DNA of 64,000 nucleotides, taken from the NCBI RefSeq assembly GCF_003590795.1, contig NZ_QYUL01000002.1:1543001-1607000 (forward strand), read 5' to 3'. The stretch comes from Azospirillum cavernae. GTDB lineage: Bacteria > Pseudomonadota > Alphaproteobacteria > Azospirillales > Azospirillaceae. Numbering within the stretch: the first letter of the stretch is position 1; every line of letters starts with the position of its first letter. The notes beneath the pieces are model-generated. The model had not been told where the DNA came from and made no database searches. It saw nothing but the letters and a program-made list of their open reading frames with translations. Positions 1-64,000 of this stretch are shown here, piece after piece. A program made the translations under genes and the position numbers.

Positions 1-938
1 CTGAAGAAGAAATGCCCGTCGAGCATGGCGTCCACCAGACTGTCGCGCTGGCGGCGGATCTTGGCCGGAACCGGCTGGCCCGACAGTTCGGCCAACAGGC
101 GGATCAGCTTGTCCGACGCCTCCAGCCCGGTCAGGCGGCTGAAGAAATGGCCGGGAACGTCGGTTTTCAGCTCCAGCGCGTTGCCGGCGATCCGCATGTG
201 CTCGCCGATCACCAGCGTGGCGACGGACGCGCCCATCGAGCGGATTTGATCGACCGTCACCCCGCCCAACGAGGTGGCGGTGAAGTCGCTGGGCTGGCGC
301 CCGCACATCGACAATGACAGGTCGGGCAGGAAGATCGGCGACAGGCCGAAGGATTCGATCAGGTCGCGCAGCTCCTCGACGTCGCCGGGCGACAGATGGC
401 AGCCCGCCAGAACGTTGATCTGCGTCTTGACCATCGTCGGCGACGGTTCGACCAGCCGGTCGACGATGGCGGTGACGGCGGCGCCGAAGCCATCCTCGAA
501 CCCGCCGGTGAAATCCGGGGTGTTGGCGAAGACCAGCGCGGTGTCGGCCATGTCGGGGTTGCGCTGGCGGAACAGGGTGAACTGCCCGCCCATATCCTCG
601 CCCTTGGTTTCGGTGACGCCGGTGGTGGCGACGCCGATCATGGCCGGGCTGTTGCGCTCCACGATGGTGCGCAGCGCCTGTTCGAGATTCTCATAACCGC
701 CGAGGATGGTGGAGACTTGATCCATCGCCGTGGTTTGCAGCGGAATCGCCTCGCGGAAATGGCGGACCAGCAGAACCAGCCCGAAGGCGGTGCAGCCCTG
801 CGAGCCGTGAAACAGCGGCAGACAACGGTCAATGCCGAGATAGGCGAGCGCCGCGCCCAGCGGTTGGCTCATCTTCAGCGGGTTGGTCGAGGCGGCCTTG
901 GCGGCGGAGGGGAAGCGTTGGATGTGCGACATGGCCAT
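1..938 (-). CDS. nifN: nitrogenase FeMo-cofactor scaffold subunit NifN (5' part)
   Basis: NifN pairs with NifE to form the cytoplasmic NifEN scaffold on which the NifB-derived Fe-S precursor matures into FeMo-cofactor before transfer to NifDK. The frame opens with MAMSHIQRFPSAAKAAST and runs 312 codons off the left edge, so about two thirds of a usual 450-residue NifN is visible. The nitrogenase-family segment LFHGSQGCTAF, with its conserved cysteine, lies near residue 45, and a TTGVTETKGEDM segment follows. Its ATG shares one base with the nifE stop (TGATG), so translation is very probably coupled to nifE. An alternative ATG lies two codons downstream. Transcription should come from the sigma-54 promoter in front of nifE. 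Identification is firm; only the C-terminus is missing. Confidence 0.96.
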   Translation of the reverse strand, partial: MAMSHIQRFPSAAKAASTNPLKMSQPLGAALAYLGIDRCLPLFHGSQGCTAFGLVLLVRHFREAIPLQTTAMDQVSTILGGYENLEQALRTIVERNSPAMIGVATTGVTETKGEDMGGQFTLFRQRNPDMADTALVFANTPDFTGGFEDGFGAAVTAIVDRLVEPSPTMVKTQINVLAGCHLSPGDVEELRDLIESFGLSPIFLPDLSLSMCGRQPSDFTATSLGGVTVDQIRSMGASVATLVIGEHMRIAGNALELKTDVPGHFFSRLTGLEASDKLIRLLAELSGQPVPAKIRRQRDSLVDAMLDGHFFF

Positions 939-2344
939 CACTCCGCAGCCAGAAGAGGCGCGGCGGCGGGAGTGTCCCACGGGGCGGGCAGGCGGACCTG
1001 ACGCCAAATCGGGTTCGACAGGGTTTTGTCGATTTCCTCACACAGATTGACGATGCCGTCATAGCCCGCGTAGGCGTGGTGACGCTCCTGGTTGATGTCG
1101 AGCCAGGGAACCTTGGCCTTCAAGGAAATGAATTGCGACCGCCCGCCCGACATCATGATGTCGGCCTCCGACGTCGCCAGCATCTTGTAGATGTCGCGCG
1201 GCTTCAGATCGTCCCACTGGTGGAACTCGTCGCCCTTCATCTTCTTGATGCGCTCCTTGTCCTCCTTGGTCGATTTCTTGGTCGAGGTGCCGAGGATGGT
1301 CAGCCCGGCGCCTTCCAGCGCGCTGACCATCGACCAGCTCTTGACGCCGCCGGTGAAGAGCAGGACGCGCTTGCCGTCGAAGCGCGGCTTGTAGGGTTCC
1401 AGGCGGCGCCAGACGCGGCTTTCCTCACGCGCGATCACGCCCTCCGCCCGGTCGATCAGGCTTTTGTCGGCCCCGCGCTCCACCAGCATCCGGGTCATGG
1501 TGCGCAGCGTGTCCGACATGTCCGACACGCCGTAGAAGGAGCCTTCAAAATAGGGGATGCCGTAGCGCTCCTCCATCTTGCGGCCGACATTCACCAGCGC
1601 TTGGCTGCACACCATCATGGTGACGCGCGCCCGGTGGGCCTGGGCGACCTGGTTGTAACGACCGTCGCCGGAGATGCAGGACAACAGGCGGATGCCGATC
1701 TCGTCGAGCAGCGGCTTGACCAGCCACAATTCACCGGCAAGGTTGTATTCGCCGATGATGCAGACGTCGGTCGGGGTGGTGTATTCCGGTTCGACCGTGC
1801 CGATGACGTGGTCGAGCAGCGCCTCGCCCGCCAGCTTGTTGCCAAGATTCTTCGAGCCGACGAAGCCCGGCGCGTCCACCGGAATCACCGGCTTGCCGAG
1901 CTTTTGCGTGGCGAATTTGCAGACCGCCGCGATGTCGTCGCCGGTCATGGCGGGCACGCAGGTCTGATAGACGAAGACGGCGGGCGGGTCGTATTGCTGG
2001 ATGATTTCCTTGATGGCGCGGAACAGCTTTTTCTCGCCGCCGTTGATGACGTCCAGCTCCGACAGGTCGGTGGTGAAGCCGGTGCGGTAGAGCTGCGAAC
2101 CGGATGATTTGGTTCCCCGGTTGTCCCAGGCGTTGCCCAGGCAGGCGATCGGGCCATGGACCAGATGGGCGGCGTCGGCGATCGGTTGCAGCACGATCAT
2201 CGCGCCGTCATAGGCGCAACCGCCAGCAGCGGCCCCCGGCTTCAGGGATTTGGTGCAGCCCTTCTTCTTGTCCTTGGCCGATTTGCTTTGGTTGGTCGCG
2301 CATCCCGGTTCGTTGAAGACGTCCTGGATCTTGTCCTGGAGCAT
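938..2344 (-). CDS. nifE: nitrogenase FeMo-cofactor scaffold subunit NifE
   Basis: This is the alpha-like subunit of the NifEN cofactor-assembly scaffold, 468 residues as expected. The start at MLQDKIQDVFNEPG is chosen over an upstream in-frame ATG at 2470, because a GGGAGA ribosome site sits just before it and the upstream ATG would lie inside an activator site. Visible features are the cysteine-rich N-terminus (C15, C30, C43), the HGPIACLGNAW cluster ligand region, the YQTCVPAMTGDD segment, CISGDGRYNQ, and a C-terminal MMSGGRSQFI motif. It precedes and overlaps nifN by one base. A -24/-12 promoter and two NifA sites lie upstream, so expression should be restricted to nitrogen-fixing conditions. 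No nifD or nifK lies next to it here, so nifEN is a separate transcription unit. Confidence 0.97.
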   Translation of the reverse strand: MLQDKIQDVFNEPGCATNQSKSAKDKKKGCTKSLKPGAAAGGCAYDGAMIVLQPIADAAHLVHGPIACLGNAWDNRGTKSSGSQLYRTGFTTDLSELDVINGGEKKLFRAIKEIIQQYDPPAVFVYQTCVPAMTGDDIAAVCKFATQKLGKPVIPVDAPGFVGSKNLGNKLAGEALLDHVIGTVEPEYTTPTDVCIIGEYNLAGELWLVKPLLDEIGIRLLSCISGDGRYNQVAQAHRARVTMMVCSQALVNVGRKMEERYGIPYFEGSFYGVSDMSDTLRTMTRMLVERGADKSLIDRAEGVIAREESRVWRRLEPYKPRFDGKRVLLFTGGVKSWSMVSALEGAGLTILGTSTKKSTKEDKERIKKMKGDEFHQWDDLKPRDIYKMLATSEADIMMSGGRSQFISLKAKVPWLDINQERHHAYAGYDGIVNLCEEIDKTLSNPIWRQVRLPAPWDTPAAAPLLAAE

Positions 2345-2392
2345 GCCCGTTCTCCCGCCTTGGCGCCGAATGCGGCTGTCGGGATCGGGTAA

Positions 2393-2408
2393 TGCAAGGC
2401 GTGCGCCA
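2393..2408 (-). promoter_or_regulatory. sigma-54 (-24/-12) promoter of nifEN
   Basis: On the minus strand the sequence reads TGGCGC-N5-TTGCA. This matches the RpoN consensus TGGCAC-N5-TTGC with one mismatch and the obligatory GG and GC 10 bases apart. Transcription would begin near 2382, leaving a leader of roughly 38 bases before nifE. Confidence 0.88.
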
Positions 2409-2453
2409 TATGGTAAGCTGTTGAACGCGCTGGATTGTGCGTTTTTCGCGGGC

Positions 2454-2497
2454 TGTGCGATAGCTGACAATCGCCGGGGATTGTCGGGTCTTGGACA
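2454..2497 (-). promoter_or_regulatory. two NifA upstream activator sequences
   Basis: Two perfect TGT-N10-ACA sites occur at 2454-2469 and 2482-2497, 28 bases apart. They are centred about 79 and 107 bases upstream of the predicted nifE start of transcription. This is the normal enhancer position for NifA acting on a sigma-54 promoter. Confidence 0.87.
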
Positions 2498-2540
2498 GAG
2501 GGGGGACCGGGAAGAAGGACAGCGGGCGCGTCGCCGTCCT

Positions 2541-3362
2541 TTACCGTTCTGGTTCCGGCTTGATGCCCGCGTCCTTCATGGCGTGCATCAACTCCAGGAT
2601 CACCGTGCTGATGTCGGGGAAGGTCAAAGCCACCATGCGGCGGTCGGGATCCAGCCGCACGACATGGGCGATTTGCCGCCCGCCGATGCCCGGCAATTCG
2701 GCGCAGCGCAGTTCCAGCCGCAGCTTGCCGCCGATGGCGTGGTGGAACTCCTCCGGCGGCAGATCGACCAGCAGGCCGCGCGTGCTCCAATTCACCGTCG
2801 TGCAGCGCCGCCCTTCGGCTTCCACCGTCAGCACCGGATCCATATAGCGGATGGCGCGGCGGTGTTCGACGCCGTTGGGCGGCTTGGCCCCGACGTCGTG
2901 CTGGTCCAGCTTGCGCTTGGCGGCGTCCTTGGTGCGGTCGTCCACCCCGTCCTTGCTGGTCATCAAGGTGGCCTGGACCCGACGTTCGACTCCGTGGCGG
3001 AACTCGTCGTCGGCGCCAAAGCGCAGGGCCTTGGAAAAATGGTCCTTGGCGCTGGTCAGCAGGGCGTTGCGGCCCTTGTCGTCGCCGCGATGGCCGCAGC
3101 GTTCGGCCTGGATCAGCAGCGTGTCGACGCTGCGCTGGTAGGCCCCGCGCTGGATGATTTTGGTCATTTCGCGGAACTCGGCGGCGCGGACGCTGGGAAA
3201 CTCCTTGGCCTTCAGCATCTCGGTCATCGCCGTGGCCAGAGCGTCGATCTGGTCGGGCGGGGCGGTTTCCGCCTCCCGCCGCATCCGGCGCGCCAGATCC
3301 TCGGCCTTGCGGATCAAGGCCTCCTCAATTTTCTGGCGCTGTCCGGCGTCGAGAACGGGCAT
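2541..3362 (-). CDS. PilZ-domain protein (probable c-di-GMP effector)
   Basis: A cytoplasmic protein of 273 residues. The C-terminal half (about residues 165-270) carries the PilZ signature: an RRAIR motif (RxxxR) followed by NWSTRGLLV, which fits the (D/N)xSxxG element that contacts cyclic di-GMP. The N-terminal 150 residues are charged and helical, with no domain I recognise. The start at MPVLDAG is preferred because a GGGGGA ribosome site stands about eight bases before it; an upstream ATG at 3419 is possible but weak. It stands alone between nifE and hrpB on the same strand. A GGDEF-EAL protein is encoded about 11 kb away. The process it controls cannot be read from the sequence. Confidence 0.82.
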   Translation of the reverse strand: MPVLDAGQRQKIEEALIRKAEDLARRMRREAETAPPDQIDALATAMTEMLKAKEFPSVRAAEFREMTKIIQRGAYQRSVDTLLIQAERCGHRGDDKGRNALLTSAKDHFSKALRFGADDEFRHGVERRVQATLMTSKDGVDDRTKDAAKRKLDQHDVGAKPPNGVEHRRAIRYMDPVLTVEAEGRRCTTVNWSTRGLLVDLPPEEFHHAIGGKLRLELRCAELPGIGGRQIAHVVRLDPDRRMVALTFPDISTVILELMHAMKDAGIKPEPER

Positions 3363-3459
3363 GGCGAACATCCCCCGCGTGATGACGCGCAAAGGATACA
3401 CCACGCCGATGATTTGCAACAGGGATGGTTCGCCGCAACCAAGGTTAACGCGCCCCTGT

Positions 3460-6030
3460 TCAACGCGCCCGGGGTTTTGCCCTTGCGGTCGGTTCCGCCT
3501 CCAGCGGGTTGTCGGGCCAGTAATGCTTGGGATACTGGCCCTTCAAGTCGGCCTTCACCGCCTTGTAGGCGTTGGCCCAAAAGCTGGCGAGGTCGCGCGT
3601 CACCTGCACCGGGCGGCGGGCGGGCGACAGAAGATGCAGCAGCAAGGGAACCCGCCCCCCGGCGATGCGCGGCGTTTCGGCCAGCCCGAACATCTCCTGC
3701 AAGCGCACCGCCAACACCGGCTCGTCGCCGTCATAGTCGATGGGGATGCGGGAGCCGCTGGGCACCTCGACATGGGTCGGCGCTTCGGCGTCCAGCCGCG
3801 TCTTCATCTCCCACGGCAACAGGTTGCGCAGGGCGCTGGACAGATCGACGCGGTCGAGATGGGCGCGGCGCGACACGCCGTCCAGGAACGGGGCCAACCA
3901 ATCCTCCAGCGTGGCGAGCAGGGCCGAATCGGACAGGTCGGGCCACTCCACCCCCTCGCGCTGGCGCAGGAAGGCGACTCGGGTGCGCCACGCCCGCAAT
4001 TCGTTGCTCCAGGGCAGACACTCCAACCCCATGGCGCGGACGCCCTCCAGCATCGCGGCGGTCATCGCCTCGGCGGGCGGGCTGGCCAGACGCTCGTCCT
4101 TCAGGATCAGGGCGAACAGCATCCGGCGGCGGCGGGCCAGCACCGTCTGTTCGCGGGCGTCCCAAGCGACGATGGTCTCGACGCGGATGTGGTCGGCGAA
4201 GGCGTCCTCCAGATCGGCCAGCGTGACCGGCGCGGCCAGGAAGATTCGGGATTCGCGAACCGCGCCGTCCAGATCGGCCACCGCCAGCCAGTCCTCCGCC
4301 GACAAGGGTTCGGCGTCCTGGAAATAGGCGCCGCGCCCGCCCGACAGCCGGAATTGCGCCGCGACTCCGCCCGGCCCGCCGCCGGGGCGGCGCTGGCCGA
4401 TGCGGTCGGGGTAGGCCAGGGCGACCAACAGGCCGACGGCGTTGCTGTCGCCCTCATCCCCCTCCCGCACGCCCAAGTGCCGCCGCCAGCTTCGCGCCTG
4501 CTTCATCGCCTGTTGGGCGGCGCCGCGATCCACGCTCAAACCGCGCGCGGCGCCGCGCCCGCCCTGTTCCTGCCCGCGCAGCAGATCGACGCGCAAGCGC
4601 AGATCGGCGTCGCGGAAGCCGGGGGCGGCGCGGACGATGTCGCGCTCCCCCAACAGGGCGGCGACCAGACAGGCCAGCGCGCCATGCCCCAGGGCTTGCC
4701 CGGCGAGCATCATGTGGGCCAGCCGGGGGTGCACGCCAAAGCCCGCCATGCGGCGGCCATGCGGGGTGATCGCCCCGCCGTCGGTCAGCGCGCCCAAGCC
4801 GGACAGCAGGTCGCGCGCCTGCGCCAGCGCCGGGGCGGGCGGCGGGTTGAGCCAGGACAGGGCGGCGGGATCGCTCACCCCCCACATCGCCAATTCCAGG
4901 GCCAGTGGGGCGAGGTCGGCGTCGAGGATCTCCGGCGCGCTGAAGGGGGCCAGCGCCTTGTGCGTCGCCTCCGGCCACAGACGGAAACAGACGCCCGGCT
5001 CCAACCGTCCGGCGCGGCCCCGGCGCTGTTCGGCGGAGGCTTGGCTGACCTTGACCGTCACCAGGCGGGTCATGCCGCCGCGCGGGTCGAAACGCGGAAC
5101 CCGCATCAGCCCGCTGTCGATGACGATGCGGATGCCTTCGATGGTCAGGCTGGTTTCGGCGATGGCGGTGGCCAGCACCACCTTGCGCACGCCGGGCGGC
5201 GATGGGGCGATGGCGCGGTCCTGCGCCTCGGTCGTCAGATCGCCGTAGAGCGGGGCGAGGATGACGTCTCCGCCCAAATCCGATTGCTCCAACTGGCTGA
5301 GAACCCGGCGGATTTCGCCCGCGCCGGGCAGGAAGACCAGGGCGTTGCCGCTCTCCTCCCGCAGGGCGCGGCGCACGGTGGCGGCCACCGCGTCCTCAAT
5401 CCGGCTGCCCGGCGGCGGCGCGTCGAGATGGCGGGTTTCCACCGGAAAGGCGCGGCCCTCGCTCGTCACCATCGGGGCGTCGCCGGAAACGCCGTCGCCC
5501 AGCAGGGCGGCGACCGGCCCGCCGTCCAGCGTCGCCGACATCACCACCAGCCGCAGATCGTCGCGCAGCGCCCCGCGCGCCTCCTGCACCAGGGCGAGCG
5601 CCAGATCGCTGTCGATGCCGCGTTCGTGGAATTCGTCGAACAGGACGGCGCCGACGCTGGACAGCTCCGGGTCGTCCTGAAGCTGGCGCAGGAACAGGCC
5701 GTCCGTCACCACCTCGATCCGGGTGCGCGGGCCAACCTTGGTGTCCAGCCGCACCCGATAGCCGACGGTCTCGCCGACTGACTCGCCCAGCATCGCCGCC
5801 ATCCGCCGGGCGGCGGCGCGGGCGGCCAATCGCCGGGGTTCCAACACCAGGATCTTGCGCCCGCGCAGCCAGGGTTGATCGAGCAGGGCCAGCGGCACGC
5901 GGGTGGTTTTGCCGGCGCCGGGCGGGGCTTGCAGCACGGCGGTTCCGCGCGTTTCAAGCGCCGCCAGCAGGGCGGGCAGAACCGGGTCGATGGGCAGGGG
6001 GGCGAAGGCGGGGCGGTTGGGCGTGGTCAT
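3460..6030 (-). CDS. hrpB: ATP-dependent helicase HrpB
   Basis: A DEAH-type superfamily 2 RNA helicase of 856 residues, the usual length for HrpB. Motif I (GAGKTT) is at residues 38-43, the Walker B variant DEFHER at 132-137 and SATLD at 165-169, followed by the helicase C-terminal part with QRRGRAGR and the HrpB-specific C-terminal region. The ATG at 6030 is taken because GGAG lies six bases upstream; an extension to 6156 would be proline-rich and without a ribosome site. HrpB is common in proteobacteria, but its cellular substrate is poorly defined. It has no evident functional link with its neighbours. Confidence 0.93.
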   Translation of the reverse strand: MTTPNRPAFAPLPIDPVLPALLAALETRGTAVLQAPPGAGKTTRVPLALLDQPWLRGRKILVLEPRRLAARAAARRMAAMLGESVGETVGYRVRLDTKVGPRTRIEVVTDGLFLRQLQDDPELSSVGAVLFDEFHERGIDSDLALALVQEARGALRDDLRLVVMSATLDGGPVAALLGDGVSGDAPMVTSEGRAFPVETRHLDAPPPGSRIEDAVAATVRRALREESGNALVFLPGAGEIRRVLSQLEQSDLGGDVILAPLYGDLTTEAQDRAIAPSPPGVRKVVLATAIAETSLTIEGIRIVIDSGLMRVPRFDPRGGMTRLVTVKVSQASAEQRRGRAGRLEPGVCFRLWPEATHKALAPFSAPEILDADLAPLALELAMWGVSDPAALSWLNPPPAPALAQARDLLSGLGALTDGGAITPHGRRMAGFGVHPRLAHMMLAGQALGHGALACLVAALLGERDIVRAAPGFRDADLRLRVDLLRGQEQGGRGAARGLSVDRGAAQQAMKQARSWRRHLGVREGDEGDSNAVGLLVALAYPDRIGQRRPGGGPGGVAAQFRLSGGRGAYFQDAEPLSAEDWLAVADLDGAVRESRIFLAAPVTLADLEDAFADHIRVETIVAWDAREQTVLARRRRMLFALILKDERLASPPAEAMTAAMLEGVRAMGLECLPWSNELRAWRTRVAFLRQREGVEWPDLSDSALLATLEDWLAPFLDGVSRRAHLDRVDLSSALRNLLPWEMKTRLDAEAPTHVEVPSGSRIPIDYDGDEPVLAVRLQEMFGLAETPRIAGGRVPLLLHLLSPARRPVQVTRDLASFWANAYKAVKADLKGQYPKHYWPDNPLEAEPTARAKPRAR

Positions 6031-6160
6031 GGCGACTCCGCTGCCGGAAAACCGCCGGAAAGGCAACCGCTTTCCAAGGCGGGCGGGGGAGGGCGATGGG
6101 CAGGGCAGGGACAAAAGGTCGCACCCAGCCGTCTCTGGGATCGGGCCGCGCGCCATGACC

Positions 6161-6181
6161 GTAAAAATGCTATGGTTTTAC
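6161..6181. promoter_or_regulatory. inverted repeat in front of the ferritin-like gene (candidate operator)
   Basis: GTAAAA and TTTTAC form an inverted repeat with a 9-base spacer. It lies 35 bases before the ferritin-like gene, in the short region divergent from hrpB. It could be a regulator site or part of the promoter; no regulator is identified. Confidence 0.35.
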
Positions 6182-6215
6182 CGTCGTCGGGCCTTTCTTC
6201 TACACGCAGGGATTC

Positions 6216-6686
6216 ATGACCAGCATCCACGACGCCGCCCTGTTCCTCGCCCACGCCTGCGCGCTGGAAGAGGACGCCGCCAACCGCTTCTCCGACCTGT
6301 CGGAGTCGATGAAAACCTATGGCAACACCGAGATTGCCGCCTTCTTCGGGCAAATGGCGACCTTCTCGCGCATGCATCTGGCCGAGGCGCGCAAGCGGTC
6401 CGGTTTCCGCGACATTCCCGATCTGGCCCCGGAAGACTTCCAGTGGCCCGATGACGAAAGCCCGGAAGCGGCCTCGATGGAAGGCTCGCATTATCTGATG
6501 ACGGTGGAATACGCGCTGGAGCTGGCGTTGGACAGCGAGCGGCGGGGCCAAGCCTTTTACGCCGACGTGGCGCGCACCACCACCGATTCGGAAGTCCGCA
6601 TGATGGCCGAAGAGTTCGCCGCCGAAGAGGCCGAACATGTCGCCCAGTTGGAAATCTGGACGAAGCGCTATCCCAAAGTGGCCTGA
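6216..6686 (+). CDS. rubrerythrin/ferritin-like domain protein
   Basis: A 156-residue, four-helix ferritin-like protein. Carboxylate and histidine ligands are spread as in the rubrerythrin diiron domain: an E near residue 18, an HLAEARKRS segment, DSERRGQAFY, and a C-terminal EEFAAEEAEHVAQLE with the ExxH pair. There is no rubredoxin-type CxxC tail, so it is not a full rubrerythrin. The family reduces peroxide or stores and handles iron. Placement a few kilobases from nifEN would suit a role in iron supply or oxidative protection, but that is inference. It is transcribed divergently from hrpB. Confidence 0.8.
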   Translation: MTSIHDAALFLAHACALEEDAANRFSDLSESMKTYGNTEIAAFFGQMATFSRMHLAEARKRSGFRDIPDLAPEDFQWPDDESPEAASMEGSHYLMTVEYALELALDSERRGQAFYADVARTTTDSEVRMMAEEFAAEEAEHVAQLEIWTKRYPKVA

Positions 6687-6740
6687 GCCGCAGCGGCCAC
6701 CGTCACGGGGCGACTGTTGCCGCGACGCCGGGGCTGTCGC

Positions 6741-6777
6741 CCCCTCTCCCCGTCCAAGCGCGGGCTGGGGAGAGGGG
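6741..6777. repeat. GC-rich palindrome between convergent genes
   Basis: CCCCTCTCCCC and GGGGAGAGGGG form a perfect 11-bp inverted repeat with a 15-base loop, between two convergent genes. It resembles other CCCTCnCCC...GGGnGAGGG palindromes in this window (22812-22893, 36050-36080, 45327-45350). It may act as a transcription terminator, although no T-run follows. Confidence 0.6.
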
Positions 6778-6802
6778 CGCGGCGCCGGTCACGCCGACAC
6801 GA

Positions 6803-7015
6803 TCACGCCGACAGGGCCGACCAGTCGATTTCATAGACCGTGTCAGCGGGCTTGTAGCCCTTGAACGCCGCGATCACGGCGTCGACGCTGACCTCGCCCG
6901 GCACATTCTGGATCTCATAGACGACCGAGCTGCCGCTGGTCGGGCCGACGTCGGCGTTGCGATGGGCCTGCGAGATCAACCCCTCGCCCGCCTTCTTAAT
7001 CATGATGGAAGCCAT
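6803..7015 (-). CDS. small hypothetical protein (70 aa)
   Basis: A strong ribosome site (AGGAGA, eight bases before the ATG) supports this short gene. The product begins MASIMIKKAGEGLISQAHR and ends IDWSALSA; it is soluble, with no cysteine and no signal peptide. The first dozen residues recall the start of NifT/FixU (MxxVMIRxNGEG), but the rest does not fit that family, so no function is assigned. It converges on the ferritin-like gene, from which it is separated by a GC-rich palindrome. Confidence 0.65.
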   Translation of the reverse strand: MASIMIKKAGEGLISQAHRNADVGPTSGSSVVYEIQNVPGEVSVDAVIAAFKGYKPADTVYEIDWSALSA

Positions 7016-7112
7016 GCATCCGTCTCCTGTTGCGTAACGCCCGACCAGGAAACCATAAACAAAAAATGGTTAAATCGGAAGGCGTAAAGACGCGAGGATC
7101 AGGGCGCCACGA

Positions 7113-8324
7113 TCAGGACGTCGCGTCGCGGGCGATCCACAGGGCGGTCAGATCGTCGTACAATCCGGCGCCGAATCGTTCGGCGAAGCGGGCCATCAGC
7201 CAGGGAAAAGGGTGTTCGGGCGCGGTCAGCACCGCCTGCTCGATCAAATCGGCCAAGCCCTCTTCCCCCAACATGGCGTCGTCGCGGTCGCGCGCCTCGG
7301 TCAGGCCGTCGGAATAGAGGAACAGCGTGTCGCCGGGGTGGAACGGGGTGCTGCGGTTTTCATACTCGGCGTCGGCGAAGGCCCCCAGCAGCATGCCCGA
7401 CGCGTCCAGCACGCGGAAGCCGCCCCGGCTGCCCAACAGCGGGTTGGGGGCGCCGGCGGCGGCGTAGCGCAGGCTGTCGGTGTGGCGGTCGATCACCCCG
7501 TAAAAGGCGGTGGCGAACTGGCCGACGGTCAGGATGTCGGCCAGACGCTGATTCAATTGCGTCAACAAACGGGCCGGGTCGCGCAGATCGTCGGGCGGCG
7601 TGCGGGTCAGCAGCGTGTGCAGGCGAAAGGCGTTGATCGCCGAGGCGATGCCGTGCCCGGACAGATCGGCGACAAAAACCCCGACATGGCCGCCGTCGAT
7701 CTCGAACGTTGTCCAAAAATCACCGCCAACCTCGTCAGAGGTTTGAAAGACCGGCTCGATCCGCAGCGCGTTGCGGCTGGCCATCGCCTCCAGCCATTCG
7801 GCGTCGGGGACCAGCGCCAATTGCATGCTGCGCGCTTGGCGCAGATCGCGCTCCACCCGTTCGCGGAAGGCGCGCAACTCCTGCACCATCGACCGGCGTT
7901 CCAGATGGTAGCGGACGCGGGCGACGCATTCGCCGGGGTTGATCGGCTTGGCCAACAGATCGGTGGCCCCGGCCTGGAAACACAGCGAACGGATTTGGTC
8001 GGTCTGCCGGGTGCTCTGCATCAGGATGGGCAGATCGCGCCAACGCGGGTTGCCGCGCAGAACCCGGCACAGCGCCATGCCGTCGATGGGCGGCAGATTG
8101 GCGTCGATCAACAGCAAGTCAGGGTCAAAGCTCTCGACCTGATCGAGCAGCTCCTGCCCATTGGTGGCGAAGGCGACCTGGACAATGCCGATCCACTGAA
8201 GAAAGCGGGCCAGCGTGCGGCGGTTGAACCGGCTGTCGTCGGCAATCAGAACCCGGCGGTCGCCAAGCGGGATCCCCAATTCCAGCCCATAGAGCGAGGC
8301 GGGGGTTTCGGTCGGAAACTCCAT
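7113..8324 (-). CDS. response regulator with PP2C/SpoIIE-type phosphatase output
   Basis: A 403-residue, two-domain signalling protein. A receiver domain occupies about residues 22-142, with the acidic pair DD29-30, phospho-acceptor D74 in LLLIDANLPP and K126 in LLAKPIN. A linker helix leads to an RsbU/SpoIIE-like PP2C phosphatase domain (about 180-400) with the metal-binding segments DEVGGDFWT, ADLSGHG and YSDGLTEARD. Proteins of this kind dephosphorylate an anti-sigma-factor antagonist when the receiver is phosphorylated. The gene 30 bases upstream encodes such a STAS protein, so the two very probably form a partner-switching module. No RsbW-type kinase is seen nearby. Confidence 0.9.
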   Translation of the reverse strand: MEFPTETPASLYGLELGIPLGDRRVLIADDSRFNRRTLARFLQWIGIVQVAFATNGQELLDQVESFDPDLLLIDANLPPIDGMALCRVLRGNPRWRDLPILMQSTRQTDQIRSLCFQAGATDLLAKPINPGECVARVRYHLERRSMVQELRAFRERVERDLRQARSMQLALVPDAEWLEAMASRNALRIEPVFQTSDEVGGDFWTTFEIDGGHVGVFVADLSGHGIASAINAFRLHTLLTRTPPDDLRDPARLLTQLNQRLADILTVGQFATAFYGVIDRHTDSLRYAAAGAPNPLLGSRGGFRVLDASGMLLGAFADAEYENRSTPFHPGDTLFLYSDGLTEARDRDDAMLGEEGLADLIEQAVLTAPEHPFPWLMARFAERFGAGLYDDLTALWIARDATS

Positions 8325-8354
8325 GGCGCCCCGCCCCCCGCGCGGGTGTGGGTC

Positions 8355-8660
8355 TCAGGCGTCGATGGTGAAGACTTTGTGCAGCTTGGCCAGCGTGATG
8401 AGGCGTTGCACCTCGTCGCGCGCGCCGCGCATGGCGAAGTCCAGTTTCTTCTTTTGCGCCGTGTCGCGGGCGATGATGAACATGCCCAGGCCCGAGGAAT
8501 CGACGAAATCCAGGCCGGACAGGTCAAAGACCATCCGATGACCGGCGGGCCGCTCGAACGCGGCGATGACCGAGCGGAAGGTGTCGTGGTCGGAAAAGGT
8601 CATCCGGCCATGCAAACGGATTTCGGTGCTGTCGTGGGCATCGGTGACGGTGAAGTCCAT
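8355..8660 (-). CDS. STAS-domain anti-sigma factor antagonist
   Basis: A 101-residue single STAS domain. The DLSGLDFVDSSGLGMFI segment contains the serines (S55/S56) that are the usual phosphorylation site in SpoIIAA/RsbV-type proteins. The ATG at 8660 is chosen because GGAG lies eight bases upstream; a longer frame to 8747 would add an arginine-rich tail. It is the first gene of an operon with the receiver-PP2C phosphatase, its likely activator. The controlled sigma factor or other target is not in this window. Confidence 0.9.
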   Translation of the reverse strand: MDFTVTDAHDSTEIRLHGRMTFSDHDTFRSVIAAFERPAGHRMVFDLSGLDFVDSSGLGMFIIARDTAQKKKLDFAMRGARDEVQRLITLAKLHKVFTIDA

Positions 8661-9030
8661 GGAGGCGCTCCGTGGTTGTTCCCGAGTCCGGCGCGCGGCG
8701 GGACGCGAGTGGCCCGGTGAAGTCATCAGCATGTTGTGTCCGTTCATCTTACGCTGGAAAAGATTTCACTTTGATGACAGGGGGAGTTGTTCATGCCGTC
8801 ACTTGCGGCTTATCCCACGCTGTTGGATGGGAATGCAAGTATCCTTCGCTGCGTCGCGATAATAGATAGCATTTTAAGAAATATTGGTGACGAACTCTGC
8901 CCATCTCTGGACATATGCGGCAAATTGGCGGTGATTGGCGCTCCAGACGCGCGTGGTCGCGGTTTGCCCGCCGCCCCGCTTGTCGTGTAGGCTGCGGCGC
9001 ACTGGGGAATCCTCCACCAAAGGACGGGCG
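8661..9030. other. intergenic region between divergent STAS and HRDC-like genes
   Basis: This 370-base region should hold both divergent promoters. It includes an AT-richer stretch around 8850-8890. I recognise no specific operator, repeat or further gene in it. Confidence 0.5.
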
Positions 9031-9447
9031 ATGAGCACCGAAATCCGCACCTTTATCATTCCCGACGCCAACGCCGAGGAGGCGCAGGCGAATCTGTCCG
9101 ATTTTCTGCGGACGATTGAAATCCAGCGCATCGACACCGCTTACGCCGTCGATGGCTGGCGCGTGCTGGTGTTGTATGGCGATCTGAAGCGCAAGGAAGA
9201 ATCCCAACAGATCGAGGCGGCCATCGCCGCCGCGCTGAACGGGTGGCGCGACCGGGTGGCGGCGCAGGAAGGCGTGGCGCGCGACATCATCCTGCCCGAC
9301 GATCTGGTGCAGGAAATCGCCCGCTTCGCCCCGACGACCGAGCATGAATTGACGATCATCGTCGGCGGGCGCGATCTGCCGGTGCCGTTGCAGGGTGGGG
9401 AGATCGTGCAGGTGGTGCGCTCCACCCTGGATGTCCTGATCGACTGA
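9031..9447 (+). CDS. small HRDC-like domain protein
   Basis: A soluble protein of 138 residues starting MSTEIRTFIIPDANAEEAQ, with GGACGGGCG just before the ATG. The N-terminal 55 residues look like a small alpha/beta unit. Residues 60-115 are helical and end in IILPDDLVQEIARFAPTTEHEL, the pattern of an HRDC-type nucleic-acid-binding helical bundle. That assignment rests on pattern only and could be wrong. A strong hairpin follows the stop codon, so the gene is probably transcribed alone. Confidence 0.6.
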   Translation: MSTEIRTFIIPDANAEEAQANLSDFLRTIEIQRIDTAYAVDGWRVLVLYGDLKRKEESQQIEAAIAAALNGWRDRVAAQEGVARDIILPDDLVQEIARFAPTTEHELTIIVGGRDLPVPLQGGEIVQVVRSTLDVLID

Positions 9448-9460
9448 GATTTTGTGAAGA

Positions 9461-9489
9461 CGCCGCGTCGCGGTTGGCGCGACGCGGCG
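9461..9489 (+). terminator. strong hairpin after the HRDC-like gene
   Basis: CGCCGCGTCGCG and CGCGACGCGGCG form a perfect 12-bp stem with loop GTTGG, 13 bases after the stop codon. There is no proper T-run, so termination may be partial or Rho-assisted. Confidence 0.6.
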
Positions 9490-9723
9490 GTGTTGCGCGT
9501 TTGGCGTGCTGGGCGATGGCTCCGGTTGGGGTTTTGCCGCTTGCCCATCTATATGTTGTGGGGCGCGCGGCGGCTCCATCGGCTCGTTGCTGGGTCGGAT
9601 TGTCGGCCCGACGGTTGGGTTTTGGGCGACCGACCGAGCGTCTCGATTCGCTGGCGCTTGGCTGATGGGTCGACTCGCGCTGACGCTCTCGAGTCGCTCA
9701 AGCGGGGTTCGCTGGCGGCGCGT

Positions 9724-9787
9724 TGTGGAAAAGCCCACAAAATCTTGGGTTCCCAACCCTTGCCGCTGTTGAAAAGGGGGTGGATAA
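9724..9787 (-). promoter_or_regulatory. two DnaA-box-like sites upstream of nrdJ
   Basis: On the minus strand TTTTCCACA (9724-9732) and TTATCCACC (9779-9787) each differ by one base from the DnaA box TTATCCACA and share one orientation. They border an AT-rich stretch at about 9784-9835 within a gene-free region of more than 500 bases. They could link ribonucleotide reductase expression to replication initiation, as DnaA does for nrdAB in E. coli, but the matches may be chance. Confidence 0.35.
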
Positions 9788-9911
9788 AAACCCCGAAAAT
9801 ATCCATTGAACAATCATGGTTTTAACAAAAATCCAGTCATGGAGCGGGCGTGCCGCTGGAAATGGCGGAATTGCTGGGCTGCTGGATTTTGTGCGCAGTT
9901 TTGCGTGTCAA

Positions 9912-9927
9912 CCACAATATGTGGTGT
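9912..9927. promoter_or_regulatory. candidate NrdR box of nrdJ
   Basis: The sequence CCACAATATGTGGTGT is near-palindromic and close to the NrdR box consensus ACACWATATATWGTGT. It lies about 140 bases before nrdJ, the kind of gene NrdR controls. Only one copy is evident, whereas NrdR boxes usually occur in pairs about 31 bases apart. Confidence 0.5.
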
Positions 9928-10063
9928 CTTGAGGCGCTCAGCCTCTTGCCTGCCGGGGCGGCGATGTCTAGGATGAGATCAACTTACAGCAACCGATGAC
10001 CAGCGCAAGCGTGCGCCGCGCCATCGCTTTGCCATTCAAGATTCATCAGGGGACATTGGCATC

Positions 10064-13000
10064 ATGCGGATCGAGCGTCGTTTCACGGGTGAAGGTCAGG
10101 ATGCTTACGCCAGCCTCGGCTTCCGCCGCGCCACCAGCGAGATCCGCAACCCCGACGGTTCGATCGTCTTCCAGCAGACTGACATCGAGGTGCCGGAGAG
10201 CTTCAGCCAAGTCGCCAGCGACATTCTGGCCCAGAAATATTTCCGCAAGGCGGGCGTTCCCGCCGCGCTGAAGGCCGTTGAAGAGAACACGGTCCCGTCC
10301 TGGCTGTGGCGGAAAGAGGCGGATTCGGAAAAGCTGGCCGCGCTGCCCAAGGAAAAGCGTTTCGTCGGCGAAAGCTCCGCCCGTCAGGTCTTCGACCGTC
10401 TGGCCGGCACCTGGACCTATTGGGGTTGGAAGGGCGGCTATTTCGATCAAGAGGCCGACGCGCGCGCCTTCTACGACGAAATGCGCTTCATGCTGGCCGC
10501 CCAGATGGCGGCGCCCAACAGCCCGCAATGGTTCAACACCGGCCTGCATTGGGCCTATGGCATCGACGGCCCCAGCCAGGGCCATTTCTACGTCGATTTC
10601 AAGACTGGCCTGCTGACCTCCTCGGCCTCGGCCTATGAGCACCCGCAGCCCCACGCCTGCTTCATCCAGTCGGTCGCCGACGACCTCGTGAACGAGGGCG
10701 GCATCATGGATCTGTGGGTGCGCGAGGCGCGCCTGTTCAAATACGGCTCGGGCACCGGCTCGAACTTCTCCAAGCTGCGCGGCGAGGGCGAGAAGCTGGC
10801 GGGCGGCGGCAAGTCGTCGGGCCTGATGAGCTTCCTGAAGATCGGCGACCGCGCGGCGGGCGCCATCAAGTCGGGCGGCACCACCCGGCGGGCGGCCAAG
10901 ATGGTCTCGGTGGACATGGACCACCCGGACATCGAGGGCTACATCGACTGGAAGGTGAACGAGGAGCAGAAGGTCGCCGCCCTCGTCACCGGCTCCAAGA
11001 TTTGCCAGAAGCATCTGGCGGTGGTGATGGCCGCCGCGCAGAACGGCCTGGATCCCAAGGAAAACAAAGAGCTTAAGAAGGCCATCCTCGCCGCCCGCAA
11101 GGATCAGGTGTCGGAAAACTACATCCAGCGCGTGATCCAGTTCGCCGGTCAGGGCTTCAAGACCATCGAGTTCAAGACCTACAACACCGATTGGGATTCG
11201 GAAGCCTATCTGACGGTGGCGGGCCAGAACTCCAACAACTCGGTGCGCATCTCCAACGAGTTCGTCCAGGCGGTTCTGGATGACGGCGATTGGAACCTGA
11301 TTGGCCGCACCAACGGCAAGGTCATGAAGACGCTGCGCGCCCGTGATCTGTGGGACAAGGTCGGCTACGCCGCCTGGGCCTGCGCCGATCCCGGCGTGCA
11401 GTTCGACAGCACCATCAACGAATGGCACACCTGCCCGGCCTCGGGGCGCATCAACGCCTCGAACCCCTGCTCGGAATACATGTTCCTCGACGACACCGCC
11501 TGCAATCTGGCGTCGTTGAACCTGATGACCTTCCGGTTGAAGGACGGCTCCTTCGACACCGAAGCCTTCGAGCACGCCTGCCGTCTGTGGACCATCGTGC
11601 TGGAAATTTCGGTGCTGATGGCGCAGTTCCCCTCCAAGGAAATCGCCCAGCTCTCCTACGAGTTCCGCACGCTGGGTCTGGGCTTCGCCAACCTCGGCGG
11701 CCTGCTGATGGCGTCCGGCCTGTCCTACGACTCGGACGAGGGCCGCGCTTATTGCGCCGGCATCTCCGCCGTGATGACCGGCGTCGCCTACGCCACCTCG
11801 GCGGAAATGGCGCAGGAACTGGGGGCTTTCCCCGGTTATGAGGCCAACCGCGACCACATGCTGCGGGTCATCCGCAACCACCGCCGCGCCGCGAATGGCG
11901 CGATGAATGGCTATGAAGGGCTGGCGGTCGCGCCGGTTCCCTTCGTCGCCGACCTCTGCCCGGATCAAGAGCTGGCCGCCGCCGCCTTGCGGGTGTGGGA
12001 CGAGGCGCTGGAACTGGGCGAGGCCCATGGCTTCCGCAACGCGCAATCCACCGTGGTCGCCCCGACTGGCACCATCGGTCTGGTGATGGATTGCGACACC
12101 ACCGGCATCGAACCCGACTTCGCGCTCGTGAAGTTCAAGAAGCTGGCGGGCGGCGGCTACTTCAAGATCGTCAACCGTCTGGTGCCGGAAGCCTTGAAGA
12201 CGCTGGGCTACTCGCCCGAGCAGATCGGCGAGATGGAGCGTTACGCCGTCGGCCACGGCACGCTGAAGACCGCGCCCGGCATCGACCACGCCGCGTTGAA
12301 GGCCAAGGGCTTCACCGACGCGATGCTGGAGAAGCTGGAAGGCAACCTCGGCACCGCCTTCGACATCAAGTTCGTGTTCAACCGCTGGACCATCGGCGCC
12401 GAGTTCTGCGTCGAGACTCTGGGCGTGCCGTTCGAGGTTCTGGACGCGCAAGGCTTTGACCTGCTGACCCATCTGGGCTTCAGCAAGACCGAGATCGAGA
12501 CGGCCAACACCTATTGCTGCGGCGCCATGACCCTGGAAGGCGCGCCCTTCCTGAAGGACGAGCATCTGTCGGTGTTCGATTGCGCCAACCCGTGTGGCCG
12601 CATCGGCAAGCGTTTCCTGGGCTGGCAGTCGCACATCACGATGATGGCGGCCTCGCAGCCCTTCATCTCCGGCGCCATCTCCAAGACCATCAACATGCCG
12701 AACGCGGCGACGGTGGAGGAGTGCAAGGACGCCTATCTGCTGTCCTGGCGTCTGGGTCTGAAGGCCAACGCGCTGTACCGCGACGGCTCCAAGCTGAGCC
12801 AGCCGCTCCAGGCCGCCGTGCTGGACGACGAGGAGGATGGCGAGACCGTCGACGCGGTGGTGGAGGGCGCCAACGCCACCCGCACCCAGATCGTCTCCGA
12901 ACGCATCGTCGAAAAGGTGATCGAGAAGATCGTCGAGCGGAAAATCTCCGCCCGCGAACGCCTGCCGCACCGCCGCAAGGGCTACACCCAGAAGGCCAAC

Positions 13001-13807
13001 GTCGGCGGCCACAAGATCTATCTGCGCACCGGCGAGTATGAAGACGGTCGCATCGGCGAGATCTTCATCGACATGCACAAGGAGGGCGCCGCCTTCCGCT
13101 CCTTGATGAACAATTTCGCCATCGCGATCTCGATCGGCCTGCAATATGGCGTGCCGCTTGAGGAGTTCGTCGAGGCCTTCACCTTCACCCGCTTCGAGCC
13201 GTCGGGCATGGTGACGGGCAACGACACCATCAAGATGGCGACCTCCGTCATCGACTACATCTTCCGCGAGGTGGCGATTTCCTATCTCGGCCGCACCGAT
13301 CTGGCCCACGCCACGCCGGAAGATTTGCTGCCCTTCACCGTCGGCAGCGGCGACAAGCAGGGCGACCTGCCGGAAAACCCGCAGCCGTCGGACTTTGTCC
13401 GCCGCGTCGCTTCGACCGGCTATGTCCGCAACAACCTGCGCGTTTTGCATGGCGGGCAGGGCGCCGGGCAGGGCGCTGGTCAAGCCCAGCGGACCAGCGC
13501 GGCGGCGGCCCTGGCGGCGGCGGGCGTGGACACCGTGCAGGCGACCGCCGCAGCGGCGCAAAGCGCGGTGGCGGGCAGCCCGGCGGTTGGTTCGGTGGTG
13601 GCGGCGCAAGGTCATGTGGCGGCTGGCACGGCGACGGGAACCTCCTATGGCGGCAGCGTCAGCGAGCAGCGTTTCGACCGCATCCGCGAGGCGCGCGCCC
13701 GTGGCTATGAGGGCGATCCCTGCGGCGAATGCGGCAACATGACCTTGGTCCGCAACGGCACCTGCTTGAAATGCGACAGCTGTGGTTCGACGACGGGTTG
13801 CAGCTGA
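10064..13807 (+). CDS. nrdJ: vitamin B12-dependent (class II) ribonucleotide reductase
   Basis: This 1247-residue enzyme reduces ribonucleotides to deoxyribonucleotides with adenosylcobalamin, independently of oxygen. The length and layout match the long alphaproteobacterial NrdJ. An N-terminal region leads into the ten-stranded reductase barrel with [28 protein letters not shown] and NLASLNL motifs. After an alanine-rich linker, the C-terminus ends in a cysteine-rich [19 protein letters not shown] segment, likely for redox recycling and zinc. The start is supported by the conserved MRIERRFT beginning and a GGGGA element twelve bases before it. The long leader carries a possible NrdR box and no cobalamin riboswitch that I can recognise. 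A hairpin terminator follows. Confidence 0.97.
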
Positions 13808-13848
13808 ACCTCAGAGTTTTTGCAACACAGCATAAGTAAGACGAAACA

Positions 13849-13880
13849 AAAGGGGGGAGCGGGCAACCGCTCTCCCCTTT
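13849..13880 (+). terminator. rho-independent-type terminator of nrdJ
   Basis: A 14-bp stem (one G-T pair) with a GCAA loop lies about 40 bases after the nrdJ stop, with As before and a short TTT at its end. It is the clear end of the nrdJ transcript. Confidence 0.75.
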
Positions 13881-14003
13881 CCATGTGTCTGGAGATCGCT
13901 TTTCCACAGTCTCCGTGGGGCTTGACCAGCCCGCCTATATCCATGGTAGCATTTTCGTTAAGAGTGAGGCCGGGCCACGCAGGCATCCTGGGAGAGGCGC
14001 GCC

Positions 14004-16280
14004 ATGGAGTTAGCCGACGGAACGCTCGACGCCGCCGTGATGTCCGATCCACTGATCCGGGCGACTGTCGAGCAGTGCGGCACGGGGCTGGTGTGGGTTG
14101 GGGCGGATGGCGTGATCGTCAGCGCCAACCCGTGCTTTGTCCGCTGGGCCGGTCGTCCGGCGCGCGGGTCGGCGGGGCATGGGATCGGCCCTGGAACCGG
14201 GCTGGTCGGTCGTCCGCTGCTGTCGGTGTTGGATTTGGGCGGTTGGGAATGGCCGTCGGTGTGGGCCAGCCTGTATGATGAGGGCGCTTTGCCCGGCGCC
14301 GGAACCATCCGCGCGCCGCGCGCCGAGCCGGTGCCGGTGGATCTGCACTGGCAGTTGCTGACCGGATTTTCCGAACCCATCGCCTTTTGCCAAATGCAGG
14401 GGTTTGAAGAGCGTGAGCGGGCGAACGCCATCGCCCGGCTGCAACAGGATGTGCTGGAACTGGTCGCCGCTGGGCGGTCGTTGAAGCTGGTGCTGGATTT
14501 CCTGTGCCGTCAGGTGGAGACCTGCGCGCCGGAGGTGACTTGTTCCGTTCTGCTGCTGGAAAACGGTCGCAGCCTGCGCCACGCGGCGGCGCCTTCCCTG
14601 CCAACCGCTTACAGCGCGGCCATCGATGGGACGCAGATCGGCCCGTCGGTCGGCTCTTGCGGAACGGCGGCGTGGCGCGGCGCGCCGGTTGAGGTGTCGG
14701 ACATCGCCACCGACCCGCTCTGGGCCAATTATCGCGATCTGGCGCTGTCCCACGGGCTGGCCGCTTGCTGGTCCCACCCGATCAAGGGGCGCGACGCCCG
14801 CGTTCTGGGCACCTTCGCGCTCTATTACCGGGAATCGCACGGCGCGACGGCCTTCCACCGGCGGATGCTGGAGGCTTGCGTGCATCTCTGCGCGCTGGCC
14901 ATTGAGCATGATCGGGCGCGGGCGGAGATCAACCGGCTGGCCTTCTATGACACGCTGACCGGCCTGCCGAACCGCCAGTTGCTGAAGGACCGCGCCACCG
15001 CCGCGCTGGCGCTGGCCGGGCGGACCCGGCAGCCGGTGACGTTGATGTTCCTGGATCTCGACCGCTTCAAGATCATCAATGATTCCCTCGGCCATGCGGC
15101 GGGCGACCGGCTGCTGGTGGAGGTGGCGACGCGGTTGACCCGCCTGTTCCCCGACGGCGACACGTTGGCGCGGCTGGGGGGGGACGAGTTTGTCGCCCTG
15201 CTTCCCGGCTGCGACGCCGCGCACGCCTCGCTGGTGGCCGAGCGGATTTTGGCGGCCCTGTCGCAGCCGATCACCATCGCCGATCTCACCTTGACCCCGA
15301 CCGCCAGCGTTGGCATCGCCGTGCATCCCGATGACGGTCATGATTTCGACACGCTGTTGCGCCAAGCCGACGCGGCGATGTACCGGGCCAAGCAGGCCGG
15401 GCGCAACCGCTGCCATTTCTACCGCCGCGACATGAACGAGCAGGCGGTGCGGCGGCTGGAGATGGAAGCGGCCCTGCGCGAGGCGCTGGATCGTGGCGAG
15501 TTCACCTTGAATTTCCAACCGCAAATCCGTCTGGAATCGCGGCGGCTGTACCGGGTGGAGGCGTTGATTCGCTGGACCCACCCGCGTTGGGGCGCGGTGT
15601 CGCCGGTGGAGTTCATTCCGTTGGCCGAGGAATGCGGGTTGATCGACCGCATCGACAGTTGGGTTTTGGAAAGCAGCGTCGCGCAACTGGCGCGTTGGCG
15701 GGCCGCCGGGGTGACGGTTCCGGGCATGGCCGTCAACATGTCGCCGGTCCGTTTCGCCCATGGCGATCTGGTCGAGCAGGTGCGTCAGGTTCTGGCGGCG
15801 GCGCAGGTGCCGCCCGGCGATCTGACGTTGGAAATCACCGAACGGTTGATGATGACCGAAGAGGTCGGCGTCCACGACGCGCTCGACGCGCTGAACGATC
15901 TGGGCGTGATGCTGTCCATCGATGATTTCGGCACCGGCTATTCCAGTCTGAGCTACCTCAAGCGTTTTCCGGTTGGCGAGTTGAAGATCGACCGCAGTTT
16001 CGTCAAGGAGTTGGACATCGACGCGGCCAACCGCCCGCTGGTGCGGGCGATGATCCAGATCGGCCAAAGCCTGGGCCTGACCGTGGTGGCCGAGGGGGTG
16101 GAGCGTGAAACGCAGAGCCGGATGCTCAAGGCCGACGGCTGCTGCATGGGGCAGGGCTATCACTACGCCCGCCCGATGGACGCGGACGCCTTCGTGGACT
16201 GGCTGCGCGCCTGGGACGCGCAGGTGGCGGAGCAGGACAAGCAGAATTGCGCCTTGCCGGATTGCGGCTTCGGCCTCTGA
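14004..16280 (+). CDS. PAS-GAF-GGDEF-EAL c-di-GMP turnover protein
   Basis: A 758-residue cytoplasmic signalling protein. A PAS-like input lies at about residues 15-130 and a GAF domain at about 145-300 (GSCGTAAWRGAPVEVSDIA). A diguanylate cyclase domain (about 315-475) has an intact GGDEF at 392-396 and DLDRFK metal-binding segment. The EAL phosphodiesterase domain (about 490-740) has intact EAL at 519-521, DDFGTGYSSLSYL and VAEGVE. No RxxD inhibitory site precedes GGDEF. Both catalytic motifs are complete, so either activity is possible; tandem proteins of this type often act as phosphodiesterases. No transmembrane segment is seen. It appears monocistronic, converging on the ribF unit. Confidence 0.93.
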   Translation: MELADGTLDAAVMSDPLIRATVEQCGTGLVWVGADGVIVSANPCFVRWAGRPARGSAGHGIGPGTGLVGRPLLSVLDLGGWEWPSVWASLYDEGALPGAGTIRAPRAEPVPVDLHWQLLTGFSEPIAFCQMQGFEERERANAIARLQQDVLELVAAGRSLKLVLDFLCRQVETCAPEVTCSVLLLENGRSLRHAAAPSLPTAYSAAIDGTQIGPSVGSCGTAAWRGAPVEVSDIATDPLWANYRDLALSHGLAACWSHPIKGRDARVLGTFALYYRESHGATAFHRRMLEACVHLCALAIEHDRARAEINRLAFYDTLTGLPNRQLLKDRATAALALAGRTRQPVTLMFLDLDRFKIINDSLGHAAGDRLLVEVATRLTRLFPDGDTLARLGGDEFVALLPGCDAAHASLVAERILAALSQPITIADLTLTPTASVGIAVHPDDGHDFDTLLRQADAAMYRAKQAGRNRCHFYRRDMNEQAVRRLEMEAALREALDRGEFTLNFQPQIRLESRRLYRVEALIRWTHPRWGAVSPVEFIPLAEECGLIDRIDSWVLESSVAQLARWRAAGVTVPGMAVNMSPVRFAHGDLVEQVRQVLAAAQVPPGDLTLEITERLMMTEEVGVHDALDALNDLGVMLSIDDFGTGYSSLSYLKRFPVGELKIDRSFVKELDIDAANRPLVRAMIQIGQSLGLTVVAEGVERETQSRMLKADGCCMGQGYHYARPMDADAFVDWLRAWDAQVAEQDKQNCALPDCGFGL

Positions 16281-16310
16281 ACCGCTGGCCTCCGATCCGC
16301 CGGGCGCCGC

Positions 16311-16490
16311 TTACTTGGTGGGCGGCAGGGTCATCCGCACGCAGCGGGACAGCACGGTGTTGCCGGTCATCTCACGGTAATGCTGGATGATGATCGGTTC
16401 GGCGGCCTTGCATTGCTCCATCGTCGCAAAATCCAGGGTCGTCGGGCCGCCCTGGTTGAGCATGAACAGCAGCATCAGCACACGTTCCAT
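16311..16490 (-). CDS. small peptide with hydrophobic N-terminus, downstream of ribF
   Basis: A 59-residue frame starting MERVLMLLFMLNQGGPTTLDF, with AGGAG nine bases before the ATG. The ribosome site overlaps the ribF stop region 13 bases away, indicating translation coupled to or within the ribF transcript. The first 12 residues form a short hydrophobic stretch that could be a membrane anchor or signal. Two cysteines follow (C27, C50), and the C-terminus is VRMTLPPTK. I do not recognise the family. The strong ribosome site and tight spacing make it a credible gene. Confidence 0.6.
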   Translation of the reverse strand: MERVLMLLFMLNQGGPTTLDFATMEQCKAAEPIIIQHYREMTGNTVLSRCVRMTLPPTK

Positions 16491-16502
16491 AAAGGGTGCT
16501 CC

Positions 16503-17441
16503 TCAATCGGCCAGCGCGGCGCGGGCGGCGGCGGCGTCGCGCAGGATTTGCTCCTTCAGCGCGTCGAAGCTGGCGAATTTCTGCTCCGGACGCAGGAACT
16601 CGATCAACTGCACCCGCAGATGCTGGCCGTAAAGATCGGCGTTCATGTCGAACAGATGGGCTTCCAGCCGTTCGACCGTGCCGCCGACGGTTGGGCGGGC
16701 GCCCAGATTGGCCACGCCCTTGTGCCACACCGTGTTCAGGCCGTGATCGACGCCCGCGCGGATGGCGTAGACGCCGAAGGCCGGGCGCAGATACTCGTCC
16801 AGTTCAATGTTGGCGGTGGGAAAGCCGATGGTTCGGCCCCGTTTGTCGCCGTGGGCCACCCGTCCCTCAATCTCCCACGGGCTGCCCAGCACATGGGCGG
16901 CCTCTTGCGGGCGACCGGCGATCAGCGCGTCGCGCACGCGGGTGGAGGAATAGACGCCGCCCTCGGGATCGGCGACCGGGCCGATCTCGGTCACGCCAAA
17001 GCCATGGGCCTGTCCGGCCCGTTGCAGAAAGGCCGGATCGCCGCCCCGCTTGTGGCCGAACAGAAAATCATAGCCGCACACGACGTGCCGCACGCCAAGA
17101 TCGCCAATCAGAATGTCGTCAACGAAGGCTTGGGCGGTTTTGGTCAACAGACGCTCGTCGAAATGGCCGACGATCAGTTGATCGACGCCCAACGCTTCGA
17201 TGTGGCGGGATTTGACGCGGAAGGGTGTCAGGCGAAAGGGGGGATCGTCCGGGCGGAAGACCGAGCGCGGGTGCGGCTCGAAGGTCAGAACGGCGGACGG
17301 CGCGTCAAGCTCGCGGGCCAGCCGCTGAGCGGTTCCGATCACGGTCTGGTGGCCGTGATGCACGCCGTCGAAATTGCCAAGCGCCACCACGGCGCCGCGT
17401 TCCCTGGCGGGCAGGTCGGCGGTGTGTCTGTACAGTCGCAT
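16503..17441 (-). CDS. ribF: bifunctional riboflavin kinase / FAD synthetase
   Basis: RibF phosphorylates riboflavin to FMN and adenylylates FMN to FAD. It has 312 residues, the standard length. The N-terminal adenylyltransferase domain has ALGNFDGVHHGHQ and the STRVRDALIAGR segment. The C-terminal flavokinase domain has HGDKRGRTIGFPTANIE and VANLGARPTVGG. The start MRLYRHTADLPARERG is chosen over an in-frame upstream ATG at 17483, because GGGG stands six bases before it and the extension lies inside a repeat array. That array of alternating inverted repeats ends ten bases before the start codon. A small peptide gene follows in the same transcript. Confidence 0.95.
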   Translation of the reverse strand: MRLYRHTADLPARERGAVVALGNFDGVHHGHQTVIGTAQRLARELDAPSAVLTFEPHPRSVFRPDDPPFRLTPFRVKSRHIEALGVDQLIVGHFDERLLTKTAQAFVDDILIGDLGVRHVVCGYDFLFGHKRGGDPAFLQRAGQAHGFGVTEIGPVADPEGGVYSSTRVRDALIAGRPQEAAHVLGSPWEIEGRVAHGDKRGRTIGFPTANIELDEYLRPAFGVYAIRAGVDHGLNTVWHKGVANLGARPTVGGTVERLEAHLFDMNADLYGQHLRVQLIEFLRPEQKFASFDALKEQILRDAAAARAALAD

Positions 17442-17450
17442 GCGCGCCCC

Positions 17451-17583
17451 GATCTGGAGAAACCTGCTAAGCAGGTTTTCCAAACTCCGCCCACATAGGA
17501 GCGGGCTTGGAAAACCTGCAAAACATAGAGTCCGCCGGTTTTTCCAGGCCGGGCCATGTGTGGCCCGATCTGGAAAAACCTGC
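17451..17583. repeat. five alternating copies of a TGGAAAAACCTGC element upstream of ribF
   Basis: The core TGGARAAACCTGC occurs in alternating orientation at 17455-17467 (+), 17471-17482 (-), 17508-17519 (+), about 17537-17548 (-) and 17571-17583 (+). CCCGATCTGGARAAACCTGCT recurs as a direct repeat at both ends. Neighbouring copies can pair into competing hairpins; the last two enclose an inner GGGCCA-TGTG-TGGCCC hairpin. The array occupies the region between phaJ and ribF on the ribF 5' side. It may be a REP-like mobile repeat or a leader that affects ribF expression. Confidence 0.75.
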
Positions 17584-17601
17584 TAGGGCGTCTGTATAGA
17601 A

Positions 17602-17634
17602 CGCCGTCGGCGCGCGGTAAACGCGCCGACGGCG
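17602..17634 (-). terminator. hairpin after phaJ
   Basis: A perfect 13-bp inverted repeat (CGCCGTCGGCGCG / CGCGCCGACGGCG) with a 7-base loop starts 23 bases after the phaJ stop on the minus strand. No long T-run follows. Confidence 0.6.
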
Positions 17635-17657
17635 GGAAGCAGATCCTTTTGCGGCGA

Positions 17658-18107
17658 TCAGCCGCGCGAGGGGACCATCAGCATCGCCTCGCCTTCGACC
17701 ACCACCGTCTCGCCGACGGTGCAGACGGTGCGCATGACGACGCGGCGCTTTTCCGGGATCATCTCGGTCACGGTGGCGCGGGCGGTGACGGTGTCGCCGG
17801 CGCGGACCGGGGCCTTGAACTTCAGGTTCTGCGACATGTAGATCGCCCCCGGGCCGGGCAGCTTGGTGCCCAGAACGGCGGAGATGAAGCCGACGGTCAG
17901 CATGCCATGGGCGATGCGGCCCTGGAACATGGTGCCAGCGGCGTATTCCTGGTTCAGGTGGACGGGGTTGGTGTCACCCGAAATGCCGGCAAACAGGACG
18001 ATGTCCGCTTCCGTCACGGTCTTGGCGAATGACGCCGTCATGCCGACGGCGAGGTCTTCAATGCAGTAGCCCTCGATGTCCTTACGGACCTGACGCACAT
18101 CGTCCAT
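17658..18107 (-). CDS. phaJ: (R)-specific enoyl-CoA hydratase, MaoC family
   Basis: A 149-residue hot-dog-fold protein. The (R)-hydratase motif is complete: FAGISGDTNPVHLNQEYA with catalytic Asp and His, then GRIAHGML. PhaJ hydrates trans-2-enoyl-CoA from beta-oxidation to (R)-3-hydroxyacyl-CoA and so feeds PHA synthase. The phaC/phaA/phaB/phaR genes lie 14 kb away, which supports that role. The ATG at 18107 is preferred, with GGGAAG upstream; a GTG directly before it is equally possible. The upstream region has TGC/GCA-rich repeats that could bind PhaR. Confidence 0.88.
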   Translation of the reverse strand: MDDVRQVRKDIEGYCIEDLAVGMTASFAKTVTEADIVLFAGISGDTNPVHLNQEYAAGTMFQGRIAHGMLTVGFISAVLGTKLPGPGAIYMSQNLKFKAPVRAGDTVTARATVTEMIPEKRRVVMRTVCTVGETVVVEGEAMLMVPSRG

Positions 18108-18745
18108 CACGCACTTCCCTTTTTTCGGCGCCGTCTTCCGGCGCGATGCACACTATATCGCAACGCATCATGTGCAGTGCAATGACGCGAATGGCATCAT
18201 GTGTCCGGCAAAAAAGCAAAAAAATCTCTAACGGTTTTACCAAGGTTCCACCCGATTGACGGCCTCTGCGTCTCCGCCGCCACAAAGTTATGGGGGCAAC
18301 GAAAACGTCATCGCGGCGACGTGATTACTTCATAAGGCCGAGGCGGTCATAGAACATCATATTGTCCAATCACTTAGCGTGAAACGTCGTGGCTGTGCCG
18401 TCAGGCGCGCCGCGCAAGGGGCGGATGGTCCGTTTTACGCAACATCCTGTCCACCAATGACCGCGCTGTTGCAACAAAAAGGCTGATTCGGGACTGTTTG
18501 TTCGTTGGTGCAACAAAATATGCATTGCGCTGCCGCAAAGTCGCGCGACTCGGACGATGACCTTTGTCGGAGCCGACCGTTACTTGAAAAGGCGCGTCGC
18601 TGCGACACCATGCCGCTGCCGGGACTTGGCGGCACGCGGGAAACAGCGGCGCCGTTTGGCGGTGGACGGACGGGCGGCGGGCTGTTTCAATCCCGCTCCG
18701 CAGCGACCGCGCCAGCGTGGCGGGTCCGGGCATGGGGGATTGAGG
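18108..18745. other. long divergent intergenic region phaJ / hydrolase
   Basis: 638 bases without a convincing gene. It holds AT-rich parts near 18190-18260 and 18340-18380 and the repeated GCAACA elements listed separately. It probably includes both divergent promoters. Confidence 0.5.
18468..18540. promoter_or_regulatory. TGC-rich repeated elements (candidate PhaR sites)
   Basis: GTTGCAACAAAA (18468-18479) and GGTGCAACAAAA (18507-18518) repeat 39 bases apart. They are followed by TGCATTGCGCTGC. PhaR of other alphaproteobacteria binds TGC-rich DNA at PHA genes, and a PhaR is encoded in this window. The link is inference. Confidence 0.35.
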
Positions 18746-19699
18746 ATGGGGGCGCCGGTCTTTGACGCGCTGCGGCTGCGCGACGGAACGCGGCTGCGCT
18801 GGGCGCGCTGGCGGACGGCGGACGCGCCGCGCGCCACCATTCTGGTGCTGACCGGGCGGGCCGAGTTCATCGAGAAATACGCGGAAACCGCCGAGGGGCT
18901 GGTGGCGCGCGGCTTTCAGGTCGTCACCTTCGATTGGCGCAACCAGGGCCTATCGGATCGTCCGCTGGCCAACCGGCAAATCCACCATCTGACCGACTTC
19001 GCCCGTCTGGTCGATGATCTGGACGAGATGGTGGAGCGGGTGGCGCGCCTCTGCGCCGGGGACGGGCCGCTGCTGCTGCTGGCCCATTCGATGGGCGGGC
19101 TGGTCGCCACGTTGGCGTTGGCTCGGCACGCCGAGGACGCGGAGGCCTATTGCGCCGCCGCCATTCTGTCGGCCCCGATGCACGCCATTCATTTCGGCCC
19201 GTTGCCGCGCGTTCTGGCGGGTTGGCTGGCGGCGTTGGGCGTCGCCTGCGGTTGGGGCGAGCGCTATGCCCTGGGTCAGCGGGATTACCACCCGGCGGAT
19301 GGCCGGTTCCGGCCCGACAATTCGATCACCTCCGATCCCCGGCGCTACGCCGCCTTTCACGGCCCCTTTGCCGCCCAGCCCGCCTTGCGGGTTGGCGGCG
19401 TCAGCTATGGTTGGATCGCGGCGGCCTTGGCGGCGGAAGACGAGGTGAAAACGACTCTGCCGTTGGAGCGGGTGCGCGTTCCGGTGCTGCTGCTGAGCGC
19501 CCTTCAGGATCGCGTGGTGCGCGCCGACGCCCATCGGTTGGTCGCCGCCCGGCTCGCCAACGCCACGCGGATCGACTATGCCGACGCCAAGCATGAATTG
19601 CTGATGGAGCGCGACGCGATCCGGGATCGGGTGTGGGCCGACATCGACGCCTTTCTCGACAAGACGCTTGCGTCCGCCGCCGCTCCTGTCGTCCGATAG
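18746..19699 (+). CDS. alpha/beta hydrolase, lysophospholipase/monoacylglycerol lipase type
   Basis: A 317-residue alpha/beta hydrolase of the PldB-like family. The nucleophile elbow is LAHSMGG, preceded by TFDWRNQGLSDRP, which is typical of the group. The acid (LLSALQDRVV) and the histidine (ADAKHELLMERD) complete the triad. The ATG at 18746, behind GGGGATTGAG, is chosen; the longer frame from 18557 has an arginine-rich tail unlike the family. There is no signal peptide, so a cytoplasmic carboxyl-ester hydrolase acting on lysophospholipids or monoglycerides is likely. It is followed 43 bases later by a DUF6352 gene in the same direction. Confidence 0.85.
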   Translation: MGAPVFDALRLRDGTRLRWARWRTADAPRATILVLTGRAEFIEKYAETAEGLVARGFQVVTFDWRNQGLSDRPLANRQIHHLTDFARLVDDLDEMVERVARLCAGDGPLLLLAHSMGGLVATLALARHAEDAEAYCAAAILSAPMHAIHFGPLPRVLAGWLAALGVACGWGERYALGQRDYHPADGRFRPDNSITSDPRRYAAFHGPFAAQPALRVGGVSYGWIAAALAAEDEVKTTLPLERVRVPVLLLSALQDRVVRADAHRLVAARLANATRIDYADAKHELLMERDAIRDRVWADIDAFLDKTLASAAAPVVR

Positions 19700-19742
19700 C
19701 GCCGGATCGGGCGGCGAACGCGCGTGGGCGAGGGTGGGACGG

Positions 19743-20756
19743 ATGAGCGATTTCTGGAAAGCGTCGGGCCATCATTTGCTGCGCCGCGACGCGGCGGGGC
19801 ATTGGGCGGTGACGCCGGATTTCCTGCGCGCCTATCTGCTGCGGCCCGAAATGCGCCCGCCCGAGGACGCCTGCGACGCCGAACACACGCTGCACGCCGG
19901 GTTGCTCGACGACCCGGCGCGCCCGGTCCCAGCCCCTTTGCTCGACGCGCTGGCGGATGACGACGCGCGCGACAATTGGCGGGTCTGGCTGGGTTTCCGC
20001 GACCGGCTGCTGGCGGCGGGAACGCTGGAGGGCTGTTACCTCGGCCTGTTCCGCGAGGGCGCGCGCGGCGTGCCGGGGCTGTTCATCGACCAACTCGTTC
20101 ACGCCATCCTGCGCGGGGCGCTCGACGAGACCAGCTCCGGCCTGCGGGCGCGGGCGGGGGAGCTGTTTTTTCGGGAGCAAACTGTGTCGGTCGCCGATGG
20201 CCGGGTCCGTCTGGCCGACGCCGAAACGGTGGAAAGCCTGTCGGCCTCCGGCGGCTTCGGCAGTCTGGGGCGGCTGGCGGTGGAGGCGGGGACCGCCCTG
20301 CGTTCGGTCGATCTCGACATTCTCGATGAAACCAACCATTCCGCCTATTGGGGCCGTGACGAGCGGCACGACACGGTGATCGACGTCACCTTCGCGGCGG
20401 CGGGGCTGGACGCGCTGGCCCGTGTGCTGGAAATTTGGGTCGCGCGTTTCCTGGGCGTGACGGTGTCGGTGCAGCCGGTGCAATCCATCCAGGATGACCG
20501 CTGGGTCTGGCATGTCGGCCTGGACGGCGCGGCGACGGGGATTCTGAACGATCTCTACAACGGCGTTCCGGTGGCGCAGGATCGGCTCGCCCGCATCCTG
20601 GCCCTGTTCCGTTTGGAGTTCGCCGATCCGGCGGCGATGCGGCCCGATCTGGCCGGGCGCCCGGTCTATCTCGGCATGGCGATGAACGAACAGAACCGCC
20701 TGCGCCTGAAGCCGCAAAATCTGCTGGTCAATCTGCCGCTGGCGGTGGCGGGGTAA
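19743..20756 (+). CDS. DUF6352 family protein
   Basis: A 337-residue protein starting MSDFWKASGHHLLRRDAAG, the characteristic beginning of the alphaproteobacterial DUF6352 family (recognised from memory). It appears soluble. Blocks include LTPDFLRAYLLRPEMRPPEDAC-like sequence near the start and ETNHSAYWGRDERHDT in the middle. Function is unknown. The preceding lysophospholipase-like gene may be cotranscribed. The start follows GGTGGGACGG, and the upstream frame would overlap the preceding stop region. Confidence 0.7.
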   Translation: MSDFWKASGHHLLRRDAAGHWAVTPDFLRAYLLRPEMRPPEDACDAEHTLHAGLLDDPARPVPAPLLDALADDDARDNWRVWLGFRDRLLAAGTLEGCYLGLFREGARGVPGLFIDQLVHAILRGALDETSSGLRARAGELFFREQTVSVADGRVRLADAETVESLSASGGFGSLGRLAVEAGTALRSVDLDILDETNHSAYWGRDERHDTVIDVTFAAAGLDALARVLEIWVARFLGVTVSVQPVQSIQDDRWVWHVGLDGAATGILNDLYNGVPVAQDRLARILALFRLEFADPAAMRPDLAGRPVYLGMAMNEQNRLRLKPQNLLVNLPLAVAG

Positions 20757-20864
20757 GCGTGGAGCGCTTTGATGAGGGCTGATCTCGCCCCCATCCTTCA
20801 CGTCATCGAGCTGTGTCCTGGACAAGCAGGAAATGTTGGGCGAGGTCCCAAGCCGAAAACAGAG

Positions 20865-21734
20865 TCAGCGAATTTTGTTCAGCGCGCGATCCAGAAAGCT
20901 GGGGCTTTTAACCCACCGATACGGCACAAAGAAGCGCTTTCTGCTGTCTGCGAAGATATTAAAAGCCATCGTAATTTTTGACGCGAGATTGTTTTCAGGT
21001 CTTGCTGTTGTATGCTCAATCAGTGTTTTGTCAATCGGCATTTCCATCATGTATTTGTTGTCTCCGGGGTTGTTCCCTTTTTCAATAAAAGAGATAAATC
21101 GATAAAAAGAAATGCCTGTCACGCATTTCATGATTTCTGGATATTCTGGCGGAAGTGATTTAAAGTTGTGCCAATGACCTGTGCTGACGGTCGGCGGCAG
21201 CACATTTATGGCGTCGACAAGCTCTTTGAAGGCATTGGTGGCAAGGTATCGATGGGGACCATCTCCAGATATCATGTCTTCAACGACATAGAGGCCGCCA
21301 TTCTTTAGGAGTGGGAAGAAGTTCAGGAATGTGTTGATCTGATCCTTGTACCAGTGGCTCCCATCATCAATGATAAGATCAAAATCTCCGCCATGTTGTT
21401 CTACGAATCGGCGTGCGGCGCTCGGGTCTGCGGAGTTGAAAATCTCGACAACCACCCGTTCACTCATCAAGTCCAGGCAATCAGGATTGATATCACAGCC
21501 ATAAATGGTTGCGTTCGGGAAATAATCGCGCCACATGTGAATTGATGCGCCAGTCTTTTCTTGATGAGGAGCGCGTAGGCCAATTTCAAGAACTCTTTGG
21601 ATAGAGTTGCGCTTGCTTCCTAAGTGCGCTTCATAACGGCGAAGATAATCATGAGAGGATTTTGACGCCTTGTGTTTATTTGCTAATTTTTCAAGGGAGT
21701 TTAAGGTTCTATCGGTTTGATCAATTTTCTGCAT
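20865..21734 (-). CDS. class I SAM-dependent methyltransferase (macrocin/tetracenomycin O-methyltransferase-like)
   Basis: A 289-residue enzyme. The SAM-binding motif is RVLEIGLRAP, followed by a acidic strand end YGCDINPDC and an IIDDGSHWYKDQINTF segment. The DDGSH motif is typical of the sugar O-methyltransferases acting on macrolide or tetracenomycin glycosides. A clear GAGGAG lies nine bases before the ATG. Codon use is AT-rich and unlike the surrounding genes, and both flanks are AT-rich too, so the gene was probably acquired. No glycosyltransferase or polyketide gene is adjacent, so the substrate is unknown; surface polysaccharide is one possibility. Confidence 0.8.
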   Translation of the reverse strand: MQKIDQTDRTLNSLEKLANKHKASKSSHDYLRRYEAHLGSKRNSIQRVLEIGLRAPHQEKTGASIHMWRDYFPNATIYGCDINPDCLDLMSERVVVEIFNSADPSAARRFVEQHGGDFDLIIDDGSHWYKDQINTFLNFFPLLKNGGLYVVEDMISGDGPHRYLATNAFKELVDAINVLPPTVSTGHWHNFKSLPPEYPEIMKCVTGISFYRFISFIEKGNNPGDNKYMMEMPIDKTLIEHTTARPENNLASKITMAFNIFADSRKRFFVPYRWVKSPSFLDRALNKIR

Positions 21735-22272
21735 ATTATAATACTCCTCGTATCTATGATGGTTTCATTGCCAGAAAAACAATATCTCTCATTTGGAGCA
21801 TTTTTTATTATTTTGCAACGGAAAAAATTGAGTGTGAGTTTCCCTCATTGGGATCAAAAGATCCAGCTATATGGGCTTCGGGGAAGCTATGGCTGATGTT
21901 CAGCGTCGGCCACAGATCCGTTGGGTGAGGTGATCGGGGGACAAGAAATCTTTATCGGTCAGGCAACTTGGGCGTCGCTGCCGGGGACGAGGAGCGCCCT
22001 TGTCATTTTGGGTGTGCGGTGAAACGATTCGGCCCAGAGCCATCTTTCTAGTGTGATCAGCGACGCAGGCTGAGGCGCAGGCGCACTCTGTATTCTTCAT
22101 GCGCCAACTGTTGATGTGTGACGTTGAGAGGTTTGTTGGCTGGAGTTTTTTGCGATTCCTCAGGTCACTTGCCTGTTCATCATGTGCAGCGTATCGTCCC
22201 AATTCGTATAACGATTGAGCCTAAGAGGCGACACCAGCGCTTTTCCTGGAGTCGCAGGGAGTTTTCCCCGTC
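21735..22272. other. AT-rich to mixed intergenic region
   Basis: 538 bases. The part next to the methyltransferase (to about 21900) is AT-rich and probably carries its promoter. The rest returns to normal composition before creA. Short open frames here (for example 21900-22202, minus strand) lack a ribosome site and recognisable content. Confidence 0.45.
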
Positions 22273-22776
22273 ATGCGCAGCCTGTCGTCCTTTGCCTTGC
22301 TGGCCGCGCTGGCGGTGGCGAGCCTCGCCCGTCCCGCCGCCGCCGATTCCGTGGTCGGGCGCTTTTCCAACGACTGGACCGGCAACGGGTTGGAAATCCA
22401 GGCCGTCGAGGATCCGAAGGTGAAGGGCGTCACCTGCCATCTGGTCGATTTCGACCGCAGCCTGATCGACCGGCTGTCCAAGGGCAATTGGTTCGAGGAT
22501 CCGTCCAACGCCTCCATCGCTTGCCGCCAGACCGGGGCGGTGACGGTCGGCGACATCGAATTGTCGCCCAAGGGCGAAGAGGTGTTTTCCGAACGCAAAA
22601 GCCTGATCTTCAAATCGGTGGCGATCCGGCGCATCTATGACCGCGTCAACGACACGCTGGTTTACGTCGTTTACAGCCGTCAGGTGACGAACGCCTCGGC
22701 CAAAATGTCGATCTCCACCGTGCCGTTGTTCAGCGCCAACGCCCAATGGACCAAGGGAAAACCGGCGGCGAAGTGA
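22273..22776 (+). CDS. creA: CreA family protein
   Basis: A 167-residue periplasmic protein. The N-terminus MRSLSSFALLAALAVASLARPAAADS is a classic signal peptide with cleavage expected after AAA. The mature part shows the CreA pattern: the EIQAVEDPKVKGVTCHL block, then an EDPSNASIACRQ block with two cysteines, and a YVVYSRQ C-terminal stretch. CreA is widespread but of unsettled function. It is monocistronic and converges on the aspartoacylase-like gene, with GC-rich palindromes between them. Confidence 0.88.
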   Translation: MRSLSSFALLAALAVASLARPAAADSVVGRFSNDWTGNGLEIQAVEDPKVKGVTCHLVDFDRSLIDRLSKGNWFEDPSNASIACRQTGAVTVGDIELSPKGEEVFSERKSLIFKSVAIRRIYDRVNDTLVYVVYSRQVTNASAKMSISTVPLFSANAQWTKGKPAAK

Positions 22777-22811
22777 ACGGCGCCCCCCTCAGCGTTTCGC
22801 CCCCTCCCTAA

Positions 22812-22893
22812 CCCTCCTCCGCTGCGCGGGAGAGGGAACTCCGCCGCTGCTCGACAAGGCTCAAGCCTCCCTCTCCCGCAACGCGGGGGAGGG
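22812..22893. repeat. two GC-rich palindromes between convergent genes
   Basis: Inverted repeats lie at 22812-22836 (CCCTCCTCC...GGGAGAGGG) and 22869-22893 (CCCTCTCCCGC...GCGGGGGAGGG). They separate the ends of creA and the aspartoacylase-like gene. They belong to the same palindrome family as the one at 6741-6777 and may terminate transcription from both sides. Confidence 0.6.
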
Positions 22894-22916
22894 CCGGGGA
22901 GGGGGCTTGCGGATTT

Positions 22917-23870
22917 TCAGAGCGTCACGATTCGCCCCAGCCGCACGGCGGTCTGTCCGGCCTTGACCCGGCGCGCGGGCATGATGAGGACGCAATCGTC
23001 GTAGGGGGTGCGGATCGCCCGGTCGCCGTCCCAGCCGATGGTGGTTCCGGCCCGTCCGATCACTTCCAACCCGGCGAAGGGGGCGGTGAAGCGGAACAGG
23101 TCGCTGTCCGCCGTGATGACGTCGGTGATGTCGACCAGCCGTTGCGGATCGGCGCGCGGCAGCAAGCGCGGCCCCACCGACTCGTCGATCATCTCCAACC
23201 CGCGCAGCAGGCGCAGGCAGCTTTCCAGCGCGACGACGGCGGTGTCGGCCCGCCAATGCTGGCCGCATTCCACCAGGATCGCCGTGCGCGCGCCCTCTGG
23301 TTCGGCGAAGGCGCCGAAATCGATCAACCGCCGCCCCCCGGCGTGGCCGTCGTCGGCGACCACCCAGGCCGGATGAGCCAACCCCAACGCCAGATCGCGC
23401 CCGCGCGTGGTCCGTCCGCACAGGGTCAGCGGCGCGGTGTCGGCGGTCATCGAATGCAGGTCGAGCAGCAGGTCGGCGGATTGATAGACCGGGCGCAATT
23501 GCCGGGCGCGGCGCAGTTCGGCGCTGTCGCGCCGCCCGTCGAGATGCTCGGGCGACCAGATCCGGTTGAAATCCTCGTCGATGAAGCGCGAGGCGTAGGG
23601 GTTTTGCCGGTCGAACAACCGATAGGCATCGGTGTTGGCGAACACGAAGGTCAGCCGCCCGCGCCGGGGTTTCAGCCGCAGGCGCAACAGGGAATCGAGC
23701 GCGATGGCCCCGGAAATCTCGTTGCCATGCACCAGCGCGTTGAGCACGACATGCGGCCCCGGCTCCTCCGAGGTCAGGCTGGTGACGTGCTCGATCCCCG
23801 TGTTGCCGCGCCGGTGGGGCGCGATGTCGGGCGGCGTCAGCTCGATGGGGGCGAACAGAGGGTCGGTCAC
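22917..23870 (-). CDS. succinylglutamate desuccinylase/aspartoacylase family zinc hydrolase
   Basis: A 317-residue enzyme of the AstE/AspA (M14-like) group. Zinc ligands are visible in NALVHGNEISGA (H and E of HxxE) and LLDLHSMT (second histidine), with an ILVECGQHW segment later. Such enzymes cleave N-acyl amino acids or act as small-molecule carboxypeptidases. A GTG at 23870 is taken as start because the family homology begins there; the upstream frame to 24014 looks like noise. The ribosome site is weak. It is divergent from an N-formylglutamate-amidohydrolase-like gene, so both may serve acyl-amino-acid breakdown. Confidence 0.8.
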   Translation of the reverse strand: MTDPLFAPIELTPPDIAPHRRGNTGIEHVTSLTSEEPGPHVVLNALVHGNEISGAIALDSLLRLRLKPRRGRLTFVFANTDAYRLFDRQNPYASRFIDEDFNRIWSPEHLDGRRDSAELRRARQLRPVYQSADLLLDLHSMTADTAPLTLCGRTTRGRDLALGLAHPAWVVADDGHAGGRRLIDFGAFAEPEGARTAILVECGQHWRADTAVVALESCLRLLRGLEMIDESVGPRLLPRADPQRLVDITDVITADSDLFRFTAPFAGLEVIGRAGTTIGWDGDRAIRTPYDDCVLIMPARRVKAGQTAVRLGRIVTL

Positions 23871-24106
23871 GAGGTCGGCTCGGCATGGTTGCCTGGAGTC
23901 GCCAGTATGGCGAAGCGAACGCCGCCGCGCCAGTGGGGCGAGCCGGGCCGTCTTGGCTCCGCGATGGTTTCGACTCTGTTGCGGTTTGGCGGCGTCCGTG
24001 TGACGATTTCGCATCGACGACGGGTTGACGCTTGGGTTATAGGGGCGGTCGACGTGTTGCGGCGCAGCGTCGCGGGTCGGTCGGGAATGCGGACGGGAAG
24101 GCTGGC

Positions 24107-24982
24107 ATGAGTTTGGTGATCGAGGACGTTCTGGTCCGCAACGATCCGCCGGGGCGGCGTTTGCCCATCCTGTTCGATTCGCCGCACAGCGGACGGGTTT
24201 ACCCGCCCGACATCCGTTTCGCCTGTCCGCTGGGGTTGCTGCGCCACGCCGAGGACAGCCATGTCGAGGAGCTGTTCGCCAGCGCCCCCGATCATGGCGC
24301 GACGCTGCTGTGCGCGCTGTTTCCCCGTGTGTGCATCGACGTCAACCGCGCGGTGGACGACATCGACCCGGCGTTGCTCGACGAGGCTTGGCCCGCTCCG
24401 CTGAATCCGACCGGGCGCAGCGCGGTCGGGGCCGGGCTGATTCGCAGCCTGCTGCGACCCGGCTTGCCGCTGTATGACGGCAAGCTGTCGGTCGCCGATG
24501 TGGAGGAGCGGATCGGGCGCTATTACCGGCCCTACCACAGCCAGATGAGCCAGATTCTCGACGGGCTGGCCGGACGCTTTGGCGCGGTCTGGCACGTCAA
24601 CTGCCACTCCATGCCGTCTGTTCTGGGGCTGTCCGGCTCAAGCGCCGCCGAGCCGGTGCTGGCCGACTTCGTCATCGGCGACCGCGACGGCGCGACCAGC
24701 GAGGCGGGCTTCGTCCAACTGGTGGCGGACACGCTGCGCGGCTATGGCTATCGGGTGGCGCTGAACAACCCTTACAAGGGGGTGGAACTGGTGGCGCGCT
24801 ACGGTGATCCGGCGCGGGGCCGTCATTCGATCCAGTTGGAGATCAACCGCCGCCTCTACATGAACGAAGAGACGCTGGAGCGGCACGAGGGTTTCGCCGC
24901 GCTCAAGGCGGCGATCGACGGCCTGATCGGGCGCATCGCCGTCTACGCCGCCGACCGATTGCTGAGTCAGGCGGCGGAGTAG
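24107..24982 (+). CDS. N-formylglutamate amidohydrolase family protein
   Basis: A 291-residue enzyme of the HutG-type family. The N-terminal block ILFDSPHSGRVYP and RVCIDVNRAVDDIDP are diagnostic, and HVNCHSMP supplies further metal-binding histidine. The ATG at 24107 follows GGGAAGG and begins MSLVIEDVL. The reaction is hydrolysis of N-formyl-L-glutamate or a related N-acyl amino acid. No hut genes are adjacent, so a histidine-degradation role is not established. It is divergent from the aspartoacylase-like gene across 236 bases. Confidence 0.83.
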   Translation: MSLVIEDVLVRNDPPGRRLPILFDSPHSGRVYPPDIRFACPLGLLRHAEDSHVEELFASAPDHGATLLCALFPRVCIDVNRAVDDIDPALLDEAWPAPLNPTGRSAVGAGLIRSLLRPGLPLYDGKLSVADVEERIGRYYRPYHSQMSQILDGLAGRFGAVWHVNCHSMPSVLGLSGSSAAEPVLADFVIGDRDGATSEAGFVQLVADTLRGYGYRVALNNPYKGVELVARYGDPARGRHSIQLEINRRLYMNEETLERHEGFAALKAAIDGLIGRIAVYAADRLLSQAAE

Positions 24983-24997
24983 GGCGGGCGCGTCGGG

Positions 24998-26677
24998 TCA
25001 GCCTTGGCGGACGGTGGCGAGGAAGCGGGCGACCTCCTCGTGCAGATATTCGGCCTGCTTGGACAGGTCAGACGACGAGCCGCTGATCTGGGTGGCGGCG
25101 GCGCCGGTGTCGCGGGCGGCGTGTTCGACGGCGGCGATGTTCGCCGACACGTCGTTGGTGCCGACGGCGGCCTGTTCGACGTTGCGGGCGATTTCCGCCG
25201 TGGCGCTCATCTGCTGCTGCACCGCGCCCGCGACCGACGCGCTGATGTCGCCCATCTCGCCGATCACCTTGCTGATGCTGTCGATGGCGTGAACCGCGTG
25301 GTTGGTGCCGTCCTGCACGGCGGAAATCTGGCTGCTGATTTCCTCCGTCGCCTTGGCGGTCTGGCTGGCCAACCCCTTGACCTCGCTCGCCACGACGGCG
25401 AAGCCCTTGCCAGCCTCTCCAGCGCGGGCGGCTTCGATGGTGGCGTTCAGCGCCAACAGGTTGGTTTGGCTGGCGATGGCGTTGATGAGGTTGACGATCT
25501 CACCGATCTTGCTGACGTTGTCGGACAAAGCGCGGATGTGGCGGGTCGTCGATGCCGCCTCGTCGCGGGCGCGGGTGGCGACGCTTTGCGAGCGTTGGAC
25601 CTGCCCGGTGATCTCGCTGATCGAGGCCGACAGCTCTTCGGTGGCCGACGCCACCGTCTGCACGTTGCTCGACGCCTCTTGCGCGGACGCGGCGACGATG
25701 GTGGCCTGATGGCTGGTGTGGTCGGCGGTCGAGGCCATCTGGCTGGCGGCGGCTTGAAGCTCGGTGGAGGCGGAGGTGACGGTCTGCACCACCTTGCCGA
25801 CGCTGCTTTCAAAACTGTCGGCCAGTTGGCGCATGGAGGCCAGATGGTCGGCGCGGGCCTGGCGCTGGCGTTCCTCCTGTTCGGCTTCCAGCGTGTGGAC
25901 GCGGATCAACTGGTCTTTGAAATGGGCGACCGACTTCGCCATCAGCCCGACCTCGTCGCCCCGCTCGGCGTAGGGGATGGCGACAGTCAACTCGTTGCGG
26001 CTCAACGCGCCCATCACGCCGGTCATGGCGTTGACCGGGTGGGAGATGCTCCGCGTGATGACGACGGCGATGGCGGCGCTGAGCAGTACCAGAGCGAACA
26101 GCGAGCCGTAGATGGTCGCCTCCACCTGATCGCTGACCGCCTGGGCGTTCTGCATGAAGGACGTCGCCTTGTTGTGCGAGAAGTCGCTCAGCTTTTGCAG
26201 GCGGCTGTCGGCTTCGGCCACTTGGCGCGCGCCCTTGTCCTTGGTGATCGCGGCGGCCTCGTCCGGCTTTCCAGCGCTCATCAGGCGAATCACCTCGTCG
26301 CGGATCGGCTTCCAGTCGGCGAAGGCTTTCCGCGCCGCCTCGACGTCGGATTTGTCGCCGAGGAAGCGTTCGCTTACCATGTCGAAATGCTGGTAAGCGG
26401 CCTTTTCCCGCGCGTTCACGTCGGCGGCGGCCTTGTCGATGTCGGCCTGCGACTTGGCCAGCGCGACGTCCTTCATCGAGCGGTGCATCGCGATGATTTC
26501 GGTCTTGGCGTTGGCCAAAGCGTTGGTGACGGCGAAGGGGTGCCGGTACAGCTTGGCCGTGAGGTCGCTCAACCGCTCCGCGCTGGTTTCCGCCACCAGC
26601 CCAAGCGCGATGGCCAGAGCGACGATCAACCCGAAGCCAATCGCCAGACGCGCGCCGATGCGGAGGTTTGAGAACAT
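24998..26677 (-). CDS. methyl-accepting chemotaxis protein
   Basis: A 559-residue receptor in the inner membrane. A first transmembrane helix (about residues 10-30, [19 protein letters not shown]) is followed by a periplasmic four-helix-bundle sensor (about 35-190). A second membrane helix ([19 protein letters not shown]) leads to HAMP and the coiled-coil signalling domain. The hairpin tip reads [25 protein letters not shown]-like sequence, the CheA/CheW contact. It is an orphan receptor here, with no che genes nearby. The ligand cannot be inferred. The end of the preceding + strand gene lies 15 bases away, so the two genes converge. Confidence 0.94.
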
Positions 26678-26861
26678 TGTTTCCTCACTGTTTTCGTAAT
26701 ATTATCAAACTATGCCGGGTTCTCCCAGCATAAGAAGTATGCATATCATTTCTTCATCAAAAATGAAAATCTGGGGATCAACCGGATCGACTGTTGTTGG
26801 GGCGACAAATTGGCGCGTTTTGATTGACGACATGGAGTTCTGTTTTGAACAGTGATGGGGC

Positions 26862-27038
26862 CTATTTTGCCCAATAAAGAATGTGATCGAGTCCAAGAAC
26901 GCTCAGCGAAAAGGCGCCAAACAAGAAATGGGCCAGGGCGACGCCGCTGACGCTGCGGTGACGGCGGTGCAGCAGGCCGAAAATCACCCCTTGGGCGAAG
27001 GCCGCCAGACCGATCAAGGCCGACAAATGGACATGCAC
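26862..27038 (-). CDS. possible small membrane protein downstream of nadK
   Basis: An open frame whose conserved-looking part reads LSALIGLAAFAQGVIFGLLH, then a short basic loop, AHFLFGAFSLSVLGLDHI and a TAG stop. It predicts two membrane helices. The FGLLH and AHFLFG pieces recall the last motifs of CPBP-type membrane proteases, but the length is far too short. Only a GTG at 27038 without a ribosome site is available, and the frame stays open upstream to the end of nadK. It could be a real small gene with an odd start or a remnant of a larger gene. Confidence 0.35.
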   Translation of the reverse strand: MHVHLSALIGLAAFAQGVIFGLLHRRHRSVSGVALAHFLFGAFSLSVLGLDHILYWAK

Positions 27039-27111
27039 CGTCGCAATGATTGAGACGCCCTCGGCGGCGCGGGCCAGGGTGTTCAGAACGGATTGGGTGG
27101 CCGCCGCTCCA

Positions 27112-27936
27112 TCAGGGGGCGAACTGTTCCTTGAGGATGCGTTCCTCGAAATTCAGCTCCTGGTCGAACAGCAGGGTCAGGGCGACGTCGCGGCATTCCT
27201 GCACCTCGACCCGCAGAACCTCGCGCACCTCGGTGAAGTCGGCCACCGCGCTGACCGGGCGTTTGCCCTCGTCCAGAATGTCGAAAATGATCTTGGCGGT
27301 GTGGGGCAACAGGGCGCCGCGCCAGCGCCGGGGGCGGAAGGCGCTGATCGGCGTCAGGGCGAGAACCCCGGCGCCCAGCGGCACGATGGGGCCGTGGGCC
27401 GACAAATTGTAGGCGGTGCTGCCAGCGGGGGTGGCGACCAGGGCGCCGTCGCAGATCAACTCCGGCAACCGCACCACCTTGTCCACGGTGATGCGCAGCT
27501 TGGCGGCCTGCCGGGTTTCGCGCAGCAACGACACCTCGTTGATGCCCAGCGCCTCGACCCGCTCGCCATTCACCCGCGTGGCGACCATCCGCAGCGGGTT
27601 GAGCTGGACATGCTGGGAGGCGGAAACCCGTTCGGCGATCTCATCCTCGCGGTAGGCGTTCAGCAGGAAGCCGACCGAACCGCGATTCATGCCATAGACC
27701 GGCAAGGGCCGTTCCCGGTTCAGCCCCAGCGCCCGGTGCAGGGTTTCCAGCAAAAAGCCGTCGCCGCCCAGCGCGATGATGACGTCGGCGTCGGTCAGCG
27801 GCGCGTTGCCATAGCGGTGGACCAGCCGCGTCCGCGCCGCGCGCGCCTCTTCGGTGTCCGCGCAGACGAAGGCCATGCGCAGCGCGTCGGGAGCGGGCAG
27901 GGCGGGAAAGGCGATGTGCGGGACGGGTTCGATCAT
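27112..27936 (-). CDS. nadK: NAD kinase
   Basis: NadK phosphorylates NAD to NADP using ATP. The product has 274 residues, as expected for the short alphaproteobacterial form. The GGDG motif is in [38 protein letters not shown] and the glycine-rich [19 protein letters not shown] segment are all present. The ATG at 27936 ([12 protein letters not shown]) is preferred; another in-frame ATG lies four codons upstream. It is followed by a questionable small membrane protein. The clpA terminator separates it from clpA. Confidence 0.93.
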
Positions 27937-28024
27937 GGCCCCGACCATAGCGCAGGTGGCAAGGGCGGGGAAACGCCGCTCATCGGGTGTGCGCCGCAAA
28001 AGACGCGCTAAAACGCCGCCGGAC

Positions 28025-28054
28025 AATAAAAAAGGGGGCCGCAAGGCCCCCTTT
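28025..28054 (-). terminator. rho-independent terminator of clpA
   Basis: AAAGGGGGCC-GCAA-GGCCCCCTTT forms a 10-bp stem. On the minus strand it is followed directly by a run of six T. It lies about 28 bases after the clpA stop, a textbook intrinsic terminator. Confidence 0.9.
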
Positions 28055-28081
28055 CGTCGTATCGGCGCGATGGTTGTCCGA

Positions 28082-30400
28082 TCACTCGGCCATTTCGCTG
28101 ACCAGGCCCTCTTCATCATCGTCGCTGGAACTGCGCTTGGCGCGGTTGCCCTCGGCGTATTCAAAGAAGGGTTTGCCGTCCTTCACCGTGACCTTGACCA
28201 ACCCGCCCTTGGTCAGCTTGCCGAACAGAAGCTCTTCGGCCAGCGGCTTCTTGATGTATTCCTGAATCACCCGGCCCAGCGGACGGGCGCCATACAGCGG
28301 GTCGTAGCCCTTCTTGCCCAACCAGTCGCGGGCTTCGTCGTTCAACTCGATGGACACGCCCCGGTCTTCCAACTGGGCTTCCATCTGCATGATGAACTTG
28401 TCCACCACGCGGCTGATGACCTCCTGGCTCAGCGGAGCGAAGGGGATGATCGAGTCCAGCCGGTTGCGGAATTCCGGCGTGAACAGCTTCTCCACCGCTT
28501 CCATGTCCTCGCCGACCCGACGATCCCGCTCGAAGCCGATCACCGGCTTGGCCATGTCGGCGGCCCCGGCGTTCGACGTCATGACGAGGATGACGTTGCG
28601 GAAATCGACGATCTTGCCGTTGTGGTCGGTCAGCTTGCCGTGATCCATGATCTGCAACAGGATGTTGAACAGATCCGGGTGGGCCTTCTCGATCTCGTCG
28701 AGCAGCAGGACGCAATGCGGGTGCTGGTCGATGGCGTCGGTCAGCATGCCGCCCTGGTCGAAGCCGACATAACCCGGCGGGGCGCCGATCAGGCGCGACA
28801 CGGTGTGTCGCTCCATATATTCGGACATGTCGAAGCGGGTCAGCTCGATGCCCAAGGTCAGGGCGAGTTGGCGCGCCACCTCGGTCTTGCCGACGCCGGT
28901 CGGACCGATGAACAGGTAATTGCCGATGGGCTTTTCCGGTTCGCGCAAACCGGCCCGCGCCAGCTTGATCGCCGACACCAGGGCGTCGATGGCCTTGGTC
29001 TGGCCGAACACCATGGTTTTCAGGTCGCGTTCCAGATTGAGGAGCGTTTCCTTGTCGTCGCGGCTGACCGATTTCGGCGGGATGCGGGCGATCTTGGCGA
29101 CCACCGCCTCCACGTCCTTCACGCCGATCTTCTTCTTGCGCTTGTTCTCAGGCAGCAGCATCTGCGCCGCCCCGACCTCGTCGATGATGTCGATGGCTTT
29201 GTCGGGCAGCTTGCGGTCGCCGATGTATTTCGCCGACAGCTCCACGGCGGAGCGGATGGCGTCGGCGGTGTAGCTGACCTTGTGATGCTTCTCGTAATAG
29301 GGCTTCAGGCCCTGGAGAATCTTGATCGCGTCCTCGATCGATGGCTCGTTGACGTCGATCTTCTGGAAGCGGCGGACCAGCGCCCGGTCCTTCTCAAAAT
29401 AGGTGCGGTATTCCTTGTAGGTGGTCGAGCCGATGCAGCGCAGCGCGCCCGACGCCAAGGCCGGTTTCAGCAGATTCGAGGCGTCCATCGCCCCGCCGGA
29501 GGTCGCCCCGGCGCCGATCACCGTGTGGATCTCGTCGATGAACAGAACCGCGCCTTCGGTCGCCTCCAACTCCGAGACGACGGCCTTCAGCCGCTCCTCG
29601 AAATCGCCGCGATAGCGCGTGCCGGCCAGCAGCGCGCCCATGTCGAGCGCGAAGATGGTGGCGTTGCGCAGAACCTCCGGCACCTCGTTCTGGACGATGC
29701 GGCGGGCCAGCCCCTCGGCGATGGCGGTCTTGCCGACGCCAGGATCGCCGACATAGAGCGGGTTGTTTTTCGAGCGCCGACACAGGATCTGGATGGTCCG
29801 TTCGACCTCCTGCTCCCGTCCGATCAGCGGGTCGATCTTCCCACCGGCGGCCTTCTTGTTCAGATTGACGCAATACGCGTCGAGCGCTTCGCTGCCTTTT
29901 TTCACGACCTTCTCCGCCGCCGCCTCGTCGTCGGCGCCCGAGACCCGCTTGGTTTCCGTGCGGCCTGGAGCCTTCGCGATTCCGTGAGAGATATAGTTCA
30001 CCGCGTCGAACCGGGTCATTTCCTGCTCTTGCAGGAAGTAAACCGCGTGGCTCTCGCGTTCCGAGAACAGGGCGACGAGCACGTTGGCGCCCGTCACCTC
30101 CTCACGCCCCGAAGACTGGACGTGGATGGCCGCACGTTGCAGCACCCGCTGGAAGCCAGCCGTCGGCTTGGCGTCGTCGGGCCTGCTCGTGATAAGGTTC
30201 GCAAGCTCGTTGTCGATGTATTCGGTCAGTTCGGCGCGCAGGCGGTCCAAATCGATTCCGCAAGCGCGCAAGACGGCGGTGGCATCGGAGTCTTCTGTCA
30301 ACGCGAGAAGCAGATGTTCGAGCGTCGCGTATTCGTGCCTGCGCTCGTTCGCGTGGGCCAGTGCCCGATGCAGCGTCTGTTCCAGGTTACGCGACAGCAT
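28082..30400 (-). CDS. clpA: ATP-dependent Clp protease ATP-binding subunit ClpA
   Basis: ClpA is the AAA+ unfoldase that feeds substrates to ClpP. It has 772 residues. An N-domain ([17 protein letters not shown] onwards) is followed by AAA1 with Walker A GDPGVGKT and Walker [12 protein letters not shown]2 has GPTGVGKTE and [10 protein letters not shown]. The IGF-type loop for ClpP contact appears as VIGFERD. The start at MLSRNLEQ matches the family; an in-frame upstream ATG ten codons earlier would overlap clpS. It lies eight bases after clpS, its adaptor, so the pair forms the N-end-rule operon. A strong terminator follows. Confidence 0.96.
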
Positions 30401-30408
30401 GGATGGGT

Positions 30409-30735
30409 CTAGTCCTTCTCTAACGTGCATTGCAGCGGATGCTGGTTCTGGCGCGCAAAGTCCATCACCTGCGTGACTTTCGTCTCCGCCACCTCATAGG
30501 TGAACACGCCGCACAACCCCACGCCTCGACGGTGCACATGCAGCATGATCCGTGTCGCTTCCTCGCGAGACTTCGCGAAGAAACGTTCGAGAACGAGAAC
30601 GACGAACTCCATCGGAGTGTAATCGTCGTTCAGCATCAACACCTTGTACATCGACGGCTTTTTCGTTTTCGGCTTGGTCTTGATGACCACGCCGCTGTTG
30701 GGGCCGTCGTTGTCGTGCTTGTCCGAATCGCCCAT
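30409..30735 (-). CDS. clpS: ATP-dependent Clp protease adaptor ClpS
   Basis: ClpS binds N-degron residues and delivers substrates to the ClpA N-domain. It has 108 residues. Characteristic blocks are [17 protein letters not shown], which includes the N-degron pocket residues, and [23 protein letters not shown]. The N-terminal 30 residues are charged and flexible, as usual. The ATG at 30735 (MGDSDKHD) fits the family; the open frame further upstream does not resemble it. It is the first gene of the clpS-clpA operon. The 300 bases upstream hold its promoter, with no other element recognised. Confidence 0.96.
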
Positions 30736-31035
30736 GGTCTCAATCAAATGTCGTCTCGGCGCAGCCTGATAAATCTCTGCGCTCTCATATAGGGATGATA
30801 TGGGCAATCCGGGCGCTGAGGGAAGGGGCCGCGTGGCGGAAGAGGAGATTTGCCTGTTCTCTTTGGTCGATCCCCCCGATCTGCGTTCCGTCAAGACACA
30901 GGAGGCGCCGATTTCCAACTCCGCACAATTGATGGAATCCCTGTGCGGAGTTCCCCTGATTGAGCGGATCGTCAGCGGAGTATTCTCGACCGCGCCCCCT
31001 TCACACGCGACCGGATCGTCCCTGACGGCTTTGGG

Positions 31036-31248
31036 TCACGGGGCGAAGGGGTTGCACAGCCCGGTGCTGAGCGTGGTCTTTTGCGACGGGCGCCAGGCAT
31101 GGTCGTCCGGAAGGCCCGGTTCGCCCAGCGTCATCCGGGTTACGGTCGGCTGGCGCAGCAACCAATCCCGAAGCGTCGCCTCGAACTGGGCGACGTCGGC
31201 GTGATCGCTGGCGTTGAGCGTGATGGTGACGGTCAGTTCGGTGGTCAT
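31036..31248 (-). CDS. small hypothetical protein (70 aa)
   Basis: The frame starts MTTELTVTITLNASDHADVA with AAGGA eight bases before the ATG. It continues through an FEATLRDWLLRQPTVTRMTLGE helix-strand segment and ends CNPFAP. It is soluble, without a signal peptide. The pattern of beta strand, long helix, strand suggests a compact alpha/beta fold. I do not recognise the family. It lies between clpS and the phaR terminator, apparently as its own unit. Confidence 0.55.
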   Translation of the reverse strand: MTTELTVTITLNASDHADVAQFEATLRDWLLRQPTVTRMTLGEPGLPDDHAWRPSQKTTLSTGLCNPFAP

Positions 31249-31356
31249 CGTCGATTCCTTCATGGTCGGCGCCGCTCCGGCGCTGTGGAAGAAAACGCTG
31301 CCCCTCAATGTCCCTTGGTCCCCCGGAACGGTGCGCTTGCCCGGTCAGGCGCGCAA

Positions 31357-31388
31357 CAAAAAAGGGCGGGGTGCTTGGCCCCGCCCTT
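31357..31388 (-). terminator. rho-independent terminator of phaR
   Basis: AAGGGCGGGG / CCCCGCCCTT with a 7-base loop, followed on the minus strand by TTTTTTGTTG, 60 bases beyond the phaR stop. Confidence 0.85.
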
Positions 31389-31447
31389 GTTCCTGCTCTT
31401 GCGCGCGTCTGGACCGTTCCGCCGTCCGCCGCCGTCGCTTGCCGCCG

Positions 31448-32065
31448 TCACTTGCTCTCGGGCTTGCCCGGAATGGCGATGCTGGCGATCTGCTTTTGCA
31501 AGGCGTCGATCTGCTTCTGCAACTCGTCGAAGGTCGGTCCCGGCTGCGTCGGCCCGGCGGGGCGGGCGTTGGGGGCCGGAGGCTCCTCGCCCGCGCCGGT
31601 CGGTCCGAAGGGCGTGAACATGCGCATGGCGCGCTCGAACATCGCCAAATTCTGCTTGCTCACCTCGTCCAGGCGACCGAAGGGGAAGATGCCGCCGATG
31701 GTGTTCTGGAAATAATCGCGCACCTGATCCTGATTGCGCGAGAAGGACTGCATCGAATATTCCAGATAGCGCGGCACCACCCACTGCATGTTGTCGCCGT
31801 AGAAGCCGATCAACTGGCGCAGGAAGCTGATGGGCAGCAAATTCTGCCCCTTGCTTTCCTCTTCCACGATGATCTGCGTCAGGACGGAACGGGTGATGTC
31901 CTCGCCGGTCTTGGCGTCATAGACCACGAAATCCAACCCGTCCTTAACCATCTGACAGAGGTGATCGAGCGTCACATAGCTGCTGGTGGCCGTGTTGTAG
32001 AGCCGCCGGTTGGCGTACTTCTTGATCGTGATCGGAGCGGACTTCTGGTCTTCCTTGTCGGCCAT
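31448..32065 (-). CDS. phaR: polyhydroxyalkanoate synthesis repressor PhaR
   Basis: PhaR represses phasin and PHA genes and is released when it binds PHA granules. The product has 205 residues. The N-terminal DNA-binding domain is diagnostic (ITIKKYANRRLYNTATSSYVTLD), followed by the PHB-accumulation regulatory part with SRSVLTQIIVEEE-like sequence. A proline-rich linker and a C-terminal coiled coil (FDELQKQIDALQKQIA) follow. The ATG at 32065 starts MADKEDQKS; a longer frame to 32161 lacks the family pattern. It is divergent from the PhaE-like/PhaC-like genes, so it may act on the 223 bases between them. Confidence 0.95.
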   Translation of the reverse strand: MADKEDQKSAPITIKKYANRRLYNTATSSYVTLDHLCQMVKDGLDFVVYDAKTGEDITRSVLTQIIVEEESKGQNLLPISFLRQLIGFYGDNMQWVVPRYLEYSMQSFSRNQDQVRDYFQNTIGGIFPFGRLDEVSKQNLAMFERAMRMFTPFGPTGAGEEPPAPNARPAGPTQPGPTFDELQKQIDALQKQIASIAIPGKPESK

Positions 32066-32288
32066 CGCGTAATCTTTCAAGAAGGGACGTGCGGCGGAAA
32101 TCGATCCGTCCCTAGGACTACTCGAAGGGATAGCAATTTGTCCAGCGTTGCGCCGCGTCATGCGGTCGCGGGGGCGGGCTGGACGTCGGCGCGCGGCGGC
32201 GTTTCGCCCTTTGCGTGTTGATGACGTTTTCAGGACCGCAGCATCCGGCGCTGGTCAAGCGGTCGCCGGATTGCCTATAGTGCGGGTC

Positions 32289-32819
32289 ATGGCCGACCCG
32301 TCCGACTCCGACATTCCGTCTTTGGAAACGCTGGCGCGCCGCTATCTGGACCTGTGGCAGGATCAATGGGCGGCGACCGCCGCCGATCCTGAAGCGGCCG
32401 ATATGATGGCCCGGCTTTTCCAGATGATGGGGCAGGGAGCGGCGGCGATGGCGCCCTTCGCCTTCGGACCGGCGGGTTTCGCTTTTTCCGGGTCGCCCGG
32501 AACCGGCTGGGATCCGCGCCCGCCCGTCACCCCGCAGCCCATGAACCCGGCGCCCTATTCCGCATGGCCGCAGCCCGCCCCCCGCTCCGCAAGGGAGTCC
32601 ACCGATGACGGCGCGCCGGGCGGATGGCGCGCCGCTGCGCCGGGGGCCGCGCCCGCTCAGCCTGCATCTGAACACGGTGCTGGCGATGTTGCTCAGCTCC
32701 TCGGGCGGATTGCCGCTCTTGAAGAGCGGCTTGCTGCCATGGAAGCCGCCGCTGCGCCAGCGGGCGGAGGAGCTGCGCCAACAGTTCGCCCACGCCGAAA
32801 GCCAGCCCCAGGGCGCTGA
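32289..32819 (+). CDS. PhaE-like small protein overlapping the PHA synthase-like gene
   Basis: A 176-residue protein starting MADPSDSDIPSLETLARRYL. The N-terminal 55 residues are helical (LDLWQDQWAATAADPEAADM), the middle is rich in proline and glycine, and the C-terminus forms a short heptad helix (LLGRIAALEERLAAMEAA). This layout recalls PhaE, the helper subunit of class III PHA synthases, but sequence similarity to true PhaE is weak. The last 215 bases overlap the PhaC-like gene in another frame. In the overlap the third-position GC bias belongs to the PhaC-like frame, so the tail may be dispensable or overprinted. It is divergent from phaR. Confidence 0.6.
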   Translation: MADPSDSDIPSLETLARRYLDLWQDQWAATAADPEAADMMARLFQMMGQGAAAMAPFAFGPAGFAFSGSPGTGWDPRPPVTPQPMNPAPYSAWPQPAPRSARESTDDGAPGGWRAAAPGAAPAQPASEHGAGDVAQLLGRIAALEERLAAMEAAAAPAGGGAAPTVRPRRKPAPGR

Positions 32820-33849
32820 GGATCTGCGCCACGCGGTGGACCGCGAGATGCGGCGGCGGATCGATTCGGTGCTGACCGGGATCGAGCGTTACCGCCAACA
32901 TCCCTACCACCGCGATTTGCCCGACCCGCCGGTGGTTTGGCGCGAAGGGGCGACGCGCCTGCTGGATTACGGCCCGCCGGGCGGGCGCCCGGCCTTGTTC
33001 GTGCCGTCGCTGGTCAACCGTCATTACATCTTGGATCTGTCGCCGGGCAAAAGCCTGATGCGCTGGCTGGCCGGGCATGGCGTCCGTCCGCTGCTGATTG
33101 ATTGGGGAACGCCGGGGCCGCTGGAGCGCCGCTTCACCCTGACCGACTACATCGCCGGGCGTCTGGAGCGCGCGCTCGACGCCATCGTCGAGGAGACCGG
33201 GCGCCCGGTTCCCATCGTCGGCTATTGCATGGGCGGGTTGTTGACCACGGCGCTGGCGTTGCGCCGTCCAAAGGCGGTGGCGGGGTTGGGCCTGCTGGCG
33301 ACGCCCTGGGATTTCCACGCGGAGGACGCGACCACGGCCAAGCGCGCCGCCGCCCTGTTCCAACCCTTCGGCCCGGCGCTGGACCATTGGGGGGAGTTGC
33401 CGACCGACGCCCTTCAGGCGCTGTTCACCCAATTGGATCCGATGCTGGCGCTGAAGAAGTTCGGCCAGTTCGCGCGCATGGATCCGGCCAGCCGCGCCGC
33501 CGTCGCCTTCGTCGCGTTGGAGGATTGGTTGAACGACGGCGTGCCGTTGGTCGCGGCGGTGGCGCGCGACGCGCTGGCCGGTTGGTATGGGCGCAACGAC
33601 ACGGTCACGGGCAACTGGCTGGTCGGCGGCCTGCCGGTCGATCCGTCGCGCATCCGCGTGCCGACGCTGGCCCTAATCCCCGAGCGTGACCGCATCGTGC
33701 CGCCCGCCTCGGCGATGGCTCTGCCAAAAGTGATACCCGGCGCCGAAATGATCGTGCCGCCATTGGGTCATATTGGCATGGTGGTGAGCGCCGGAGCGGA
33801 GACCGGGGTGTGGCGGCCATTGGCCGATTGGCTCGCTGCGACAGGATAG
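32605..33849 (+). CDS. PhaC-like alpha/beta hydrolase (putative PHA synthase)
   Basis: A 414-residue enzyme of the PhaC superfamily. The lipase-like box is VGYCMGG with cysteine 208 in place of serine, as in PHA synthases. The aspartate lies in PERDRIVPP and the histidine in PPLGHIGM. The LIDWGTPGP segment is also typical of the family. It is shorter than class I synthases (about 590 residues) and close to class III PhaC length. GGGAG eight bases before the ATG supports the start inside the upstream gene. Neighbours phaR, phaA and phaB support a role in polymerising 3-hydroxyacyl-CoA. A depolymerase or other thioester role is less likely. Confidence 0.8.
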   Translation: MTARRADGAPLRRGPRPLSLHLNTVLAMLLSSSGGLPLLKSGLLPWKPPLRQRAEELRQQFAHAESQPQGAEDLRHAVDREMRRRIDSVLTGIERYRQHPYHRDLPDPPVVWREGATRLLDYGPPGGRPALFVPSLVNRHYILDLSPGKSLMRWLAGHGVRPLLIDWGTPGPLERRFTLTDYIAGRLERALDAIVEETGRPVPIVGYCMGGLLTTALALRRPKAVAGLGLLATPWDFHAEDATTAKRAAALFQPFGPALDHWGELPTDALQALFTQLDPMLALKKFGQFARMDPASRAAVAFVALEDWLNDGVPLVAAVARDALAGWYGRNDTVTGNWLVGGLPVDPSRIRVPTLALIPERDRIVPPASAMALPKVIPGAEMIVPPLGHIGMVVSAGAETGVWRPLADWLAATG

Positions 33850-33961
33850 CCGGGGTCGTTGTGACATCTTGCATTGGGCCGCTTTCACACTTTAAGGTGT
33901 CTTCACTGCAAGCGTTCCACCAGCGCCATAATAAAACCGTCCCATATCGAGGAGCGTTACC

Positions 33962-35137
<1,176 letters not shown>

Positions 35138-35283
35138 GCAAGACACCGGGCCGTCGCCTCAATCGGGGCGACGGTTCGACCCGCATCCGTCTCGCGCGTG
35201 GTTCTGACGACGCTGGGTGTGGGGGTTCCAAGAACAAAAACAAGCCAACCAAACAAACCAAACAGAAACTGGGGAGAAATACC

Positions 35284-36006
35284 ATGGCTCGTGTTGCAGT
35301 CGTTACGGGTGGCACTCGCGGCATTGGCGAGGCGGTCGCCGTCGGCCTGAAAGACGCCGGTTACAGCGTCGCCGCCACCTACGCCGGAAACGACGAAGCG
35401 GCGAAGGAATTCACCGCCCGCACCGGCATCCCGGCCTACAAGTTCGACGTGTCGAGCTTTGAGGCCTGCAAGGACGGCCTCGCCAAGATCGTGGCCGATC
35501 TCGGCCCGGTCGACGTCCTCGTCAACAACGCGGGCATCACCCGCGACGGCGTCATGCACCGCATGACCTATGAGCAGTGGGAAGCGGTGATCCACACCAA
35601 CCTGTCCTCCTGCTTCAACATGTGCCGCAACGTCATCGACGGCATGCGCGAGCGGAATTTTGGCCGCATCGTCAACATCGGCTCGGTGAACGGTCAGGCC
35701 GGTCAGTACGGTCAGGTCAACTACGCCGCCGCCAAGTCGGGCATCCATGGCTTCACCAAGGCCCTGGCGCAGGAAAGCGCCGCCAAGGGCATCACCGTGA
35801 ACGCCATCGCGCCGGGCTACATCGACACCGACATGGTGCGCGCGGTCCCCGCCAACGTGCTGGAAAAGATCGTCGCCCGCATCCCGGTCGGCCGTCTGGG
35901 CCGCGCGTCGGAAATCGCCAAGGCGGTGCTGTATCTCGTCGCCGACGACAACGGTTTCATGACCGGCTCGACCCTGTCGGTCAACGGCGGCCAGCACATG
36001 TATTGA
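35284..36006 (+). CDS. phaB: acetoacetyl-CoA reductase
   Basis: PhaB reduces acetoacetyl-CoA to (R)-3-hydroxybutyryl-CoA with NADPH. It is a 240-residue short-chain dehydrogenase. The cofactor motif TGGTRGIGEAV is at the N-terminus, NNAG in the middle and catalytic YAAAK with the serine of NIGSVNGQAGQYGQVNY. GINPxx-like PhaB hallmark segments such as TRDGVMHRMTYEQWEAVI confirm the assignment. GGGGAGA stands before the ATG. It ends the phaC-like/phaA/phaB series and is followed by a strong terminator. Confidence 0.95.
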   Translation: MARVAVVTGGTRGIGEAVAVGLKDAGYSVAATYAGNDEAAKEFTARTGIPAYKFDVSSFEACKDGLAKIVADLGPVDVLVNNAGITRDGVMHRMTYEQWEAVIHTNLSSCFNMCRNVIDGMRERNFGRIVNIGSVNGQAGQYGQVNYAAAKSGIHGFTKALAQESAAKGITVNAIAPGYIDTDMVRAVPANVLEKIVARIPVGRLGRASEIAKAVLYLVADDNGFMTGSTLSVNGGQHMY

Positions 36007-36049
36007 TCGCGGTCGGCTTTTTGGCCGATTGGGATTGAGAAAAGCGAAT

Positions 36050-36090
36050 CCCCTTCCCCGTGGTCACGCGGGGGAGGGGTTTTGTTTTTT
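36050..36090 (+). terminator. rho-independent terminator of phaB
   Basis: A GC-rich imperfect stem (CCCCTTCCCCGTG / CACGCGGGGGAGGGG) is followed by TTTTGTTTTTT. It lies 44 bases after the phaB stop. The stem is of the CCCTYCCC palindrome family seen elsewhere in the window. Confidence 0.85.
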
Positions 36091-36119
36091 GACACCGATG
36101 AACACAGATAGACACAGAT
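36091..36119 (+). repeat. 29-bp island-boundary repeat, left copy
   Basis: A sequence built on ACACAGAT units, starting GACACCGATGAACACAG, begins right after the phaB terminator. Its inverted partner at 38380-38408 matches 28 of 29 bases. The two bracket an AT-rich 2.26-kb segment. Similar ACACAGAT-type repeats are dispersed in many bacterial genomes (from memory). Confidence 0.8.
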
Positions 36120-36203
36120 GGATGGGGATGGGTGTTGGCGGTTTGGGTTGGTGAAGGTCTGCTTTGCGCAAAGAGCGGACATTGGCTGTGCGCCAAATGA
36201 AAT

Positions 36204-36509
36204 CTATTTAATAGGGTGTTGTTTTGCATTGTCTTGACGAGAAGCGTAGAAATCTCGTTGATTTTCAGAAAAATTCGTGTGGAACGGTTCACTTAGCTGC
36301 GAAAATTTTTTGAATGCTTCGCGCATCTTGATGCTATCTGAAAAATCTCCTCGAAAATGTTGGCGAAGTGCATCGGCACAAAACCATGCAATACTAACTT
36401 GATCGCTCATAATCCGGGCAACGTGAGCAGCTTCAAGAATTTTCCGTTCGCCCAGATCTCGGGTTGCTCGATCATGCATCAAATCCATTGCAGCCTGATC
36501 GGCATGAAT
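36204..36509 (-). pseudogene. C-terminal part of an IS630-interrupted DUF5677-like gene
   Basis: This half reads HADQAAMDLMHDRATRD and continues for 100 codons to a TGA or TAA stop near 36204. It is AT-rich. The frame appears to start with an ATG at 36563, but those first codons belong to the IS630 left end. Deleting the IS and one TA joins this half in frame to the N-terminal part at 37562-38189, giving the natural sequence GVASHLIHADQAAMD. The split gene is therefore presumably inactive. Upstream of the join the protein resembles DUF5677-type proteins of unknown function. Confidence 0.85.
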
Positions 36510-36511
36510 TA

Positions 36512-37559
36512 GAGTATCGCGCGTGAAATCTGAATCGAAGGCTTGCGTTTGTTTTTTCGCCATGATTCACGGTAGTTGGAGGTGAAACATGGGTCAGAGC
36601 TATTCGTCGGATCTTCGTGTTCGGATTTACGGTGAGATCGAGCAAGGCGGGTCACGCCGGGCAGCGGCGCGTCGGTTTGACGTGAGCGCCAGCATGAGCA
36701 TCCGCCTTGCCCAGCGGATGGCGACGACGGGATCGCTGGAACCAGCGCGGCAAGGACGTCCGCCGGGAGGCGGCAAACTGGCTCCCCACGCCGCGCTTCT
36801 GATCGGTTGGGTGGAGGCGCAGGGCGACATCACCATGCCGGAACTGGCGGCCAAGCTGAAAGCCGAGCGCGGGGTCACGGCTCACCCCGCCTCGCTGTCG
36901 CGCTTCCTGATCGCCAGCGGCTTCACCGTCAAAAAAAACAGTGCTGGCGACCGAAGCCGGTCGCGCTGATGTCGCTGATGACCGTCGGACGTGGCGAAAC
37001 CACCGCCAGCCCCGGATGCGCGAGGAACCGGATCGGTTGGTGTTCCTCGACGAAACCGCCACCACCACCAAGATGACCCGGCTGCGCGGGCGAGCCAAGC
37101 GCGGCCAGCGGTTCAAGGCAAAAGCGCCATTCGGCCATTGGGGAACCCAGACTTTCATCGCCGCCTTGCGTTGCGATGGCCTTACCGCCCCCTGGATCAT
37201 CAAGGGCGCGATGAACAAGGTTCTCTTCGAAACCTATGTCGAGACTCAGCTTGCCCCCACCCTGCGACCGGGCGACGTCGTCATCCTCGACAACCTGTCC
37301 AGCCACAAAAGCGAAAAGGCCAAAGCCATCCTCAAAGAAAAAGGAGCCTGGTTCCTTTTTCTGCCCCCCTACAGCCCCGACCTCAACCCCATCGAGATGG
37401 CCTTCGCCAAGCTCAAGGCCCATCTCCGACGCATCGGCGCACGCACCATTGAGGAACTCTGGAATGCCGTCGGCTCCATCTGTGACCTCTATACGCATGA
37501 GGAATGCTGGAACTACCTCAAGCACGCTGGATATGCGCCAGATTAAGCGCTCGATGCTC
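36512..37559 (+). mobile_element. IS630-family insertion sequence (1048 bp)
   Basis: Bounded by TA on both sides (36510-36511 and 37560-37561), the target duplication of the family. The ends are imperfect inverted repeats: GAGTATCGCGCG inward from the left and GAGCATCGAGCG inward from the right, about 19 of 24 positions matching when the TA side is included. It contains one transposase in two frames. Excision with one TA restores an open frame across the junction, which defines both ends to the base. Confidence 0.93.
36589..37546 (+). CDS. IS630-family transposase, two frames (frameshift at A8)
   Basis: The first frame (36589-36969) gives a helix-turn-helix part (MGQSYSSDLRVRIYGEIEQG). The second (to 37546) gives the DDE catalytic part: FLDETATTTKM, ILDNLSSHKSEKAK and NPIEMAFAKLK supply D, D and E. 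The frames meet at a run of eight A (36931-36938), where losing one A or shifting +1 fuses GFTVKKTVLATEAGRADVA. Such a run suits transcriptional slippage, so the element may express a full transposase; it may equally be a disabling mutation. Orientation is opposite to the gene it interrupts. Confidence 0.88.
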
Positions 37560-37561
37560 TA

Positions 37562-38189
37562 AATGGCTAGCCACTCCATATATGTGAAGCAACGACTTGA
37601 TTCCTTTTAATGGTTTCCCATTAATATTTTGTCGATCCAATTGCTCAATAATTTCTGAAAATGACCATTTTTGTTCGAGCCGCTTCCGTTGTAGCTTTGA
37701 TCCATCGGCTTGTAAATTGAAAGTACCATCGTCCTGCAGCGCAGAGAATATTGAAGCAGACATGCTGTCTGTCTCGAAAATTTGCTCAGCATAAGCAGCT
37801 TTACGCGCCCTCTTCCGGTCGTTTATTGAACCCAAACCGTTCCAAAACTCGTTGATAAGTATGTCTTTGTCATCATCCTCCGCAAAGCAAATTAGCAATA
37901 TCTTTGCGGCTGTCTCATAAAATGATCTAAGTATAATTTCAGCATCCCATGAATATCCGTGGCTTATGAGAAATGAAACAGCTTGATTTCTTGACGAAAG
38001 ATATGAGAAAAGATTCTTTAGTGTCTCGGTTGATTCCAGCGAATCAGAGCCGTATCGAGAAAAAAGGCTTTTAATCTCATCGCGTATCTGGGTGAGGCTT
38101 TGCAGATTAGCTTCCTGCAGAACGCGGATCGGTGAGTCATTGGTCATTGATGAACTGTATTCGATACGGTGCTCTAAATCCAGAGCCAT
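37562..38189 (-). pseudogene. N-terminal part of an IS630-interrupted DUF5677-like gene
   Basis: About 209 codons, AT-rich. Start at 38189 or at MTNDSPIRVLQE (38147), neither with a strong ribosome site. The segment SFLISHGYSWDAEIILRSFY is followed by ETAAKILLIC and a charged stretch, the pattern of DUF5677-type proteins. The native frame ends at ASHL; the following 15 codons to 37518 come from the IS630 right end. The restored protein would have about 297-311 residues. It lies inside the repeat-bounded, low-GC segment, so the gene itself was probably acquired before the IS hit it. Confidence 0.82.
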
Positions 38190-38218
38190 AAATGTTAGAT
38201 AAGGTCAGGCATAGAGCC

Positions 38219-38304
38219 TCTGACCCAATCGCATTTGTCCAAAGACATCAGACCATTCGACTCTAGGGAAAAGATTAAGTTGTTAACGACCGCATTGGGT
38301 CAGA
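38219..38304. repeat. 11-bp inverted repeat TCTGACCCAAT...ATTGGGTCAGA
   Basis: Perfect arms at 38219-38229 and 38294-38304 lie inside the low-GC segment, between the interrupted gene and the right boundary repeat. They could be ends of a small vanished element or a promoter operator; nothing is encoded between them. Confidence 0.4.
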
Positions 38305-38379
38305 ACCTGCTCCGACAATCGACAAAGCAGCGCTCTCACCCACCCTAACCGCAGCCATCTCCCCCCTGCATCCCCCAAA

Positions 38380-38408
38380 ATCTGTGTCTATCTGTGTTCA
38401 TCTGTGTC
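38380..38408 (-). repeat. 29-bp island-boundary repeat, right copy
   Basis: The inverted partner of 36091-36119, matching 28 of 29 bases. It lies just 13 bases before the duplicated 142-bp block at 38422. Confidence 0.8.
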
Positions 38409-38421
38409 CCAAAAATCTTCC

Positions 38422-38563
38422 CCTCACTGCAACTTCGTCGCCCCGATTTTCGCCACATCCACCGGCATCGCGGCGCAGCCGCCCAGGGTCGGGCCGACCG
38501 GGAGTTTGCCGAAGGCGGCGAGCGCGCCTTGGGCCTTCAGCCGCCCGACGAAGCCCGGTTCGC
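38422..38563 (-). pseudogene. 142-bp duplicated 3' fragment of the small membrane protein gene
   Basis: This block matches 39946-40087 at about 137 of 142 bases. It encodes only the last 46 codons (EPGFVGRLKAQGALAAFGK to ATKLQ) of the gene at 39948-40355, with two amino-acid changes. Upstream the match stops abruptly. It is a broken partial copy in direct orientation, on the other side of the 394-residue-frame hypothetical gene. Confidence 0.88.
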
Positions 38564-38789
38564 CGGATCGGTTGGAAGATCGATCTGGGCGTTTCTGAAA
38601 CCATACAGTTAAAATTATGGTTCTGAAAGGACGCAAGGGGGCAACAAAAACAGCGCTGAACACTTCGGATTGTAAGGGATTTTCTATGACAAAATGGGTA
38701 ATTGCCTTCCTTAACCCCTGGTCCTAACGATAAATCCACGGTTGTGCGCGCTTGTGCGTTCCAACCCATGGATTTCGGGAGGGGCTGCA

Positions 38790-39926
38790 ATGAACGTTTC
38801 GGTGTTCGGCGTTGGCAAGACAACGTCGGTCGGTGGGTCTTGGAAGCCGGTTGCGGTCCCGTCCCACGGTGATTCGTCTGAGGTGGTCCGGGCCAAGGCG
38901 GCGGGCGGGGACAGCGTGTCCGTCAGTCCGTTGGGGCAATCGCTGAAGGGCGTGGCAGCCGACATGTTTTCCCTTTTGGACCAAAAGGGAAAGGGAATGC
39001 TGGAAAAGCTGGTGTCCAGCGGCAGCATGAGCGCGGAGGAGGTTGCGCTTGGCCTGCGCGCCGCCGCGACCGACGGCGCCTTTGGCCGATACGCCGAAAC
39101 CCGGCCAAGGGATGTGGAAGACCAAGCCATTCTGGCCACCTACACCAAGGCCGAAACGGCGATGCGGGATCACTCGCAAAAGCTGGGCGCGGCGCGGGCG
39201 GATTTCAACACGAGCCTGACCGCCGCGATGTCGGCTATTGGCCGGAACGAGGTCGACACGGCTGGCTTTCAGGCCATGATGGCGGAACCGCAGGCGGGCT
39301 TCGACGTGGCCCTCAAACAGGCGAATGACGGTGCGGCGGGCGCTCCGCTCATGCAGGATGCGTTGGCGGCGGGCTGGAAAAAGGCCGTCGAGGGTTTCAA
39401 CACAGCTCTGAAGGACCAGATCGGCGGTGACGGGATGTTGGAGTTCGCCAGCGACGTCAGCGCGGGCAAGGGGGCCGACGCCAAAAACAAGCTGATCGAA
39501 GCCTTCAAGGCCATGGAAGGGGGCGGCAACGGTCAGGAGACGGCCTTGGGCAAGGCGATTCAACGCTTTGCCGCGTCGGTGGACATTCCCGGCGTTGGCC
39601 GCGCCGGGCCAAGCCTTGCCGCGTTGACGGCGGAGGCTGGCGCGCCTTCCGCCGAACCGGCGAACGCTCCGGTGGCGACGGCTGCGGTGGCGACAGCCAC
39701 GCCGCCAGCCATCGCGGCGAAGCCCTCGGTCACGACGACGGCGGCTGACCGAAGCAAATCCGCCTTGTCCATGCTGCAAACGGCGCTGGACGCCAACACC
39801 AAGGCGCGCGCGTCCGTTGCTTCCGCCACGACGGCGGACAAGGCCGAGGCCGACCTGTCATCCCTGATGGACGCCTTGAAATCCGGGACCGCCGCGTCCT
39901 CGCCCAACGTCAAGATCGACACCTGA
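38790..39926 (+). CDS. hypothetical helical protein between direct repeats
   Basis: A 378-residue protein starting MNVSVFGVGKTTSVGGSW with GGGAGGGG before the ATG. Residues 40-290 are mostly helical and rich in alanine and lysine. Residues 290-350 are a low-complexity stretch of alanine, threonine, valine and proline, and a short helix ends the protein. There is no signal peptide, membrane segment or cysteine, and I do not recognise the family. Composition is normal for the genome. It sits between direct copies of a 142-bp block, so it probably came in with that duplication. The 226-base leader contains an AACCATA/TATGGTT inverted repeat at 38599-38622. Confidence 0.7.
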   Translation: MNVSVFGVGKTTSVGGSWKPVAVPSHGDSSEVVRAKAAGGDSVSVSPLGQSLKGVAADMFSLLDQKGKGMLEKLVSSGSMSAEEVALGLRAAATDGAFGRYAETRPRDVEDQAILATYTKAETAMRDHSQKLGAARADFNTSLTAAMSAIGRNEVDTAGFQAMMAEPQAGFDVALKQANDGAAGAPLMQDALAAGWKKAVEGFNTALKDQIGGDGMLEFASDVSAGKGADAKNKLIEAFKAMEGGGNGQETALGKAIQRFAASVDIPGVGRAGPSLAALTAEAGAPSAEPANAPVATAAVATATPPAIAAKPSVTTTAADRSKSALSMLQTALDANTKARASVASATTADKAEADLSSLMDALKSGTAASSPNVKIDT

Positions 39927-39947
39927 CCCGGCGTCAGGCGCTTTTCC

Positions 39948-40355
39948 TCACTGCAACTTCGTCGCCGCGATTTTCGCCACATCCACCGGCATCGCGGCGC
40001 AGCCGCCCAGCGTCGGGCCGACCGGGAGTTCGCCGAAGGCGGCGAGCGCGCCTTGGGCCTTCAACCGTCCGACGAAGCCCGGTTCGCGCCCGCGCGCCAC
40101 ATAGGCGAAGCCGAGCCAGGTGGAGCGCACCGGCTCGCCGCCCGCCGCGACCATGGCGCGGAAGGCGTCGTCTTCGCTGGCGCCGGGGTGGAAGACCGCC
40201 AGCATCAGGCCGTCGGTGTCGTCCGGCAGGGCGGCTTGCCGCAGCGACGCGGCCATCACCGCCGCCCACACCGCCAGCACGACGGCAAAAAAGGCGATGG
40301 CGAGGCCATGGCCGGAGCCGAGCGAGGATGGGGCGTCGTGGGCGGGGTGGGTCAT
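39948..40355 (-). CDS. small single-span membrane protein, downstream of MFS gene
   Basis: A 135-residue protein. One transmembrane helix (about residues 17-36, LAIAFFAVVLAVWAAVMAAS) is followed by a periplasm-sized domain with FHPGASEDDAFRAMVAAGGE and a conserved-looking C-terminus GCAAMPVDVAKIAATKLQ. The start lies nine bases after the MFS stop, so the two are cotranscribed. The function is unknown. Its last 46 codons exist in a second, broken copy 1.5 kb away. Confidence 0.75.
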   Translation of the reverse strand: MTHPAHDAPSSLGSGHGLAIAFFAVVLAVWAAVMAASLRQAALPDDTDGLMLAVFHPGASEDDAFRAMVAAGGEPVRSTWLGFAYVARGREPGFVGRLKAQGALAAFGELPVGPTLGGCAAMPVDVAKIAATKLQ

Positions 40356-40364
40356 CGTGACAAC

Positions 40365-41621
40365 TTACGCCTTCGCTTCCGACGCCGCCAGCGACGGGGC
40401 GGGGCGTTCGACGATGGGCAGGTTGATGAGGGTGGCGAACATCGCCAGCGCCACGCTCAGCCACCAGACGATGTCATAGGATCCCGTCCGCTCATACAGC
40501 ACGCCGCCCAGCCAGACGCCGAGGAAGCCGCCGACCTGATGGCTGAAAAAGGCGAAGCCGTAGAGCGTCCCCATATAGCGGGTGCCGAACATCACGGCGA
40601 CCAGACCGGAGGTCGGCGGCACGGTGGACAGCCACAACAGCCCCATTACGGCGGAATAGGCGATGACCGTCACCGGCGAAATCGGCAGCAGCACGAAGGC
40701 CGCCGTCGCCACGCCGCGCGAACAATAATTGGCGCACAGCAGATAACGCTTGCTGACCTTGCCCGCCAAAACGCCGGAGCTGTAGGAGCCGATGACGTTG
40801 AACAACCCGATCAGGGCCAGCGCCCAGGCGGCCAGCGACGGGCTGATTCCGGCGGCGGTCAGATAGGGCGGCAGATGGGTGGTGATGAAGGCCAACTGAA
40901 AACCGCAGACGAAGAACCCGGCGACCAGCAGCACATAGCTGCGGTGCTGGAAGGCTTGGCGCACCGCCGCGACATAGCCGATGTTGGCCCCGGTGACGGC
41001 GGGCGCCCCGGACGAGGCCATGCCGCGCGGGCCGGGAAACACCCCGGCCAACAGCGGCACCAACAGCATGGAGCCAGCCAGCAGCAACAGCGCCGTCTGC
41101 CAGCCGAACCCGGCGATGAAGGCTTGCCCCATCGGCGCGAACAGGAATTGCCCCATCGACCCGGCGGCGGTGGCGATGCCAATCGACCAGGTGCGCTTTT
41201 CAGCGGGCAACAGCCGGGTGAATCCGGCGATGACGATGCCGAAGGACGCGCCCGACAGGCCCAGCCCGATCAACACCCCGGCGGTCAGATACAATTCCGT
41301 GCTGGTCTGCGCGTAGGGCATCAGCGCCAACCCGGCGGCGTACAGCAAACCGCCGCCCGCCAGCACCGGGGCCGGGCCGTAACGGTCGGTCAAGGCGCCC
41401 GCGAAGGGGCCGCCGACTCCCCACAGAATGTTTTGAAAGGCCATGGCCAGCGCGAAGACGTCGCGGCCCCAGCCATGGGCCTCCGACACCGGGCCGATGA
41501 ACAGCCCCATGCTCGACCGTGGGCCAAAGGCCAGCATCGAAATCAAACAGCCGCAAACGACGACAAGGGCGGGCGTCCGCCAGGACGGCGCCGGTTCCCG
41601 CGCGGGGGTGGTGGTGGTCAA
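40365..41621 (-). CDS. MFS transporter
   Basis: A 418-residue inner-membrane transporter with about 12 predicted helices in two halves. The MFS loop 2-3 signature appears as GALTDRYGPAPVLAGG. The N-terminal MLAFGPRSSMGLFIGPVSEAHGW and the overall layout recall monocarboxylate/oxalate-formate type members. The substrate cannot be told. It is followed nine bases later by a small membrane protein and preceded on the same strand by a LysR regulator 105 bases upstream, a likely controller. Confidence 0.87.
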   Translation of the reverse strand: MTTTTPAREPAPSWRTPALVVVCGCLISMLAFGPRSSMGLFIGPVSEAHGWGRDVFALAMAFQNILWGVGGPFAGALTDRYGPAPVLAGGGLLYAAGLALMPYAQTSTELYLTAGVLIGLGLSGASFGIVIAGFTRLLPAEKRTWSIGIATAAGSMGQFLFAPMGQAFIAGFGWQTALLLLAGSMLLVPLLAGVFPGPRGMASSGAPAVTGANIGYVAAVRQAFQHRSYVLLVAGFFVCGFQLAFITTHLPPYLTAAGISPSLAAWALALIGLFNVIGSYSSGVLAGKVSKRYLLCANYCSRGVATAAFVLLPISPVTVIAYSAVMGLLWLSTVPPTSGLVAVMFGTRYMGTLYGFAFFSHQVGGFLGVWLGGVLYERTGSYDIVWWLSVALAMFATLINLPIVERPAPSLAASEAKA

Positions 41622-41726
41622 CGGGGTCTCTCCCTTGGGCGCGGGCGCGTCAGGACGCCGCGTTTGGTGATGGGCTGACGATAGGCCCGCCCCGCAATTC
41701 CGACAAATTCATAATGGGTGGGTGAA

Positions 41727-42674
41727 TCATTCCGCTGCGGAATAGAGCGCGGCGTCCAGGGGCGGGGCGTCTTGCGTCAATTGCCGATTCAGGCTGTCCT
41801 CCAGCCGGTCGAACACCGCGCCCAGCCGCCCGATCACCCGCGACTTGACCAGCCAGACGGTGACGGTCGGCCTCAGGTCCGGCGCCTCCACCGGGCGCAC
41901 GCGGTCGGCGACGCTGTTGGAACCCAGCAGGCGCAGGGGGGCCAGCCCGAACCCGACTCCGCGCGCCACCAGCGACAGCAGCAGCGATTGGTCGAACGCC
42001 TCCACCGTCACGTTGGGCCGCTGCCCCAGCGGGGCCAAGGCCACGCCCAGCGCGTTTCGGTAGCGGCAGCCGTCCGGTTGCAGCACCCAGCCCACCCGGT
42101 TCATCGCGTCGAGGCTCCAGGGACCGGCGGCGGCGCGCTCGACCGAGGCGATGACGCTGACCGGCTCGCGGCCCAGACGCAGACAGGGTAAATCCTCCGG
42201 CGGGGACTGCCCCTCGCACAGCAGAACCACCGCGCCGTCCAGCGCGCCGCTGCGCACCTGCTCCATCAACGGGTTGCTCCAATCGGAATGCAGGCGGACG
42301 GTCAGGCCGGGGAACCCGGCGCGCAGCTCGTCCAACGGCGGCCCGGCGGCCAGCGAGGCCAACACATGGGCCACCCCCAGCCGCAACAACCCCTTCGGCT
42401 CGACCGATCCGGCGAAGGCGTCGGAAAAATCGGTGGCGGCGTTCAGGATGCGGCGGGCGTGCGACAAAGCGACCTCGCCGTCGCGGGTCAGGGACAGCGG
42501 TTTGGTCTGGCGGTCGAACAGGGTGACGCCCAATTCCGCCTCCAACCGCTGAATCAGCCGCGACACCGCCGATTGGGTCAACCCCAGCCGCCGCCCAGCG
42601 TCCTGCACCGATTGCGCCTCCGCCACCACGACAAAGGTGTGGATCTCGTTGAGCTTCATCGCCGACCGTTGCAT
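41727..42674 (-). CDS. LysR-family transcriptional regulator
   Basis: A 315-residue regulator. The N-terminal winged helix-turn-helix (residues 6-65) reads MKLNEIHTFVVVAEAQSVQD, then LGLTQSAVSRLIQRLEAELG. A LysR substrate-binding domain follows (about 93-300). Start may be MQRSAMKL at 42674, with GAGG nine bases upstream, or MKLNEI at 42659. The MFS transporter gene lies downstream on the same strand, so it probably regulates that operon in response to its transported substrate. The effector is unknown. Confidence 0.9.
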   Translation of the reverse strand: MQRSAMKLNEIHTFVVVAEAQSVQDAGRRLGLTQSAVSRLIQRLEAELGVTLFDRQTKPLSLTRDGEVALSHARRILNAATDFSDAFAGSVEPKGLLRLGVAHVLASLAAGPPLDELRAGFPGLTVRLHSDWSNPLMEQVRSGALDGAVVLLCEGQSPPEDLPCLRLGREPVSVIASVERAAAGPWSLDAMNRVGWVLQPDGCRYRNALGVALAPLGQRPNVTVEAFDQSLLLSLVARGVGFGLAPLRLLGSNSVADRVRPVEAPDLRPTVTVWLVKSRVIGRLGAVFDRLEDSLNRQLTQDAPPLDAALYSAAE

Positions 42675-42847
42675 GGGGGGAGCCTCGCCGTTGGTCCGTG
42701 TATGGTGAACCGCTGACGGGACGGGTCAAGAGGGTTGGGGCGCGGATCAGACGCCCTCTTGACGGTGGGGCCGCGATGGCTTAAGCACCGCGCCCATGCG
42801 TCGGCACCCCTGGAGGCCGGCGCCATTTTCGTTTTTGGAGCATCGTC

Positions 42848-43444
42848 ATGACCAAGATCATTCCGCTCGGCGCCGAAGGGCGCGAACGGGCCGGCAAGGG
42901 GACCGCCCGCCAAACCCGTCGTGATGGCCGCATTCCGGCCGTCATCTACGGTGGCAAGCAGGCTCCCGTCACCATCTCGCTCGAGAAGTTCGAGTTCACC
43001 CGCGTGCTGCATCAGCCGGGCTTCTTCACGCACCTGTTCGACGTCACCGTTGACGGCGTCGCGCACCGCGTGCTGCCGCGCGACGTGCAGTTCCACCCGG
43101 TGACGGATTTCCCGCTGCATGTGGATTTCCTGCGCGTCACCAGCGACACCCGCATCGTCGTGCATGTCCCGGTTGAGTTCGTCAACCAGGACAAGTCGCC
43201 CGGCCTGAAGCGCGGCGCGGTGCTGAACGTCGTTCACCATTCGCTCGACCTGGAATGCCCGGCGGACAACATCCCCGAGCACATCACGGTCTCGTGCGAG
43301 GGCTTCGATGTCGGCGCGTCGATCCACATCTCGTCGATCACGCTGCCGGAAGGCATCGTTTCGGTCTCGCACGAGCAGGATCTGACCATCGCGACGATCA
43401 TCGCCCCGTCGGGCCTGAAGTCGGACGGTGGCGACGCCGCCTGA
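42848..43444 (+). CDS. rplY: 50S ribosomal protein L25/Ctc
   Basis: The long (Ctc-type) form of bL25, 198 residues. It binds 5S rRNA through its N-terminal domain (about 1-95; [20 protein letters not shown]), and the TL5-like C-terminal domain (about 100-190) is present with [19 protein letters not shown] precedes the ATG. It is followed 91 bases later by pth and then ychF, a common bacterial gene order linking ribosome-associated functions. Confidence 0.95.
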
Positions 43445-43535
43445 TTGGCGACGCGTCCGCAGTGATGACAAGGTGGGGGGCTTCGGCCCCCGCTTTTGTT
43501 TCTGGGCTGGTTTTCCTCAAGGGACGGCAAGGGCC

Positions 43536-44108
43536 ATGCTTCTACTGGTCGGATTGGGCAACCCCGGCGGGGAATACGCGCGCAACCGCCACAACATCGG
43601 CTATATGGCCGCCGAAACCATCGCCCGGCGCTACCATTTCGGCCCGTGGAAGAAGCGCTTCCAGGGCGTGACCGCCGAGGGCAATGTCGGCGGCGACAAG
43701 GTGCTGGCGCTGGAGCCGGGGACCTACATGAATCTGTCCGGCCAATCGGTGGTCGCGGCGCTGCAATTCTTCAAGCTGAAGCCGGAAAACGTCGTGGTGA
43801 TCCATGACGAGCTTGATTTGCCCCCCGGCAAGATCCGGGTGAAGAAGGGCGGCGGCCATGGCGGCCACAACGGCTTGCGCTCCATCGACAGCCACATCGG
43901 CAAGGAGTATTGGCGCGTCCGGCTGGGCATCGGCCATCCCGGCGACAAGGATCTGGTCAGCGGCTATGTCCTGCACGATTTCGCCAAGGCCGATCAAAGC
44001 TGGATCGACCCGCTGCTCGACGCGGTGGCCGACGCCCTGCCGCTGATGGTCGAGGGCCAGCCCGAAAATTTCATGAACAAGGTGACGCTGGCCACGGCGG
44101 GGCGCTGA
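43536..44108 (+). CDS. pth: peptidyl-tRNA hydrolase
   Basis: Pth releases tRNA from peptidyl-tRNA that has dropped off ribosomes. It has 190 residues. Motifs are [21 protein letters not shown] with catalytic histidine 20, [22 protein letters not shown] with the aspartate, and [14 protein letters not shown]. The ATG at 43536 follows AAGGG; the open frame further upstream overlaps the rplY stop region and lacks homology. It is placed between rplY and ychF. Confidence 0.96.
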
Positions 44109-44212
44109 CCGCTCCCCGCATGACCTTTTCCCACTTGGGGTTTGCGCTTTCCCCCCCAAAGTAGGATAAAGCCCGTCAATCCACGAGATTTTTGACGGCG
44201 AGCACCTCCCCC

Positions 44213-45313
44213 ATGGGCTTCAATTGCGGCATCGTCGGCCTGCCCAACGTTGGCAAGTCGACTCTGTTCAACGCGCTGACCGCCACCCAGGCGGCCGAAG
44301 CGGCGAATTTTCCCTTCTGCACCAAGGAACCGAACGTCGGGCGCGTCAGCGTTCCCGATCCCCGGCTGGACAAGCTGGTGGTGATCGCCAAGTCGCAGAA
44401 GACCGTGCCCACCCAGTTGGAGTTTGTGGACATCGCCGGTTTGATCCGGGGCGCGTCGAAGGGCGAAGGGCTGGGCAACCAGTTCCTGGCCAACATCCGC
44501 GAGGTGGACGCCATCGTCCATGTGCTGCGCTGCTTCATCGACGACGACATCACCCATGTCGAGGGCGGCGTTGACCCGCTGCGCGACGCCGAGGTGGTCG
44601 AGACCGAGCTGATGCTGGCCGACATGGAAAGCCTGGAACGCCAGATCAACAACCTTCAAAAGAAGGCCAAGGGCGGCGACAAGGACAGCAAGGTCAAGGC
44701 CGACCTGATGGAGCGCGCGCTCAAGGTGCTGCAAGAGGGCAAGCCCGCCCGCGTCGTCGAACTGGACGCCGACGAAAAGCCGGTGTTCCGGCAATTCATG
44801 CTGCTGACCGACAAGCCGGTCCTGTATGTCTGCAACGTCGAGGAAGCGGCGGCCGCCACCGGCAACGACTTCACCGCCAAGGTGGCAGAGAAGGCCAAGG
44901 CCGAGGGCGCCGAGATGGTGGTGATCTCCGCCGCCATCGAATCCGAGGTGGCGCAGCTCACCGATTTGGCGGAAAAGGCCGAGTTCCTGGAATCGATGGG
45001 GCTGGAGGAAACCGGCCTGAACAAGCTGATCCGCGCCGGGTTCAAGCTGCTCGACCTCATCACCTTCTTCACCGTCGGCCCGAAGGAGGCGCGCGCCTGG
45101 ACCGTGCGCCGCCACGCCAAGGCCCCGGAAGCCGCTGGCGTCATCCACACCGATTTTGAACGCGGCTTCATCCGCGCCGAAACGATTGATTACGACAGCT
45201 TCACCACGCTGGGCGGCGAGCAGGGCGCGAAGGACGCGGGCAAGATGCGTCAGGAAGGCAAAGAATACGTCGTCCAAGACGGCGACATCTTCCACTTCCG
45301 CTTCAACGTCTGA
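44213..45313 (+). CDS. ychF: redox-regulated ATPase YchF
   Basis: A 366-residue TRAFAC-class P-loop protein that prefers ATP over GTP and associates with ribosomes. The G1 motif is LPNVGKST, G3 is [22 protein letters not shown], and the altered G4 is CNVEE. The TGS domain is at the C-terminus ([17 protein letters not shown]). The ATG at 44213 gives the typical beginning [11 protein letters not shown]. Ribosome site is weak. A GC-rich palindrome follows the stop. Confidence 0.96.
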
Positions 45314-45326
45314 CCTTTCTCCTCCT

Positions 45327-45350
45327 CCTCCCCTGCGTCAGCGGGGGAGG
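45327..45350. terminator. GC-rich palindrome between convergent ychF and Nudix genes
   Basis: CCTCCCCTGC-GTCA-GCGGGGGAGG makes a 10-bp stem with one G-T pair, 13 bases after the ychF stop. It belongs to the CCCTCCCC palindrome family. No T-run is present. Confidence 0.5.
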
Positions 45351-45404
45351 GCCGGGGTGGGGGCCAGTCGGCCCCGCGTCATACTCCCGGCGAAAAGCGC
45401 CCGC

Positions 45405-45857
45405 TCAGCCTTGTTCCCGTTGCGCCGCCGACAGGGCGATCACCCGGCGGGTTTCGTCCCACGGGACCAGACGTCCGGCCTCCTCGACGTCCACCCAGCG
45501 GGCTTCCAGCGCGTCGTCGGCGCAAACCGGATCGCCGTCCGGGCATTCGGCGGACACCTCGACCAGCGTGTAGTGATAGTGAACGCGCCCGGCCTCGTCG
45601 GGGGTGATGGCGTCCACCACGGTGATGATTCCGGTTGGCGTCACCGTCAGGCCGGTTTCCTCCCGCATCTCCCGCACCGCCGTTTCAAAAACGGTTTCCC
45701 CGACCGATTGCGCGCCGCCGGGCAGGCTCCATTGGCCAAGCCGGGGGGCCTTGCCGCGTCGGATCAACAGCAGTTGATCGCCGCGCCACGTCACGACGCC
45801 AACGCCGACCCATGGGCGGTCGGGGTATTCACGGCTGGAGCGGTCAACGTTGGTCAT
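45405..45857 (-). CDS. Nudix hydrolase
   Basis: A 150-residue hydrolase of nucleoside-diphosphate derivatives. The Nudix box is complete: GGAQSVGETVFETAVREMRE followed by ETGL, which fits Gx5Ex7REUxEExGU. The N-terminal WVGVGVVTWRGDQLLLIRRG resembles the ADP-ribose pyrophosphatase/MutT-like group, but the substrate cannot be fixed. It is the last gene of the ABC-F/EamA/amidase series, 44 bases after the amidase stop. The ribosome site is weak. Confidence 0.88.
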   Translation of the reverse strand: MTNVDRSSREYPDRPWVGVGVVTWRGDQLLLIRRGKAPRLGQWSLPGGAQSVGETVFETAVREMREETGLTVTPTGIITVVDAITPDEAGRVHYHYTLVEVSAECPDGDPVCADDALEARWVDVEEAGRLVPWDETRRVIALSAAQREQG

Positions 45858-45901
45858 GGCGGCGCCTGTGCGGGAGGGTGGGCGTGTTAGCGGTTGGTTT
45901 G

Positions 45902-46630
45902 TCAGCGTCCGGTCTGCCGCAGCAGGGCGCGCAGGCGGCGGATGGTTTCGGCGTCCGGTCGTCCGGTTCCCGCGTGGTCGATCAGGGCGGCGGGATGGAA
46001 ATGGCGCTGGAAACTCAACAGCGCCCGTGGTTCCGCCGCGTTGTAGCCATAGCGGGCGAGCAGCGTGGCGAGGGCGTCGGTCGATAGGGCGTCGTCGCCG
46101 GGTTGGACGTCGGCGTCGCTCGGCTCCGGCCACAGGCCGATCCCTTGGGCGGCGAGGCCGGGCCAGTCGAACAGTTCGCCCGGATCCTCCTTGCGCGCCG
46201 GGGCGACGTCGCTGTGGCCCAGCACGTCGTCGGCGGCGATGGCGTGGCGGTCGATGATCTCCCGGCACAGCGCCGCCACCGCCGCCATCTGCGGGGCGGG
46301 AAAGGGGCGATAGCCGAACTCGTGGCCGGGGTTGACGATCTCGACGCCGATGGAGCGGCTGTTGACGTCGCCCAGGCCCCGCCAGTGCGACAGACCGGCG
46401 TGCCAAGCCCGGCGGTCTTCCGGGACATGGGCGTAGACCGTTCCATCCTCGTCCACCGTGTAATGGGCGCTGACCTGCGCCGCCGGGTCGCACAGGCGGT
46501 CCAGCGCGTGCGCGGCGGTCGGCATGCCGGTGTAATGCAGGATCAACAACTCAGGCAGCGCGCCCGGCGCCCGTGGGCCGTGGTTGGGGGAGGGGCGCGC
46601 GATCCGCGCGTTGATCCGCGCGCCGGTCAT
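45902..46630 (-). CDS. N-acetylmuramoyl-L-alanine amidase, AmpD type
   Basis: A 242-residue Amidase_2-family zinc hydrolase. Metal ligands are the histidine of LLILHYTGM and the histidine/aspartate of GHSDVAPARKEDPGELFDW. DVNSRSIGVEIVNPG is also typical. A C-terminal peptidoglycan-binding-like helical part follows (about 175-235). No signal peptide is seen, as in cytoplasmic AmpD, which trims recycled anhydro-muropeptides. The ATG overlaps the EamA stop by four bases (ATGA). Confidence 0.88.
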   Translation of the reverse strand: MTGARINARIARPSPNHGPRAPGALPELLILHYTGMPTAAHALDRLCDPAAQVSAHYTVDEDGTVYAHVPEDRRAWHAGLSHWRGLGDVNSRSIGVEIVNPGHEFGYRPFPAPQMAAVAALCREIIDRHAIAADDVLGHSDVAPARKEDPGELFDWPGLAAQGIGLWPEPSDADVQPGDDALSTDALATLLARYGYNAAEPRALLSFQRHFHPAALIDHAGTGRPDAETIRRLRALLRQTGR

Positions 46631-47505
46631 GTCGGGTTCGTCACCGTTTCGCTGACCGTGCGGGGGCGGCGTTTGACGATCACGGCGACGCCGCCGATGG
46701 TCAGCAAACCGCCGACGGCGAGGTTGATCGTCACCGGATCGCCCATCAACAGCACCCCCGCCGCCACGCCGAACACCGGCACGGTCAGCAGATAGGGCAT
46801 GGTCTGGTTGACGTCGTAGCGGGCCAGCAGCGGATACCACAAGCCATAGGCGACGATGGTGACGGCCACCGCCATGTAAAGCAGCGAGGCCCAGCCGATC
46901 CAACTGGCGTTCATCACCGCGTCGATCTGGTTGTTCTCGAACAGCAGCGATAGGATCAAGAGCTGAGGCATCGCCATCAGCGCCATCCAGCCATTGACGG
47001 CAAAGCCATTGACCGCGCCGATCAGCTTCATCTGGATGTTGGCGACGGCGAAAGCGAGGCTGGCTCCAAGCAGCATGGCCAGCGAGGGCAGGGCGTTGCC
47101 CAAACGCGGCTCGCCGGCGATCACCAGCACCCCGGCGAAGGCGGCCATCATGCCGACGCCGCGCCGCCAACCCAACGTGTCCTTGAAGATCAAGGCGGCC
47201 AACAGCGAGGAAAAAGGCACTTGCGCTTGCACTGCGAGAGAGGCCGTGGCGGCGTCGATGCCATTCAACCCGGTGAACATCAGCGGAAAATGGATGCCGC
47301 CGAGAGTCACCGACAGAGCTGCGACTTTGAGCAGCTTGCCGCGCGGGATGCGGAAGAACGGGACGATCAACGCGGCGACCAGGGCGAAGCGCAGAAACAT
47401 CACGAACAGCGGCGGAAATTCGTGCAGCGCCCATTTGGACACGACGAAGTTCAACCCCCACAAGGCCATGACCAGCAGCGCTTGCAGGGCGTGGATGAGG
47501 GTCAT
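46627..47505 (-). CDS. EamA/DMT-superfamily transporter
   Basis: A 292-residue inner-membrane protein with ten predicted helices in two EamA repeats. It starts MTLIHALQALLVMALWGLNF and has the typical FLRFALVA segment. Family members export amino acids or metabolites; the substrate here is unknown. It overlaps both its neighbours by four bases (ATGA), so the ABC-F protein, this transporter and the amidase are translationally coupled. Confidence 0.88.
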   Translation of the reverse strand: MTLIHALQALLVMALWGLNFVVSKWALHEFPPLFVMFLRFALVAALIVPFFRIPRGKLLKVAALSVTLGGIHFPLMFTGLNGIDAATASLAVQAQVPFSSLLAALIFKDTLGWRRGVGMMAAFAGVLVIAGEPRLGNALPSLAMLLGASLAFAVANIQMKLIGAVNGFAVNGWMALMAMPQLLILSLLFENNQIDAVMNASWIGWASLLYMAVAVTIVAYGLWYPLLARYDVNQTMPYLLTVPVFGVAAGVLLMGDPVTINLAVGGLLTIGGVAVIVKRRPRTVSETVTNPT

Positions 47506-49328
47506 GACTTGCCGCCCTCCAACTCCTCGCGCAGCGCCTCCAACTCCAGCCAGCGCTCTTCGGCGGCGACCAGATCGGATTGCTTGGCGTGGAGCTGCTC
47601 GCTGGTCTTCTGGAATTTGGCCGGGTTGCGGGTGAACAGGTCGGGGTCGGCCAACGCGCTTTCCAGCTTGGCGATCTCGGCGGACAGCGCGTCCATACGG
47701 GTCGGCAGCTCGTCCAGCTCGCGCTGGTCCTTGTAGCTCAGCTTGCCGCGCGGCTTGGCCGGGGCGGCGCTGGGCGTGGCGGCCTTCGGCTTGGCGGCGG
47801 GGGCGGTCGGGGTTTTGGCCGGGCGTTGGTTCAGATAGTCGGAATAGCCGCCCGCATATTCGGTGGCGGTGCCGTCGCCCTCCAGCGCGATGGTGCTCGT
47901 CACCAGCCGGTCGAGGAAATCACGGTCGTGGCTGACCAGCAAAAGCGTGCCCTGGTAGTCGCCCAGCACGTCTTCCAGCAGGTCGAGCGTGTCCATGTCG
48001 AGGTCGTTGGTCGGCTCGTCGAGGATCATCATGTTGCTGGGCTTGGCGAACAGCCGGGCCAGCAGCAGCCGGTTGCGCTCCCCGCCCGACAGTGACTTGA
48101 CCGGGCTGTCCAACTGGCGGGTGTCGAACAGGAAATCCTTGATGTAGCCGACGACGTGGCGCGACTGGCCGTTGACCATCACCGCGTCGCCGCCGAAGGG
48201 GCAGAGCACCTTGCGGATGGTGTCCTCGGGATCAAGCCCTTCGCGCCGCTGGTCGAAATAGGCGGTGTCCAGGTTGGTGCCCAGCTTGATGACGCCCTCG
48301 TCCGGCTCCAACTGGCCGGTCAGCATCTTCAGCAGGGTGGATTTCCCCGCCCCGTTCGGCCCAATCAGGCCAAGCCGGTCGCCGCGCAGGATGCGGGTGG
48401 AAAAGCCCTGGACGATGGTCTTCGGCCCGGTGTCGGACTGGAAGCTCTTGGAGATGTTGGTCGCTTCGATGACCAGCCGACCGCCGCGTTCGGCCTCGGC
48501 CACCGCCAGCTTGGCCTGTTGGCCGCCCCGGATGCGGTCGGCCCGGTCGCCGCGCAGGGCTTGCAGGTTGCGGACGCGGCCCATGTTGCGGGTGCGCCGG
48601 GCGGAAATGCCCTCGCGCATCCATTTGGTTTCGGCTTCGATCTTGCGGTCGAGCTTGTGGGCGGCGGCTTCTTCGGACTCGAAGATCTCCGCCTGCCACG
48701 TCTCGAATTCAGAAAAGCCGCGTTCGGTCGCCCGCACCGTGCCGCGATCCAGCCACAGCGTGCGCTTGGCCAGCCGGTTGAGGAAGCTGCGATCGTGCGA
48801 AATCAGCAGCAGGCCGCCGCGATAGGTCAGCAACTCCTCTTCCAACCATTCGATGGTCGGCAAATCCAGATGGTTGGTCGGCTCGTCCAGCAGCATGACG
48901 TCGGGGTTGCCGACCAGGGTGCGGGCCAGCGCGGTGCGCCGCGATTCGCCGCCCGACAGCGTGCGCGGGTCGCGGTCGCCCGCCACCTGCAAACGGTCGA
49001 GCACGGCGTCCACCCGGTGCGCCTCGTCCTGCTCGTCGGCGGGCAGGCCCTGCACGACGTAATCCTGGACGGTGGCGCAGCCGGTGAAGTCGGGTTCCTG
49101 CGGCAGATAGGCGACGCGCGCGCCGGGCTGCACGAACAGGGCGCCGGCGTCGGGCAGGATCTGTCCGGCCAACACCTTCAGCAGCGTCGATTTGCCCGAG
49201 CCGTTGCGCCCGACCAGACAGACGCGGTCGCCGCGCCCGATGGACACGTCGATGCTCTCGAACAGCGGACGACCGCCAAAGGTGACGGAAACGCCCTGAA
49301 GGGCCGTGATGGGAGCGGGAGGAGCCAT
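47502..49328 (-). CDS. ABC-F family ATPase, Uup-like
   Basis: A 608-residue soluble protein with two ABC cassettes. Walker A GRNGSGKST and GPNGAGKST, signature LSGGE twice, and Walker [11 protein letters not shown] and [10 protein letters not shown] are intact. The inter-domain linker is about 80 residues. A lysine-rich linker and a C-terminal coiled coil (AKLESALADP onwards) as in Uup end the protein. ABC-F proteins act on ribosomes or nucleic acids, not in transport. It is first in a four-gene operon. A second ABC-F gene, ettA, lies 12 kb away. Confidence 0.9.
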   Translation of the reverse strand: MAPPAPITALQGVSVTFGGRPLFESIDVSIGRGDRVCLVGRNGSGKSTLLKVLAGQILPDAGALFVQPGARVAYLPQEPDFTGCATVQDYVVQGLPADEQDEAHRVDAVLDRLQVAGDRDPRTLSGGESRRTALARTLVGNPDVMLLDEPTNHLDLPTIEWLEEELLTYRGGLLLISHDRSFLNRLAKRTLWLDRGTVRATERGFSEFETWQAEIFESEEAAAHKLDRKIEAETKWMREGISARRTRNMGRVRNLQALRGDRADRIRGGQQAKLAVAEAERGGRLVIEATNISKSFQSDTGPKTIVQGFSTRILRGDRLGLIGPNGAGKSTLLKMLTGQLEPDEGVIKLGTNLDTAYFDQRREGLDPEDTIRKVLCPFGGDAVMVNGQSRHVVGYIKDFLFDTRQLDSPVKSLSGGERNRLLLARLFAKPSNMMILDEPTNDLDMDTLDLLEDVLGDYQGTLLLVSHDRDFLDRLVTSTIALEGDGTATEYAGGYSDYLNQRPAKTPTAPAAKPKAATPSAAPAKPRGKLSYKDQRELDELPTRMDALSAEIAKLESALADPDLFTRNPAKFQKTSEQLHAKQSDLVAAEERWLELEALREELEGGKS

Positions 49329-49427
49329 GGACCGTTCGTGCGCCGGACTGCGGAAGGGAAGACCGGGGTTATAGCGCGGTCTTCCCCAATCCGGCGACGG
49401 TCAATTGCGCCGGGGCCGGGTTGCGCG

Positions 49428-50267
49428 TCAGGTCGCGGCGGGGGTGGTCGGGTTGGTGGCGGGATCGGCGGCGGGCGTCACCTGCTTTTCCTGCATCTTG
49501 AAACCGAAATAGGTGCCGTTGCTGATGCCGGTCAGGGCCAGCAGGTTGGTGGACAGCTCCGGCATCGCGTGATCGTGGACGACCTCGTACAGGAAGGACA
49601 CGCCCAGCACGAGGGTCCACATCAGCAACTGGAAACGGGCGATGTTGTAACCATGAACGTCGGTCAGCAGATCGTGCAGCACGCCCTTCGAGGTCGGGTA
49701 AAGCTCGGCGAGGCTGAGCGCCATCGCCGCCGTGTCGGGCGGCGTCGCGGCGGCGGCGGCCAGATAATTGGCGCGGTGCTTGTCCCGGTCGGCGGCGTCG
49801 TCCTTCGGCCCAGTGCTTGGGCGGTTGTCCTGGGTGGCCGACAGGACCGAGGTGCCGCCGACGATCCCCATCAGGGCCATCGCCCCGGTCGAGATGGTGT
49901 CCATCGAGCCGGTAATCGGCAGCAGCCATGTGTAAGAGGCGGTGACGACCCCGCTCCACCACAAAAGCTGAAAGCGCGACAGGCTGTAGGGGGCGACGTA
50001 CCCCTTGGGCTGCGGCACGTCGGGATAGACCGTCACCGAATCGCGCCCGAAACGCCGGAAAAACGCCAGAATGAACAGCCCGCCGACCAGCGCGGCCAGG
50101 ATGACCGGCAGCTTGAGGTCGGCGTTCACAACCGCTGTGACGGCCGAGGGCGCCGTGACGGTCGAGGATGGCGCGGCGGCGGCGCCCTGCGCCCACGCCC
50201 CGGACGGACGTCCAACCAGCAGCCCCAGCAGCAGGGCAAGCCCAACATCGGCAACGCGGCGCGCCAT
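49428..50267 (-). CDS. membrane protein with two similar halves, unknown function
   Basis: A 279-residue protein. An N-terminal signal-like segment (VGLALLLGLLVGRPSGAWAQ) and a further helix (LPVILAALVGGLFILAFF) precede two related units. The first reads YSLSRFQLLWWSGVVTASYT, then MALMGIVGGTSV; the second reads YNIARFQLLMWTLVLGVSF, then LLALTGISNGTYFGFK. The two are separated by a charged loop of about 65 residues. The repeated pattern occurs in membrane proteins of many bacteria, as far as I recall, without assigned function. The ATG at 50267 is preceded by GGAGA; an alternative starts five codons upstream. It stands alone. Confidence 0.75.
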   Translation of the reverse strand: MARRVADVGLALLLGLLVGRPSGAWAQGAAAAPSSTVTAPSAVTAVVNADLKLPVILAALVGGLFILAFFRRFGRDSVTVYPDVPQPKGYVAPYSLSRFQLLWWSGVVTASYTWLLPITGSMDTISTGAMALMGIVGGTSVLSATQDNRPSTGPKDDAADRDKHRANYLAAAAATPPDTAAMALSLAELYPTSKGVLHDLLTDVHGYNIARFQLLMWTLVLGVSFLYEVVHDHAMPELSTNLLALTGISNGTYFGFKMQEKQVTPAADPATNPTTPAAT

Positions 50268-50399
50268 CCCGTTCTCTCCCATAAAGGCGGCGGGCGCGAC
50301 GGGCGGCCCGCTGGTTGGGGGAATCCTACGTCAGATAACGGGAAGCTCGGCAATGAGAATCAAAAAAGGGACGGCGCCCACTCATTGATGCGCGCGGTG

Positions 50400-51170
50400 T
50401 TAAGCCAGGGTGGGCGCGTTTTCCCGCAGCTTCTTCACACGGTCATAGGCGGCGTTGATGATGGCGAGCTTGTGGGTGGCCTGATCGACGAACTCCTGCG
50501 GCATGCCCTGGGCCACCAGAAGATCGGGGTGATGCTCGCGCACCAGCCGACGATGCGCCGCCTTGATCGCCGCGTCGTCGGCGTCGCGGGCGACGCCCAG
50601 AACTTGATAGGGGTCGGGGTCGGCGGGTTGGCCCGCCCGGTGATGACCGGCGACGATCCGCTCAAAATCACGGTCGGAAAAGCCGAAGATCCCGGCGACG
50701 CGGTAAAGATAGGCGACCTCCGTCTCGTGCAACTCGTCATCGGCCTCGGCGATCATCAGCAGGCTGTCGAGCAGCTCTTCCAGCACCGCGTGGCGGTCCT
50801 CGAACAGGACGGCGATTTGCTGGGCGTACTCTTCAAAGCCGTGGGTGTCGCGGCGGGCGAGATCGAAGATGCGCCCGACATTCTCCAACTCCTCCGGCGG
50901 CACCCGGAAGAGCCGCTTGAAGGTGTCGATCTCCACCCGCTTCACCACCCCGTCGGCCCGCGCCATTTTGGCCGACAGGGCGATGACGCCGATGGTGAAG
51001 GCGATGGATTGGGTGGGGGCCGTCCCGTCGTCAGCGGGCGCTGGCGCGTCGCCGCCGCCGTCGTTGAGCCGGTCCACCGCGTGACCGGCCAGCGTGCCGA
51101 GCAGCGCGCCCAGCGGCCCGCCGATGGCGAAGCCCGCCGCCCCGCCCAGAATTTTGCCCCAGATGCTCAT
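50400..51170 (-). CDS. TerB-DnaJ domain co-chaperone (DjlA-like)
   Basis: A 256-residue protein. The N-terminus has a glycine-zipper type hydrophobic segment (LGGAAGFAIGGPLGALLGTL), probably membrane-associated. A TerB-like helical domain spans about 55-180. A C-terminal J-domain (about 190-250) has the HPD motif in REHHPDLL. The layout is that of DjlA, a DnaK co-chaperone linked to envelope stress. The ATG at 51170 (MSIWGKIL) fits; MAMSIW two codons upstream is possible. It appears monocistronic. Confidence 0.88.
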   Translation of the reverse strand: MSIWGKILGGAAGFAIGGPLGALLGTLAGHAVDRLNDGGGDAPAPADDGTAPTQSIAFTIGVIALSAKMARADGVVKRVEIDTFKRLFRVPPEELENVGRIFDLARRDTHGFEEYAQQIAVLFEDRHAVLEELLDSLLMIAEADDELHETEVAYLYRVAGIFGFSDRDFERIVAGHHRAGQPADPDPYQVLGVARDADDAAIKAAHRRLVREHHPDLLVAQGMPQEFVDQATHKLAIINAAYDRVKKLRENAPTLA

Positions 51171-51459
51171 CGCCATGGTCCGCGCCGTGAAGGTGGCGAC
51201 CATCATAAAGGCTTGACGACGCTGGGCCAACTGTGGCGAGGCCGCAACAGCGCGCCGATGTTCGCTTTGGAATTCTCTAATGAACGCTTGCGAAATTCCA
51301 GGAAATCGCCATGTTGCAGTGCACAAGAGCGGCGCGCGATCAATGCGCCGCCATCGGTTCCCGCATCAGGCCAAAACACAATGGCTGTGGAACCAACGAT
51401 CCAGGGACGAACGTTCTGCGCAATGCGTTTTCGTAATTCGAGAACCGTGAGCGAGAGCC

Positions 51460-52023
51460 ATGCCTGTCATCCGCAAGATCCTGCCGACCGAACTGCCCCT
51501 CTACCGGGCGCATCTTCTTCGCCTTGATCGCGCCGACCGCTACGCCCGCTTCACCGGAACGGTGTCGGACGAGTCGCTGACGCGGCATTGCGCGGGCATC
51601 GACTGGAGCCGCACGATCCTGATCGGCGCCTTCCTGAACGGTGAGCTGCGCGCCGCGATCGAGCTGTGCAGCGACCGCATCCTGTGGCCGAACGAGGCTG
51701 AATTCGGCGTCAGCGTCGAAAAAGATCTGCAAGGGCGCGGCGTCGGCAGCACCCTGATCCGCCGCGCTTTGACGGTGGCGCGCAACCGTTCCGTCGGGCG
51801 GGTCCACATCCAGTGTCTGGCCGAGAATGTGCGGATGCGGGCGCTGGCCCGCCGATTCGGCGGTCGGTCCAGCATCGAGTGCGGCGAAATCGCCGCCAGC
51901 TTCGAATTGCCGCCGCCCAACCAGTTCTCCTTCGCCCTGGAAGCGCTGGAAGATGGGGCCGGAGCCTTCAACTCCATGCTCGCCAGCTTCGCCAGCGGGC
52001 CGCAACAGCGCGCGGCGGCCTGA
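51460..52023 (+). CDS. GNAT-family N-acetyltransferase
   Basis: A 187-residue protein. The acetyl-CoA-binding segment is VSVEKDLQGRGVGSTLIRRA, fitting Q/RxxGxG/A. The N-terminal region (LPLYRAHLLRLDRADRYARF) resembles the group of GNAT proteins seen in proteobacterial genomes. The C-terminus from residue 150 is a helical extension ending in QQRAAA. The acceptor substrate is unknown. It precedes the 5-oxoprolinase gene by 118 bases, without evident functional link. Confidence 0.85.
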   Translation: MPVIRKILPTELPLYRAHLLRLDRADRYARFTGTVSDESLTRHCAGIDWSRTILIGAFLNGELRAAIELCSDRILWPNEAEFGVSVEKDLQGRGVGSTLIRRALTVARNRSVGRVHIQCLAENVRMRALARRFGGRSSIECGEIAASFELPPPNQFSFALEALEDGAGAFNSMLASFASGPQQRAAA

Positions 52024-52140
52024 TTGCTCTGGAAAATCCACCGCTCCGCCGCATCAAGCCGTTGACGTTGGCCGCCGGATGGCGAAACTCCGGCGGCGAG
52101 CGTGGCGCGTCTGCCGCGCGGCGACAGCGTGGGTGCGAGC

Positions 52141-55100
52141 ATGAGCGGGATCAAGCGTGACGGTGTGGAACAGAACGGCGCTGGCCCGACCGGAAAGCCG
52201 CGCTGGCAATTCTGGATCGACCGTGGCGGCACCTTCACCGACATCGTCGCCCGCCGTCCCGATGGAACGGTGGTCACGCACAAGCTGCTGTCGGACAACC
52301 CCGAACGCTACGCCGACGCCGCCGTCCAGGGCGTGCGCGACCTGCTGGGGCTGAAGCCCGGCGATCCGCTGCCGGTCGAGGCGGTGGCCGCCGTCAAGAT
52401 GGGAACCACCGTCGCCACCAACGCCCTGTTGGAGCGCAAGGGCGAGCCGACGGTCCTGGTCATCACCGAAGGATTCGGCGACCAGCTCCGCATCGGTCAT
52501 CAGGCCCGGCCCAAGATTTTCGCCCGCCGCATCCAACTGCCCGAACAGCTTTACGCCCGCGTGGTCGAGGCGCCGGAACGGGTGATGGCCGATGGCCGGG
52601 TGTTGAAGCCCATCGATCTGCACACCGTCCGCCGGGGGCTGGAGGAGGCGTTCCGCGCGGGCTACCGCGCCGCCGCCGTCGTGCTGATGCACGGCTACCG
52701 CTACCCCGAGCATGAACGTCAGGTCGCCTCGCTGGCGCGCGCCGTCGGCTTCACCCAGGTGTCGGTGAGCCATCTGGTCAGCCCGCTGATGAAGCTGGTC
52801 GGGCGTGGCGACACCACGGTGGCCGACGCCTATCTGTCGCCCATCCTGCGCCGCTACGTGGACCGGCTGGCCGGGGATCTCAGCGGCGAGGCGGGGACCA
52901 TCCCCCTGATGTTCATGCAGTCGAACGGCGGCCTGACCGACGCCAACCGTTTCCAGGGCAAGGACGCCATCCTGTCCGGCCCGGCGGGCGGCGTCGTCGG
53001 CGCGGTGCGTACGGCGCGGATGGCCGGATTCGACAAGGTCATCGGCTTCGACATGGGCGGCACCTCGACCGACGTGTCGCATTACGCCGGGGAGTATGAG
53101 CGCGCCTTCGACACCATCGTCGCCGGGGTGCGGGTGCGCGCGCCGATGATGAACATCCACACGGTGGCGGCGGGCGGCGGTTCGCTCTGCGTCTTCGACG
53201 GCACGCGCTTCCGCGTCGGGCCGGACAGCGCCGGGGCCAACCCCGGCCCGGCCTGCTACCGGCGCGGCGGCCCGCTGACCGTCACCGACTGCAACGTGAT
53301 GGTCGGCAAGCTGCAACCGCGCTTCTTCCCCCAGGTCTTCGGCCCGACCGGCGGCCAGCCGCTCGACGCCGAGGTGGTGAAGGCGCGCTTCACCGAATTG
53401 GCCGAAACGGTCAACGCCAAGCTGGGCACGGCGATGACGCCCAAGCAGGTCGCCGAAGGCTTCCTGCGCGTGGCGGTGGACAACATGGCCAACGCCATCA
53501 AGAAAATCTCGGTGGAGCGCGGCCACGACGTCACCGGCTACACGCTGAACGGTTTCGGCGGGGCGGCGGGGCAGCATGTCTGCGCCGTGGCCGATTCGCT
53601 GGGCATGACGCGCGTCTTCCTGCACCCGCAGGCGGGCGTGTTGTCGGCCTACGGCATCGGGCTGGCCGACATCGTCGCCATCCGCGAGCGCGCCGTCGAA
53701 GGGCCGCTGAGCGACGCCGTGGTGGACCGGCTGACCCTGCTCTTCACCGATCTGGAAAGCGAGGGGCGGGCGGAGCTGACCCGCCAGGGCGTCGCGCCGG
53801 AGCGGCAGGTCGTCCATCGCCGCGTTCATGTCAAGGCGGCGGGATCGGACACCGCGCTGGCGGTTCCCTTCGGCTCCCGCGTCATCATGGCGGCGGCGTT
53901 CGAGACGGCGCACCGGCAGCGCTACGGCTTCCTCACCCCCGGCTCGGCGCTGGAGGTCGAATCGGTGACGCTGGAGGCCATCGGCCTGACCGACGCCCCC
54001 GACGATCCCGACGTGACCGGCTCGACCGGCGCCTTGCCGCGCCGACTGGCCACGGTGACTCTGCACACCGGCGGCAAGGACCGCGAGGCGCCGCTGTACG
54101 ACCGCGCCCAGTTGCAGCCCGGCAACCGCATCGTCGGCCCGGCGGTGCTGGCCGAGGCGGTCGCCACCACGGTGATCGAACCGGGCTGGATCGCCGAGGT
54201 GACGCGCAAGAATCATCTGGTGCTGACCCGTCTGGAGCCGGTCAACCAGCGGCTGGCCGCTGGAACCAAGGTCGATCCGGTGACGCTGGAGGTCTTCAAC
54301 AACCTGTTCATGTCCATCGCCGAGCGCATGGGCGTGACGCTGGAAAAGACCGCCCGTTCGGTGAACATCAAGGAGCGGCTGGATTTCTCCTGCGCCCTGT
54401 TCGACCGCGACGGCGGCTTGATCGCCAACGCCCCGCACATGCCGGTGCATCTGGGATCCATGGGCGAAAGCGTGCGCGCGGTGAAGGAGCGGCGCGAGGG
54501 CGTCTTCGCCCCCGGCGAGGTCTTCGCGCTGAACGACCCGTACCATGGCGGGACCCATCTGCCCGACATCACCGTCGTCTCGCCGGTGTTCGACGAGGCC
54601 GGGCGCGAGCTGCTGTTCTTCGTCGCCTCGCGCGGGCATCACGCCGACGTCGGCGGCGTCACCCCCGGCTCGATGCCGCCCGACAGCCTGACCATCGCCG
54701 ACGAAGGCGTGCTGTTGGATTGCGTGCCGCTGGTCGAAAACGGCCAGTTCCGCGAAGAGGCCCTGTTGGCGCTGCTGGGATCCGGCCCCTATCCGGCGCG
54801 CAACCCGGCGCAGAACATCGGCGACCTGAAGGCGCAGATCGCGGCGAACGAGCAGGGCGCGCGCGACCTGCACCGCATCGTCCGCCTGCACGGCTTGCCG
54901 ACGGTCAACGCCTATATGGGCCATGTCCAGGACAACGCCGAGGAGCAGGTGCGCCGCGCCATCGGCGTGCTGCGCGACGGGGCGTTCTCGCTGTCGCTCG
55001 ACAATGGCGCCACGATCAAGCTGACCGTCTCCATCGACCGGACCAAGCGGTCGGCCAAGGTCGATTTCACCGGCACCAGCGCCCAACTGCCCAACAATTT

Positions 55101-55809
55101 CAACGCGCCGTCGTCGGTCTGCCGGGCGGCGGTGCTTTACGTCTTCCGCACGTTGGTGGACGACGACATCCCGATGAACGAGGGCTGTTTGCGCCCCATC
55201 GAGATCGTCATCCCCGAAGGCTCGATGCTGGCCCCCAAATTCCCCGCCGCCGTGGTGGCGGGCAACGTCGAAACCAGCCAATGCATCGTGGACGCCCTGT
55301 TCGGCGCGCTGCGGGTGATGGCCTCGGCGCAGGGGACGATGAACAATCTGACCTTCGGCAACCAGTGGCACCAATATTACGAAACGATTTGCGGCGGGTC
55401 GGGGGCTGGCAACGGCTTTGACGGCACCGACGCGGTGCAGACCCACATGACCAACTCCCGCCTGACCGACCCGGAGGTGTTGGAATGGCGTTTCCCGGTG
55501 TTGGTCGAAAGCTTCCGCATTCGGCGCGGGTCGGGCGGGGGCGGGCGCTGGCGCGGCGGCGACGGCGTGTCGCGCCGCCTGCGCTTTCTGGAGCCGATGA
55601 CCGCCGCCATCCTGGCCAACCGCCGCCGGGTCGCGCCCTTTGGCTTGAGCGGCGGCATGGACGGCGCGGTGGGGCGGACCTGGCTGCTGCGGGTGGACGG
55701 CACGGTGCAGGAGCTGGCCCCGCAGGACCGGGTCGCCGTCATTCCCGGCGACGCCCTGGTGGTGGAAACGCCGGGCGGCGGCGGCTATGGCGATGTGATG
55801 GCGTCCTGA
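52141..55809 (+). CDS. fused hydantoinase A/B (5-oxoprolinase-type) protein
   Basis: A 1222-residue single chain carrying both subunits of the ATP-dependent 5-oxoprolinase/hydantoinase family. HyuA part: [16 protein letters not shown] at the N-terminus, [15 protein letters not shown] and [14 protein letters not shown]. HyuB part from about 705: [27 protein letters not shown]-like and [16 protein letters not shown]. The fusion and length match eukaryotic-type and many bacterial 5-oxoprolinases, which open 5-oxo-L-proline to glutamate with ATP. N-methylhydantoinase or acetophenone-type activity is a possible alternative. A FAD-linked dehydrogenase follows 146 bases later. Confidence 0.9.
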
Positions 55810-55954
55810 CGGATCTGACGGGCGAGGGTGGGGGAGGGCGCGTCCCTCCTCCGCATTCCACCCCTGCGCTTTGCCCGTCTTGCCAGGGGCTTGCCCGCCG
55901 TCTTAGCCTCCCTTGGTCATACCAACGAACCCAGGACCGGGGAGGACACCGCCC

Positions 55955-57358
55955 ATGACCGCCATCGCCACCACCCAGCCGCGCGCGGCGCTGACCGAAG
56001 AGGCGCGGGCCGAGTTGACGGCGCTGCTGGGCGAGCGGTTCAGCACCTCCGGCCCGGTGCGCGAGCATCACGGCAAGGATGAATCCTACCACACGCCCTT
56101 TCCGCCCGACGGGGTGGCCTTCGCGCTCTCGACCGAAGAGGTCAGCGCGATCGTCAAGATTTGCGCCAAGCACAAGCTGCCGATCATCCCGTTTGGCACG
56201 GGGACGTCGCTGGAGGGCGGGATCGCGGCGTTGCGCGGCGGCGTGACCATCGACGTTTCGGGCATGAACAGCATCCTGCGCGTCAGCCCGGACGATCTGG
56301 ACGTCACCGTCCAGGCGGGCGTGACCCGCAAGCGCCTGAATGAGCATCTGCGCGACACCGGCCTGTTTTTCCCCATCGACCCCGGCGCCGACGCCTCGCT
56401 GGGCGGCATGGCGGCGACGCGGGCCAGCGGCACCAACGCCGTGCGGTACGGCACCATGCGCGAAAACGTGCTGGGCCTGACGGTGGTTCTGGCCGATGGC
56501 CGCATCATCAAGACCGGCGGACGGGCGCGCAAATCGGCGGCGGGCTATGACCTGACCCGACTGTTCGTCGGCTCCGAAGGGACGCTGGGAATCATCACCG
56601 AAGTGACGCTGAAGCTCTACGGCATCCCCGAGGCGATTTCCTCGGCGGTCTGCGCCTTTTCGGACATTCGCGGCGCGGTCAACACGGTGATCCAGACCAT
56701 CCAGGTCGGCATCCCGGTCGCCCGCATCGAGCTGTTGGACGAGGTCCAGATGGACGCCGTCAACAAATACTCCAAGCTGACTTACGCCGTCGCCCCGACC
56801 CTGTTCTTTGAATTCCACGGCACCGAGGCCGGGGTGAAGGAACAGGCGGAAATGGCCGCCGCCATCGCGCAGGAGCATGGCGGGATGGAGTTCACCTGGG
56901 CGACCCGCCCGGAGGACCGCTCCCGCCTGTGGCAGGCGCGGCACGATGGCTATTACGCGGCGCTGGCGCTGCGTCCGGGGTCGAAGGGTTGGCCGACCGA
57001 CGTCTGCGTGCCGATTTCGCGGCTGGCCGACTGCATCCTGGAAACCAAGAAGGATTTGGCCGAATCCAACATGCTGGCCCCGATGGTCGGCCATGTCGGT
57101 GACGGCAATTTCCATCTGGTCTACGTCATCGACCCCGACAAGCCGGAGGAAATGGCCGAGGCCCAGCGCCTGAACGACCGCATGGTGACGCGGGCGCTGG
57201 CGATGGGCGGCACCTGCACCGGCGAGCACGGAATCGGCTATGGCAAGATGGCGTTTCTGGAGCAGGAGGCCGGTGAGGCCTACGCCGTCATGGGCGAGCT
57301 GAAACGGTCGCTGGACCCGCACAACCTGATGAATCCGGGCAAGATCGTGCGGGTGTGA
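55955..57358 (+). CDS. FAD-linked oxidase, D-lactate/glycolate dehydrogenase type
   Basis: A 467-residue flavoprotein of the GlcD/Dld family. The PCMH-type FAD-binding motif is PFGTGTSLEGG, then GADASLGGMAATRASGTNAVRYG. The C-terminal FAD-oxidase domain has MVGHVGDGNFH with the metal-binding histidine and TCTGEHGIGYGK. It oxidises a D-2-hydroxy acid such as D-lactate and passes electrons to the respiratory chain or a partner. No GlcE/GlcF genes are adjacent, so a D-lactate dehydrogenase (cytochrome) type role is likelier than glycolate oxidase. GGAGG precedes the ATG. Confidence 0.9.
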   Translation: MTAIATTQPRAALTEEARAELTALLGERFSTSGPVREHHGKDESYHTPFPPDGVAFALSTEEVSAIVKICAKHKLPIIPFGTGTSLEGGIAALRGGVTIDVSGMNSILRVSPDDLDVTVQAGVTRKRLNEHLRDTGLFFPIDPGADASLGGMAATRASGTNAVRYGTMRENVLGLTVVLADGRIIKTGGRARKSAAGYDLTRLFVGSEGTLGIITEVTLKLYGIPEAISSAVCAFSDIRGAVNTVIQTIQVGIPVARIELLDEVQMDAVNKYSKLTYAVAPTLFFEFHGTEAGVKEQAEMAAAIAQEHGGMEFTWATRPEDRSRLWQARHDGYYAALALRPGSKGWPTDVCVPISRLADCILETKKDLAESNMLAPMVGHVGDGNFHLVYVIDPDKPEEMAEAQRLNDRMVTRALAMGGTCTGEHGIGYGKMAFLEQEAGEAYAVMGELKRSLDPHNLMNPGKIVRV

Positions 57359-57552
57359 TCGGATGTGACCGGCTGGGGCGGCGGTTGACGTCGCCCCACC
57401 TTTGTCACGTGTGCGAAACAATCATACGAAAAGTGATGATCTAAAGACATTAAGCGATTGAAAAGGCCGAATTGCCAAGGCACCGTGATCGGGCCGCTCA
57501 TCGGCGCGGTCAGCCATCCCGGCGCGCCGCAGACATTCAGGGGAGACCCACC

Positions 57553-57813
57553 ATGAAGTTTGTCGCCATGGCTTTTCTGTCTCTTGGTGTGTTGTGCGCG
57601 GGCGGACTCGCCCAGGCGGACGACAACGCCAAATGGGTCGCCCAGTGCCAGAAGGACAATTCCGACGCCAAGGTGTCGCCGGACGTCGTCACCAAATACT
57701 GCACCTGCATGAACAACAAGATGAGCGACAGCGAAACCCGCACCATCACCGAATGGGAAAAGGCCAACCCTCAGAGCCGCAAGGCTTGCGAAAAGGAAGC
57801 GGGTTGGATGTGA
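57553..57813 (+). CDS. small secreted cysteine-containing protein
   Basis: An 86-residue protein. A signal peptide (MKFVAMAFLSLGVLCAGGLAQADD) with cleavage likely after AQA is followed by a charged mature domain of about 64 residues. Its four cysteines (QCQKDN, YCTCMN, KACEKE) could form two disulfides in the periplasm. A GGGGAGA ribosome site supports the ATG. I do not recognise the family. A bidirectional terminator follows. Confidence 0.75.
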   Translation: MKFVAMAFLSLGVLCAGGLAQADDNAKWVAQCQKDNSDAKVSPDVVTKYCTCMNNKMSDSETRTITEWEKANPQSRKACEKEAGWM

Positions 57814-57832
57814 TGTGAGGGTGAAGCAAGAG

Positions 57833-57864
57833 AAAAAGGCCCGGTGATCGCTCCGGGCCTTTTT
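57833..57864. terminator. bidirectional rho-independent terminator
   Basis: AAAAAGGCCCGG and CCGGGCCTTTTT form a 12-bp stem with an 8-base loop. The A-run before and T-run after serve both the secreted-protein gene (+) and the DUF2269 gene (-), which converge here. Confidence 0.93.
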
Positions 57865-57875
57865 GTTTCTGAGAA

Positions 57876-58346
57876 TCACAAGATGGGGCGTTGAATCATC
57901 AGGTGAATGATGACCAAAACAGCGCCAAAAGCGGGCCAGCCTAGAACAAACCACCACCTTGCGCATCGCTGGTAGGTTGGGGGAAGGGGATGACGGCTGA
58001 GAGCGGCTTCGGTCGCCAGATCACGCATGCGAATCTGGAGCCAAACGACGGGAAGCCAACAGACGCCAGCCAGCACGTACAACGCGACGGAGGCCGTCAA
58101 CCAGCGGTCACTCCAGCCATAGCCGACCATCCAGGCCAGGATCACGCCGCTGATCGGCTGGACGATCACCGCCGGGGTGGTGAACAGCCAATCCGCCCAG
58201 ACCACATTGTGGGCAACCGCCGAGATCACGGCGGCGTTTTGGCTGCGATGGGCCATCCACATTTGGAACGCGGTGCCAAGGCCAGTGCCAAAAATCACCA
58301 TGGCGCTGACAATGTGCAGATATTTTAGCCAGAGATAGCTGTCCAT
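57876..58346 (-). CDS. DUF2269 family membrane protein
   Basis: A 156-residue protein with four predicted membrane helices. The start MDSYLWLKYLHIVSAMVIFG with a helix-1 histidine is typical of DUF2269. Members often accompany SDR/DoxX-like genes, as here. The ATG at 58346 lies 21 bases inside the preceding gene, so the two overlap and are probably translationally coupled. Function is unknown; the conserved histidines suggest haem or metal binding, but this is inference. A terminator lies directly downstream. Confidence 0.82.
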   Translation of the reverse strand: MDSYLWLKYLHIVSAMVIFGTGLGTAFQMWMAHRSQNAAVISAVAHNVVWADWLFTTPAVIVQPISGVILAWMVGYGWSDRWLTASVALYVLAGVCWLPVVWLQIRMRDLATEAALSRHPLPPTYQRCARWWFVLGWPAFGAVLVIIHLMIQRPIL

Positions 58347-59641
58347 GGCGCTCTCCATCGCGACAGGGCGGCCACGACCAACGTGGCGGCGATCAGGGGA
58401 ATGTTTTTCAGCAAGGGACCAAAGGGGTGCAGCCAAGCGTCGGGAGTCAGCAGGCTGGCAAGTCCGGTGTAGAGAAGGATCGTCAGCGCTTGCAGGATCG
58501 TCGCGCCGGTTCGCCATCGGCGGGGGATCATGGCAACGCCCAGCAGCATGTCCCAAACAGCGCCGCCAATCAGAAGCGTTTGGGCGGCTGTGCCGGTGAG
58601 GTTGTTTGCCGCCAGAAGATCCATTCCAATTCGATAGGACCACAGCGACGTCAATCCGGTGCCGATCCACAGGATGGACAGGGTCGAGGACAGCAGCGGC
58701 AGCAACCAGAACATTGAGGCGGCGGTGCGATCAGCGATGCTGGCTGTGTTTCGGGCCAACCCTTCCGAAAGGCTGCGCGGTGATCCGCCTGTCGTGTTGC
58801 GCAGGAGCGTGGGATCCGCGTCGGCTCCCTGCCGCATCATGGCGAGGCTGTCGGGGTTGATGAAAGGCGAACCGCATTTGCCCCCGATGGCCGCCAGACC
58901 GCCAAGGATCCATCGGGGGCATGGCGCAGAGGCAAGCGGGCGTTGACCCAACCAGTTTCCCAGCGCGTCGATGTACCCGTCCAGGCTTACGCAGTCAGGA
59001 CCCACCAGGGGGATGATGGGCGGCAGGGGATGAGGCCGCTCCAAGCAGGTGAGCACAGCGTTGGCGACGTCATCGACATGGATCGGACGCACAAACCCGC
59101 CGCCAACGCGTGGTCGCACCGGAAGGCTGGCGAGCGCGGAAAAGAATGCGGCGCTGGCCCCGTTTGGACCATAAACCAGCGAGGGACGCAGGACAGTCCA
59201 TCCGTCCAAACGATCATCCAAGAGGGCCGCGTCGCCCAGCGCCTTGCTGCGCAAAAACGCGGTCGGCGCCGTTTCCTCCGCGCCAAGGGCGGATATGTGG
59301 ATCAGGCGCCGCACGCCAACCGCCTTGGCTTGCGCGGCCAGGGTTCTCGGCAAATGATGATGCGCCTGTTCAAGCTCTGGGCCGCACAGCACGCCTGCGG
59401 CGCACACAACGCCATCAAGGTCGTCCAGAAGATCCCGCCAATCGTTGGAAGGGATCGGCGCGGCGTTTTGATCGCGTGGCGGGGACATGGGCGGCAGGCG
59501 GCGGATGTCCCGCCCTGGAAAGCGGTCATGGAGCGGCTGTGTGTGACGCCCAATCAGACGGACGTCATGGCCATGACGTTCCAGGTCGTCGACAACGGCG
59601 GAGCCGATGAAGCCGGATGCGCCAATGACACCGATGCGCAT
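58325..59641 (-). CDS. NAD(P)-binding SDR protein with C-terminal DoxX-like membrane domain
   Basis: A 438-residue fusion. The N-terminal 290 residues form an atypical short-chain dehydrogenase fold (MRIGVIGASGFIGSAVVDDL) similar to NDUFA9/complex-I assembly type epimerases; there is a FVRPIHVDDVANAV block. The C-terminal part from about 310 has four membrane helices of the DoxX-like type. This fusion is known and usually lies next to DUF2269. AGGAG nine bases before the ATG sets the start. A GbsR-type regulator is encoded upstream in the same direction and probably controls it. Confidence 0.85.
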   Translation of the reverse strand: MRIGVIGASGFIGSAVVDDLERHGHDVRLIGRHTQPLHDRFPGRDIRRLPPMSPPRDQNAAPIPSNDWRDLLDDLDGVVCAAGVLCGPELEQAHHHLPRTLAAQAKAVGVRRLIHISALGAEETAPTAFLRSKALGDAALLDDRLDGWTVLRPSLVYGPNGASAAFFSALASLPVRPRVGGGFVRPIHVDDVANAVLTCLERPHPLPPIIPLVGPDCVSLDGYIDALGNWLGQRPLASAPCPRWILGGLAAIGGKCGSPFINPDSLAMMRQGADADPTLLRNTTGGSPRSLSEGLARNTASIADRTAASMFWLLPLLSSTLSILWIGTGLTSLWSYRIGMDLLAANNLTGTAAQTLLIGGAVWDMLLGVAMIPRRWRTGATILQALTILLYTGLASLLTPDAWLHPFGPLLKNIPLIAATLVVAALSRWRAPWTAISG

Positions 59642-59646
59642 TGAGG

Positions 59647-59760
59647 TCACTCCTGTGCGATGTGAACGGTCGTTTGAGCGCACGCCACGCGAAGCGGCGA
59701 CAGACCCCAACCGAAGAAAATCAGGGCGGCGGTCAACGCCAGGCAGGACACCCAAATCAA
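59647..59760 (-). CDS. possible 37-residue membrane peptide upstream of the SDR-DoxX gene
   Basis: A short frame with a TTG start reads MIWVSCLALTAALIFFGWGL and ends TVHIAQE, with its TGA five bases before the SDR ATG. It predicts one membrane helix. A ribosome site for it is lacking, so the evidence is the hydrophobic content and the tight spacing only. The rest of the 239-base gap before the regulator is non-coding. Confidence 0.3.
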   Translation of the reverse strand: MIWVSCLALTAALIFFGWGLSPLRVACAQTTVHIAQE

Positions 59761-59880
59761 CGAGAGTGTTCACGATGCAGGTGTGCCGGAGTTTCCGTTA
59801 CGTCGGTTGTTTCTGTAAGGAAAGAAATTTAAAAGCGCGCTCAATGTTCCAAGCATGGCGCAACCCTGGTCTCGCGACGG

Positions 59881-60405
59881 TCAGCGCTTGAGGAAACCGG
59901 CGATTTTGGCCCCGACATGAACGATGTTTTGCAACGTCGAGCGCGGCAACCGCTTCATCTGATCGTACCAACTGGTCAGATCCTCAATGAACACCAGCAT
60001 CTCGCTCAACCGCGCCTTGACCTCCGGGTCGGTGGCGCTGTCGCCCTCCGATTCCAACACGCAGGCGCGCAACATGGTCAACGCTGGGTCAATCTCGCGC
60101 TTTTTCCGCTCTTCGGCGATCAGCAGAAGGATGCTCCATGGGTCGGTTTCGGCCCGAAAATGGTCGCGCCGATCACCCATGACATGGCTGACTGTGACCA
60201 AGCCATAGCTTTGCAGCTCACGGATGCTTGTGCTGACGTTGGACCGGGCAATTGACAAGACATCCACGATTTCGTCCGCAGGAAGCGGGCGGGGGGAGAG
60301 GTAGAGCAAAGCGTGGATCTGTGCGACGGACCGATTGACGCCCCAGCGCGTTCCCATTTCTCCCCAATGAAGGATGAAGCGTTCCATGGTGGGGGTGAGA
60401 AGCAT
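59881..60405 (-). CDS. GbsR/MarR-type transcriptional regulator
   Basis: A 174-residue winged-helix repressor of the GbsR family. It starts MLLTPTMERFILHWGEMGTRWGVNRSVAQ-like, with helix-turn-helix residues ADEIVDVLSIARSNVSTSIRELQSYGLV and wing MGDRRDHF. A helical C-terminal half follows, which in relatives mediates dimerisation and ligand sensing. A perfect 42-bp palindrome abuts its start codon and is the likely autoregulatory operator. The SDR-DoxX/DUF2269 genes downstream in the same direction are probable targets. The signal is unknown. Confidence 0.88.
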   Translation of the reverse strand: MLLTPTMERFILHWGEMGTRWGVNRSVAQIHALLYLSPRPLPADEIVDVLSIARSNVSTSIRELQSYGLVTVSHVMGDRRDHFRAETDPWSILLLIAEERKKREIDPALTMLRACVLESEGDSATDPEVKARLSEMLVFIEDLTSWYDQMKRLPRSTLQNIVHVGAKIAGFLKR

Positions 60406-60447
60406 GATATTCTCTAATTTCTGTCTAGACAGAAATTAGAGAATATC
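60406..60447. promoter_or_regulatory. perfect 42-bp palindrome abutting the GbsR-type gene start
   Basis: The half-site GATATTCTCTAATTTCTGTC is followed by T and then by its exact mirror, with AGACAGAAATTAGAG continuing the other side. The centre is TCTAGA at 60424-60429. Its last base is next to the start codon at 60405. It must be the operator of the regulator or a 5'-end hairpin; the AT-rich character suits a promoter overlap. Confidence 0.85.
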
Positions 60448-60510
60448 GCCGTCGCCGTCAAGCGGGATGTTCGCGTGGTTCGGTCGCGTCCAGCCTGCGC
60501 GCCGCTGGGA

Positions 60511-60978
60511 TCAGCGAAATTTCGGACGCCGCCCGGCCTTCAGCGCCTGGACCGCTTGATCCAGCGTTTGCAGGAATTTGGATTTGTCCTGTTGGCTCAT
60601 CGGGGCGTTGCCGCCGCTGACCACGCCCATGTCGCGCAAATCCTGCATCAGGGCGCGGGTGGCGAGCGCCGAGCCGATGCTGTCCGGGGTGAAGGGTCGC
60701 CCGGTCGGGCCGATCACCACGGCGTCGCGCTTGACGCAGCGGTCGGCCAGTTGGATGTCGGCGGTGACGACGATGTCGGTGGCCCCGGCGTGTTCGGCGA
60801 TCCAATTGTCGGCGGCGTCGAACCCGTCGCTGACCACGACCAGTTCGGACAGGCATTCCGTCGGCAGCCGCAGCGGGCTGTTGGCGACGATCCACACCTT
60901 GCAGCCGGTGCGCCCGGCCACCTTGTAGATTTCCGCCTTCACCGGGCAGGCGTCGGCGTCCACATAAATCTCGACCAA
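60511..60978 (-). CDS. YaiI/YqxD family protein (UPF0178)
   Basis: A 155-residue protein with the family hallmark IYVDADACPVKAEIYKVA at the N-terminus and DIVVTADIQLADRCV. The fold is PIN/NYN-like, suggesting a metal-dependent nuclease, although family activity is not well established. A TTG start at 60978 (GGAG six bases upstream) gives MVEIYVDADACPVK; no better ATG exists. It stands alone. Confidence 0.88.
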   Translation of the reverse strand: MVEIYVDADACPVKAEIYKVAGRTGCKVWIVANSPLRLPTECLSELVVVSDGFDAADNWIAEHAGATDIVVTADIQLADRCVKRDAVVIGPTGRPFTPDSIGSALATRALMQDLRDMGVVSGGNAPMSQQDKSKFLQTLDQAVQALKAGRRPKFR

Positions 60979-61116
60979 CGGTGCTCCCCTTGGGTCTGGT
61001 TGGGTTTCAACATGGTTCCGTCAAGCGCCCTTATGCGCTAAAACCGGAGCCTAGCGAAGCGGCGCCGCGTGGCGACGCTTTTTTCTCTTCCCCGGTGCAC
61101 AAGGTCGGAGTGGCGC

Positions 61117-62793
<1,677 letters not shown>

Positions 62794-62817
62794 GTGTGGT
62801 GACAGTCTGACCGACCG

Positions 62818-62860
62818 CGCCCCTTCCTCTGACCGCAGGGGAAGGGGCGTTTTCGTTTTT
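62818..62860 (+). terminator. rho-independent terminator of ettA
   Basis: CGCCCCTTCC and GGAAGGGGCG form a 10-bp stem with a 12-base loop, followed by TTTTCGTTTTT, 25 bases after the ettA stop. Confidence 0.88.
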
Positions 62861-62874
62861 CAGCGGGGGCGCGG

Positions 62875-63705
62875 ATGGCGCGGAGCGATGAGCGGAACCG
62901 GGTGCGCTACTGGCAAGATCGCCGGGTTCCCGGCCTGCGGCTGCTCCACGCGGATTTCAAACGCCACGACTACACCCCGCATTTTCACGAGGCGCTGGTC
63001 GTCGCCGTCACCGAAATCGGCGGCGCGGAGTTTCACAGCCGGGGCGTGACGGGGGAGGCGAAGAATCAGGCGTTGCTGGTCTTCAACCCCGTCGAACCGC
63101 ATTCCGGCCGCATGGGGCGCAGCGAGCGTTGGCGCTACCGCTCCTTTTACCTGCGGCAACCGGCCATCGACGCGGTGACGGCGCTGGTTGGCGGGCCGGG
63201 AACGCCCTATTTCACCAACAATCTGGTGCCGGACGCCGATCTGGTCGCGTCATTCCTGCGCCTGCACCGGGCGCTTGAGACGGACGGCGATCCGCTGCTG
63301 GCGCAAGAGCTTCTGACCATCAGTTTCGGCGGGTTGATCGCCCGGCATGGCGGCAACCGCCCCCGCCTGTCCGTCGTTGGTCGGGACCGGGCGGCCATCG
63401 CCCAGGCCGTGGCCTTGATCCATGATGAGCACGCCAACCGCCTGACCCTGGAGGATTTGGGGCGGGCGTCGGGCTTGACCGCCTTTCAGATGATCCGGCT
63501 GTTCAAGCGGGCCACCGGGCTGACGCCGCACGGCTACCTCACGCAAACCCGGCTGGTCGCGGCGGCCTTGCGGTTGGAGCAGGGAACGTCGTTGGCCGAC
63601 GCCGCGCTGGCGGTTGGTTTTTACGACCAGAGCGCCTTCACCCGGCATTTCAAGCGGGCCTATGGCATCACCCCGCTGTGTTACGCCCGCGCCATGCGGG
63701 GGTGA
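62875..63705 (+). CDS. AraC-family transcriptional regulator
   Basis: A 276-residue regulator. The N-terminal AraC-binding cupin (about 15-160) shows HFHEALVVAVTEIGGAEFHS. Two helix-turn-helix motifs follow at about 175-275: LTLEDLGRASGLTAFQMIRL and the second unit ADAALAVGFYDQSAFTRHFK with RAYGITP. This is the AraC layout in which ligand binding in the cupin controls DNA binding. The effector is unknown. It follows the ettA terminator and precedes an SDR gene by 101 bases, which it may control. Confidence 0.92.
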   Translation: MARSDERNRVRYWQDRRVPGLRLLHADFKRHDYTPHFHEALVVAVTEIGGAEFHSRGVTGEAKNQALLVFNPVEPHSGRMGRSERWRYRSFYLRQPAIDAVTALVGGPGTPYFTNNLVPDADLVASFLRLHRALETDGDPLLAQELLTISFGGLIARHGGNRPRLSVVGRDRAAIAQAVALIHDEHANRLTLEDLGRASGLTAFQMIRLFKRATGLTPHGYLTQTRLVAAALRLEQGTSLADAALAVGFYDQSAFTRHFKRAYGITPLCYARAMRG

Positions 63706-63806
63706 CGGGCGGCCTCCAACTTCCCCGGTCAATTTTCGCCAATACCCGCCCCGCCGGGCGGCGTCATTCTTTGCCGATCACAGACTGTTCGGGAAGGAAC
63801 GGACCC

Positions 63807-64000
63807 ATGGCGGGCTTCACGGGAAAGATCGTGCTGGTGACGGGCGCGACCTCCGGCATTGGCGAGGCGACGGCGCGGGCCTTCGCCCGGTCGGGGGCGA
63901 CGGTGGTCGCGGTCGGGCGCAACCAGGACAAAGGCGCGGCGGTGGCGGCGGAGTGCGCGGCGGTGGGCGGCGTCGGATCGCTGTTCCTCGCCGCCGACGT
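63807..64000 (+). CDS. short-chain dehydrogenase/reductase (5' part)
   Basis: The visible 64 codons begin MAGFTGKIVLVTGATSGIGE and show the SDR nucleotide-binding motif TGxxxGIG, then an aspartate strand end (AADV) at the edge. GGGAAGGAAC precedes the ATG. The reading frame continues beyond the window, so the catalytic YxxxK part is not seen. The AraC regulator directly upstream is a possible controller. Confidence 0.88.
   Translation, partial: MAGFTGKIVLVTGATSGIGEATARAFARSGATVVAVGRNQDKGAAVAAECAAVGGVGSLFLAAD

Follow-up and report, generated by a model that had tools for sequence, protein, structure and literature searches.

Gene arrangement and the palindrome at the regulator start

The window, i.e. 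the whole 64-kb stretch of DNA that was analysed, carries on its minus strand a gene (59881–60405) for a 174-aa regulator of GbsR/CydE type. The protein matches Pfam MarR_2 (5e-07; 30.2 bits against a cut-off of 27), which places it in the MarR superfamily, as well as NCBIfam CudC over residues 21–156 (E 4.5e-13, below cut-off) and the PDB entry 1ku9 (MJ223; 5.6e-12), and these matches together identify it as a GbsR-type member, as the initial annotation had it. It does not qualify as the GbsR/CudC equivalog, which stands for choline/betaine control, since the CudC match (49.4 bits) falls far short of the cut-off of 218 and the downstream genes are not betaine genes. Those genes, also on the minus strand, are a NAD-epimerase/DoxX_3 fusion (58325–59641; Epimerase 3.2e-10, NAD_binding_10 1.1e-11, DoxX_3 2e-22), a likely target, for which the ATG start at 59641 is our choice and Pfam was run on 58325–59644, and an ORF (57876–58670) with a DUF2269 membrane protein (3e-57, residues 114–262) whose true start is probably internal. 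The regulator gene thus lacks the cytochrome bd neighbours of a CydE-type gene; the relative L007 (44% identity) does adjoin a cydA-like gene (NCBIfam match below cut-off), so that the window protein looks like a CydE relative with other targets. Among named organisms, Azospirillum griseum has the closest relative of this protein (84% identity). The distribution of the regulator is patchy: close orthologues (at least 84%) are present in three of the 45 genomes from its genus, one of them the window's own, along with one 44% relative. Upstream, an ORF on the same strand (60511–60978) stops 63 nt before the palindrome described next.

Directly abutting the regulator's ATG lies a 42-bp palindrome (60406–60447, not assigned to a strand), which a repeat search resolved into two 21-nt arms (60406–60426 and 60427–60447), 100% complementary and with zero loop. 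The symmetry about 60426/60427 and the contact with the regulator start, both claimed at the outset, are thereby borne out. A perfect palindrome of this length is expected by chance in 64 kb with a frequency of ~1.5e-8 (64000 × 4^-21). With up to three mismatches allowed, the window contains one copy of its inner 20-mer (shuffles expect 0), and in the 6.46-Mb genome the 18-bp inner core has a single mismatch-free copy plus one site with three mismatches. From the repeat search and the conservation described below, we read the palindrome as the operator of the adjacent regulator.

A conserved core of four half-sites

We aligned 85 upstream regions, the window's included, drawn from 80 relatives, those kept out of 538 confirmed, and seven further genome places; L062 (which came without upstream sequence), L003 (whose genome is shared with L010) and the pattern loci L008 and L009 were left out before counting. 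Looking for the same palindrome near related genes, as the initial annotation had proposed, we found the inner palindrome ATTTCTGT-N4-ACAGAAAT at 12 or more of 16 positions upstream of 84 of the 85 family members (window counted) and at 14 or more in 73. The one miss, L036, scores 11/16 and is excluded from all counts of 84 below. Block-shuffled upstream regions averaged 0.7 of 85 at the threshold of 12 and gave none at 14, and coding stretches gave 0 of 85. The family records with the operator are titled Proteobacteria, Planctomycetes, Verrucomicrobia and Acidobacteria, and of 172 plasmid records that carry a relative, the two inspected have operator scores of 16 and 14. Accepting either A or T at ±5 gave seven further matches of at least 12 across 82 genomes of the family, one being the L011 region, to whose operator region that of L094 is identical. 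A separate search of plasmid DNA returned ten records, all 60–80% identical and none covering 80% of the query.

Because the inner columns served to place the site, conservation there is partly built in. The outer TTC (−17 to −15) and GAA (+15 to +17), which were not used for placing the centre, nonetheless carry 0.55–1.34 bits. With these conserved besides the inner pair, the operator core extends to 34 bp (60410–60443, no strand) with four half-sites, two inner (±3 to ±10) and two outer (±15 to ±17), offsets being counted from the palindrome centre at 60426/60427. On each side the inner and outer half-sites form 9-bp tandem copies (TTCxxTAATTTCTGT), mirrored across the centre. That the outer ones pair C with G specifically at ±15 favours base reading over a mere A+T flank. 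A need for a purine-rich ribosome site may additionally constrain the right outer arm, but this leaves the left arm unexplained. The outer arms covary weakly (128 of 192 pairs versus 121.7 in shuffles, with 119 of 2000 shuffles as high).

Free variation of the palindrome among relatives, named beforehand as part of what would overturn the initial reading, applies to the central and outermost positions, which do vary, but not to the core, which is conserved. Support is given to an operator-like element of a GbsR-type regulator that exceeds one dimer site, and the conserved outer half-sites make plausible the earlier suggestion of two dimers. The patchy occurrence of the regulator within its genus could also suit the footprint of a mobile element or a chance palindrome; we give this next to no credence, as the palindrome is single-copy in the genome and the core is conserved together with its spacing to promoter and gene.

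The predicted promoter overlaps the palindrome

Exact TTGAC occurs in 64 of the 84 loci between −46 and −32, with 57 of these falling in the range −37 to −34 left of the centre, whereas base-shuffled segments gave a mean of 2.4 of 84 and a maximum of 8. In the window this motif belongs to a predicted −35 box, TTGACG (60456–60461, minus strand), and from its position and the conserved columns −12 to −7 we predict a −10 element, TAATTT (60433–60438, minus strand), in the left arm at a 17-nt spacer. TAATTT is a poor match as a −10 hexamer, and a sigma-70 consensus scan of 57700–61200 listed no promoter, that with the predicted −10 included. Placement of TTGAC, by putting the −10 within the left arm, indicates that the transcript probably starts near the palindrome centre, at ~60426. 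The predicted leader is then ~21 nt long with a weak purine-rich AGAG, which lends no support to the leaderless transcript first envisaged.

Such a start bears on the possibility, also raised initially, that the whole palindrome is transcribed and its stem hides the regulator's ribosome site and start codon. Read-through from ORF 60511–60978, 63 nt upstream, could yield an RNA with both arms, and this folds at −27.6 kcal/mol versus a shuffle mean of −9.3. However, transcripts begun at the predicted start near the centre would contain only one arm (−5.1 kcal/mol), making a full hairpin over the ribosome site unlikely. The relatives point the same way: the conserved arm stops at +17, but in 83 of the 84 loci the matched start is separated from the centre by at least 19 bases (15 in L016; 52 nt in L010 and 36 nt in L002; possibly not the true start in L017, L056 and L080), and of the four outermost pairs (18–21) none or one is kept in 55 of 84 loci and all four in the window only. 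A covered start codon is thus no general trait of the family, and no conserved stem over the start region was found among the 84 loci. Since, in addition, the base change at ±5 tracks a protein residue (see below), we regard an RNA hairpin as quite improbable.

A perfect stem 63 nt past the stop of ORF 60511–60978 might alternatively act as an intrinsic terminator, or other barrier to transcription, for that upstream same-strand gene. The stem is, however, A+T-rich and without a T run, it is absent from the six sites returned by a terminator scan, and its core accompanies this family of regulators in several phyla, so we deem this role highly unlikely.

Site and protein change together at ±5

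The ±5 pair is T:A (CTG form) in 71 of 84 loci, A:T (CAG form) in eight and something else in five. It is paired in 59 of 64 non-redundant loci, a value reached by 0 of 2000 shuffles (mean 47.6). Residue 59 of the regulator is Met in five of the eight CAG loci versus one of the 71 CTG loci (Fisher 1.4e-5, ignoring kinship), and adjoins the conserved RSNVS stretch, which we take to be the recognition helix. By mutual information with the ±5 change, residue 59 ranks third, after columns 89 and 120, both outside the RSNVS stretch. Binding by the adjacent regulator being something we infer, the site might in principle be the operator of another, unrelated repressor. We consider that very unlikely given this residue–base association, the co-occurrence of the site with this family of regulators in different phyla and on two plasmids, and a published footprint of the CydE protein on the same motif.

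The 34-bp site, with a ±5 pair changing along with one protein residue, offers a candidate operator code for a little-studied GbsR branch, one that points to epimerase-DoxX, DUF2269, DUF4166 and DCC1-like genes as targets.

A candidate second operator behind the regulator gene

Between the regulator and the epimerase-DoxX gene we identified a candidate second operator, ATTTCTTTCC/TTACAGAAAC (59809–59828, minus strand; 14/16 if either A or T is accepted at ±5). Searching from 60 bases before to 160 after the regulator stop, with the same tolerance at ±5, gave a second site of at least 13/16 in 33 of 86 loci (window included and L062 retained in this count), compared with 0 of 86 in both coding and shuffled controls. 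At 12 or more there were 35 loci (coding 1, shuffled 2) and at 10 or more 49 (16 and 36 respectively). The window's second site has a low matrix score of 19.7, the highest shuffled value being 12.3 (40 loci), and with ~53 one-mismatch sites in the genome it is unremarkable taken alone. A second, weaker operator would probably let the same regulator repress the epimerase-DoxX/DUF2269 genes. Among 66 downstream ORFs of relatives, the matches comprised 31 Epimerase, 19 DUF1731, 10 DoxX_3, 7 DUF4166, 6 DCC1-like, 4 DUF2071 and 2 DUF2269.

Among the matches listed for the window's genome, the core (either A or T accepted at ±5) has one exact place, the window's, and a wide regulon was rejected on this ground. 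Sites with at most one mismatch number 54 versus 17 for the reversed pattern, an excess perhaps due to codon bias. One 18-mer a single mismatch from the core, TTTCAGTATTTTCTGATA, occurs at C1:1896047-1896064 and C4:542523-542540 in opposite orientations and is perhaps part of a repeated element.

Some further features were noted around these sites. By eye, L064, L083 and others have an A/T tract, AAAAAAATTT or TTTTTTTT, ~19–28 bases left of the second-site centre, and in the window the segment from the second operator to the epimerase ATG (59641–59773, minus strand) could encode a hydrophobic peptide of ~37 aa with a TTG start. In A. griseum (L010) the second operator is kept downstream of 3525 (centre +588); the three ORFs tested downstream had no Pfam match, and a search for epimerase-DoxX at this locus gave no hit. 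L051, L053 and L065 have more operator-like sites 0.9–1.6 kb past the regulator start (centres +953, +1611 and +943 respectively), and at these loci the regulon may reach other genes.

Perfection of the palindrome is peculiar to the window

No other locus of the 84 has more than 16 of 21 positions paired, and their longest unbroken run from the centre is 10. Multiplying the pairing rates observed in the other 83 loci, with each column taken as independent, yields 1.5e-6; even for a conserved operator, then, the perfection is peculiar to the window locus. Symmetry at non-conserved positions amounts to 201 versus 179.8 in shuffles (sd 10.3; reached by 52 of 2000) and, with the window removed, to 192 versus 177.0 (165 of 2000). 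As this is only slightly above shuffles, homogenisation of the arms as a general process was rejected, and template switching is a hypothesis for the window locus only. In yeast, according to the available part of the source, template switching at imperfect inverted repeats extends arm identity (PMC3820800). Correction of a quasipalindrome by such switching, selection for tight binding, or chance could each have made this copy perfect; the first is a guess, as the nearest relatives (84% identity) are too distant to polarise the arms. The copy provides a natural case for how operators drift to perfect symmetry.

A model for autoregulation

We conclude that the palindrome is very probably the autoregulatory operator of the adjacent GbsR/CydE-type repressor. 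Computed support comes from its symmetry, its conservation, the covariation at ±5, its position relative to the conserved −35 and its match to the published CydE footprint; from the operator model built on these we infer protein binding, repression, stoichiometry, start site and ligand control. One regulator dimer would occupy the two inner half-sites, and the two outer ones would probably be taken by another dimer or by additional subunits. Bound regulator would then cover the −10 region and the predicted start of its own promoter and so block transcription until a ligand relieves repression, and through the weaker operator behind its gene the same protein would act on the epimerase-DoxX/DUF2269 genes.

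A dual element is also conceivable, in which a DNA operator of four half-sites for two cooperating dimers is combined with a read-through RNA stem that shuts off translation of the regulator, template switching having made this copy perfect. If true, the 9-bp tandem-repeat design with four half-sites would be common to the branch across phyla, and the RNA function would have arisen in one lineage through template switching. We judge this combination improbable. With its core conserved in relatives across phyla, the palindrome is better seen as a clear-cut case of something already known, the self-operator of a GbsR/CydE-type repressor, than as a new RNA switch. The well-conserved extended 34-bp layout was not found in the literature searched by GbsR/CydE-type regulators and by motif sequence.

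Comparison with characterized GbsR-type systems

The closest parallel is CydE of Alishewanella sp. WH16-1, a GbsR-type repressor of cydAB whose gene heads the operon and is autorepressed (Xia et al. 2018, PMC6096048; here and below as described in the accessible portions of the reports). CydE was footprinted on TATTTCAGAAATTTCTGAAAGTTCA upstream of cydE, the footprint being 25 bp long and confined to the inner palindrome (PMC6096048). This sequence scores 13/16 against our motif, with mismatches at ±3 and +10, and L095, L097 and L099 carry a 20-mer identical to it. The window palindrome shares the half-sites (TTTCWG) and spacing of the footprinted site, and likewise lies upstream of the regulator gene, but differs in having CTG rather than CAG and in being longer and perfect. 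The second CydE site, as far as the available text goes, is apparently unrelated in sequence. Unlike CydE, the window regulator neighbours epimerase-DoxX and DUF2269 genes and not cydAB. The same contrast in neighbours holds for CioR of Chromobacterium violaceum, a member of the GbsR subfamily that represses a cytochrome bd operon, the one containing its own gene, and binds the promoter there (PMC11837568, partial text). In a grouping of GbsR proteins, 34 of 179 were near cyd genes (PMC6207618, likewise in part).

GbsR of B. subtilis belongs to the same MarR subgroup and, in the portion of the source available, is described as autoregulated and as recognizing an A/T-rich inverted repeat with a 4-bp spacer (PMC7396694), a spacing shared by the window operator. 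At gbsAB and opuB, however, its site is downstream of the transcription start and an elongation roadblock responsive to choline was inferred (PMC7396694), whereas the window operator overlaps the predicted promoter and its regulator matches CudC far below cut-off. The mode of repression at the window locus could thus differ from that of B. subtilis GbsR, with the inverted repeat and its 4-bp spacer common to both.
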